From assembly GCA_030621915.1 (NCBI GenBank), contig JAUXGV010000003.1, forward strand, positions 1 to 42,656: a DNA stretch of 42,656 nucleotides, written 5' to 3'. A program made the position numbers and the translations under genes. Shown here in pieces: positions 1 through 42,656 of this stretch (position 1 is the stretch's first letter; every line of letters begins with the position of its first letter). The notes beneath the pieces were generated by a model. It did not search any database. It was not told where the DNA came from and saw only the letters and a program-made list of their open reading frames with translations. The stretch comes from Flavobacteriaceae bacterium (GTDB lineage Bacteria > Bacteroidota > Bacteroidia > Flavobacteriales > Flavobacteriaceae).

Positions 1-133
1 CTTCGGTAAACGCAATTCCGGCATTCCATTCATTATCACTGCCCAGCCTAATCACCATAATATTCTTTGTTTCAAACTAGAATAGTAAGAATACAGATCT
101 CTTTTATAAAAAAAAATTATTCTTTCCCCATTA

Positions 134-157
134 AACCTGCCTGCCGGCAGGCAGGTT
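134..157. repeat. Perfect 24-bp GC-rich palindrome
   Basis: The sequence is perfectly self-complementary across its centre between 145 and 146. It is built from the tetramers CCTG/CAGG, has no loop, and has AA and TT at its ends. It stands out in AT-rich surroundings. Short palindromes of this kind recur between genes in many Bacteroidetes genomes (general knowledge). Whether it is repeated elsewhere in this genome cannot be seen here. Confidence 0.7.
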
Positions 158-202
158 CATTTCAGGGTCTCATCTTATTCTATTTATTTACAGTGTTATG
201 TG

Positions 203-223
203 ATTCTGAAACAAGTTCAGAAT
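203..223. repeat. Inverted repeat with 8-bp arms
   Basis: The arms ATTCTGAA (203-210) and TTCAGAAT (216-223) enclose the 5-nt loop ACAAG, followed by GACG. The pattern resembles a dispersed intergenic repeat of the form 'CTGAAACAAGTTCAG' that I recall from Bacteroidetes genomes. It lies about 45 bp from the GC-rich palindrome, and the two may form one composite element. Confidence 0.5.
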
Positions 224-311
224 GACGCGCTTTATGTATTTATGATTCTTTACGGACATACAATACTGAAAATATAATATTGTTCAAAACTAGTTAATCT
301 ATAGTTACTAT

Positions 312-1031
312 TTAACTACTTAACGAAATTAAAAATTTTATATTTGATTTGACCAAGGAATAGCTATCCGTAAATAAATCTGCAATTTGATAACTAAACA
401 GAAAAAATAATGCATAGAAAAATTCAGGTTTATTTTTGGAGAAATCTAATATTTCTTTAATCAACTTATGATCCTTCAACAGGGCATTTGCACCCAATGC
501 AATTAAAATTCCAATAATTGATCCAACGATAATGTCTGAAGGATAATGAAGTCCTAAATAGATTCTAGGTAAGGCTATAACTAAAGTTGTATAAACAAGG
601 GCTAGTACTCCAATTTTTTTGGACACAAACCAAAGACCTGTTGCCAAGGCAAAATACAAAACGGCATGATCACTTGGCATTGAGCTTAATAATATTCCAT
701 TATGAGATTCAGCCGTCTCAAGTATACCGTATGGAAGTTGAAAATCCAAATTAGGTTCATGAATAGGACGGTATCGGAATGGTAATAATGAAGCCAATGT
801 TTTTCCCACTGCAATTGCAACAATACTAATTAATAGGGTAATTATAATATGTTCACGAACAGAATTCTGATTGCTGCTTTTTCTAAACCATAATGCCCAA
901 ATAAGAGAAACTACTACACCACCTTTAAATAATTTATTATTTGCTATAACAAATATCGTTTCATCAAAATATTTTGAACTATGAGCAAATTGATTAAAGA
1001 AAGAAATTATAGATTCATCAAATATATTCAC
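312..1031 (-). CDS. PAP2-family membrane phosphatase
   Basis: This 239-residue integral membrane protein carries PAP2 (type 2 phosphatidic acid phosphatase) signatures. They are LPFRYRP (residues 83-89) for motif C1, PSDH (119-122) for C2 and RIYLGLHYPSD (156-166) for C3, with His122 and His162 as the expected catalytic pair. The usual C1 lysine is not at its normal spacing; the LPFRxRP plus PSDHA form is a subfamily I recognise in bacteria. About six hydrophobic segments are visible. Family members dephosphorylate lipid-linked pyrophosphates such as undecaprenyl-PP or phosphatidylglycerol phosphate at the inner membrane. It lies 42 nt after the preceding nucleotidyltransferase on the same strand, so it probably ends the polysaccharide operon, where recycling of a lipid carrier would make sense. 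The substrate is inferred, not shown. Confidence 0.85.
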   Translation of the reverse strand: MNIFDESIISFFNQFAHSSKYFDETIFVIANNKLFKGGVVVSLIWALWFRKSSNQNSVREHIIITLLISIVAIAVGKTLASLLPFRYRPIHEPNLDFQLPYGILETAESHNGILLSSMPSDHAVLYFALATGLWFVSKKIGVLALVYTTLVIALPRIYLGLHYPSDIIVGSIIGILIALGANALLKDHKLIKEILDFSKNKPEFFYALFFLFSYQIADLFTDSYSLVKSNIKFLISLSS

Positions 1032-1073
1032 TTCTCTTGATTTTTATTAAATATTAATTCTAACATTAAGGTT

Positions 1074-1805
1074 CTATGATCCTATAAATGATAAATAATC
1101 ATTAAGATCACTTGGAGTTCCCAAATTATGCATTTGATTATAATCTATATTATAGACACCAATTCTTTTATTCATTTGAATTAAATAATTATATGTCGGG
1201 CAGGTATAAAACTCACCATTTGTCCTATCATTTTCTACAATCATATCAATGGCTCCATTAACAAAATTTTTACCTTTTTCAAAATAATATATCCCAACCG
1301 TAGCATAATCTGAAATGCCTACTTTTTCTTTAACTTCTGTCACCAATTCATTTTCGTCAATTTTAGCAAAAGAATATTTTATATCTCGTTTTAAATCGAT
1401 AAAACATAGAATGGAACCGTCAAGGTCTCTTTCCTTACTGTTATTTATATAATCATTGATATTGATATCCACTATTTGGTCAGAATTCGCAATCAATAGT
1501 GGAACCTCGTTATTTATATATTTACGAGCGTATAAAACAGTGCATGCGGTCCCTTCAGTCAATTTGCTAATGGGTATAAAAACTGCCTTATAATTTTTCT
1601 TGATTTTTTCAACAAGTTCTGCCTCTTGCAACATGTGCTCCTCCCTAACAATCAATATAAAATTAGCATTTGGAATGTTTAAATTCTCCATCACCCTAAC
1701 TATCATGGGTTTACCCAATACGTCAATAAAAGGTTTTGGAGTGCGATACCCTCCTTTAACAAATCGGCTTCCCTCACCAGCCATGGGTATTACTACATTA
1801 ATCAT
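1074..1805 (-). CDS. Sugar nucleotidyltransferase-like protein (complete active site)
   Basis: This 243-residue protein has the NTP-transferase (GT-A-like) fold signature. The N-terminal nucleotide loop is GEGSR at 10-14 after a VIPMA strand; TPKP at 22-25 supplies the conserved Lys24; TEG is at 83-85; and NSDQ at 107-110 supplies metal-binding Asp109. Such enzymes join a sugar-1-phosphate or similar phosphate to CTP, GTP, UTP or dTTP. Members of this short family occur in capsule and LPS loci. The start ATG overlaps the stop of the upstream paralogue (TAATG), so translation is probably coupled. No left-handed beta-helix acyltransferase domain is present, unlike GlmU-type enzymes. The activated product cannot be predicted from sequence. 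Confidence 0.8.
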   Translation of the reverse strand: MINVVIPMAGEGSRFVKGGYRTPKPFIDVLGKPMIVRVMENLNIPNANFILIVREEHMLQEAELVEKIKKNYKAVFIPISKLTEGTACTVLYARKYINNEVPLLIANSDQIVDININDYINNSKERDLDGSILCFIDLKRDIKYSFAKIDENELVTEVKEKVGISDYATVGIYYFEKGKNFVNGAIDMIVENDRTNGEFYTCPTYNYLIQMNKRIGVYNIDYNQMHNLGTPSDLNDYLSFIGS

Positions 1806-2554
1806 TATCTGTTATAATTTTGTTTGCGACTATTATATTCTTTAATTTTCTCGGGAGAATAAAAACTCTCATACTGTACAATTGGGATTTTATAATAACC
1901 TACGTTATTATTTTCCAATATAAGTTCATTAATTGTAGACGATATATAAAACATACCATTATAATTGGCATCCTTTTTTATCATATTCATGGTTGACCTG
2001 ACAAAATCAGATCCCTTTTTATAATAAAATAATCCAGCAATTGCATTGTTACTTATAGGTCTTTTCTCTGCTGTTTCAATCACTTTCTCACCATCAACTC
2101 TAATATATGACCATCTTGGGTGAACTGATGTTGTGCTTACAACTCCGGAGTCATAGGTTTCAAGATTGGTTAATATTGAATTTAAATCTTCTTTTATAAC
2201 CTGATCTCCATTACTAATAAACAACGGTGTATCATTGTCAATTTCATCAATAGCCAATAATGCCGTACATGCAGCACCCTTTGTTCTATGATCTATTTTT
2301 ATAATTGTAGGCTTGTTTTCGGTTAAAAGACCCAAAACATTATCTAAAAAGTAGTTTTTGCTATCTTCAGAATTAATGAGAAAAATAAAATGAGTCTCTC
2401 TGGAAATTGTTTGCAAATTTTCAATGGTTAATTGAATCATTGGCTTACCATCGATTTCAATCAATGACTTTGAAAATGGAAAATCACTTTTTGGAAACAG
2501 TGGATTTTCACCTGCCAAGGGAATTACTATATTAATCTTCTTTTTCATTTTCAA
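1805..2554 (-). CDS. Divergent nucleotidyltransferase paralogue with degraded nucleotide loop
   Basis: This 249-residue protein is collinear with its downstream neighbour. VIPLAGENPLF (10-20) replaces the GxGxR loop, so the loop arginine and second glycine are missing. The later motifs are kept: FSKS with Lys29, TKGAACTALL (91-100) and SNGDQ with Asp117. It may be an active enzyme with an altered base preference, a regulatory partner of the intact paralogue, or a sugar/phosphate-binding relic. The start at 2554 overlaps the end of the HAD gene by 23 nt, and ATG at 2548 is an alternative. Its stop overlaps the next start by one base. The tight packing and full-length frame argue against a pseudogene. 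Nucleotidyltransferase family membership is secure; activity is not. Confidence 0.75.
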   Translation of the reverse strand: MKMKKKINIVIPLAGENPLFPKSDFPFSKSLIEIDGKPMIQLTIENLQTISRETHFIFLINSEDSKNYFLDNVLGLLTENKPTIIKIDHRTKGAACTALLAIDEIDNDTPLFISNGDQVIKEDLNSILTNLETYDSGVVSTTSVHPRWSYIRVDGEKVIETAEKRPISNNAIAGLFYYKKGSDFVRSTMNMIKKDANYNGMFYISSTINELILENNNVGYYKIPIVQYESFYSPEKIKEYNSRKQNYNR

Positions 2555-3170
2555 TCATTTTAATATGTTCAATAATATTTTGATAGTTTACGTCTTCAAC
2601 CAAATCAACCTCCATCACAAATGCTCCACTCGCTCTGGCAGCTCGGATTCCATTTTCATTATCTTCTATAATCATACATTCTTTTGATTCCAAATTTAAT
2701 TTTTTGATTGATTTTATATACATTTCCGGGTCTGGTTTCCCTTTTTTCACATCTTGATTAGAAATAAAGAATTCGACATATTCCATCAAAGCTGCTTTGG
2801 TAAGCATTGTTTTGACCGAATTTCGAACAGAATTGGATGCAACCGCCAATTTATATCCTTGATTCTTTAATTTTGAAAGCGCATATTCATGATAAAATCT
2901 AGGCTTACATGAATTATTAACTATTTCCATCGTGAATTGCTGTTTCAATTCATTTATAAATGAATGTAATTTTGGTGATAAACCATTTTCCAATGATAGC
3001 ATTTCAAGTTTTTTTCTTGTGGGCAAACCATCAAATGTCACCAAATGATCATATCTGCTTATAGACATACCGAATAAGTCCAATGCCTTATTGAGAGCCT
3101 CATAATGCCAATCCTTAGCCTCAATTAAAACACCATCCATATCGAATATAACCGCTTTAATCTTTATCAT
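2532..3170 (-). CDS. HAD-superfamily hydrolase (beta-phosphoglucomutase-like subgroup)
   Basis: This 212-residue protein contains all HAD motifs: FDMDGV with nucleophile Asp10 and acid/base Asp12, ASNS with Ser112 (motif II), KKGKPDP with Lys145 (motif III) and IIEDNENG with Asp170 (motif IV). The helical cap between about residues 16 and 85 is the C1 type of PgmB or Gph-like phosphatases and mutases. It sits between fcl and two nucleotidyltransferases, 37 nt after fcl and overlapping the next gene by 23 nt. A role on a sugar phosphate is therefore likely: either dephosphorylation, or a 6-P/1-P mutase step that feeds the nucleotidyltransferases. Specificity is inferred only. Confidence 0.85.
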   Translation of the reverse strand: MIKIKAVIFDMDGVLIEAKDWHYEALNKALDLFGMSISRYDHLVTFDGLPTRKKLEMLSLENGLSPKLHSFINELKQQFTMEIVNNSCKPRFYHEYALSKLKNQGYKLAVASNSVRNSVKTMLTKAALMEYVEFFISNQDVKKGKPDPEMYIKSIKKLNLESKECMIIEDNENGIRAARASGAFVMEVDLVEDVNYQNIIEHIKMIENEKED

Positions 3171-3207
3171 ATTATATGTTTTTTATAATTAATGGTGGAC
3201 TATTATT

Positions 3208-4161
3208 CTAATCCAATTTTACCTTTCTGATCTTATCAATATTTTCCAAAAACCAATCGTATGTCATTTTAATTCCGGTTGTCAAATCAACTTCAGCTTT
3301 CCAACCCAAATTATTCATTTTTGAATTATCCATCAATTTTCTAGGTGTTCCGTCAGGTTTAGAATCATCCCAAATAATTTCTCCTTGATGTTTCACAACT
3401 TTCTGTATAGTTTCAGCCAATTCTTTTATCGATATTTCCATGCTACTCCCAATATTATACAAATATTCCGGTAATTTATTCTCAATGGCAAATACAACGG
3501 CTTTGGCCATATCATCAACCAATAAAAACTCTCGCATAGGTCTACCAGATCCCCATAGTGTTACAGGTGCATTATTATTAATTTTCGCTTCATGAAATTT
3601 TCGTAACATTGCTGGTAAAACATGAGAAGTTTCATAATCAAAATTATCAAAGGACCCATATAAATTGGTAGGCATTAAACTCACAAAATCCTTTCCATAT
3701 TGATTGCGAATGGCCTGACACAATTTAACTCCGGATATTTTTGCAATGGCATATGACTCATTGGTTGGTTCTAAGGTATCTGTTAACAAATACTCTTCTT
3801 TCAAGGGTTGAGGAGCCATTTTAGGGTAAATACACGAACTTCCTAAAAATATAAATTTATCCACATTATTCTCATGAGCTGATTGGATTAAATTATTTTG
3901 AATTCTCATATTCTCAATCAAAAACTGGTATGGAAATTTATTATTTGCTACAATTCCTCCTACCCTTGCTGCAGCATCAATAATTATGGCAGGTTTTTCC
4001 ATAGAAATAAATTCATCAACAGATAATTCATTTCTCAAATCCAATTCTGAACTTGTTTTTCCTATCAAGTTTGTATATCCTAAATTTCTTAATACCCGCC
4101 AAACAGCGGAACCCACCATACCTCTATGCCCAGCTATATATATTTTCGATTCTTTATTCAT
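3208..4161 (-). CDS. fcl: GDP-L-fucose synthase
   Basis: This 317-residue extended short-chain dehydrogenase has the NADP-binding motif GHRGMVG (11-17), the Fcl-typical run AARVGGI (64-70), GSSCIYP (107-113) with the catalytic Ser, and the YxxxK pair Tyr137/Lys141. The NESYAIAKI context and the length are those of GDP-4-keto-6-deoxy-mannose 3,5-epimerase/4-reductase (WcaG). It produces GDP-L-fucose from the product of Gmd in the cytoplasm. The gmd stop overlaps its start by 8 nt, the usual coupled gmd-fcl pair. The product is a fucose donor for a surface polysaccharide or glycoprotein glycan. The glycosyltransferases that would use it are not in this window. Confidence 0.95.
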
Positions 4162-5272
4162 AGTAATTCAAAGTTGAATATCCCCCATCTTTTAGATATT
4201 GGTCCTTTTGCATTAATTTTATGTCATTTTGCATCATATCTTTCACCAAATCCTGTAAATTATATTTCGGTATCCATCCTAATTTATTATTCGCCTTAGA
4301 CGGATCTCCAATCAATAATTCAACTTCAGTAGGTCTAAAATATTTAGGATCTACTGACAAAACTTCTTTTCCAATATCAATTTGAAAATTTGGATTCTGA
4401 CATGCTTTTACAAAAGCTTTCTCATTTTCACCCGATCCCTTGAATTCCAATTCAATCCCAACTTCGGCAAATGACATTTTAACAAAATCTCTAACAGAAG
4501 ATGATTTACCGGTTGCAATTACCCAATCTTCAGGCTTGTCAGCCTGCAAAATCATCCACATCATTCTTACATAATCTTTTGCATGCCCCCAATCTCGTTG
4601 AGCATCTAAATTTCCAAGGTATAATTTATCCTGTAAACCCATGGCAATTCTCGACGTGGCTCTGGTTATTTTTCGTGTTACAAATGTTTCTCCCCGAACA
4701 GGAGATTCATGATTGAACAAAATACCATTACAGGCAAACATACCGTATGCCTCTCGGTAATTTACTGTAATCCAGTAGGCATACATTTTTGCAACTGCAT
4801 AGGGACTTCTTGGATAAAAAGGGGTGGTTTCAGATTGTGGAACTTCTTGTACCTTTCCATACAATTCGGAAGTAGAAGCCTGGTATACTTTAGTTTTTTT
4901 CTCTAAACCGAGTAATCTAATTGCATCCAATATTCTCAAAGTTCCAATCCCATCTGCATTGGCCGTATATTCAGGTACTTCAAAAGAAACGTGAACGTGA
5001 CTCATAGCCGCCAAATTGTAGATTTCATCCGGTTGAATCTCCTGAATCAAACGAATTAAATTTGTACTATCCGTCATATCCCCATAGTGCAAAATAAAAT
5101 TTCTGTTTTCTATATGAGGATCTTCATATAAATGATCAACTCTATCTGTATTAAATAATGAGGAACGGCGTTTTAATCCATGAACCTCATAACCTTTCTT
5201 TAAAAGGAATTCACTTAAATAAGCTCCATCCTGCCCAGTTACACCGGTAATAAATGCTACTTTTTTATTCAT
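4154..5272 (-). CDS. gmd: GDP-mannose 4,6-dehydratase
   Basis: This 372-residue protein starts [10 protein letters not shown] with the NADP-binding glycines G10, G13 and G16 (GVTGQDG). The catalytic residues are Thr134 and Glu136 (STSE), Tyr158 and Lys162 (YAVAK). HGLKRRSS (31-38) and [10 protein letters not shown] are hallmarks of GDP-mannose dehydratase. It turns GDP-D-mannose into GDP-4-keto-6-deoxy-D-mannose, which Fcl then converts. The frame is open to 5368, but the 32 extra residues have no family counterpart, so ATG at 5272 is taken as the start. It is the first visible gene of the minus-strand operon and follows a 1.17-kb gap. The promoter is therefore expected in that gap, though I see no clear TAnnTTTG box close to the start. 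Confidence 0.95.
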
Positions 5273-6134
5273 TTTAAATATATTAAATGTTTTGTTTGTT
5301 ATGGAAAATTTACGGCTTCGCCCTTCTAAGCCCCATAATTCAATAAGGACATATAATTTTACAGCCAAAAGACCATTTGAAAATTAAAGTAATAGCTAGT
5401 TTTAAATGCGATCAACACAGTGTTTTTATTTAAAAGATATTCACAATAATTTTCACCAAAATATTGGTGATAATCATGAATCAAATCTTCATAATAAACC
5501 TTTTTAAGTGTAATTAATTAACAATGATCTAATTACAATCTTCGAAGGAAAACGTGTTTTTTTAAGCTATTTATAATCACTTCATATATAATCAAAACTG
5601 ATCATTCTTGAAGTGAATGATATGTATAATAACGATTCCTAAAATAATAAATTGTACACAATATTTAATTTTGGATTTATTTGTTATTATGAATTAATTC
5701 AGGGCTTTAGACAATATATTGAGTATCTATTAACATCATATATTACAAGTATTAAACCCTATTTCCAACTTAATAACAATCATATTTAAATTGTGGATTC
5801 ATAAACTGTAAATTATTATATTCATGAACAATTTAACTTGAATGGTTCTACTGTTATTTTAATGGAACATCACTGATTCTTGATTTCTATTCTTTTTTGG
5901 ATAAAAAAAGAAATAAAAAAATCTTCGCTGGCCAAGATGATTGCTAAGCACCATTCATTCTCATGCCTACATGCTATTTTTACGAGTCACGTTAAAAATA
6001 TGGGGAGTAAGTAAAAATATATAATTCTGTTGTCCTGAAAATGGTTAGAAGTCAGGTTGATTATTTTTTCTCTTCTTGTCTTTTCATTTTTTTAGTGACA
6101 AAAAAACGAAACAAAAAAGTCATGGCTTACAAAG

Positions 6135-6211
6135 GGAAATCATCCCAAACTTCATATGTGTCAAGTGCGGTCGGGTGATTTCCTTGTGACCCACTGCGGA
6201 ACTACCCGATC
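6135..6211. repeat. Overlapping, mutually exclusive inverted repeats
   Basis: The arm GGAAATCA (6135-6142) plus CCC (6144-6146) pairs with GGGTGATTTCC (6173-6183), leaving one bulged base. The arm GGTCGGGT (6169-6176) also pairs with ACCCGATC (6204-6211), including one G-T. The two stems share 6173-6176 and so cannot form together. The loop of the first contains the palindrome CATATG. This could be a structured RNA or a dispersed repeat element; no protein frame crosses it. Confidence 0.45.
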
Positions 6212-6365
6212 TTACTAAACACATATTTTGATTGAAATAATTTCTCTTTTAATGCCAAATGTAACACCATAAATAATATTCTTTTTACATTCTAAAACCA
6301 AATTTCTATTTTTTATTCCCCATAAAATTAATCTGTCCCATTTTTACTCATTTATTAGGAAATAA

Positions 6366-6395
6366 AAATACGGCTGAAATTACAGCCGTATTTTA
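6366..6395 (-). terminator. Rho-independent terminator of the Hsp20 gene
   Basis: A perfect 12-bp stem (6366-6377 with 6384-6395) encloses the 6-nt loop 6378-6383. Read on the minus strand it ends in a T-rich tract (complement of 6361-6369). It lies about 45 nt after the hsp20 stop codon. Confidence 0.85.
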
Positions 6396-6440
6396 ATACT
6401 ACTTTGAGGGGGAATTGTTCAGTTGAATAGGAAACCTTTG

Positions 6441-6887
6441 TTATGAAACCTCAATAATTCTTTTTTGAGGAATGTCGACTTCCTGGAGTTTAGCCAAAAC
6501 TAATTTTAAAATTCCATGCTTATAGGTCGCTTCAATTTTCTCATCTTCATTTACATTTTCGGGTAATGTAAAAGAGCGATTGAAAGACTGATAATTAAAC
6601 TCTTTTCTCGTATAGGATTCTTCTTTTTCTTCCAATTGATCCTTATGTTCTACAAAGATTCTAATAGTTCCGCTTTCATAAATTATTTCAAAGTCTTCCT
6701 TATTAAATCCAGGGGCTGCAACTTCAATTTCAAAATATTCATCTTTCTCTAAAATATTCATTGCTGGAATCCATTCATTTTCTGTAAAAAAATCATTGGT
6801 CATCAATCTATCACTACGTAATAAATCTGTAAACATGTTATCGTACCAAGGTAAGCGATGTTGTTTTTTAAATTTTACTAAAGTCAT
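6441..6887 (-). CDS. Small heat-shock protein (Hsp20/alpha-crystallin)
   Basis: This 148-residue protein has a central alpha-crystallin domain from about residue 38 (WIPAMNILEKDEYFEIEVAAPGF) to about 135, containing the typical GILKLVL strand. The short N-terminal arm and C-terminal tail KRIIEV resemble those of sHSPs that assemble into oligomers. Such proteins bind unfolding polypeptides in the cytoplasm without ATP and hand them to DnaK/ClpB. It is monocistronic: a likely promoter lies at 6923-6953 and a strong terminator at 6366-6395. No CIRCE or other heat-shock operator was recognised upstream, so the mode of heat induction is unknown. Confidence 0.93.
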   Translation of the reverse strand: MTLVKFKKQHRLPWYDNMFTDLLRSDRLMTNDFFTENEWIPAMNILEKDEYFEIEVAAPGFNKEDFEIIYESGTIRIFVEHKDQLEEKEESYTRKEFNYQSFNRSFTLPENVNEDEKIEATYKHGILKLVLAKLQEVDIPQKRIIEVS

Positions 6888-6922
6888 AACATTTACAATT
6901 TAAATTAATATTATATATTAAA

Positions 6923-6953
6923 TAAATGTAGTTCTATCTTACTATGAAAGCAA
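6923..6953 (-). promoter_or_regulatory. Candidate Bacteroidetes promoter for hsp20
   Basis: Read on the minus strand, TTG (6953-6951) is separated by exactly 20 nt from TACATTTA (6930-6923), one mismatch from TAnnTTTG. It lies about 36 nt upstream of the hsp20 ATG. Confidence 0.5.
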
Positions 6954-7011
6954 TGACTTGTATCATCCGCCAAAATGATTCTAATCATAAAAATTCTCAA
7001 TGATTGCAAAA

Positions 7012-7041
7012 AAGAACGGAAAACTTTTGTCTTCCGTTCTT
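7012..7041 (-). terminator. Rho-independent terminator facing the minus strand
   Basis: The 10-bp stem AAGAACGGAA (7012-7021) / TTCCGTTCTT (7032-7041) has a 10-nt loop. On the minus strand it is followed by a T-run. It lies about 250 nt beyond the stop of the receiver-CRP gene, so it either ends a long 3' untranslated region or ends an unrecognised small transcript between 7042 and 7290. The remaining sequence of the 6888-7290 gap shows only the hsp20 promoter. Confidence 0.75.
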
Positions 7042-7290
7042 ACAAATGCCTATATTTTTTATAATTTTAAATCACCCTACCTCATTTGGTTAACTTCAAG
7101 GATTATTTTTTAAAACTTATAAAAAACACATTCACTCTAAAATAGCTGAATCAATTTTCATCAATTCATTCTACCCATTTCATACAATTTTTAAAGCGAA
7201 ATTTTATTTTATTATTATACAAATATATTTAAACAAAAAAAATTAAACAATGATTATAATCAACCAAAAAGATGATTGTTATCAATAGAT

Positions 7291-8319
7291 TCACTTTATA
7301 TTTTTCAATTTCTTATGATTAATTATTTTTACTGCTTTCCTATTCGTTTTAATTATATTCTCTTCTTTTAACTCGGTAAGTGTCCTAATCAATGTTTCTT
7401 TTGCTATACCCACCAGACTTGCCAAATTGGATCTTGAAATCTCGATTATGTCTGATCCTCCATCCAAATATAATTCGTACAATGTCTCAGCAGTTTTTTT
7501 CCGAACCGAATCATAGGCTAGGTGAATTAATTGAGATTTTAAATAATCTAACTTTTTAACTAACAAATCAACTATCCTAACTGCCAAATAATCATTTTTT
7601 ATAATTGCATTCAAAAATTCTGATTTTGTGATCTTTAATAAGATTGAATTTTCTAAGGTTACTGCATTTTCAATATATGGCATGTTTTCGAGTAAAGAGG
7701 TAAATCCAAAAAGACTTTTATTTTTAAAAATACTTGTTATAAATTCTTTGCCATATTCATTATTTCTAAAGGTTTTCACTTTTCCTTTAATTAAATAATA
7801 AACATAGTTACTATTATTCCCTTCACAATAAATTGAAGCTCCATTTTTATAGTTAAATTTTTCTTTATTCTTAAAGAACATATCCAAATTTTCCAACTCA
7901 ATTTTTTCATTGAACTTGCCTTGGGTATTTTTATTCTCTTTATAACTCTTGGCTATGTTTAATCTGGATTCTACGGCACTAAGTAATTCTGAATTATAAA
8001 AAGGAATCGTTATATAATCACTCGCCCCTAAATCCATTCCTTTTCTAACATCACTATGCTTTGTTTTTGCTGACATAAATATAAATGGAGTCATCTGCAA
8101 TTCTTCATTCTTTCGAAATATTTGTAAAACTCCGTACCCATCAATTTCAGTCATTGGAATATCGCTTATAACAAGATCAGGTTTTATGTTTAGTGCAATT
8201 TCAATACCTTCCCTGCCATTTTTCGCAGTATGTACTTTATAATTAGCCAATTCCAAAATCGCAGCAGTATTTTCGCGTAAATCGTCTGAAGCTTCTATAA
8301 GTAAAATTTTTGCTGTCAT
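7291..8319 (-). CDS. Receiver domain-CRP/FNR-type regulator fusion
   Basis: This 342-residue protein has three parts. Residues 3-120 are a CheY-like receiver with phospho-acceptor candidate Asp53 (ISDIPM) and Ser83; residues about 150-265 are a cyclic-nucleotide-binding-type beta-roll; residues about 270-335 are a CRP-type winged helix (SRSNLASLVGIAKETLIRTL is the helix-turn-helix). This receiver-CRP layout occurs in Bacteroidetes. The receiver is unusual: the second residue of the acidic pair is Ala10 and the near-invariant Lys of the KPF motif is Ile105 (ITIPF). The beta-roll also lacks the FGE...R signature for cAMP. It is probably a transcription factor whose signal is not ordinary phosphorylation or cAMP. 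No histidine kinase is adjacent, and its targets are unknown. Confidence 0.85.
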   Translation of the reverse strand: MTAKILLIEASDDLRENTAAILELANYKVHTAKNGREGIEIALNIKPDLVISDIPMTEIDGYGVLQIFRKNEELQMTPFIFMSAKTKHSDVRKGMDLGASDYITIPFYNSELLSAVESRLNIAKSYKENKNTQGKFNEKIELENLDMFFKNKEKFNYKNGASIYCEGNNSNYVYYLIKGKVKTFRNNEYGKEFITSIFKNKSLFGFTSLLENMPYIENAVTLENSILLKITKSEFLNAIIKNDYLAVRIVDLLVKKLDYLKSQLIHLAYDSVRKKTAETLYELYLDGGSDIIEISRSNLASLVGIAKETLIRTLTELKEENIIKTNRKAVKIINHKKLKNIK

Positions 8320-8516
8320 GTATTTACTTTTAAAGAAAATAGTAAAATTGTTATCTGAATATTTGATCCAAATATGAAATTATCTACAAAAAAAGTTATG
8401 ATTTTAACAGACCTTTAAGTTAATGAATATTTTTTAATTACTCCCTTTTAAACGGGTCTAAATATAGGATTCAATTAAAGGTAGATTTGATATTGTAAAC
8501 TAAAATTACTAACTAA

Positions 8517-8548
8517 AAAACCCTCTCAAAAGAATTTGAAAGGGTTTT
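8517..8548 (-). terminator. Terminator downstream of tRNA-Phe
   Basis: The 14-bp stem with one mismatch (8517-8530 with 8535-8548) has a 4-nt loop. On the minus strand it is followed by a T-run (complement of 8515-8520). It begins 3 nt beyond the tRNA 3' end, and its shape would also work in the opposite direction. Confidence 0.8.
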
Positions 8549-8551
8549 TAG

Positions 8552-8624
8552 TGGTACCTCGCAGAATCGAACTGCGGACACAAGGATTTTCAGTCCTTTG
8601 CTCTACCAACTGAGCTAAGGTACC
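8552..8624 (-). tRNA. tRNA-Phe(GAA)
   Basis: On the minus strand the sequence folds into a complete 73-nt cloverleaf: acceptor GGTACCT/AGGTACC, D stem GCTC/GAGC, anticodon stem AAGGA/TCCTT with loop CTGAAAA (anticodon GAA), variable loop GTGTC, T arm CGCAG-TTCGATT-CTGCG, and discriminator A. CCA is not encoded, so it must be added after transcription. A TAnnTTTG-type promoter lies just upstream and a strong terminator just downstream, so it is transcribed alone. Confidence 0.97.
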
Positions 8625-8642
8625 ATTAGCTTTTGGCGGGTG

Positions 8643-8675
8643 CAAATATAATTTTTATTTTTAGACAAAACCAAA
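8643..8675 (-). promoter_or_regulatory. Promoter of tRNA-Phe
   Basis: On the minus strand, TTTG (8675-8672) is 21 nt from TATATTTG (8650-8643), a perfect TAnnTTTG box. It lies 18 nt before the tRNA 5' end. It is back to back with the coaX promoter region. Confidence 0.65.
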
Positions 8676-8696
8676 CAATTCATTAAAAATCTATTG

Positions 8697-8704
8697 TACT
8701 TTTG
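8697..8704 (+). promoter_or_regulatory. -7 box of the coaX cluster promoter
   Basis: TACTTTTG matches TAnnTTTG exactly, 19 nt before the coaX ATG. I see no TTG at the expected -33 distance, so the upstream element is weak or absent. It predicts a short leader of roughly 15 nt. Confidence 0.5.
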
Positions 8705-8723
8705 CATTTCATTTTTTTAAATA

Positions 8724-9452
8724 ATGAATTTAGCAATTGATATTGGGAATACAAGAGTTAAAACCGGTTTATTTGAAGAAAATACTTTGCTTCATAACGA
8801 ATCTGTGACATTAAAAGATTTTTCAAAATATCTCATTGAAATTACCAATAACTATAAAGTTAATCATGCTATCATTTCTTCTGTGGGTATTTTGGATAAT
8901 GAAATTATAGAACTTTTAAGTTCACCCTTAAAAGTATTGCAATTATCCAGTAAAACTGAGATTCCATTTATAAATAATTATAAAACTCCACACTCATTAG
9001 GGGTAGACAGAATAGCTTTAATGGCCGCAACAGTTAAAAATTATTCTGATAAAAATGTACTTGTAATTGATGCAGGTTCATGTATTACATATGATTTTAT
9101 TAATGATAAAAATGAATATTTTGGTGGGTTCATTTCTCCAGGCATTGAAATGCGCTATAAAGCTTTGAATTTATACACAATGAAATTACCAAAATTAACA
9201 CTTATATCAGAGATTCCAGAAGTGGGTAATTCAACTAATAATGCAATTCATATTGGTGTTTTAAACGGTGTAATTCAGGAAATTGAAGGGGTTATTGAAC
9301 AGTTTAAGGCTAAAAATAAAAAATTAACAGTAGTTTTAACAGGAGGAGACACAATTTTCTTGGCAAGAAACATAAAAAGTACCATATTTGCCAATCCAAA
9401 TTTTTTGTTGGAAGGATTGAACAGTATTTTGATATTTAATAAAGACATATGA
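8724..9452 (+). CDS. coaX: Type III pantothenate kinase
   Basis: This 242-residue protein of the ASKHA fold has the N-terminal phosphate-binding motif DIGNT (6-10), the substrate region SLGVDR, the catalytic-aspartate motif DAGSCITYD from about residue 116, and FGGFISPG. It phosphorylates pantothenate in the first step of coenzyme A synthesis. Type III enzymes are characteristically insensitive to CoA feedback and need a monovalent cation (family knowledge). It is the first gene of a plus-strand cluster and its stop overlaps the next start (ATGA), so it is co-translated with an outer-membrane protein. This pairing of cofactor synthesis with envelope genes is common in Bacteroidetes. Confidence 0.95.
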   Translation: MNLAIDIGNTRVKTGLFEENTLLHNESVTLKDFSKYLIEITNNYKVNHAIISSVGILDNEIIELLSSPLKVLQLSSKTEIPFINNYKTPHSLGVDRIALMAATVKNYSDKNVLVIDAGSCITYDFINDKNEYFGGFISPGIEMRYKALNLYTMKLPKLTLISEIPEVGNSTNNAIHIGVLNGVIQEIEGVIEQFKAKNKKLTVVLTGGDTIFLARNIKSTIFANPNFLLEGLNSILIFNKDI

Positions 9453-10720
9453 TAAAGAAAATAGTAACATTTACTATTCTTATAATTTCAACCTATAGTT
9501 TTGCGCAAAAAACAAATTCATCACCATACTCATTTTTTGGAATAGGTGATCAGGCAAAAATAAAATCAGTTGAAGAAATCGCAATGGGTCAAATGGGTGG
9601 AGTTCTAACTAGCGAATATCAATTAAGTTTTACAAATCCGGCTTCTTATGCATCTCTTCTATGGACAACTTATGTTTTTGCAGCTGGCAATAAACTTAAT
9701 CATATTGATGATGGTATAAACAAACAATCAAGTTCAACAGCTGGGTTGACCTATATTGCCCTGGGAGTTCCTATTAAAGAAAATCAGGGGTTGGCTTTTG
9801 GAATGCAATTGAACACTGCTGTAGGATATTCTCTATTGGAGACATTTTATAATGAAGAAGATATTTTAGCTGAAACCAATTTATTATCGGGTGACGGTGG
9901 TACTAATAGAATTTTTCTTGGATATGGTTATCAGACCACCTTTGGTATAAATCTTGGTGCCGAAGCAGCTTATATATTTGGTGGTATAGATAATAGTATT
10001 GTGAATCGGAGATTGGGTGTTCAATTGGCGACGAAACATGAGACAAATTCATATCTCAAAGGTTTTGCTTTCAAATTAGGAGCTCAATATATCAAAAACA
10101 TTTCCCCTAGATTAAAACTAAAACTAGGAACAACCTTTGAATTGCCTAATGATTTAGATGAAAAAGGAGATCAGTATCTCTACTCTATAGATAATAATAT
10201 TAATCAAGAATTTTCTATCCCAAGAGATACTTTAGTTTCAGATTCCTATAAGGCAACCATTGAATCTCCTTTAAGAACGATTTTGAGCGCCGGGATTGGA
10301 GAAGATAATAAATGGTTTGTTGGTGCAGAATATTCTTTTCAGGATGCCATTAAATTTAATGGGCCAATTTATGATGAAAGTCCAACTTATAATTATACCA
10401 ATTCAAGTATAATCTCACTTGGTGGATTTTTTACTCCAAAATTTAATTCTATTGCAAGCTACTGGAACAGAGTGACCTATAGGGCGGGTGCTAGTTATAA
10501 AAAGTTGGGATTGGTTGTTAATGATACCCAAATTGATGATTATGGCATGTCTTTTGGTCTTAGTTTACCCATGGGACTAAAGCTATCAAATATTAATCTT
10601 GGTTTTGAATTAGGGAAAAGAGGAACTACAGATAATAATTTAATTAAAGAAAATTATTATAACTTTAGGCTCAGTATATCATTAAATGACAAATGGTTTA
10701 GTAAAAGAACGATTAATTAA
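9449..10720 (+). CDS. Predicted outer-membrane beta-barrel protein, uncharacterised
   Basis: This 423-residue protein has a signal peptide at residues 1-20 (cleavage near SFA-Q). The mature part is rich in short alternating beta-strands, Gly and aromatics. The early segments NPASYAS and GLTYIALGVPI recall the FadL/OmpP1 and PorV-like barrels of Bacteroidetes. No enzyme motif is visible. It overlaps coaX by 4 nt and is followed 19 nt later by a secreted TPR protein and then lptC. A role in outer-membrane assembly or lipid/LPS handling is therefore an inference from context. It could equally be a small-molecule porin. The barrel assignment is moderately secure; the function is unknown. Confidence 0.7.
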   Translation: MIKKIVTFTILIISTYSFAQKTNSSPYSFFGIGDQAKIKSVEEIAMGQMGGVLTSEYQLSFTNPASYASLLWTTYVFAAGNKLNHIDDGINKQSSSTAGLTYIALGVPIKENQGLAFGMQLNTAVGYSLLETFYNEEDILAETNLLSGDGGTNRIFLGYGYQTTFGINLGAEAAYIFGGIDNSIVNRRLGVQLATKHETNSYLKGFAFKLGAQYIKNISPRLKLKLGTTFELPNDLDEKGDQYLYSIDNNINQEFSIPRDTLVSDSYKATIESPLRTILSAGIGEDNKWFVGAEYSFQDAIKFNGPIYDESPTYNYTNSSIISLGGFFTPKFNSIASYWNRVTYRAGASYKKLGLVVNDTQIDDYGMSFGLSLPMGLKLSNINLGFELGKRGTTDNNLIKENYYNFRLSISLNDKWFSKRTIN

Positions 10721-10739
10721 TAAATACAAATCTTAAAAC

Positions 10740-12221
10740 ATGAAAGCAAAAAAAACCGTAATCATAGGATTGTTTCTTCTTTTGGGAACAACTTTATCTA
10801 TTTATGCGCAAGACAAATACGGTAATGAACCTGATAAATGCAAAACCAACCTTTCGATTTTTTATGAATATGCAAAAGTTGGCAATTACGATCCCGCTCA
10901 AGAACCTTGGCAATGGTGTATGGATAACTGCCCAAAATCCTCAAAAAATTTATACAAATATGGCCTGAAAATGATTCATGCCAGATACGATAAGGCGGCA
11001 GGTCTAATTGATGTCAAAGGAGCTGCCCCCAGCGGAGCCAATATAAAAAAAATAGGAAAATTATATTATGATACTACCAAAGTAAACAAAGCAGAAATGG
11101 CTAAAATTTTCTTGGAAATTAATGCGCTTTATGAAAAAAGGGTTCAGCATTTCCCTGTAAATTTAGGTAAGGTTTATAGTGACTGGGCTAACGATATATT
11201 TAAAAGCGCCTATCTAGAGGAGCTTTCGAAAAGAGAAGAAATATACGCTAAATTACGTGAATCCTTTAACGCAGATCCAAACGGAATGAGTGTTAAAAAT
11301 TTGGGTAAATTTTTTGAAATATATACGGAAGAATTAAAAGACACGGATCCTCAATCGGTATTTGATCGCTATGATGAAATAACGGAACGTGTAGGCGATA
11401 GAATGATAGGATATTCAAAAAAATTGGATGCATTAGTCGCTAAAGAAACCAAGGGTCAGCCGCTTTCAAGTAAAGAGAAAAAAACAAAAAGAGCTGCGGA
11501 AATTAATTTAAAAGCTCTCGGCCAAATTGAAGGAATATTGGACAATATCTTAAGTAACATTGCCACCTGTGAAAGATTAATTCCTTTGTATAATAAAGGG
11601 CTTGAAGCTAATAAAGATGATGCTAAATGGTTAAAAAGAGCAGTTTCAAGATTAAATCAAAAAGATTGTACTGATGACCCATTATATGCAAAAATGGTAG
11701 AAGTTTATGTTAATGCAGCTCCTTCTTCTGATGCATATGTCTTTTATGCAGGCATTTTAATGAAACAAGGAGATGAAACTAAAGCAATTGAATATTTCAA
11801 CAAAGCTATTAGTTTAGAATCTGACAGTTATAAAAAAGCTGATCATTACTATAAAATAGCCCGTATTATGAAAAAGAAAGGTCGTAAATCTGAATCCAGA
11901 AATTATGCATATAAAGCTTTAAAAGAAAGACCAAGTATGGGAAAGGCATACCTATTAATTGGAAGCCTTTATTATTCAAGTGGCAACTCTAACGCTTGTG
12001 GTACGGATGAAATTTCAAAACGAATGGTTTATGTCGCTGCTGCTGATAAAGCTAAAAGAGCCAAAGCAGTTGACCCCGGTATCACTTCATTGGCTAACAA
12101 ATATATCAAAAGTTATATGGCAAGTGCCCCTTCAAAAAAACTAGTTTTTACAGAAGGGTTAACATCTGGAAGTTCTCATAAAGTGGGATGCTGGATCAAT
12201 GAAACCACCAAAATTCCGTAA
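10740..12221 (+). CDS. Secreted TPR-repeat protein, uncharacterised
   Basis: This 493-residue protein has a signal peptide at residues 1-23 (cleavage near IYA-Q). The rest is almost wholly alpha-helical. TPR-like pairs are clearest near residues 325-405 (DAYVFYAGILMKQGDETKAIEYFNKA, then KADHYYKIARIMKKKG and GKAYLLIGSLYYSSG). Several Cys residues in the mature part (for example WCMDNCP near the N-terminus) could form disulfides in the periplasm. It lies between a predicted outer-membrane barrel and lptC in a tight cluster, and TPR proteins often act as scaffolds in the periplasm. It may be a partner of the preceding barrel; no function is known to me. Confidence 0.75.
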   Translation: MKAKKTVIIGLFLLLGTTLSIYAQDKYGNEPDKCKTNLSIFYEYAKVGNYDPAQEPWQWCMDNCPKSSKNLYKYGLKMIHARYDKAAGLIDVKGAAPSGANIKKIGKLYYDTTKVNKAEMAKIFLEINALYEKRVQHFPVNLGKVYSDWANDIFKSAYLEELSKREEIYAKLRESFNADPNGMSVKNLGKFFEIYTEELKDTDPQSVFDRYDEITERVGDRMIGYSKKLDALVAKETKGQPLSSKEKKTKRAAEINLKALGQIEGILDNILSNIATCERLIPLYNKGLEANKDDAKWLKRAVSRLNQKDCTDDPLYAKMVEVYVNAAPSSDAYVFYAGILMKQGDETKAIEYFNKAISLESDSYKKADHYYKIARIMKKKGRKSESRNYAYKALKERPSMGKAYLLIGSLYYSSGNSNACGTDEISKRMVYVAAADKAKRAKAVDPGITSLANKYIKSYMASAPSKKLVFTEGLTSGSSHKVGCWINETTKIP

Positions 12222-12229
12222 ATTAGCAA

Positions 12230-12799
12230 ATGCTAAAAAATAATTTACAAGAAACGATATTAAACATTGCTGCTATTATTTTAGTAGCAATGTTTTTTTC
12301 ATGTGGTAATGAATTAAAGGAAATTGAAGATTTTTTGGCTGAAAAAAACTTGCCTATAGGAGTAGCAAAAAATGTTTACCTGATAAATACTGATTCAGGT
12401 AAAGTAAAAACCAAATTGATAGCTCCTATTATGAATGATTTTTCAAATAGAAAGAATCATCCTTTTATAGAGTTCCCAGAAGGTTTAAAAATTGTATCCT
12501 ATGATGAACTAAACGATTCTGTCATTTTATATGCGGATTATGCAATAAATTATTCGAAAACCAATATTTCAGAAGCTAAAAATAATGTGAATATCATTAT
12601 CTATGCAGATAGCTCAAAATTAATCACCGATCAACTTTTTTGGGATGCCAACGAGCACTATATGTATACTGAGAAAAAATTTACCCTAATTACACAAACC
12701 GATACGATTCATGGAGAAGGATTCGAATCTAATGAGGATCTTTCAAAATTGAATATGAAATCAATTCGAGGCACTATTTATGTTAATGAAAACCAATAA
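12230..12799 (+). CDS. lptC: LPS export protein LptC (lipoprotein form)
   Basis: This 189-residue protein has an N-terminal hydrophobic segment ending in the lipobox FFSC (Cys25), so it is predicted to be lipidated, unlike the membrane-anchored enterobacterial LptC. The body has the LptC/OstA beta-jellyroll pattern: NTDSGKVKTKLIAP, EFPEGLKIVSYD, and the final FESNEDLSKLNMKSIRGTIY block typical of Bacteroidetes LptC. The family takes LPS from the LptBFG extractor and passes it to the periplasmic LptA bridge. It starts 8 nt after the TPR gene and ends 3 nt before a small membrane protein gene. LptA, LptB and LptFG are not in this window. Confidence 0.85.
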   Translation: MLKNNLQETILNIAAIILVAMFFSCGNELKEIEDFLAEKNLPIGVAKNVYLINTDSGKVKTKLIAPIMNDFSNRKNHPFIEFPEGLKIVSYDELNDSVILYADYAINYSKTNISEAKNNVNIIIYADSSKLITDQLFWDANEHYMYTEKKFTLITQTDTIHGEGFESNEDLSKLNMKSIRGTIYVNENQ

Positions 12800-12802
12800 A
12801 CT

Positions 12803-13003
12803 ATGAAGAACATATACAAGTTTATAGAATATGGTTATTTGCTTATTGCAATAATCCTGTTTGTAGAAACAATTTTACATTGGAGTTCAAATCGTCAAAA
12901 AGCCTATTTTTTTTTAGCTTTTTCTATACTTGCCATACTTATGTTCTTTTTTAAAAAATACATGAGAAACAAAATAGAAAATAACGACAAGAAAAATCTA
13001 TAA
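12803..13003 (+). CDS. Small two-helix membrane protein
   Basis: This 66-residue protein has two hydrophobic segments (about residues 10-26 and 34-51) joined by a short polar turn (HWSSNRQKA), and a basic/asparagine-rich tail. It starts 3 nt after lptC, and its TAA overlaps the next ATG by one base, which strongly supports real translation. No motif is recognisable. Its place between lptC and a CNNM/CorC-like protein suggests an accessory membrane subunit of one of these. That is inference from context only. Confidence 0.7.
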   Translation: MKNIYKFIEYGYLLIAIILFVETILHWSSNRQKAYFFLAFSILAILMFFFKKYMRNKIENNDKKNL

Positions 13004-14262
13004 TGTTTTTAGAGATTATTATAATATTAATTTCAATTATTCTTTCTGCTTTTTTTTCTGGAATGGAAATAGCTTTTGTGTCAGCAAACAAAATGCATAT
13101 TGAACTAGAGAAAAAAAAGGATACTTTTTTGGCAAAAACTCTTACCAAATTAACTCAAAACCCTTCGAAATTTATTACTACCATGTTGGTAGGTAACAAT
13201 ATTTCTTTGGTTATTTACGGATATTTTATGGGCGATTTGCTATTTCAATTATTGTCAGTTTCTATACCCAATGAATTTTTACTATTACTCATTCAGACCT
13301 TGGTTTCAACATTGATTATTTTAGTCACAGCCGAATTTTTACCAAAAGCAATTTTTAGAATTTATGCAAACGAAACTTTAAAAATATTTGCCGTTCCAGC
13401 TTATTTGTTTTATTTAATATTTTATTTTATATCATCATTTATATCATTTTTGTCTGATTTCTTTTTAAGAGTATTCTTCAACACAAAAGAAGATCAGATT
13501 CAATTGGCATTTAGTAAAACAGAATTGGGGAATTACATTTCTGAACAATTAGAATCAACAGATGATGAAATTGACTCTGAAATTCAAATATTTCAAAACG
13601 CATTAGATTTTCACAATGTGAAATCAAGAGAAGCTATGATTCCAAGAATAGAAATTATAGCAGTGGAAGTTCAAGATTCATTAAAATTATTAAAAAATCT
13701 ATTTATTGAGACAGGTTTGTCAAAAATAATGGTTTATAATAATTCATTAGATGATATTATTGGTTATGTCCATGCATTTGAACTTTTTAGAAAACCCAAA
13801 AGTATTCGATCCATATTATTACCTATTGAAATAGTACCGGAAACAATGATGATCCATGATATATTAAATGATCTGATTAAAAAGAGTAAAAGTGTGGCTG
13901 TTGTATTGGATGAATATGGAGGAACTTCTGGTTTAATAACTGTTGAAGATATTATTGAAGAATTATTTGGTGAAATAGAAGACGAACATGACACCATATC
14001 TCTATTAGAAGAAAAAATAAATAATAGAGAATTCAATTTCTCTACTAGGTTGGAAGTAGATTACCTTAATGAAACTTATAATCTTAATCTTAAGGAAGAT
14101 AGTGCGTATGAAACCTTAGGAGGATTGATTGTTGACCATACCGAAAATATACCTGCCGCAAATGATATTATCAAAATCGATAATTTCGAATTTACCATTT
14201 TAAAAGAATCTGCTTCGAAAATTGAAGAAGTTTATTTAAAAGTTTTATTTGAAGACAAATAG
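13003..14262 (+). CDS. CNNM/CorC-type protein (DUF21-CBS-CorC_HlyC)
   Basis: This 419-residue protein has three parts. A DUF21 membrane domain (about 1-190, with the FFSGMEIAFVSAN motif of the family) is followed by two CBS domains (about 200-325, SREAMIPRIEI then SVAVVLDEYGGTSGLITVEDIIEELFGEIEDEHD) and a C-terminal CorC_HlyC domain. Proteins of this architecture are annotated as hemolysin-like; studied members transport Mg2+ out of the cell, and the Bacteroidetes relative GldE is linked to gliding. The CBS pair would sense adenine nucleotides. It overlaps the upstream small gene by one base and is followed 94 nt later by a PpiD-like foldase. Substrate is inferred from family. Confidence 0.88.
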   Translation: MFLEIIIILISIILSAFFSGMEIAFVSANKMHIELEKKKDTFLAKTLTKLTQNPSKFITTMLVGNNISLVIYGYFMGDLLFQLLSVSIPNEFLLLLIQTLVSTLIILVTAEFLPKAIFRIYANETLKIFAVPAYLFYLIFYFISSFISFLSDFFLRVFFNTKEDQIQLAFSKTELGNYISEQLESTDDEIDSEIQIFQNALDFHNVKSREAMIPRIEIIAVEVQDSLKLLKNLFIETGLSKIMVYNNSLDDIIGYVHAFELFRKPKSIRSILLPIEIVPETMMIHDILNDLIKKSKSVAVVLDEYGGTSGLITVEDIIEELFGEIEDEHDTISLLEEKINNREFNFSTRLEVDYLNETYNLNLKEDSAYETLGGLIVDHTENIPAANDIIKIDNFEFTILKESASKIEEVYLKVLFEDK

Positions 14263-14356
14263 GGGGCATTTTCGCTAAAATATTTAGGCTGAAACTCCTT
14301 TTATTATTAAAAGGTAAATCGTACTTTCGCATCCTGAATTTTAAAAGAATAGAAGA

Positions 14357-16495
14357 ATGGCAGTTTTATCGAAAATTAGAGAAAGATCACTATTTTTAAT
14401 AATCATTATAGCATTAGCATTATTTTCATTTGTTTTAAGTGGCTTATTTGACGGCAATTTGTTTAATAAAATTCCTTCCGAAATTGGCGAAGTAAATGGA
14501 GAACCCATAAGTAGAGAAGATTTTTCTCAACAAATTGAATTTTTTAGGTCAACTTCTAATGGAAGAGCTTCAAATAGTCAAAATATAAACAATGCATGGG
14601 ATAATTTAGTTCGTGAAAAAGTTTATGAAACGCAGTTAAAAAAATCAGGGGTTGTTGTTGGAGAAAGAGATATTTGGGACGCCTTGGTAAATCAAATAAA
14701 AACGCAAGGAAGTCCACAGTTTTTAAACGAAGCAGGTCTATTTGATGAGGAAAAACTAAAAGAATATATCGCAACAATTCAGGAAAATTCTAGTGAAGAT
14801 GCTCAAGGTAAAGCTGCTTGGTTAAATTGGTTGAACTATGAAAAAAGATTAAAAAATAATATTGAACAAACTACATACAATTCTTTAATAAGAGCAGGAT
14901 TAAACAGTACACTTGCGGAAGGTGAATCCAATTATTACTTTCAAAATACCAACGTTGATCTACAATATGTATACGTGCCTTTTTCAACTATTTCAGATAG
15001 TTTGGTGACAATTACTGATGATGAAATCAAGTCGTATGTAAAAAAACATTCCAAAGATTATACGGTTGAAGAATCAAGAGATATTCAATATGTAGTTTTT
15101 GACATTAAGCCATCTCTAGACGATGAAGTTGAAATTAAAAATGAATTGGATTTAATTATAAATGATCGAGATGAATTTAGTAATGCAGCCAAAACAACGA
15201 TTAAAATAATAGGATTCAAAAATTCCCAAAACATGATAGAATTTTATTCTGAAAATGGTTCGGACACTCCATTTGACTCTGGGTTCTATACAAAAAATAG
15301 CTTTCCAAAAGGTGCAATCGCAACAGACACACTTTTTAATGCGGATATCAATGAAGTATTTGGTCCATTTAAAGAAAATGGATTTTATAAATTGTCAAAA
15401 ATTACGGAGGTTAAACAATTGCCTGATTCTGTTAAAGCCAGTCATATTCTTATTCCATTTTTAGGTACGGCATCCTCTGATCCTTCTGTGGATCAGAGTG
15501 AAGAAGATGCAAAAAAAGTAGCTGATAGTATTCTCTCCGTTATTAAGGCTGATAAATCTAAATTTTCTGAAATTGCTATTGAATTGTCAAGCGATAAGGT
15601 TTCGGGTGCCAAAGGAGGTGATTTAGATTGGTTTACTTATAACAGAATGATTCCTGAATTTAGAGACTATGTTTTTGAAAATAAAGTAAATGATATCGAC
15701 ATTATTAAATCGCAATTTGGATTCCATATTATTAGAATTGATGGTCAAAAAAATATTCAAAAAAATATTCAGGTAGCTATCTTTTCCAGAAAAATTGAAG
15801 CTTCAGAAAAAACGGAAAATGCATTGTTCGAAAAAGCAGAAACTTTTTCTTCGGATTTATCCTCTGGTAAGGATATTACTGAATTATCAAAAGAAAATAA
15901 TTTGGCTGTTAAGAATGCAACCCTTGAAATATTTGATGATAATATTTCTCAACTTGGTTCACAAAGGCAAATAGTAAGATGGGTATTTGAAGATAATGCT
16001 GAAATTAACGATATTAAAAGATTTGATACAGATAAAGGATATGCTGTTGTGCTATTAAGTAAAAAAAATAAAGCTGGATTATCTATAAAAGGAAAAAATG
16101 TACGAAGTATCATTTTAAAACAAAAAAAGGCAGCTTTCATTAAGGAAAGGTCAACTGGTGAAACCTTGGAAGAAATAGCTGGTCAAAATAATACAACCGT
16201 TAATAGTTCCCTCGCGATCTCATATTCAAGTCCTGTTTTTGCGGGCCAAGGTCGATTAACGGATATCGCTGGAGTTGTTACCTATATTGATGAAGATTCT
16301 TTAACAAAAAATATTGTTGGTAAAAATGGTGTTGCATTTGCAAATATTTCAAAGAAATACCTTCCAACAGAATTGGATAATTACAATTCCAATAAGAAAT
16401 CTATTCAAAGAGAATTGCAAGGAAGAAATTTTCAAATTTTTGAAGCCATCAAAGATAATTCCGAAATAATTGACCATAGAGCCATGTTCTATTAA
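14357..16495 (+). CDS. PpiD/SurA-type peptidyl-prolyl isomerase
   Basis: This 712-residue protein has a single N-terminal membrane anchor (about 12-31), a SurA_N-like helical region (EIGEVNGEPISREDF onward), and a parvulin domain from about residue 360 (KASHILIPF) to 460 (SGAKGGDLDWF, FGFHIIRIDG). A further 250 residues of chaperone-like C-terminus follow. It matches the Bacteroidetes PpiD-like family that helps outer-membrane proteins fold in the periplasm. A TACTTTCG sequence at 14322-14329, one mismatch from the TAnnTTTG box, lies about 28 nt upstream. The gene may thus have its own promoter besides read-through from the lptC cluster. No terminator with a T-run follows it. Confidence 0.9.
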   Translation: MAVLSKIRERSLFLIIIIALALFSFVLSGLFDGNLFNKIPSEIGEVNGEPISREDFSQQIEFFRSTSNGRASNSQNINNAWDNLVREKVYETQLKKSGVVVGERDIWDALVNQIKTQGSPQFLNEAGLFDEEKLKEYIATIQENSSEDAQGKAAWLNWLNYEKRLKNNIEQTTYNSLIRAGLNSTLAEGESNYYFQNTNVDLQYVYVPFSTISDSLVTITDDEIKSYVKKHSKDYTVEESRDIQYVVFDIKPSLDDEVEIKNELDLIINDRDEFSNAAKTTIKIIGFKNSQNMIEFYSENGSDTPFDSGFYTKNSFPKGAIATDTLFNADINEVFGPFKENGFYKLSKITEVKQLPDSVKASHILIPFLGTASSDPSVDQSEEDAKKVADSILSVIKADKSKFSEIAIELSSDKVSGAKGGDLDWFTYNRMIPEFRDYVFENKVNDIDIIKSQFGFHIIRIDGQKNIQKNIQVAIFSRKIEASEKTENALFEKAETFSSDLSSGKDITELSKENNLAVKNATLEIFDDNISQLGSQRQIVRWVFEDNAEINDIKRFDTDKGYAVVLLSKKNKAGLSIKGKNVRSIILKQKKAAFIKERSTGETLEEIAGQNNTTVNSSLAISYSSPVFAGQGRLTDIAGVVTYIDEDSLTKNIVGKNGVAFANISKKYLPTELDNYNSNKKSIQRELQGRNFQIFEAIKDNSEIIDHRAMFY

Positions 16496-16554
16496 ATAGA
16501 ATATGCTAATTATATAATAAATTAACATAATATTAAAAAAAAAAAACTGAAGGC

Positions 16555-16583
16555 TTGTTTATTATGAAGTTTTCATATATTTG
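16555..16583 (+). promoter_or_regulatory. Promoter of the OmpA-family gene
   Basis: TTG (16555-16557) and TATATTTG (16576-16583) are separated by 18 nt, matching the flavobacterial consensus. They lie about 70 nt upstream of the ATG, giving a leader of roughly 65 nt, longer than for most genes here. The rest of the 16496-16653 gap is A-rich with no other signal. Confidence 0.65.
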
Positions 16584-16653
16584 TTAAATTAATACTTACA
16601 CATTAAGCTTATATAAACATTAAACAAAAGATTATAAATTAAAATTAATTACA

Positions 16654-18078
16654 ATGAAACATTTAAAAAAAGTATTATTAATTCTTTTAGTTGTTGTTAG
16701 TTTCAACAACATCAATGCACAGGATGAAGATAACCCTTGGGCTGTTGAGCTTGGAACTAATGCAGTTGATTTTTATCCTACAGGTGCTGATTATCCTGGC
16801 AAAAATGATGGTGCGGTTATTTTACCTATTCCTGCTCCAAGTGGACCCGATGCGGGGATTATTGGTGAACCATTTGAAGATTTCTTTAATCTTGATCACT
16901 GGAATACTGCCAGTGCTATATCAAGACTAAGAGTAGCAAGATATGTTGGTTCAGGTTTTGTTATTGGATTGGCTGGGTCGTTTAATTCAATTTCAAATGT
17001 TGGAGATCTTAAGATTAATAGTAATTTATCTTATTTGGCTTTAGATTTAGATGTAAGATATAGCTTTGTTAAAGACAGTTGGTTTGATCCCTATCTAGTT
17101 GTAGGTGGTGGTGGAACATGGTTGGATAAAGATTTAAACCCTACATTAAATGGAGGAATTGGATTTAATTTCTGGTTTAATGACTATATAGCTTTTAATG
17201 TTGGATCTAGTTATAAACATTCATTTGATGGAGATAAAATGCTTCCACACTTTCAACATACTGCTGGTCTTGTTTTCCAATTTGGAGGAAAAGACGCTGA
17301 TGGTGATGGGATTTATGATAAATATGATGCCTGTCCGGAAGTTGCTGGTTTAGAAGAATTCAACGGTTGTCCTGATTCAGATGGTGATGGAATTCAAGAT
17401 TCTGAAGATGCTTGTCCTAATGTAGCTGGATTGGCTGAATTTAATGGATGTCCTGATACCGACGGTGATGGAATTCCTGATAAAGATGATGCCTGTCCAA
17501 ATGAAGCTGGTCCTAAAAGCACTAATGGTTGTCCAGATAGAGATGGAGATGGTGTTGCTGACAAAGATGATAAATGTCCAGACACTCCAGGTCCTGTTGA
17601 AAATAATGGTTGTCCATGGCCTGATTCTGATGGTGATGGCGTATTAGACAAAGATGATAATTGTCCTAATGTAATTGGTGTTGCTGAAAATTATGGTTGT
17701 CCAATTGTTACTGAAGAAGTACAACAAGAAATTACTGATTTAGCCAGAGCTATTTACTTCCAAACTGGTCAAATGACATTTACTGATGAAACAGCGATTA
17801 GAATGGAAAAAGTTAGTTCGATTCTTAATCAATATAAAACATTAAATTTTGATGTTGAAGGTCATACTGATAGTACAGGTAGTGATAAGATAAATGCTAG
17901 ACTATCTCAAGAACGTGCTGATGCAGTTAGAACTTATTTAGTGGATCATGGATTCCCAGCTGATAAGATTAAAGCTAAAGGTTTTGGATCGGCTAATCCA
18001 ATTGGTGATAACAAAACCAGAAAAGGAAGACAAGAAAATAGAAGAGTTGAAATTTTCTCTGAATTTGCAAAAAGATAA
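16654..18078 (+). CDS. OmpA-family outer-membrane protein with TSP3 calcium repeats
   Basis: This 474-residue protein has a signal peptide (about 1-22, ending NA-Q) and an N-terminal barrel of about 190 residues. Residues 213-349 form a linker of thrombospondin type 3 repeats, five DxDGDG/DSDGDG units with paired Cys (Ca2+ binding). The C-terminal OmpA domain contains the peptidoglycan-binding stretch [20 protein letters not shown]. Such proteins tether the outer membrane to the cell wall and are among the most abundant proteins of flavobacteria. The gene is monocistronic, with its own promoter and a strong terminator. The TSP3 repeats are similar at DNA level and produce spurious long frames on the opposite strand. 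Confidence 0.95.
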
Positions 18079-18096
18079 ATATTAGTTTGTCTTAAT

Positions 18097-18133
18097 AAAA
18101 AAGACCATCTGCTTAAGGCAGATGGTCTTTTTT
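18097..18133 (+). terminator. Strong bidirectional-looking terminator after ompA-like gene
   Basis: A perfect 16-bp stem (18097-18112 with 18118-18133) with a 5-nt loop TTAAG is flanked by A- and T-runs. It begins 19 nt after the stop codon and should separate the abundant OmpA-like transcript from the next gene. Confidence 0.92.
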
Positions 18134-18159
18134 TTATTCTTATTTTGTAAATTTGTAAT

Positions 18160-20931
18160 ATGCAATCATTTCTGTCAAAAGTAGTATCTAAAGTTCTATC
18201 ACATAATACTACCCTTTCCGAATTAACATTCATATTACCAAATAAACGATCTGGTTTATTTTTGAAAACAGAAATAATATTACAAACTAAGAATCATATA
18301 ATACTTCCCAAAATTATTTCTATAGAAGAATTTGTAAAAGAAATATCAGGCATAGATATTATTGAAAGTACCCCATTAATTTTTGAATTCTACAAAGTAT
18401 ATTTAAAATGTAATTCGAATAGAAATATAGATTCATTTGAGGTCTTTTCAAATTGGGCATCTATCATCTTACAGGATTTTAACGAAATTGATAGTAATTT
18501 AATCGACGCTTCCAATTTGTTAAATTATGTTAGTGATAGTAAAAGGATAGAAAACTGGAATCTTCAAAATAACTCTACGGCTTTAACTCAAAACTATCTT
18601 AAATTTTTTGAAAACTTAAAGTTGTATTATACCGAATTATATTCCTATTTACTTGCCAAAAATATTGGTTATCAAGGGCTCATATATCGCGAAGCTTCAA
18701 AAAGTATTAATTCATATATTCAAGAAAATCTTTATCACAAATTTATTATAACAGGATTCAATGCTTTGAATAAAGCCGAAGAGATTATATTTCAAAAATT
18801 ATTGGAAAATAATCTCGCAGAGATATATTGGGATACAGATAAGTTTTATTTTGACACACTACATGAGGCTGGTAAATTTTTCAAAACCTATAAATTGAAT
18901 TGGAACTATTACAAGGCCAATGACTTTAACTGGATTGAAAATAATTTAAATTCATCTAAAAATATTCAATTTATAGGTCTTCCAAAAAATATTAGTCAGA
19001 TAAAAAAAGTGGGGAGTATTCTTAAACAATTAAAAAACGATAATAATAATCTACAAGATACTGCTGTGGTTCTGGGAAATGAAAATCTTCTACCTGTTTT
19101 ATTAAATTCCATTCCCGAGGAAATTGAAAATGCAAATATCACTATGGGTTATTCGCTACAAAATATCCCACTTGCAAACTTATTTGAATTAATATTCAAA
19201 CTCCATATTAATAAGTCCAAACTTAAGCAAAAAGACTTAATCTATTATAAAGATTTTCTTGCTGTACTTAAACACCCATCCCTACAAAAATTATGGATAC
19301 GTAGTATAGAATTGAATTTAAAACTCGACACCCTCATTAACATAAATAAAACCATATTTATTAGCGAAAGTGATACTTTTGATTTACTCAGAAATGAAAT
19401 TTATCTTAAAGGTATTTTTAAATTATTGTTCTCAAATTTGGAAAATAAAATCGGATCTTTTCTTGAATATTTCATTTCGATTATTAATTTATTAAAAAAC
19501 GATAATAAAACCAACAAACTAGAAAAAGAATACCTATTTAGGTTTAATAATGTTTTTCAACAATTAATAAATCTAAATCAAGATTTTGGATATATTGCAA
19601 ATTTAAAAACTCTTTATGTTTTTTATAAACAAATTCTTAAAACCGAAAACTTATCCTTTCAGGGAGAACCTCTTAAAGGTTTGCAAATTATGGGAATGTT
19701 AGAATCTCGTGTTCTAGATTTTGAAAACATTATAATAACTTCTGTAAATGAAGGGTTTATTCCTAATTCCAATGGTCAAAACTCATTTATCCCATTTGAT
19801 ATCAAACAAGAAAAAGGATTACCTACTTATAAGGAGAAAGATTCAATATTTGCTTATCATTTTTATAGATTATTGCATCGAGCTAAAAATATTTACATCT
19901 TGTTTAATACTGAAACAGATGATTTTGGATCTGGAGAACAAAGTAGGTTTATTACACAATTAGAAAATGCCCATGATAATTCTAATTTAGAAAAGATTCA
20001 TATTAAAAAATCCCTCACAGTTCCAAAACTCTCTTCAAATCCAATTCCTTTAATAAATATTGACAAGTCAGTTTCAATTATTAACCAGTTAAATAAACTG
20101 GCTATCAAAGGATTTTCTCCATCTTCATTGGCTTTATATATTCGAAACCCAATTGATTTCTACAAACAAAAAATATTGAAACTTAAGGAAGCAGAAAAAG
20201 TAGAAGAAAATATTGCAGCAAACACTTTTGGAACTATTATTCATGACACATTAGAGGCATTGTATACACCTTTTAAAAGCAAATATCTTTTTAAAGACGA
20301 TTTAATTTTAATGAAAGGAAAATTACATAAAGAAGTTTCAAACCAATTTAAAAATCATTATTCTTCACAATCTATTTCAACAGGAAAAAATTATTTGATT
20401 TTTGAAATTGCCCAACAATTTCTGATCAATTTTATAAATTATGAAATCTCGGAATTAAATAAAAATAAAAAAATAAAACTCATTGATTTGGAGCTGGAAA
20501 TTGAATGTAATTATAAAATAAATCAATTGGATCGAAATATAAAGCTCAAGGGCAAAATTGATCGAATTGATGAGGTTGACGGCGAACTACGAATCATTGA
20601 TTACAAAACTGGAAAAGTTGATGCCAGACAATTGAAAATTGATGATTGGGATAATCTTACAAGAGATGATAAATTCAACAAGAGCTTTCAAGTTTTATTA
20701 TATGCATTCATGTATGGAAAAGTGAATAATTTAAATTTTGAAAAAATAAATTTTTCTAGCGGAATTATCTCATTCAAAAATTTAAAGTCTGGGTTTATGA
20801 AAGTTAATAATTCCAACATATCTCAAGATACTTTGGATCAACTTTGCGTACAATTGGATCAATTATTTATTGAACTTTTCAATCAATATTTACCATTTGA
20901 AGAAAAGGAAATCATGTCAAATACATATTAA
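18160..20931 (+). CDS. AddB-like PD-(D/E)XK exonuclease/recombination protein
   Basis: This 923-residue protein begins with a helicase-like strand LTFILPNKRSGLFLK, where a Walker A would be but is degenerate. It ends in a RecB/AddB-type nuclease domain: GTIIHDTLEAL (about 690, motif His), KGKIDRID, IDYKTGK (about 812, catalytic Asp and Lys) and FQVLLYAFMYG (about 842, QxxxY). It fits the AddB subunit of AddAB double-strand-break resection enzymes in Bacteroidetes. I count only three Cys, so the Fe-S cluster of Firmicutes AddB is absent. The addA partner usually found beside it is not adjacent here. Its stop touches the start of a hydrolase gene with no spacer, so the two are co-transcribed. 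Confidence 0.83.
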   Translation: MQSFLSKVVSKVLSHNTTLSELTFILPNKRSGLFLKTEIILQTKNHIILPKIISIEEFVKEISGIDIIESTPLIFEFYKVYLKCNSNRNIDSFEVFSNWASIILQDFNEIDSNLIDASNLLNYVSDSKRIENWNLQNNSTALTQNYLKFFENLKLYYTELYSYLLAKNIGYQGLIYREASKSINSYIQENLYHKFIITGFNALNKAEEIIFQKLLENNLAEIYWDTDKFYFDTLHEAGKFFKTYKLNWNYYKANDFNWIENNLNSSKNIQFIGLPKNISQIKKVGSILKQLKNDNNNLQDTAVVLGNENLLPVLLNSIPEEIENANITMGYSLQNIPLANLFELIFKLHINKSKLKQKDLIYYKDFLAVLKHPSLQKLWIRSIELNLKLDTLININKTIFISESDTFDLLRNEIYLKGIFKLLFSNLENKIGSFLEYFISIINLLKNDNKTNKLEKEYLFRFNNVFQQLINLNQDFGYIANLKTLYVFYKQILKTENLSFQGEPLKGLQIMGMLESRVLDFENIIITSVNEGFIPNSNGQNSFIPFDIKQEKGLPTYKEKDSIFAYHFYRLLHRAKNIYILFNTETDDFGSGEQSRFITQLENAHDNSNLEKIHIKKSLTVPKLSSNPIPLINIDKSVSIINQLNKLAIKGFSPSSLALYIRNPIDFYKQKILKLKEAEKVEENIAANTFGTIIHDTLEALYTPFKSKYLFKDDLILMKGKLHKEVSNQFKNHYSSQSISTGKNYLIFEIAQQFLINFINYEISELNKNKKIKLIDLELEIECNYKINQLDRNIKLKGKIDRIDEVDGELRIIDYKTGKVDARQLKIDDWDNLTRDDKFNKSFQVLLYAFMYGKVNNLNFEKINFSSGIISFKNLKSGFMKVNNSNISQDTLDQLCVQLDQLFIELFNQYLPFEEKEIMSNTY

Positions 20932-21774
20932 ATGAAAATTATAAAAAATTCACTGATTCAGGGAAAACATCAAAAACCAATATTGGTTGATTTGTTTTAT
21001 TTAGAAAATAATCAGTCCAAAAATATAGTGATTTTTTGCCATGGTTATAAAGGCTATAAAGATTGGGGAGCCTGGGATTTAGTAGCGAAAAAGTTTGCTG
21101 AAAATAACATGTTTTTCCTGAAAATGAATTTTTCTTATAACGGCGGAACCGAAAATCAACCTATTGATTTTCCTGATTTGGAGGCATTTGGTAACAATAA
21201 TTTTATAAAGGAATTGGATGATATTGGTACAGTTTTGGACTGGATCCCTCAAAACAATTCCATTCAAAATGAAATTAATCTAAATAATATTACCTTGATT
21301 GGCCATTCCCGAGGCGGTGGGACTGTGGTAATTAAGGCAAAGGAAAATCCAAATATCACCAAAGTAATCTCATGGGCAGGAGTATCAGATTTTGAATCAA
21401 GATTTCCAACTGGGAAACTTTTAAAAAAATGGAAGGAAAATGGTGTTGCCTATGTAACTAATGCAAGAACAAATCAGGAAATGCCACATTATATTCAATT
21501 TTATACAAATTTTAAAGAAAATGAAGAGAGGCTTTTTATCAAAGATGCCGTAGAGAGATTAAATATTCCCTATTTAATAATTCACGGAAATGATGATGAA
21601 ACCGTTTCTATTAAGGAGGCCAAGAACTTAAAATCATGGAATTTCAAAAGTCAATTATATATCATTGAAAATGCCAATCACACCTTTAACAGTAAACAAC
21701 CCTGGGATCATCCCAATCTTCCATCTCATCTTGATACGGTGGTGCAAAAATCAATAATCTTTATTGTTTCTTAA
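20932..21774 (+). CDS. Alpha/beta-hydrolase, dienelactone-hydrolase-like
   Basis: This 280-residue protein has the oxyanion-hole strand IVIFCHGYKGYKDWG (32-46), the nucleophile elbow GHSRGG with Ser126, an acid at Asp222 (HGNDDETV) and His250 (NANHTF), which together form a complete catalytic triad. It has no signal peptide, so it is cytoplasmic. The substrate is probably an ester or amide; relatives include acyl-peptide or dienelactone hydrolases. Its start directly follows the AddB-like stop, giving coupled translation but no clear functional link. A hairpin with a T-run about 180 nt downstream probably ends the transcript. Confidence 0.88.
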   Translation: MKIIKNSLIQGKHQKPILVDLFYLENNQSKNIVIFCHGYKGYKDWGAWDLVAKKFAENNMFFLKMNFSYNGGTENQPIDFPDLEAFGNNNFIKELDDIGTVLDWIPQNNSIQNEINLNNITLIGHSRGGGTVVIKAKENPNITKVISWAGVSDFESRFPTGKLLKKWKENGVAYVTNARTNQEMPHYIQFYTNFKENEERLFIKDAVERLNIPYLIIHGNDDETVSIKEAKNLKSWNFKSQLYIIENANHTFNSKQPWDHPNLPSHLDTVVQKSIIFIVS

Positions 21775-21922
21775 AAATTTTGATTTCTAAACGTTTAAAA
21801 GTACTTGGATTTTTTCTTTTAAATATGTTAACCTCTTTCAATTTTATTCATTAACAATTGAAAAGAAAAATTAAACTTTATTACAAAGTTATTAAAATTT
21901 AAAAGAAAGAGTATTTTGGATG

Positions 21923-21953
21923 TATTGTTTCCTATTCTCGTAGGAATACAATA
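21923..21953 (+). ncRNA. Candidate structured RNA element upstream of nrdB
   Basis: A 12-bp hairpin with one bulged T and loop TTCTCG is followed 3 nt later by a terminator. Its sequence (CTATTCTCGTAG core) resembles the hairpin at 23214-23231 behind nrdB (CTATTCGTAG core), and the flanking bases AATAC..AAT are also shared. It may be part of a small RNA, a 3' untranslated region of the hydrolase mRNA, or a repeat. It matches no RNA family that I know. Confidence 0.35.
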
Positions 21954-21956
21954 ATT

Positions 21957-21979
21957 AAGAGTCAATTTTATTGGCTCTT
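21957..21979 (+). terminator. Terminator before nrdB
   Basis: The stem AAGAGTCAA (21957-21965) / TTGGCTCTT (21971-21979) includes one G-T pair, has a 5-nt loop and is followed by a T-run. It ends the AddB-hydrolase transcript or a small RNA. Confidence 0.8.
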
Positions 21980-22205
21980 TTTTTATTTAACAATTTCACT
22001 TTTCATAAATAACTTCATAAACTGTTGTGGGATTGAATTTTAGATATTTTTTTATCCAATTTAGAAAAATGTTATTCAACCTTGTTAAAAACTTTATCTC
22101 CAATGTGAATAAAATGAATTTTATATTTAAGTAAAATGTGGAATCTTTGTTACTTACAAATTCCCTCATTGTATTTTATATTTATCAATTAAAAACACAT
22201 TTAGA

Positions 22206-23177
22206 ATGTCGTCTATAGAACCCATATTGCAAGAAAATAAAAATCGATTTGTGATTTTTCCAATTCAACACCATGACCTTTGGGAATGGTATAAGAAACA
22301 GGAAGCGAGTATTTGGACGGCGGAAGAAATTGATTTACATCAAGATGTTGTCGATTGGGAAAATAAATTAAATGATGACGAACGATATTTCATCAAACAT
22401 ATCTTAGCCTTTTTTGCGGCTTCTGATGGAATTGTAAACGAAAATCTAGCTGAAAACTTTGTTAGTGAGGTTCAATATACCGAAGCAAAATTCTTTTATG
22501 GATTTCAAATAATGATGGAGAATATTCACTCTGAAGTATATTCGTTATTAATTGACACCTACGTTAAAAATGATGTTGAAAAAGATGAATTATTTCGGGC
22601 TATTGATATTTTTCCTGCGATAAAGGAAAAAGCTGACTGGGCTCTTAAATGGATAGATAGTGATAGTTTCGCAGAACGTTTGATTGCCTTTGCTGCAGTA
22701 GAAGGAATATTTTTTTCAGGTAGTTTCTGTTCAATTTTTTGGATGAAGAAAAGAGGCCTGCTACCGGGTTTAACATTTTCAAATGAATTAATATCAAGAG
22801 ATGAAGGTCTGCATTGTGATTTTGCAGTGCACTTACATAACAATCATATTATAAACAAAGTTCCTAAAGAAAGAATTACACATATTCTTACCAATGCACT
22901 GGATATTGAAAGAGGCTTTATTACGGAATCTTTACCCGTTAGCCTCATCGGGATGAATGCTAAATTAATGACACAGTATCTAGAATTTGTAACTGATAGA
23001 TTGTTGCTAGAATTTGGTTGCGAAAAAGTTTATAATGCCTCAAACCCGTTTGATTTTATGGAAATGATCTCCTTAGAAGGTAAAACTAACTTCTTTGAAA
23101 AAAGAGTGTCTGAATATCAAAAAGCAGGGGTTAAATCAGGGGGAACTGGAAGCATTAGCTTCGATGCCGATTTTTAA
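22206..23177 (+). CDS. nrdB: Class Ia ribonucleotide reductase small subunit (R2)
   Basis: This 323-residue protein carries the full di-iron site: Asp74 (AASDGIV), Glu105 and His108 (ENIH), Glu166 (AAVEGIFF), Glu200 and His203 (EGLH), with radical tyrosine Tyr112 (HSEVYSLL). The C-terminal FDADF tail is the R1-docking peptide. Sequence and tail resemble eukaryotic R2 more than E. coli NrdB, as is usual in Bacteroidetes. It generates the tyrosyl radical used by NrdA to reduce ribonucleoside diphosphates in the cytoplasm. nrdA follows after 184 nt of structured non-coding sequence, in the order nrdB-nrdA. Confidence 0.97.
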
Positions 23178-23361
23178 ATTAAAACTCTATAATAACATAG
23201 AGGATTCTATACTTTTTCTATTCGTAGAAAATACCAATTATTTCAAATGTCCCGTTGTAGAAACCGGACGAACAAACCAAAATAACTATTATTTTCCCAA
23301 TGTATGGGAAAAATCCCTGTAAAAGGCAGGGCATCTAACCAACTAAAAAAAGAACCAAAGT
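23178..23361 (+). ncRNA. Candidate structured leader between nrdB and nrdA
   Basis: This 184-nt spacer contains four short stems: 23185-23190/23197-23202, 23214-23220/23225-23231 (loop TTCG, a stable tetraloop), 23292-23299/23305-23312 (TTTTCCCA/TGGGAAAA) and 23315-23319/23327-23331 (CCCTG/CAGGG). None ends in a T-run, so it is not a simple terminator. Its base composition is less AT-biased than other spacers. It could be a cis-regulatory RNA or a processing site that sets the NrdA:NrdB ratio. No known riboswitch class was recognised. Confidence 0.4.
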
Positions 23362-25743
23362 ATGTTTGTATTAAAAAGAGACGGCAAAAAAGAGCCAGTG
23401 ATGTTTGACAAAATCACTGCTAGAATTCGTAAAATGTGTTACGGGTTGAACAAATTAGTTGATCCCACCAAAGTAGCCATGCGAGTGATTGAAGGATTAT
23501 ATGATGGAGTATCAACTTCAGAATTAGATAATCTTGCCGCCGAAACTGCAGCAACCATGACAGTTCAACATCCAGATTATGCAAAATTAGCAGCGAGAAT
23601 TGCTGTGTCAAATTTACATAAAAAAACTAAAAAAACTTTTTCAGAGGTTGTTACAGATTTATATACTTATGTAAATCCACGCACGGGTAAAAAAGCACCA
23701 TTAATAGCCAATGATACCTATAAGGTAATTCAGGATAATGCAGCTAAATTAGATTCAACAATAATTTACAACCGAGATTTCAACTACGACTATTTTGGTT
23801 TTAAAACCTTAGAACGCTCTTATTTATTGAAATTGAATGGTCAGGTTGTTGAACGACCTCAACATATGTTAATGAGAGTTGCTATTGGAATTCATTTGGA
23901 AGATATTGATGAGGCCATTGCTACTTATGAATTGATGAGTAAAAAATTCTTTACCCATGCAACTCCCACCTTGTTCAATGCCGGAACGCCAAAACCTCAA
24001 ATGTCATCTTGTTTTTTACTCCAAATGCAAGACGATAGTATCGACGGAATTTATGATACCTTAAAACAAACTGCAAAAATATCTCAATCAGCTGGAGGAA
24101 TTGGATTGTCTATTCATAATGTAAGGGCAACCGGTTCCTATATTCGAGGAACCAATGGTACATCCAACGGAATTGTACCCATGCTAAAGGTTTATAACGA
24201 TACTGCCCGATATGTCGATCAAGGAGGAGGAAAACGCAAAGGTTCTTTTGCTATGTATATTGAGCCTTGGCATGCAGATGTTTTTGATTTTCTTGATTTA
24301 AGAAAAAATACAGGAAAAGAAGAAATGAGAGCGAGGGATTTATTCTATGCCATGTGGATTCCAGATTTGTTTATGAAACGAGTTCAGGAAAATGGGGAAT
24401 GGACATTGATGTGTCCAAATGAATGTCCACATTTATTTGATACCTACGGAGATGAATTTGAAAAGTTGTATCAGGGTTATGAAAAAGTAGGCAAAGGTCG
24501 TAAAACAATTAAAGCACGCGAATTATGGGAGAAAATTTTGGAGGCTCAAATTGAAACTGGAAATCCTTATATGTTATATAAAGATGCTGCCAACCGTAAA
24601 TCAAATCAAAAGAATTTAGGCACTATTCGTTCTTCAAACTTGTGTACAGAAATTATGGAGTATACGGCCAAAGATGAAGTTGCAGTATGTAACCTGGCAT
24701 CCATAGCTGTTTCAATGTTTGTAAATGAAGATAAGGATGGAATTAAATATTTCAATCATAAAAAGCTATTTGATGTAACGAAAAAAGTAACGCGTAACTT
24801 GGATACGGTAATCGACAGAAACTATTATCCGGTTCAGGAGGCTGAAAACTCAAATTTTCGTCATAGACCTATAGGCTTAGGAATTCAAGGCTTGGCTGAT
24901 GCATTTATCATGTTACGTATGCCTTTTACATCTGATGAAGCCAAACAATTAAATCAGGACATTTTCGAAACTATTTATTTTGCTGCAGTTAGCTCTTCGA
25001 TGGAAATGGCAAAAGCTAAAGGTCCTTACTCAACTTTTAAAGGTTCCCCGATGTCTGAAGGAGAGTTTCAATTCAATATGTGGAATATCTCTGAAGATGA
25101 TCTGAGTGGCAGATGGGATTGGAAAAAATTAAGAAAGCAAATAATGAAAAATGGCATTAGGAACTCCTTACTGGTAGCGCCTATGCCAACCGCCTCAACA
25201 TCTCAAATTTTAGGTAATAATGAGGCCTTTGAACCATATACTTCGAATATTTATACCCGTAGAGTCTTATCGGGTGAATTTATTGTTGTAAACAAACATT
25301 TATTGGAAGACTTGGTTGAACTTGGACTATGGAATAATAACATGAAAGAGGATATTATGCGTGCTAATGGATCTATTCAGCATATAGATGTAATTCCTCA
25401 GGATTTAAAAGAATTGTATAAAACAGTTTGGGAATTAAGTATGAAGGACATTATAGATATGGCTCGACAAAGAGGATATTTTATTGATCAATCTCAATCT
25501 ATGAATTTGTTTATGAAGGATCCTGATTATGGAAAATTGACCTCTATGCATTTTTATGCCTGGAAATCTGGATTAAAAACAGGTATGTACTATTTAAGAA
25601 CTAAATCAGCGGTTAACGCGATTCAATTCACAGTTTCGAATGATAAGAAAAAAGAAGATGAACCATTGACAGCTGATGAATTAAAAGAAATGCTCATCGC
25701 ATCTCAAAACAATCCTGATGATTGTGAGATGTGTGGTTCCTGA
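23362..25743 (+). CDS. nrdA: Class Ia ribonucleotide reductase large subunit (R1)
   Basis: This 793-residue protein has an N-terminal ATP-cone (about 1-95, [21 protein letters not shown]). The active-site cysteines are Cys217 (SSCFLL), Cys428 (SNLCTEI, with Asn426 and Glu430) and Cys443 (AVCNLAS). The radical-transfer tyrosine pair is in GMYYLRT and the C-terminal redox pair in DDCEMCGS (Cys788, Cys791). The Cys428-Cys443 spacing follows the eukaryotic enzyme rather than E. coli. It reduces NDPs to dNDPs with the radical supplied by NrdB. The ATP-cone implies dATP feedback. A 13-bp terminator follows 23 nt after the stop. Confidence 0.97.
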
Positions 25744-25766
25744 AATTATTTTAATCTTGTTTAATG

Positions 25767-25802
25767 AAAAGCTCCTCAACCAAAATCGATTGAGGAGCTT
25801 TT
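25767..25802 (+). terminator. Terminator of nrdA
   Basis: The 13-bp perfect stem AAAAGCTCCTCAA (25767-25779) / TTGAGGAGCTTTT (25790-25802) has a 10-nt loop. A- and T-ends on either side would let it also serve the convergent phosphate-transporter gene. Confidence 0.88.
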
Positions 25803-25913
25803 AAATGTTAAAACATTTTCGAAATCATTAATAAAATAAAAACATGATTACTCCACACTTATTAATGATTTGCATGAATGAGAAGAACCCTTGAAGTTCT
25901 CATTAAATTAAAA

Positions 25914-28172
25914 CTATTTCTTCTCGGAATACAATTCCAATAAATTCATAGTTGCCTTTATCAAATCCTCAGTTTCCAGTAAAATACTAAAATAGAGATT
26001 TGTGTTTTTAGGGCTGGATTCTGTAGTTCTGGTTCGTTCAACCTGTACTTGAACATAATTGGAAACATCATTCAATAATTCTCTTTTTTCCTCAATCAAA
26101 GAAGGCACCTCATCAAATCTACGCTGATCAAATACTTTAGTTACACGTTCGAACATGGCATTCAACTTTTCATTTATTTCAACCAGTTCATTTGCTTGAT
26201 TTTTCTTGAGCGATTTGTGATTATTGTTGATATGCTTATGACTCACCTTAGAAATGAACGCTACAGATTGAGCTATATCCTGTAAATCCCCAATTACATC
26301 AATATAAAATTTACTTGCACTTACCGATGATTCATCTAGGTTTTTAATAAAATAAAAAATATTATTTTGTAAATCTTCTATTTCGTTTTCTAATTTTACA
26401 ACGGTACTTTTGGCTTTTTTTAATTTCTTTAAATCCTCATTAATCAAACCCCGAATCGTGTTTTCATTAATTTTACCAACTCTTCTTAACGCCTTTGATA
26501 TATTATCAGCACTCTCTTCTATAACTCCTTGAACCGATTTACTTTCAGATTTGTTCAAGCTATCTTCAGCTCTTGTTTCTTTGCCTTTTTTAAGATGTTT
26601 GATTGAATTTCGAACCAATAACAAGACTGCCAATAATAATAAGATAGCAATCATGGTTGCGCCACCCAAGTGGATTAAATAAGCCGCAACTCCCGAAGCA
26701 ATAAAAGCTGTTAAAGCAGTACCAAACCAACCTCCAATGACATTTAATACTCCAGCAACTCTATAAACAGCACTTTCACTTCCCCATGCTCGATCTGCCA
26801 GGGAAGTACCCATAGCCACCATAAATGTAACATATGTTGTAGATAGGGGTAATTTATAGGATGTAGCTATCGAAATCAATATCCCAGCAACCATTAAATT
26901 CACTGCTGCACGTACCATATCAAAGGCAGGTAGTTCATGAGTTTTACCTTTCATTAATTCAATAACCGGTTTTTCAAACTGACGTTCAATTTTATTATGC
27001 AAAGATTTGGGTGTTATTATCACAATGTATTTTGACAGTAACATTGAGCCTCTTACCAACCCTCTTGACAATGAATTTGGTTGAAAACGCTCTTGTATTT
27101 CACCTTGACTTGATAAATCAAGTGATGTTTTTAAAACGCTCCTGGATTTACTTGAAAACCATAATGTCATTACCATGATCATTCCAGCAATAAACAATAA
27201 TAATGTTGGTGTAGGCACTTTTTCACCTAAAATACCCATGGCAAATTCAGGTGCAGCAACTCCTGAAGCTACCCAAGCTTCATAGGATTGCCAAGCAGCA
27301 ATGGGCACACCTATAAAATTGACCAAATCATTACCTGCAAATGCCAGTGCCAACGCAAAAGTTCCAACCATTATTATTAGCTTATAGATATTAGCCTTTA
27401 AAATACTAATATATACATATGATAATAACGACCATATAACAAGACTTATAGTAACAATTATCAATACATTATTCTCTAGAAAATCTTTGATGGTTAAACC
27501 ACCAATAAAATCAAAACTTTGTTTTGCAATATCAGCTCCTTTAATTCCTTTCATCAGGATAAAGTAAACAATAGATGTCAAGGCCACTCCTCCAAATAAG
27601 GCACCTACCCATTTAGCTTTTTTCTCAAAATTATATGATAAAAGTATACGAGAAATATATTGTACAAAGGCTCCAATAGAAAACGCAACGACGACTGAAA
27701 GTAAAATACCCAATATAATTTGAGTAGCTTTGGAAGTATTAATATAGGATGTTACTTCGGAAAAACTTCCTCCATCAGCTCCAATTTTAATCAAAGCTAC
27801 GGCAACAGCAGCACCCAATAATTCAAACACAATAGATACCGTTGTTGATGTAGGCATCCCAAGGGTATTAAAAAAATCAAGCAGCAATATATCTGTAATC
27901 ATTACTGCCATAAAAATGATCATGATATCGCTAAACATGAACATATCAGGATTGAATATCCCCTTTCTAGCCACTTCCATCATACCGCTTGAAAAAATGG
28001 CACCAAAAGCAATACCGAGACTTGCAACGATCATAATGGTCCTAAAAGAAATTGCTTTTGAACCAATTGCGGAATTTAAAAAATTAACTGCATCGTTACT
28101 AACGCCAACTACCAAGTCAGCCACAGCTAGAATGGCAAGTGCCACAATCATCATTAAGTAAAAGTTATCCAT
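25914..28172 (-). CDS. PiT-family inorganic phosphate transporter with PhoU-like tail
   Basis: This 752-residue protein contains both PiT signature repeats, GVSNDAVNFLNS (23-34) and GNDLVNFIGVP (near 280), plus about ten or more membrane segments. The C-terminal region (about 535-752) is soluble and helical and resembles the PhoU-like regulator domain encoded separately in many PiT operons. Bacteroidetes commonly carry this fusion. It imports phosphate with a cation across the inner membrane; the PhoU-like tail may gate it. A perfect -7 box TAGGTTTG lies 25 nt upstream, so it is transcribed at least partly on its own. An OprP-like porin gene lies upstream on the same strand. Confidence 0.92.
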   Translation of the reverse strand: MDNFYLMMIVALAILAVADLVVGVSNDAVNFLNSAIGSKAISFRTIMIVASLGIAFGAIFSSGMMEVARKGIFNPDMFMFSDIMIIFMAVMITDILLLDFFNTLGMPTSTTVSIVFELLGAAVAVALIKIGADGGSFSEVTSYINTSKATQIILGILLSVVVAFSIGAFVQYISRILLSYNFEKKAKWVGALFGGVALTSIVYFILMKGIKGADIAKQSFDFIGGLTIKDFLENNVLIIVTISLVIWSLLSYVYISILKANIYKLIIMVGTFALALAFAGNDLVNFIGVPIAAWQSYEAWVASGVAAPEFAMGILGEKVPTPTLLLFIAGMIMVMTLWFSSKSRSVLKTSLDLSSQGEIQERFQPNSLSRGLVRGSMLLSKYIVIITPKSLHNKIERQFEKPVIELMKGKTHELPAFDMVRAAVNLMVAGILISIATSYKLPLSTTYVTFMVAMGTSLADRAWGSESAVYRVAGVLNVIGGWFGTALTAFIASGVAAYLIHLGGATMIAILLLLAVLLLVRNSIKHLKKGKETRAEDSLNKSESKSVQGVIEESADNISKALRRVGKINENTIRGLINEDLKKLKKAKSTVVKLENEIEDLQNNIFYFIKNLDESSVSASKFYIDVIGDLQDIAQSVAFISKVSHKHINNNHKSLKKNQANELVEINEKLNAMFERVTKVFDQRRFDEVPSLIEEKRELLNDVSNYVQVQVERTRTTESSPKNTNLYFSILLETEDLIKATMNLLELYSEKK

Positions 28173-28197
28173 AAAAAATTTGTTAAAAGTACCGATG

Positions 28198-28205
28198 CAA
28201 ACCTA
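28198..28205 (-). promoter_or_regulatory. -7 box of the PiT gene
   Basis: On the minus strand, TAGGTTTG matches TAnnTTTG exactly, 25 nt before the ATG. No TTG is found at the expected -33 distance. No Pho box was recognised in the 220-bp gap between this gene and the porin. Confidence 0.45.
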
Positions 28206-28392
28206 GTTTAAATAAACAAAATGAATGTTATGAAAATGTTATCAATTTAAAGAAATATGAAATAAGGTATTCCTTTTGAATAGAAATGAACTACTGTTTT
28301 TGGTTTCAATAATTTCAAAAAAAACCGTTTTTTTATTAACCAAAATTATAATACAAATTGATTGTTAGATGAATTTTTTAATTTGATTGGCT

Positions 28393-29586
28393 TTAAAAGT
28401 GAATCTCAAACTGAAGCCTATACATTAATGAATTGCCCAAGCCTGCCAGCGTTAAATAACTTAAGTCAGATTGAACTTTTAACTTATGTCCAACTATATA
28501 TTTGGAAACTCCAAGCGTATATTGATTACTTTTATCTTTGTTTTTTAGATCAATTGATGAAAACCTTCCTGTTACTTCCCAATTTTTTGGGAATAAATAT
28601 CCTGATTGCAAATTTAGACCATTTCCTTCCTGAACAACAATTCCGGTTTCCGAACCATCTGAATTTTTTGCAATTGGATCTTCTGCATCTCTTTTAGAAT
28701 ATTCGGCCATAAAGGAAAATCCTTTGTGTTTTAGTATGGCATCAACAAATAATGTTGAAATATTAGTTTCATAAAACCCAATATCATTTTCCATATATAA
28801 ACCTCTATTGCTAAGATTCCTTACTGCATTATTATTAAAATCATATGAAATACCCATGGCTAACTTTGGTTTCGGTTCTCTTTCCAATGAGCTCCCTAAA
28901 TAATCACCTTTATTTTTAAACTTTCCAAAAGGTAAAAACTCCAAACGACCCGTATATTGATAACCCCCAAGATTACCCGTGACTACATTTCTTCCTTCTC
29001 CTTGGGCTATGGAAAAAACTTCTCGAATAATAAAACGTTCAGAAATATTAAAATGATGTCTTAATTGTATACCAATATCTCTATCAATATTAAATCTGGC
29101 ATTTAAGAGAGACCTATCCACCAACTGCAAATTTGCCGACGAAATTACACGTTCTCTGTTTCCGGGCAGTTTTGTTTGACCAAACCATAAAACAAAATTT
29201 TCATAAAAATTCCATTTCATCACAGCATCTAATATATATCTTGGTGCATTAGCCGTATATTTTGAAGCTCCAGCCATGTCCCTGTTTGATACACCAAATT
29301 CAATTTTGTATTGAAGCTTTGGAGAAAAGGCAAAACCATTAAACTTTAATCGGGCTCTACGGATTAAAAAACTGGTATTCCCATTATTAAATTGATTATC
29401 TTGATAATCCCAATTGGTAGAAGACAAAAATTGGATTCTTGGCGCAAACTTAACACTCCATGAACTGTCTTTAGCGACATGATTCACCATTCCTTTACCA
29501 AATTTTGTGTCGCTAAACATTTGTGAATGAACTGACAGATTGGTTAATAACAATGCAACTATTAGGGCAATATAAATTTTATTCAT
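28393..29586 (-). CDS. Phosphate-selective porin O/P-like outer-membrane protein
   Basis: This 397-residue protein has a signal peptide (MNKIYIALIVALLL, cleavage near VHS-Q at about 22). The body is an OprO/OprP-type 16-stranded barrel, with the family segment FLIRRARLKFNGF early in the mature part and a terminal aromatic strand YRLQFEIHF. The frame is open 7 codons further to a GTG at 29607, but that codon begins inside the -7 promoter box, so ATG at 29586 is preferred. It lies 220 nt upstream of the PiT phosphate transporter on the same strand. This makes outer-membrane passage of phosphate or polyphosphate plausible; the ion selectivity is inferred. Confidence 0.9.
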   Translation of the reverse strand: MNKIYIALIVALLLTNLSVHSQMFSDTKFGKGMVNHVAKDSSWSVKFAPRIQFLSSTNWDYQDNQFNNGNTSFLIRRARLKFNGFAFSPKLQYKIEFGVSNRDMAGASKYTANAPRYILDAVMKWNFYENFVLWFGQTKLPGNRERVISSANLQLVDRSLLNARFNIDRDIGIQLRHHFNISERFIIREVFSIAQGEGRNVVTGNLGGYQYTGRLEFLPFGKFKNKGDYLGSSLEREPKPKLAMGISYDFNNNAVRNLSNRGLYMENDIGFYETNISTLFVDAILKHKGFSFMAEYSKRDAEDPIAKNSDGSETGIVVQEGNGLNLQSGYLFPKNWEVTGRFSSIDLKNKDKSNQYTLGVSKYIVGHKLKVQSDLSYLTLAGLGNSLMYRLQFEIHF

Positions 29587-29606
29587 TCTATAATTTTTTT
29601 TCGCCA

Positions 29607-29614
29607 CAAATATA
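29607..29614 (-). promoter_or_regulatory. -7 box of the porin gene (decides the start codon)
   Basis: On the minus strand, TATATTTG matches TAnnTTTG exactly and ends 20 nt before the ATG at 29586. Its last base is the G of the alternative GTG start, which would therefore precede the transcript. No TTG is found at the -33 distance. Confidence 0.5.
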
Positions 29615-29741
29615 TTTACACCTATGTTAAGTTATGGTTAAGTCCACATTAAAAAAATGTCAATTATACTTTATGAATTTTAAATTTAGCATCATTTTTT
29701 TTATCAAAAACCTTATCTTGTAACTCATAAATAATTCAATT

Positions 29742-31082
29742 ATGAACTGGGAACAATTACTTTCATTAAAACGTTTTGGTGACGCTATAAAAAGATTAAG
29801 AATCAATCAGGATGATACACGATTGGGTTTTGAGGTAGATTATGATAGAATTATTTTTTCAGATTCATTCCGAAGTTTACAGGACAAAACACAAGTTGTG
29901 CCTTTATCAAAAACCGATTTTGTCCATACAAGATTAACACATAGTCTAGAAGTGTCTGTTGTAGCTAGAACTTTAGGCCGAGTAGTTGGAAAATATATTC
30001 TTGAAAAATATCCTGAACTTGTTAAAAAGGGATATCAAACCAATGATTTTGGTGCCATAGTTGCCGCCGCAGCCTTATCACATGATATTGGCAACCCCCC
30101 ATTTGGACATAGTGGTGAAAAAGCCATTGGCGAATATTTTATATCAGGAAATGGGAAAAAATTTAAAGACGAATTAAATGTCAAGGAATGGCAGGATTTA
30201 ATAGATTTTGAGGGCAATGCCAATGGGTTTAAAATATTAAGTGAATCTAGAGAAGGAATTGAAGGAGGCCTCCGACTTTCCTATGCAACATTGGGTGCTT
30301 TTATGAAGTACCCCAAAGAATCATTTCCCAAAAATCCCAGTTCGAATATTGTTGATAAAAAATTTGGGGTTTTTCAAAATGATACAACATTTTTTCTAGA
30401 AGTTGCTCATGAATTGGGATTACAAAAATTGAGAAACGACAAGCATATAGCATATATGAGACATCCTTTGGCTTTTTTAGTGGAAGCTGCAGATGACATT
30501 TGTTATACCATCATTGATTTTGAGGATGGAATCAATTTAGGTTTAGTATCTGAGGACTATGCCTTAGAATACTTAATTAATTTGGTTAAGGATACCATAA
30601 ATACAAAGAAATATCATGCCTTGCAAAATACTAAAGATCGAATTAGTTATTTAAGAGCTTTAGCCATTGGTAATTTAATCCAAGAAGCAATTTCTATATT
30701 TATTGAAAATGAAGAAGCGATTTTAAATGGAAAATTTAATCGTTCCTTGCTTGAAAAAAGTAAATATGAGGCTCAAATAAATGATATTATCAAATTAAGT
30801 ATTGAAAAAATATATAAAAGTAGTGAAGTAGTTGAAAAAGAAATTGCGGGATATAGTATTATTGCTGATTTATTAGATGTCTTTATTAATGCCATTAACA
30901 ATACTTTTCATCAGAAAGCTTCAAATTATGATCAACTAATATTATTGCTTTTGCCTGATAGCTGTAAAAATATTCATGATAATTTGTATGACAGGATACT
31001 TATGATTTGTGGATTTGTTGCAGGAATGTCTGATAAAGCTGCTACATTGATTCATAAAAAAATAAAGGGGGTTGAAATTTAA
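29742..31082 (+). CDS. dgt: dGTP triphosphohydrolase (dNTPase)
   Basis: This 446-residue HD-domain protein has metal ligands His67 (TRLTHSLEV), His114 and Asp115 (LSHDIGNPPFGHSGE), with a later Asp in EAADDICY. RLGFEVDYDRIIFSDSFRSLQDKTQV near the N-terminus is the dGTPase signature. It hydrolyses dGTP (or other dNTPs) to the nucleoside and inorganic triphosphate, which balances the pools produced by NrdAB encoded 4 kb away. It appears monocistronic and ends facing the DUF3078 gene. No strong promoter match was found in the 134-bp upstream gap. Confidence 0.94.
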   Translation: MNWEQLLSLKRFGDAIKRLRINQDDTRLGFEVDYDRIIFSDSFRSLQDKTQVVPLSKTDFVHTRLTHSLEVSVVARTLGRVVGKYILEKYPELVKKGYQTNDFGAIVAAAALSHDIGNPPFGHSGEKAIGEYFISGNGKKFKDELNVKEWQDLIDFEGNANGFKILSESREGIEGGLRLSYATLGAFMKYPKESFPKNPSSNIVDKKFGVFQNDTTFFLEVAHELGLQKLRNDKHIAYMRHPLAFLVEAADDICYTIIDFEDGINLGLVSEDYALEYLINLVKDTINTKKYHALQNTKDRISYLRALAIGNLIQEAISIFIENEEAILNGKFNRSLLEKSKYEAQINDIIKLSIEKIYKSSEVVEKEIAGYSIIADLLDVFINAINNTFHQKASNYDQLILLLLPDSCKNIHDNLYDRILMICGFVAGMSDKAATLIHKKIKGVEI

Positions 31083-31179
31083 GTTCTCAGCTTAAATTCA
31101 AGAGAAATTTTCGGATAAAGAATTTATTGAAACCAACTATCCTCGACATAGTCTGCCAGCCTCGAAGAATTCTTCTCGA

Positions 31180-32562
31180 TTAAAATTTATACAAAATTCC
31201 AATTCCTAATTGTTGTTTCAATTGAATTCTGGCTGGAAAGGTTTCTAATTCTCCATCTCCATTAGTATCCTCTTTATACTTAATGTCATCATCATAAAGT
31301 ACTTGTGCAGCAATATTAGCTTCTAAAAAACTATTGACTTTGAATTTAAATTTCAAATCCCAATTGAAATCCACATTTCCAAAATTATTTAGATAATCTG
31401 AATAGATACCCAACCGATTCATCATGGCTACATTTTTGAATAGTTCCGTATCCCATCTCGTCTGTATTAGGGCTCCAAATTCATGTCTTGATCTTTCACC
31501 GGGTACTACACCAAAGTCACCATTATTTGAAAGTTCCTCATCAAAAACATACGTTGATTTAAGTGTTAATGGTGACAAATAAATTGAAAAATGTTTCTTT
31601 TCAAGATTGTATCTAGCTCCTGCTCCTAAAAACATGTATGCCGGAGCAAAAAATCTTGAAATCGGGTTATCAACATCCGGATACTTGTATCCATCCGTAA
31701 ATTGAGTATAAAAATTAAATTTTACGGTATAATACCAATTAGAATAGGCATTTTTCCTATAACCAAAAGTTGAATTAATTCTAATTTGATCATCGGTTTT
31801 ACGTAACTCTCTATCTGCCTGTTTGTTCAAACCATATCGCGCTAAAATTTCATTCTCCCAAAGCGTGAATTGTTTTTTATAGGTTTGACCCAAATAAACT
31901 TTAAATATTCCTGCTATAGAATTTACCCCTCCCGCATTCCAATTTAAAAAGGCAACTTGGTGTATATCTAACCCTATGTTATTTTTATTAACCCACCAGG
32001 CCGTATCTCTTACATAATCTAACTTATTCATCTTAACTTGCCCTACTGGAGTTTTAATATCAATTGGATCAATACTAAAGTCGTATTTTGTAAATAATTG
32101 TTGCTCTAATTTTGGAAAAGGAATGAAGGATGAATCTTGCGAAAATGAATTGACGAATAATCTATATTTTGGAATATAATCTGTATGATAAAATACTGTG
32201 TCTTTTGTTACGGTATCATTTTCGATTTTAATATTATATAAGGTATCTATATTTATTTTATAGAAGGGTTTTAACAAGGAATCGAGTAATGATTTTCTAA
32301 TTTGTACAAAGTTGAGTTTTACAATGGTATCCGTTTTTAAACTGTCATTGTCAAACTCCAATTTGGTAGAGTCAATTTTCTTAGCAAGTTTTAATTGATC
32401 TACTTTTAGAGAATCAATTTTAAACGTAACAATTGTAGTATCAATTTCTTTGGTCAACAAATCCATATTGACAATCGCTGAATCCCTCTTTGAATCCGTT
32501 ATTTGTGCATTAGAAAGCGTAATACAAAAAATTGCAATTGCCAATACAAAAGTTCGTTTCAT
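31180..32562 (-). CDS. DUF3078-type outer-membrane protein
   Basis: This 460-residue protein has a signal peptide (1-19, SNA-Q). A charged, Asp/Lys/Thr-rich N-terminal third (about 20-150) is followed by a beta-rich domain from WWVNKNNIGLDIHQVAFLNWNAGG to the terminal QQLGIGILYKF strand. The 'NQVAFxNWxxGG' block and the length fit the Bacteroidetes DUF3078 family, predicted barrels of unknown function. It starts 24 nt after dxs and is probably co-transcribed with it, an association I have seen in related genomes. The long, low-complexity N-terminal segment probably lies in the periplasm. Confidence 0.85.
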   Translation of the reverse strand: MKRTFVLAIAIFCITLSNAQITDSKRDSAIVNMDLLTKEIDTTIVTFKIDSLKVDQLKLAKKIDSTKLEFDNDSLKTDTIVKLNFVQIRKSLLDSLLKPFYKINIDTLYNIKIENDTVTKDTVFYHTDYIPKYRLFVNSFSQDSSFIPFPKLEQQLFTKYDFSIDPIDIKTPVGQVKMNKLDYVRDTAWWVNKNNIGLDIHQVAFLNWNAGGVNSIAGIFKVYLGQTYKKQFTLWENEILARYGLNKQADRELRKTDDQIRINSTFGYRKNAYSNWYYTVKFNFYTQFTDGYKYPDVDNPISRFFAPAYMFLGAGARYNLEKKHFSIYLSPLTLKSTYVFDEELSNNGDFGVVPGERSRHEFGALIQTRWDTELFKNVAMMNRLGIYSDYLNNFGNVDFNWDLKFKFKVNSFLEANIAAQVLYDDDIKYKEDTNGDGELETFPARIQLKQQLGIGILYKF

Positions 32563-32586
32563 TATTAATAAATTAATGCTGTAAAA

Positions 32587-34401
32587 TTAATCTTTTTTAT
32601 AATAACCCTTTAATAATGATTCTATACATTTTTGGATGGATTTTTCATCTATTTCAATCAATTCATGTAACTCTTCAACAGTTCCATGAGGCACAAATTT
32701 ATCAGAAATACCCATATTTTTAATGATCTTATTTTGATAATTATTTTGTACATAAAAATCATTAATTGCACTTCCAATCCCTCCAATTATTGTGCCATCT
32801 TCAATTGTTATAATTTTATCAAATTTGTTAAAAATTTGATGTAATAATATTTTATCCAGAGGCTTCACAAAACGCATATCAACATGAGCAACAGTTCCCA
32901 TAGGGAAATGTTCAATTACGTTTTTAATTTCCTGCTCCCAGCATCCAATACTTAAAATAGCTACTTGCGTACCTGGTATCAGTATTTGGGCTTTTCCAAT
33001 TTCAATCTTCTCAAACTGTTGCTTCCAATTGATTAGAAAACCTCTGCCTCTTGGATAACGAATTGCTATGGGATTGTCTAATCCCAACTGAGCTGTGTAC
33101 ATGATATTTCGCAACTCAATTTCATTCCTTGGGGCAAATATGATCATATTGGGTATAATTCTTAAAAATGCCAAATCGAATACTCCATGATGTGTGGCAC
33201 CATCTTCCCCCACCAATCCTGCTCTATCAATACAAAATATTACAGGTAAATTCTGGAGGGCTACATCATGAATCACTTGATCATAGGCTCTTTGCAAAAA
33301 AGTAGAATACACAACGCAATATGGAATCATTCCCTGAGTGGCCAAACCTGCCGATAAAGTAACCGCATGTTGCTCTGCGATGCCTACGTCAAAGGCTCTA
33401 TCAGGATACTTTTCTATCATAAATTTTAGGGAACTTCCAGTAGGCATAGCAGGGGTTATTCCAATAATATTTTTGTTAGAATCAGCCAGTTCAACCAAGG
33501 TGTGTCCAAATACATCCTGAAATTTCGGCGCTAGATTATCTAAAGGCTGACTAGACAATTCTCCGGTTTTGGCATCAAATTTTCCAGGAGCATGATAAGT
33601 TACTTGATCTTCTTCGGCTCTTGATAATCCTTTACCTTTTTTTGTGATCACATGAAGAAATTTGGGGCCCTTTATTTCTTTTAATTTCTCTAATTCCAAA
33701 ATAACGGCCTCCAAATCATGTCCATCAATGGGTCCGAAATACGAAAAGTTTAAAGCCTCAAAAATATTTTCCTGCCTCGCTAGCAATCGGGTTTTATGAA
33801 CATCTTTTCCATCTTTTATCTGAGTAAGGTATTTTTTTAATGCTCCTACATTGGGATCAATTCCCATTTCATTGTCATTGAGAATAATCAACAAATTTGA
33901 TTTTGCAACTCCAGCATGATTCAATCCTTCAAATGCCATTCCACTTGCAATACTGGCATCTCCAATTACAGCAATATGGTGTTTTTCAAATTCGCCATTT
34001 AATCTGGAGGCTATGGCCATACCTAAGGCAGCAGAAATTGAAGTGGAAGAATGCCCAACCCCAAAGGTATCATATACACTTTCACTTCTTTTAGGAAACC
34101 CAGATAAGCCATTAAATTGCCTATTGGTGCTAAATAATTCTCGTCTACCGGTTAATATTTTATGTGGATATGCCTGGTGACCAACATCCCAAACCAATAA
34201 ATCATTGGGAGTGTCAAAAACATAATGAAGCCCAATCGTAAGTTCAATAACGCCTAAACTTGCTCCTAAATGCCCTTTTTTTACCGAAACAATATCAATG
34301 ATAAACTTTCTAAGTTCATCAGCCAAATTAGGCAAATCTTTAGCTGCTAAAACCCTAAGATCATAAGGACTGTTAATATGTTGTAATTGTTTTATTTTCA
34401 C
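32587..34401 (-). CDS. dxs: 1-deoxy-D-xylulose-5-phosphate synthase
   Basis: This transketolase-family enzyme (604 residues from the chosen start) has WDVGHQAYPHKILTGR, the thiamine-diphosphate/Mg2+ motif beginning GDASIASGMAFEGLNHAG, the catalytic-Glu region FDVGIAEQHAV, and DRAGLVGEDGATHHG. It condenses pyruvate and glyceraldehyde-3-phosphate into DXP, the entry step of the MEP isoprenoid pathway, in the cytoplasm. The frame is open further upstream to ATG 34443 and beyond. However, a perfect promoter at 34407-34437 lies between that ATG and GTG 34401, and family N-termini align with the GTG. GTG 34401 is therefore chosen. It is divergent from murI and followed by the DUF3078 gene. Confidence 0.93.
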   Translation of the reverse strand: MKIKQLQHINSPYDLRVLAAKDLPNLADELRKFIIDIVSVKKGHLGASLGVIELTIGLHYVFDTPNDLLVWDVGHQAYPHKILTGRRELFSTNRQFNGLSGFPKRSESVYDTFGVGHSSTSISAALGMAIASRLNGEFEKHHIAVIGDASIASGMAFEGLNHAGVAKSNLLIILNDNEMGIDPNVGALKKYLTQIKDGKDVHKTRLLARQENIFEALNFSYFGPIDGHDLEAVILELEKLKEIKGPKFLHVITKKGKGLSRAEEDQVTYHAPGKFDAKTGELSSQPLDNLAPKFQDVFGHTLVELADSNKNIIGITPAMPTGSSLKFMIEKYPDRAFDVGIAEQHAVTLSAGLATQGMIPYCVVYSTFLQRAYDQVIHDVALQNLPVIFCIDRAGLVGEDGATHHGVFDLAFLRIIPNMIIFAPRNEIELRNIMYTAQLGLDNPIAIRYPRGRGFLINWKQQFEKIEIGKAQILIPGTQVAILSIGCWEQEIKNVIEHFPMGTVAHVDMRFVKPLDKILLHQIFNKFDKIITIEDGTIIGGIGSAINDFYVQNNYQNKIIKNMGISDKFVPHGTVEELHELIEIDEKSIQKCIESLLKGYYKKD

Positions 34402-34406
34402 GAACA

Positions 34407-34437
34407 CAAAACTACAATTATCTTTGAAGCAAGCAAA
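34407..34437 (-). promoter_or_regulatory. Promoter of dxs placing transcription start at the GTG codon
   Basis: On the minus strand, TTTG (34437-34434) is 19 nt from TAGTTTTG (34414-34407), a full match to the Bacteroidetes consensus. Only 5 nt separate the -7 box from GTG at 34401, so the mRNA would have essentially no leader. The box also rules out ATG 34443 for this transcript. Confidence 0.7.
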
Positions 34438-34466
34438 GAACATTAATCTCCATTTTATTCTTTTAA

Positions 34467-35255
34467 ATGAAAAAAAATCCAATTGGCATGTTTGATTCCG
34501 GCATTGGAGGAATCACTATTTATGAAGAAATTCACAAACTATTACCTAATGAAAGCATCATATATTTAGCGGATAGCAAAAATGCGCCTTATGGTCAAAA
34601 ATCAAAAGAAGAAATAATTGAGTTTAGTTTTAAGAATACTGATTATTTATTGAATAAAGGTTGTAAACTTATTGTTGTGGCTTGCAATACGGCTTCCACA
34701 AATGCGGTTAAAGAGTTACGTGAAAAATACGACGTGCCATTTATTAGAATTCAACCAGCAATAAAACCTGCAGCATTAAAATCAAAAACAAAAGTTGTTG
34801 GAATTTTGGCAACAGAAAGTACATTGTCAAGCAATTTATATAATGAAACTTCCCAAAAATTTGCTCAAGGAGTGTTGGTTATAGAACAAAAAGGAAATGG
34901 AATTGTTTCATTAATTGAATCGGGAAAAATGTTTTCAATGGAAATGGATGAACTCATTGAAAAATATATTTTACAAATGCTCCAAAAAAATATTGATCAA
35001 CTTGTATTGGGTTGTACTCACTACCCTCTATTGAGAAGTAAAATAAAATATATTGCTGGTGAAAAAGTAAATATTATTGATTCAGGTGAAGCCATTGCAC
35101 GACAAACGAAAAATATATTAGAAAAGGAAAATCTAATAAATGATAGTGACAGTATTAAAACACAACAATTTTATATCAATAAAAACTCAGAAGTGTTTCA
35201 ACAAATTTTAAACAGATTTGATAAATATTTTAAGGCTGAAAGGCTTAATTTTTAA
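34467..35255 (+). CDS. murI: Glutamate racemase
   Basis: This 262-residue protein begins with the substrate loop IGMFDSGIGG (Asp10). The two catalytic cysteines are Cys73 (VACNTAS) and Cys183 (LGCTHYPLL), and SKNAPYG is also conserved. It interconverts L- and D-glutamate for peptidoglycan synthesis in the cytoplasm. It begins 65 bp from the dxs start on the opposite strand, so the two genes share a very short divergent regulatory region. The stop is followed after one nucleotide by tadA, giving coupled translation. Confidence 0.96.
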   Translation: MKKNPIGMFDSGIGGITIYEEIHKLLPNESIIYLADSKNAPYGQKSKEEIIEFSFKNTDYLLNKGCKLIVVACNTASTNAVKELREKYDVPFIRIQPAIKPAALKSKTKVVGILATESTLSSNLYNETSQKFAQGVLVIEQKGNGIVSLIESGKMFSMEMDELIEKYILQMLQKNIDQLVLGCTHYPLLRSKIKYIAGEKVNIIDSGEAIARQTKNILEKENLINDSDSIKTQQFYINKNSEVFQQILNRFDKYFKAERLNF

Positions 35256-35256
35256 T

Positions 35257-35706
35257 ATGGAAAGCCCTTTTAACAATGAATATTTTATGAAAAAAGCCTT
35301 ACAAGAAGCTGAGTTAGCTTTTGAAAAAGGAGAAGTTCCTGTTGGAGCCATCATTGTAATTAATAATAAAATAATAGCAAGAGCACATAATCTAACTGAA
35401 ACTTTAAATGATGTGACAGCTCATGCGGAAATGCAAGCATATACTTCAGCCTCCGATTCATTAGGGGGTAAATATTTAAGGGATTGCACCTTATATGTCA
35501 CCTTGGAGCCTTGTCAAATGTGTGCAGGTGCAAGCTATTGGACTCAAATTAGCAATATTGTTTTTGGGGCCATTGATCCACAAAGGGGATTTCAAAATAA
35601 TCAAACAAAATTACATCCAAAAACTAAAGTCACTGGGGGTATTCTTGAGAAAGAATGTAGTGCAATTATCAATAAATTCTTTATTGAAAAGAGAAATTTA
35701 AACTAA
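35257..35706 (+). CDS. tadA: tRNA-specific adenosine deaminase / nucleoside deaminase
   Basis: This 149-residue cytidine-deaminase-fold protein has zinc ligands His56 (HAE, with catalytic Glu58), Cys86 and Cys89 (PCQMC). GEVPVGAIIV and the FGAIDP segment are typical of TadA, which converts A34 to inosine in tRNA-Arg(ACG). Guanine deaminase-like activity is a less likely alternative. The frame extends upstream into murI, but ATG at 35257 follows the murI stop by one nucleotide and matches family N-termini. It ends 4 bp before the convergent cold-shock gene. Confidence 0.9.
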   Translation: MESPFNNEYFMKKALQEAELAFEKGEVPVGAIIVINNKIIARAHNLTETLNDVTAHAEMQAYTSASDSLGGKYLRDCTLYVTLEPCQMCAGASYWTQISNIVFGAIDPQRGFQNNQTKLHPKTKVTGGILEKECSAIINKFFIEKRNLN

Positions 35707-35710
35707 AAAA

Positions 35711-35911
35711 TTAATCGATTACAGAAACATTTACTGCCATAATTCCTTTTTTCCCTTCACCTTCTTCAAAGCTTACATGAGCCTCTTTATCCAGTCCTCT
35801 CAGACCATCATTCAAACTTGTGGAATGGACAAAAATGTCGTTTCCTGTTTCGTCATTAGTAATGAATCCATATCCTGCTGCTTCATTAAAAAATTTTACT
35901 TTACCTGTCAT
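35711..35911 (-). CDS. Cold-shock domain protein
   Basis: This 66-residue protein is a single cold-shock domain with RNA-binding motifs GYGFI (RNP1) and DIFVH (RNP2) and the N-terminal GKVKFFNE strand. Such proteins act as RNA chaperones that melt mRNA structure. It is monocistronic, with a clear promoter at 35935-35964. The leader of about 20 nt is much shorter than the long cold-responsive leader of E. coli cspA, so regulation may differ. Confidence 0.95.
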   Translation of the reverse strand: MTGKVKFFNEAAGYGFITNDETGNDIFVHSTSLNDGLRGLDKEAHVSFEEGEGKKGIMAVNVSVID

Positions 35912-35934
35912 TATTAAAAATATTTTATGATTAC

Positions 35935-35964
35935 CAAAGTTAAAAAAAATTATTCAAAAAACAA
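35935..35964 (-). promoter_or_regulatory. Promoter of the cold-shock gene
   Basis: On the minus strand, TTG (35964-35962) is 19 nt from TAACTTTG (35942-35935), a perfect -7 box. It lies 23 nt before the ATG. Confidence 0.7.
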
Positions 35965-35968
35965 TTTA

Positions 35969-36193
35969 TTAATTTTCATCTTTATTTTTATTCTGATTTT
36001 GAAAAGAATAACGTGATAAATCTTTATTTTTATAGTGGTGATAAATAAATAGTGGCATTAATATAAATGCAAAAATTAATACCCCAATACCAATAAATTT
36101 TTCACCCTGTCCCGAATCATTATAGTTAATATAATAGCCTAAACCAACAAAACCAACGACAATCACAAGTATTATTTTTAGAACAAATTTCAT
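35969..36193 (-). CDS. Small two-helix membrane protein
   Basis: This 74-residue protein has two hydrophobic segments (about 4-22 and 34-52) separated by a short loop (NYNDSGQGEKF), and a polar Asn/Lys-rich cytoplasmic tail. No family motif is recognised. A TAATTTTG box at 36223-36230 (minus strand), perfect for TAnnTTTG, lies about 30 nt upstream and supports expression. It is followed 57 nt later by the cold-shock gene, which has its own promoter overlapping the end of this gene. Function unknown. Confidence 0.65.
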   Translation of the reverse strand: MKFVLKIILVIVVGFVGLGYYINYNDSGQGEKFIGIGVLIFAFILMPLFIYHHYKNKDLSRYSFQNQNKNKDEN

Positions 36194-36354
36194 TAATAGT
36201 GAATCTAGTTTTTTATAAACTACAAAATTACAAAAAGTAAAACCATATAAATATACCTCAATGAATAATTATTATTTACAAGAATTTTAGATTTATTACT
36301 ATAAAATCAAAATGTATAATAATAGATACCGGAACATGTAATTTCTGATTAAAT

Positions 36355-38145
36355 CTAAGAACTTGTTACATGAATTAATTTTTGCCTGTATGCTGTAAGT
36401 AGTCTGGATTTGGAAATATACCCATAATATTTACCATTTTTAATGACAGGTAAATTCCACGCTCCACTAGTTCTAAATTCTTTCATAATTTGCTGCATAT
36501 TATCTTTTTCATATATGATTATACCTGCATCGGCATGCATCAGATCTGCGACTTTTACCTTATCATATAATTTAGAATCGAACATTATATTCCTGATATC
36601 ATCCAACCGGATAACTCCTAAAAATTCTGTTTCTTCACTTACAACTGGAAAATGATTTCGCGAAGATTTAGCCACTGCATTTTTGAGTATTTCACCCAAT
36701 TTCATTTCAGGACTAAGTAATATAAAATTAGTTTCAATTACTTTATCAATCTCCAACATCATTAATACATTTTTATCTTTATCATGCGTTATTAATTCAC
36801 CCCGCTCTGCCAATTTTAACGTATAAATAGAATGTGCAACAAAATATTTGGTAAATGCATAGGAAATAGCCGCGACTATCATCAAAGGGACAAACAATTC
36901 ATAACCTCCGGTAATTTCAGCAATTAAAAAAATTGCTGTCAACGGAGCGTGCAAAACACCAGCCATTAGACCGGTCATGCCTATAAGTGTGAAATTTGAT
37001 TCTGATACGTGAAAGCCTAAACCAATATTATTAATAACCTTAGCAAAAGCATTGCCCAATGCACTCCCCATTACTAAGGTTGGAATAAAAACTCCTCCTA
37101 CACCCCCGGCGCCAAAAGTAATGGTCATAGCAATGGCCTTAAAAATGGTTATTCCAATCAAAAGAGCAATAACAATCCAAATATTTGTTAAATCTAAATT
37201 AAAAGGAATATTTCCAATGGCTGCCATGTGGTCTCCCTTTAATAAATTATTCATTAATCCATATCCTTCCCCATATAATGGAGGAATAATATATAGCATA
37301 ATCCCAATGATTAAAGCACCAATAACTAATCGTTTAAATCTACTTTCAAAGCGCTTAAAATAATTAGCTACCCTAAAAAAGACTTTCGAAAAATATACAG
37401 AAGCTAAACCTGTACTTAAACCCAATATAATATAAAATAGAATATCCTTTATTTCAAATTTATCTACCAATTCAAATCTGAGTAAAACATCGGTTCCCAT
37501 AAAAAAATACGATGTAACAATCGCAGAAACAGAGGCTAACAAAAGTGGAACCAAAGAAGCAAATGCAATATCCAAACTAAAAACTTCAAGAGCAAATACT
37601 ATGGCGGCAATGGGTGCCTTAAACATGGAAGCCATTGCCCCAGCAGATGCACATCCAATTAATAGCATTCTAGTTTTTATATTCATATGGAACAGGCGCG
37701 CTGTATTGGAACCTAAAGCTGCACCAACACTAACAGCTGGGCCTTGTAATCCTACTGAACCACCAAATCCGGCAGTTATTGGTGCGGTAATTAATGAAGC
37801 GTAAGTATTATACCTCGGAATAATTCCATTTAACTTTGAAATTGCATGTAAGGTGGTAGAAATACCATGGCCTATATGTTTTTTTAACCAAACTTTTTTA
37901 ATGATATAGACCAAAACCAAACCGAATATTGGAAATATAAAATATAAGGAACTTTTATAATTTTTGAAAAAATTCAGGTCTAACAGCAACTGAATATAGT
38001 GCGTAAAGTTTTTAAGTAAAACCGTTCCTATTCCGGCTAAAAAACCAACAAGTATACTAAGTATATAGATAAAATTACGTTCAGAAATATGTTTGTATTT
38101 CCAAATTAAAAGCTTTCTTAATATCTTTTTTGGGCGGGATGGCAT
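36355..38145 (-). CDS. ClC-family chloride channel/transporter with CBS domains
   Basis: This 596-residue protein has an N-terminal ClC membrane domain with the selectivity motifs GHGIS (92-96), GLQGPAV (132-138) and GGVFIP, followed by a pair of cytoplasmic CBS domains in the last 150 residues. The position of the gating glutamate (E148 in E. coli ClcA, GREGP) is Gln134, while the internal proton glutamate appears kept as Glu187. In studied ClC proteins that substitution uncouples proton exchange, so channel-like behaviour is possible. The frame opens 14 codons earlier, but MPSRPKK at 38145 is the better start. It begins 51 nt after aspS and is probably co-transcribed. Confidence 0.9.
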   Translation of the reverse strand: MPSRPKKILRKLLIWKYKHISERNFIYILSILVGFLAGIGTVLLKNFTHYIQLLLDLNFFKNYKSSLYFIFPIFGLVLVYIIKKVWLKKHIGHGISTTLHAISKLNGIIPRYNTYASLITAPITAGFGGSVGLQGPAVSVGAALGSNTARLFHMNIKTRMLLIGCASAGAMASMFKAPIAAIVFALEVFSLDIAFASLVPLLLASVSAIVTSYFFMGTDVLLRFELVDKFEIKDILFYIILGLSTGLASVYFSKVFFRVANYFKRFESRFKRLVIGALIIGIMLYIIPPLYGEGYGLMNNLLKGDHMAAIGNIPFNLDLTNIWIVIALLIGITIFKAIAMTITFGAGGVGGVFIPTLVMGSALGNAFAKVINNIGLGFHVSESNFTLIGMTGLMAGVLHAPLTAIFLIAEITGGYELFVPLMIVAAISYAFTKYFVAHSIYTLKLAERGELITHDKDKNVLMMLEIDKVIETNFILLSPEMKLGEILKNAVAKSSRNHFPVVSEETEFLGVIRLDDIRNIMFDSKLYDKVKVADLMHADAGIIIYEKDNMQQIMKEFRTSGAWNLPVIKNGKYYGYISKSRLLTAYRQKLIHVTSS

Positions 38146-38196
38146 TCTCAAATTTAGTAAAAAAATACTGCTTTCACAGGATTTCAATTTTTATGA

Positions 38197-39945
38197 TTAT
38201 AAATTAAGCTTCAAACACAATTCTGTCAATTGATCATCAGCAATGGGTGAAGGTGCATCAATCATTACATCTCTTCCCGAATTATTTTTAGGGAAGGCTA
38301 TAAAATCACGTATGGTTTCTTGTCCGCCTAAAATCGCAACCAATCTATCCAATCCAAATGCCAAGCCTCCATGTGGAGGTGCACCATATTCAAAAGCGTC
38401 CATTAAAAAACCAAATTGAGCTTTGGCTTCATCAGGAGTAAATCCTAAATAATCAAACATCAAGGCCTGAGTTTCCTTATCGTGAATTCTGATTGAACCT
38501 CCTCCTATTTCATTCCCGTTCAAAACCAAATCATAAGCATTGGCTTTAACATCTCCCGGGTTTGTAGCCAACAAGTCTATTTGTCCTAGTTTTGGTGAAG
38601 TAAAAGGATGGTGCATGGCATGGAATCTTTCTGTTTCTTCATCCCATTCCAAAAGTGGAAAATCAACCACCCAAAGAGGTGCAAATACCTTAGGGTTTCT
38701 CAAACCTAATCGTTCTGCCAATTCCATTCTTAAGGCACTTAACTGAGCTCTAACTTTGTTTTTTTCACCAGATAAAATACAAATTAAATCGCCTGATTTT
38801 GCCCCTGTAAGATCAGCCCATTGTGCAAAATCCTCCTGATTATAAAACTTATCAACTGATGATTTGAACGATCCATCTTCATTACAGCGGCAATAAACCA
38901 TTCCAAGAGCTCCCACTTGAGGGCGTCTGATCCAATCAATTAATTTATCTATTTCCTTTCTGCTATAGGAATTTCCACCAGGTACCGATATCCCAACTAC
39001 CAATTCTGCATTATTAAAAACACCAAAATCCTTGTGCTGGGTTACTTCGTTCAGTTCACCGAACTCCATTCCAAAACGAATATCTGGTTTATCGTTTCCA
39101 TATCTTCTCATAGCCTCATCAAAAGTTATTCTTGGAAATTCTTCAATCTCAAATCCATTTATTTCTTTCAACAAATGACGGGTCAATCCTTCAAATACGT
39201 TTAAAATATCTTCTTGCTCTACAAAGGCCATTTCGCAATCTATCTGTGTAAATTCAGGTTGTCTATCTGCACGTAAATCTTCATCACGGAAACATTTTAC
39301 AATCTGGAAATACTTGTCTAGTCCACCAATCATCAGTAATTGTTTAAAAGTTTGAGGTGATTGTGGTAAGGCATAGAATTGCCCTTCATTCATTCGACTT
39401 GGAACAACAAAGTCGCGTGCCCCTTCAGGAGTAGATTTAATCAAATACGGAGTTTCAACGTCAATAAAACCTTGTTGTGTTAAATAATTTCTCACTTCCA
39501 TACTTACTTTCGAACGGAAAATTAAATTCTCACGAACCGGATTTCTACGGATATCCAAGTAGCGATATTTCATTCGTAATTCATCGCCTCCATCGGTTTC
39601 ATCCTCTATAGTAAAAGGTGGTGTTTTAGAAACATTCAAAATTGTTAATTCAGATACCAATATCTCGATTTCTCCCGTTGGAATATTTTTGTTTTTAGAT
39701 TCACGTTCTATCACAGCTCCTTCAATCTGAATCACAAATTCTCTTCCCAAAGTCCTTGCTTTCTCCATCATTTCTTTGGGAGTTCTTTCTTCATCGAAAA
39801 TTAATTGAGTGATTCCATAGCGATCTCTCAAATCAACCCATATCATAAATCCTTTATCTCGTACTTTCTGTACCCAACCGGAGAGCGTTATTTTCTGACC
39901 TACATGACTTAATCGCAATTCTCCGTTCGTATGATTTCTATACAT
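38197..39945 (-). CDS. aspS: Aspartate--tRNA ligase (bacterial type)
   Basis: This 582-residue class II synthetase starts [11 protein letters not shown] with an N-terminal OB-fold anticodon-binding domain (about 1-105). The catalytic core has motif 2 [18 protein letters not shown] and motif 3 [15 protein letters not shown]. The bacterial-specific GAD insertion lies between about 285 and 420. It charges tRNA-Asp. The frame extends upstream to a TTG at 39972, but this lies inside a perfect -7 promoter box, so ATG 39945 is used. A ClC gene follows after 51 nt on the same strand. Confidence 0.97.
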
Positions 39946-39969
39946 TTTGTTTTCTAAAAATTTAAGCTG

Positions 39970-39977
39970 CAAATTTA
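39970..39977 (-). promoter_or_regulatory. -7 box of aspS (decides the start codon)
   Basis: On the minus strand, TAAATTTG matches TAnnTTTG exactly, 24 nt before ATG 39945. No TTG lies at the -33 distance. It overlaps the alternative TTG start at 39972 and makes that start impossible for this transcript. Confidence 0.5.
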
Positions 39978-40130
39978 GTGAAAACCTGTTGAGTTAAACT
40001 ATTTTATAGTTTTAAATTGAACATATCTATTTAATCTGTATGGGGATCTTTTTGGTCTAACTTTTTGTATTTCAGATCGCCCAAAAAAGTTGCTCTTCTA
40101 ATTACCGTAATTTTTGCGTACTTTTAACTC

Positions 40131-42131
40131 ATGAATCCAAATAAGTTCTTTTCCGAACTCAAAAGGCGAAACATATATAAGGTTGCCTTGACCTATGCTA
40201 TTGTTGCCTGGTTACTCGCTCAAATGGCAGGTTTGGCAGCAGATAGTTTCTATGCCCCAGAATGGGTGATGAAAATGATTATCGTTGTACTGATTATCGG
40301 TTTTCCAATTGCCATTATATTTGCCTGGGCCTTTGAAATGTCTCCTCAAGGAATGATAAGAGCAACTTCAGAAGCTTCTCGGGAAAATTTATATTCTAAA
40401 AAAAAGAAAAAACCATTGAACAGTAATTTGTTTATTGGAGTATTGGCATTAATTATAATAGGCCAATTTGCATATAATAAATACTCAAATGATGCATCAG
40501 TTGATTCTGAAAAAGTCCAAAAATCCATCGCTGTACTTCCATTTATTAATGATAGTTCAAATGAAGATAATTTATACTTCTGCAACGGGATCATGGAAGG
40601 AATTTTGGATCATCTTTCCAAAATACCTGAACTAAAGGTCGTTTCAAGAACTTCCGTCGAACAATACAGAGAAAACAAGCCTTCCTTAAAAAAAATTGCT
40701 GAAGAATTGGGTGTACAATATTTGGTAGAGGGAAGTGTACAACGAATTGAAGATCAGGTTGTCATTTTCGCCCAATTAATCTATGCCGAAGATGACGAAC
40801 ATCTTTGGTCGCAAAGATACGATGAGGATGTTACCGAATTATTTGCCGTGCAGGCTGACGTAACAGAATCAATTGCCGAAAAATTAGAAATGATTATTTC
40901 TCCCATGCTAAAAGAACGGATTGAAAATGTGCCAACTAGAAATACCTTAGCCTATGATTTCTACTTGCGAGGAAATGAATATCGCTATAAAGCAAATATT
41001 AGAATTCAGGAAAATGATACCTGGGCACAATTACTTGACAAAGCTCAATTATCTTATGAATTAGCACTTGAAAAGGATTCTCTATTCGCCGAAGCTTATG
41101 TTGGAAAAGCATTTGTTGAATTGGAAAGAAATAAAAATTTAAAGCTCGGTGAAAAAAATTATCTCGCACTTGTTTTTTTGAATGCTAATAAGGCAATTAA
41201 CATCAACCCCGATCTGTATATGGGATATTATGCTAGAGGATTGTATTATTTATATACTGATAATATTGAATTTGCAAAAAAAGATTATGAAAAATTATTG
41301 GAATTAGCTCCCAATATAAAATACGAGCTAGAGCTTCAACTATATGGCTATCTAACTCAATATTTAGATTTTATTCAATCCATCAAGATCATAAAAGAAA
41401 TGGAGAAGAATGCGAGATCGGATGATGATTTTTTGAACCTTTATAACAATTACGCTTCACTTTACAGGAAATTAGATGATCCTGATATGGAGGCTTATTA
41501 TTATAATAAACTAACAAAACTGACTGACAAGCCTAATATGTCCATTTGGTGGCTTTATTTTCGAACACAAAAATTTGAGAAGGCTATATCTTATGTGCTA
41601 GAAAATTATCCAAAAAACAATCAAACCAGAAATATCTTGATAGCAAATACTTATGAAAATAAGGGAGAAAGTAATAAAGCGTTTGAATATTATAAAAAAT
41701 GGTATGATCAGGTAGAAGAAGAAGGTATAAATAATGATCTGTCTAATAGAGATTTTCATAGATATGGGCAGATATTGATCCTTTACGGTAAAAAAGAAAA
41801 AGGAATGAAATTGATTCAAAAGCAAGTTAAAATCAATGAAAAATTGATTCAATTAGGACAGGGTGATGTTGGACTAATTTATGATTTGGTAGGTATTTAT
41901 TCATTTTTAGGGCAAAATGAAAAAGCTTATTTCTGGATGGAGAAATTCGATCAGGATAATGGATGGCTGAAATTCGCTGGCTTGAATTCATTTGTACAGT
42001 TTGATACTCAATTTGATAATATCAGAAGTGAAAAACAATTCAAAAATTGGGTAAGCAGAGGTGAAAAACAATTAGAAAAAATTCGGAAAGAAGTTCGAGA
42101 TTATCTTTCCTCTGAAGAAGCCCTAAATTAA
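40131..42131 (+). CDS. Membrane-anchored TolB/FlgO-like domain protein with TPR repeats
   Basis: This 666-residue protein begins FFSELKRRNIYKVALTYAIVAWLLAQ, an N-terminal block seen in many bacterial TPR proteins annotated near adenylate cyclases. Two membrane segments (about 15-36 and 45-68) are followed by a third (about 98-113). Next comes a TolB/FlgO-like domain (about 131-240: KSIAVLPFINDSS, then GVQYLVEGSVQ and LWSQRYD). The remainder (270-650) is a TPR solenoid. There is no catalytic cyclase domain and no DNA-binding domain. It may be a membrane scaffold or sensor. It ends 21 nt from the convergent S41 protease gene. Confidence 0.8.
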   Translation: MNPNKFFSELKRRNIYKVALTYAIVAWLLAQMAGLAADSFYAPEWVMKMIIVVLIIGFPIAIIFAWAFEMSPQGMIRATSEASRENLYSKKKKKPLNSNLFIGVLALIIIGQFAYNKYSNDASVDSEKVQKSIAVLPFINDSSNEDNLYFCNGIMEGILDHLSKIPELKVVSRTSVEQYRENKPSLKKIAEELGVQYLVEGSVQRIEDQVVIFAQLIYAEDDEHLWSQRYDEDVTELFAVQADVTESIAEKLEMIISPMLKERIENVPTRNTLAYDFYLRGNEYRYKANIRIQENDTWAQLLDKAQLSYELALEKDSLFAEAYVGKAFVELERNKNLKLGEKNYLALVFLNANKAININPDLYMGYYARGLYYLYTDNIEFAKKDYEKLLELAPNIKYELELQLYGYLTQYLDFIQSIKIIKEMEKNARSDDDFLNLYNNYASLYRKLDDPDMEAYYYNKLTKLTDKPNMSIWWLYFRTQKFEKAISYVLENYPKNNQTRNILIANTYENKGESNKAFEYYKKWYDQVEEEGINNDLSNRDFHRYGQILILYGKKEKGMKLIQKQVKINEKLIQLGQGDVGLIYDLVGIYSFLGQNEKAYFWMEKFDQDNGWLKFAGLNSFVQFDTQFDNIRSEKQFKNWVSRGEKQLEKIRKEVRDYLSSEEALN

Positions 42132-42152
42132 AATGATAAATACTATACTTTA

Positions 42153-42656
42153 CTATTGAGCTACTGGATAGCCTTCGGAATTTAACTCAATGACTCTTTC
42201 AATCATTTTATCTTGCTGATTTAGAACCTTATAAAATGAATTATCATCATAGATTTCTCGTACAAATAGAGCCTCTAAATACAAATTGATGTTTTGTTTG
42301 TCTTCCTTATCAACTTTAACATGATCACTAGGGATACTTTCTAAATACTTTTCAAGTAATTGATAATCCTTATAATATGAAGTTAAGAAGTCTTCTAAGC
42401 TTAATTTTTCAAAATCCTTTCTATGAGTATCTGTATAATTAAAAACAAATTCATTCAATAATCCATAATGCATACCACTGAAATATCTTGTAGTATCTAT
42501 GGCAACAGAAACATCAGGAATAATACCTCCGCCTCCATAAACTATTTTACCTTTTGGAGTAACAAATTTTAAAGAGTCTACTACTTTAATACTATCAGCA
42601 CTCTCCAATTCTCCGTCGTCATATCTTTTTTCAAATTCGTTAAAATATTCCTTATT
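42153..42656 (-). CDS. S41-family C-terminal processing protease (partial, 3' end)
   Basis: Only the last 167 codons are present. The frame stays open to the right edge, so the start lies outside the window; the internal TTG at 42608 is not a real start. The segment SLKFVTPKGKIVYGGGGIIPDV (beginning near 42570) is the end of the S41 (CtpA/Tsp) protease domain, in which the TxxGxxVYGxGGIxPD block is conserved. The remaining 115 residues are the variable C-terminal helical region found in flavobacterial members. Catalytic Ser and Lys and the PDZ domain would be upstream, unseen. These periplasmic proteases degrade or process envelope proteins. Confidence 0.85.
   Translation of the reverse strand, partial: NKEYFNEFEKRYDDGELESADSIKVVDSLKFVTPKGKIVYGGGGIIPDVSVAIDTTRYFSGMHYGLLNEFVFNYTDTHRKDFEKLSLEDFLTSYYKDYQLLEKYLESIPSDHVKVDKEDKQNINLYLEALFVREIYDDNSFYKVLNQQDKMIERVIELNSEGYPVAQ

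Follow-up and report, generated by a model that had tools for sequence, protein, structure and literature searches.

In the 42,656-nt stretch of flavobacterial DNA analyzed here (contig JAUXGV010000003.1, hereafter the window), the ribonucleotide reductase gene nrdB is flanked by two hairpins. We hold, with moderate confidence, that the hairpins belong to two separate RNA structures: a terminator-ended, sRNA-like unit upstream of nrdB, and a cis-acting leader in front of nrdA. An earlier note on this DNA had proposed a single RNA element common to both genes, and the corrected reading takes away a misleading tie between the two hairpins.

The level of ribonucleotide reductase and the balance of its subunits must track DNA synthesis, and RNA-level control of this enzyme in Bacteroidota is little explored as far as the literature searched can tell. 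A search of the open literature turned up no publication that describes a leader RNA of nrdA in flavobacteria.

Organization of the locus

On the forward strand, a gene for a PD-(D/E)XK nuclease is followed by an alpha/beta hydrolase gene, hairpin 1, nrdB, the leader that contains hairpin 2, and an nrdA gene with an ATP cone. Coordinates are given in Table 1. Completeness of the assembly is 77%, and its GTDB genus (g1) was sampled with 22 genomes.

Table 1. Features of the hydrolase-nrdBA region, with positions in the window
Feature	Position	Strand	Basis
alpha/beta hydrolase gene	20932-21774	+	Pfam Abhydrolase_1; constant upstream neighbour of the hairpin 1 unit (19/19 carriers)
promoter-like box TGTTAACC-N16-ATTAAC	21826-21855	+	two-part box in 19/19 units loosely, 14/19 strictly
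conserved core AAAGAAAGAGTATTTTGGATGT of the sRNA-like unit	21902-21923	+	comparison of relatives
hairpin 1	21923-21953	+	fold; loop letters differ in relatives
intrinsic-terminator-like stem and T-run, 3' end of unit	21957-21985	+	stem 21957-21979, then T-run
conserved, putative nrdB promoter region	22083-22149	+	motif counts in nrdB upstream regions
TGTTAAAAACTT	22083-22094	+	part of the conserved nrdB promoter-like region
DnaA-box-like TGTGAATAA	22104-22112	+	part of the conserved nrdB promoter-like region
AATCTTTG	22142-22149	+	part of the conserved nrdB promoter-like region
nrdB, class I ribonucleotide reductase small subunit	22206-23177	+	Pfam Ribonuc_red_sm
nrdB-nrdA spacer (structured nrdA leader)	23178-23361	+	z -3.85
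leader stem 1	23185-23202	+	local folding
leader stem 2 (hairpin 2)	23214-23231	+	local folding
leader stem 3	23249-23269	+	local folding
leader stem 4	23292-23312	+	local folding
leader stem 5	23315-23331	+	local folding
A-rich unpaired stretch with CTAACCAACT, 5' of the nrdA start	23332-23361	+	sequence, fold
nrdA with N-terminal ATP cone	23362-25743	+	Pfam Ribonuc_red_lgC, Ribonuc_red_lgN, ATP-cone

Two hairpins with a weak likeness

Both hairpins described in the earlier note exist. Hairpin 1 has 13 pairs and one bulge, and its 91-nt context folds with a z of -3.76, a level reached by 1 of 200 shuffles. Hairpin 2 has 7 pairs and a loop of 4. The 184-nt spacer that contains it is indeed structured (-35.3 kcal/mol; none of 200 shuffles was equally low), but local folding with stems of at least 6 pairs yields five stems rather than the four originally counted.

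The likeness of the two cores, CTATTCTCGTAG and CTATTCGTAG, is literal but weak. They have 10 bases in common, with a 2-base insertion and similar flanks; each has one exact match in the window, and the pair is not listed by the repeat finder. Stem 2 of many Lutibacter-type leaders likewise starts with GTTTCC and finishes with GGAA(G/A)C. Such resemblances speak for the view that the hairpins are copies of one RNA element co-regulating nrdB and nrdA. Against it, the 18 further carriers of the surrounding unit do not preserve the loop letters CTATTCTCGTAG of hairpin 1. A 24-base stretch of the hairpin, searched in 60 genomes with up to 3 mismatches, occurred once, in the window itself.

An sRNA-like unit downstream of the hydrolase gene

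Hairpin 1 is part of a unit (unit 1, 21826-21985) that comprises a promoter-like box, a GAGTATTTTGGATG core, the hairpin and a terminator. The TGTTAACC box, core, hairpin and terminator are common to the nrdB upstream regions of the window and of G004, G007, G010 and G019, with one inserted base in the core AAAGAAAGAGTATTTTGGATGT of G004. A genus search combined with reading of the loci placed the unit in 19 of the 22 g1 genomes (G000-G004, G006-G015 and G017-G020). The hydrolase is present without the unit in G016, readable for only 164 nt past the gene, and in G021; no hydrolase was found in G005, which is 67% complete.

The unit lies directly 3' of the hydrolase gene in all 19 carriers (13 read, plus G000, G004 and G006; G007, G010 and G019 by coordinates). 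The gene that follows is nrdB in five of them (G000, G004, G007, G010 and G019); in 12 others it encodes a protein of about 300 aa and, in G009, is truncated at the end of the contig. G006 has nrdBA on a different contig from unit 1 and the hydrolase. In G018, hydrolase and unit are followed by a different class I ribonucleotide reductase (L165, contig C79, 3314-6355), made of a 424-aa NrdB with an ATP cone and a 587-aa NrdA without one, with almost no spacer between the genes.

Hairpin and terminator fold in all 19 carriers despite differing letters, and covarying pairs are found in the terminator. RNAalifold recovered the terminator alone from unit 1, and stem 3 alone from 12 sequence-aligned nrdA leaders; it finds little in both cases because the stems fail to align by sequence.

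Model R1, run on 397 genomes of the family, scored 83.6-91.1 bits in G000, G003 and G011, which are the g1 genomes of that sample. Outside the genus, scores in the 397 genomes were at most 42.8 bits under stricter filters, and the two Lutibacter-type genomes of the sample (G156 and G352) gave no R1 match. Most of the 27 loci read outside g1 lack the unit core, viral contigs contain no exact match to the core pattern, and no Rfam 15 family reaches its gathering threshold at unit 1, the best sub-threshold hit being Yfr19 (26.5 bits of 70). At one locus, L189 (G170, 36 bits), bases 1-13 of the core are matched exactly and are followed by a terminator-like stem, on the reverse strand around base 1515 and within no long open frame. 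It is possibly a distant copy of unit 1 in another genus.

Unit 1 probably represents an sRNA with a length of about 120 nt; alternatively, it may be a conserved 3' UTR of the hydrolase gene. Its transcription would start from its own promoter-like box and stop at the intrinsic terminator. A conserved target for such an sRNA was sought and the idea set aside: among 19 loci read that contain the exact complement, just two are orthologous to each other, and these lie within coding sequence of G013 and G017. According to PMC9723704, the Rfp RNAs of Flavobacterium psychrophilum are short and intergenic, with strong secondary structure and probably independent transcription, all of which would apply to unit 1. 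Unlike them, unit 1 is a putative transcript, likened by description, that is confidently found in the genus of the window only.

The pattern TGTTAACC-N16/17-AYTAAY has 40 matches in the 22 genomes, 7 of them in the unit itself, versus 8 matches to the reversed pattern. This two-part motif probably acts as an alternative type of promoter, perhaps that of an alternative sigma factor; it is absent from the sigma motifs SM1-6 in the passages of PMC9723704 considered here. There, the SM5 promoter box of F. psychrophilum is given as TAnnTTGY. The conserved core TATTTTGG differs from this box by its last base and may therefore act as a promoter element rather than as RNA.

The two-part motif also precedes a recurrent gene whose start is of the KIRTIAFYNVENLFD type. 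In 7 of 17 further motif regions (L298, L301 and L304-L308), the downstream sequence holds the beginning of a single type of gene, KIRT[IV]AFYNVENLFD or its DNA.

The region between unit 1 and nrdB

Among 100 distinct nrdB upstream regions, TGTTAAAAACTT (with at most one mismatch) was detected in 93 and TGTGRATAA in 81, with both of them in 74; a -7-like box was seen in 84. Since these conserved promoter-like motifs lie between the terminator and nrdB, the gene most likely starts its own transcript there, which would begin anew from a promoter 3' of the unit 1 terminator. Hairpin 1 is probably not part of an nrdB leader, given that both a terminator-like site and the conserved promoter-like region intervene.

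The same arrangement bears on the possibility that the terminator is a conditional attenuator of nrdB, with hairpin 1 as its sensor. In the window the terminator is on the nrdB strand, 220 nt upstream of the gene, as would suit an attenuator. However, the unit is followed by a different gene in 12 of 19 genomes and is not located before nrdB in G006, and the promoter-like region that comes after it is conserved across genera. We regard attenuation as highly unlikely.

In E. coli, DnaA controls nrdAB. The sequence TGTGGATAA resembles a DnaA box, and the combination of TGTTAAAAACTT, TGTGRATAA and AATCTTTG suggests replication-linked control of nrdBA in Flavobacteriaceae. The parallel with E. coli lies in the DnaA-box-like TGTGRATAA 5' of nrdB. 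Control by DnaA in E. coli acts at the DNA level on the operon promoter, unlike an RNA element.

Ancestry of nrdBA and its flanks

The nrdBA genes of the window group with another genus. In NrdA and NrdB trees of 41 sequences with midpoint root, NrdA of the window and of G006 falls in a clade with 11 Lutibacter-type rows (100/99), with an inner clade of four (97/86); the NrdB proteins of both genomes are likewise placed in the Lutibacter-type clade (86/86; inner clade 99/94). A separate NrdA clade is formed by 11 of the 14 g1 rows (100/100), and G019 NrdA groups with Polaribacter (99/97).

The hydrolase of the window has its nearest relative in g1 (G018, 75%) among 59 genomes with a match, in a search of 100 genomes from which the Lutibacter-type genus was absent. 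For the 146 bases 5' of nrdB, the best matches are G006 and other g1 genomes. The transporter gene located after nrdA shows 84% with G352 versus 73% with G018, the sole g1 locus with this gene that was compared. The leader of the window resembles Lutibacter-type leaders with diverged letters, and the G019 spacer contains a Polaribacter-type hairpin, GCCAAAAAGTGGGTGTTTTGGC.

Because the hydrolase and upstream sequence are g1-like while nrdBA and the downstream transporter are Lutibacter-like, nrdBA and its leader were probably replaced from a Lutibacter-type donor, and the two hairpins would then probably differ in origin. The pattern may instead result from an assembly chimera. Replacement of ribonucleotide reductase genes seems to have been repeated in the genus, with Lutibacter-type genes in the window (22206-25743) and G006 (L002) and a Polaribacter-type NrdA in G019 (L007). 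As the window leader matches its Lutibacter-type NrdBA and the G019 hairpin its Polaribacter-type NrdA, one might speculate, quite tentatively, that the structured nrdA leaders of Flavobacteriaceae are a regulatory module that travels with nrdBA upon replacement from other genera.

These data also bear on the proposal that the two hairpins are one element. Unit 1 adjoins the hydrolase in 19 of 19 genomes, and nrdBA and the upstream unit group with different genera. In G006, the unit stays with the hydrolase away from nrdBA, and the 89-nt nrdB-nrdA spacer of that genome has other stems. Pairing of the unit core with the nrdA leader was rejected, since the longest exact complement in the window is 8 nt, a length reached by 28 of 300 shuffled spacers; complementarity is thus at chance level. 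A shared element is, in our judgment, very improbable.

Folding of the nrdA leader

Spacers between nrdB and nrdA from 97 distinct loci (five spacers under 60 nt, duplicates and spacers with N being omitted) gave a mean z of -1.93, with 34 of 97 below -2. Length-matched stretches located 5' of nrdB gave a mean z of -0.18, with 5 of 95 below -2; the control value for L048 in this set comes from a wrongly cut stretch. Other co-directional gaps (n = 55) had a mean z of -2.57, which was -3.06 in the 38 with a T6 run (terminators) and -1.46 in the 17 without (5/17 below -2). For the 55 nrdB-nrdA spacers without a T6 run, the mean z was -2.16, and 25 were below -2. The like-for-like comparison, -2.16 versus -1.46, indicates that the fold excess of the spacer as a class is modest, making it only moderately unusual.

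The fold is strong in the clade of the window, in agreement with the structured leader postulated by the earlier note. The window and 11 Lutibacter-type genomes (an nrdA match was obtained in 11 of the 14 genomes of that genus, g132) each fold into four or five stems (6 pairs or more per stem), mostly in similar places, with a mean z of -4.41. As these stems come from folding, they pair by construction, and shuffles are the control: the number of stems alone is unexceptional, shuffles matching the count in 2.7 to 56% of cases. Stem letters vary among the leaders of this clade, and there is little change in linkers such as TAACCAAC. In the centroid fold, the window leader ends with 30 nt that are A-rich and unpaired.

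Several lineages have no leader. In L027-L030 and L046 the nrdB-nrdA spacer is 22-52 nt long, and in some Flavobacterium species it is short and lacks a fold. Spacers that diverge without kept pairing, which the earlier note named as a refuting outcome for its proposal, do therefore exist, in the lineages where the spacer is short or unfolded.

Covariation in the leader

In Flavobacterium, base pairs are kept through compensatory changes. The leader there is about 265 nt long (2236-2500 in L091, and 16 other loci) and contains five covarying stems. The set analyzed, aligned by sequence alone, includes 17 of 20 long spacers; near-duplicates L090, L097 and L104 were omitted, and the short-spacer species L081, L102, L106 and L110 were excluded. 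Changes on both sides affect 18 of 40 pairs, compared with a mean of 8.5 in shuffled and 3-9 in slid controls. The five stems have 91.3% paired cells versus 86.5 in shuffled controls, stem 1 being the weakest (77% paired), and the covariation score is 0.294 versus 0.202. The joints around the AAACACGCAATGTTT hairpin (AAACA-CGCAA-TGTTT) are nearly invariant. In a Tenacibaculum set (7 of 8 leaders, with L077 omitted), double changes are found in 4 of 15 pairs.

In the clade of the window, support for compensatory change comes from close pairs only. In the three closest Lutibacter-type genome pairs, each taken in both directions, double compensatory changes make up 11 of the 40 changed pairs, versus 5 of 122 in slid controls. 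In stem 3, two double changes separate G459 from G462, whose leaders are 93% identical. The share of changed pairs that is kept shows no excess over slid controls among Lutibacter-type pairs with at least 60% identity (0.319 vs 0.374) or at 70% identity (0.416 vs 0.410); double changes at 70% identity amount to 0.158 versus 0.041.

Could the stems be an ordinary intergenic fold that drifts without a function of its own? Other gaps without T6 runs are folded as well, as their mean z indicates, several genera have short or unfolded spacers, and pairs are not kept in excess when distant genomes are compared. Against drift stand the mean z of the window's clade, the covariation in 17 Flavobacterium leaders, and the two double changes that stem 3 shows between the closely similar G459 and G462. 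We consider drift rather unlikely.

Possible function of the leader

An exact TAnnTTTG occurs in just 3 of 100 spacers, and a promoter within the spacer was discarded as a candidate. No terminator-like site was found on the forward strand of the window spacer. Given the near-absence of a sigma-A-like box and the lack of a terminator in the spacer, nrdBA is probably one transcript, in which hairpin 2 would be one of five stems between two co-transcribed genes.

Bacteroidota mostly lack Shine-Dalgarno signals. In the model that we favor, the stems are cis-acting structural elements, spaced along a long intercistronic stretch that they fold while the A-rich nrdA start region stays open; translation or mRNA stability of nrdA would in this way be set separately from that of nrdB. 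The leader is thus seen, most likely, as a cis-acting intercistronic structure that tunes or insulates nrdA expression. Post-transcriptional control of NrdA/NrdB levels, as put forward in the earlier note, is possible on the basis of the leader.

A more specific hypothesis is that the leader is a riboswitch or a protein-binding leader that senses nucleotide supply. The nearly invariant joints around the AAACA-CGCAA-TGTTT hairpin of Flavobacterium are as expected of an aptamer or protein-binding site. On the other hand, stem and loop letters have strongly diverged in the window's clade, and no Rfam 15 family reaches the gathering score in the leaders of the window, L091 and L063; in the whole window, tRNA-Phe alone is above threshold. 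Sensing of this kind appears improbable to us. Known structured 5' or intercistronic leaders, such as riboswitches and ribosomal-protein leaders, also have covarying stems just 5' of a metabolic gene; the nrdA leader differs from them in having no such Rfam match and in the free variation of its stem letters in the window's clade. Returning to a cis-acting intercistronic structure, the covarying Flavobacterium leader, which has no Rfam match at threshold, offers a concrete, testable object in a genus with genetics.

Additional structure was noticed in five Lutimonas-type spacers (L006, L011, L012, L013 and L016). They have in common a stretch resembling TTATTAAC..TTGTTAACAA and, a short distance 5' of nrdA, a GGCTCATG..CATGAG hairpin; a pseudoknot 5' of nrdA is apparent by eye only in Lutimonas-type spacers.
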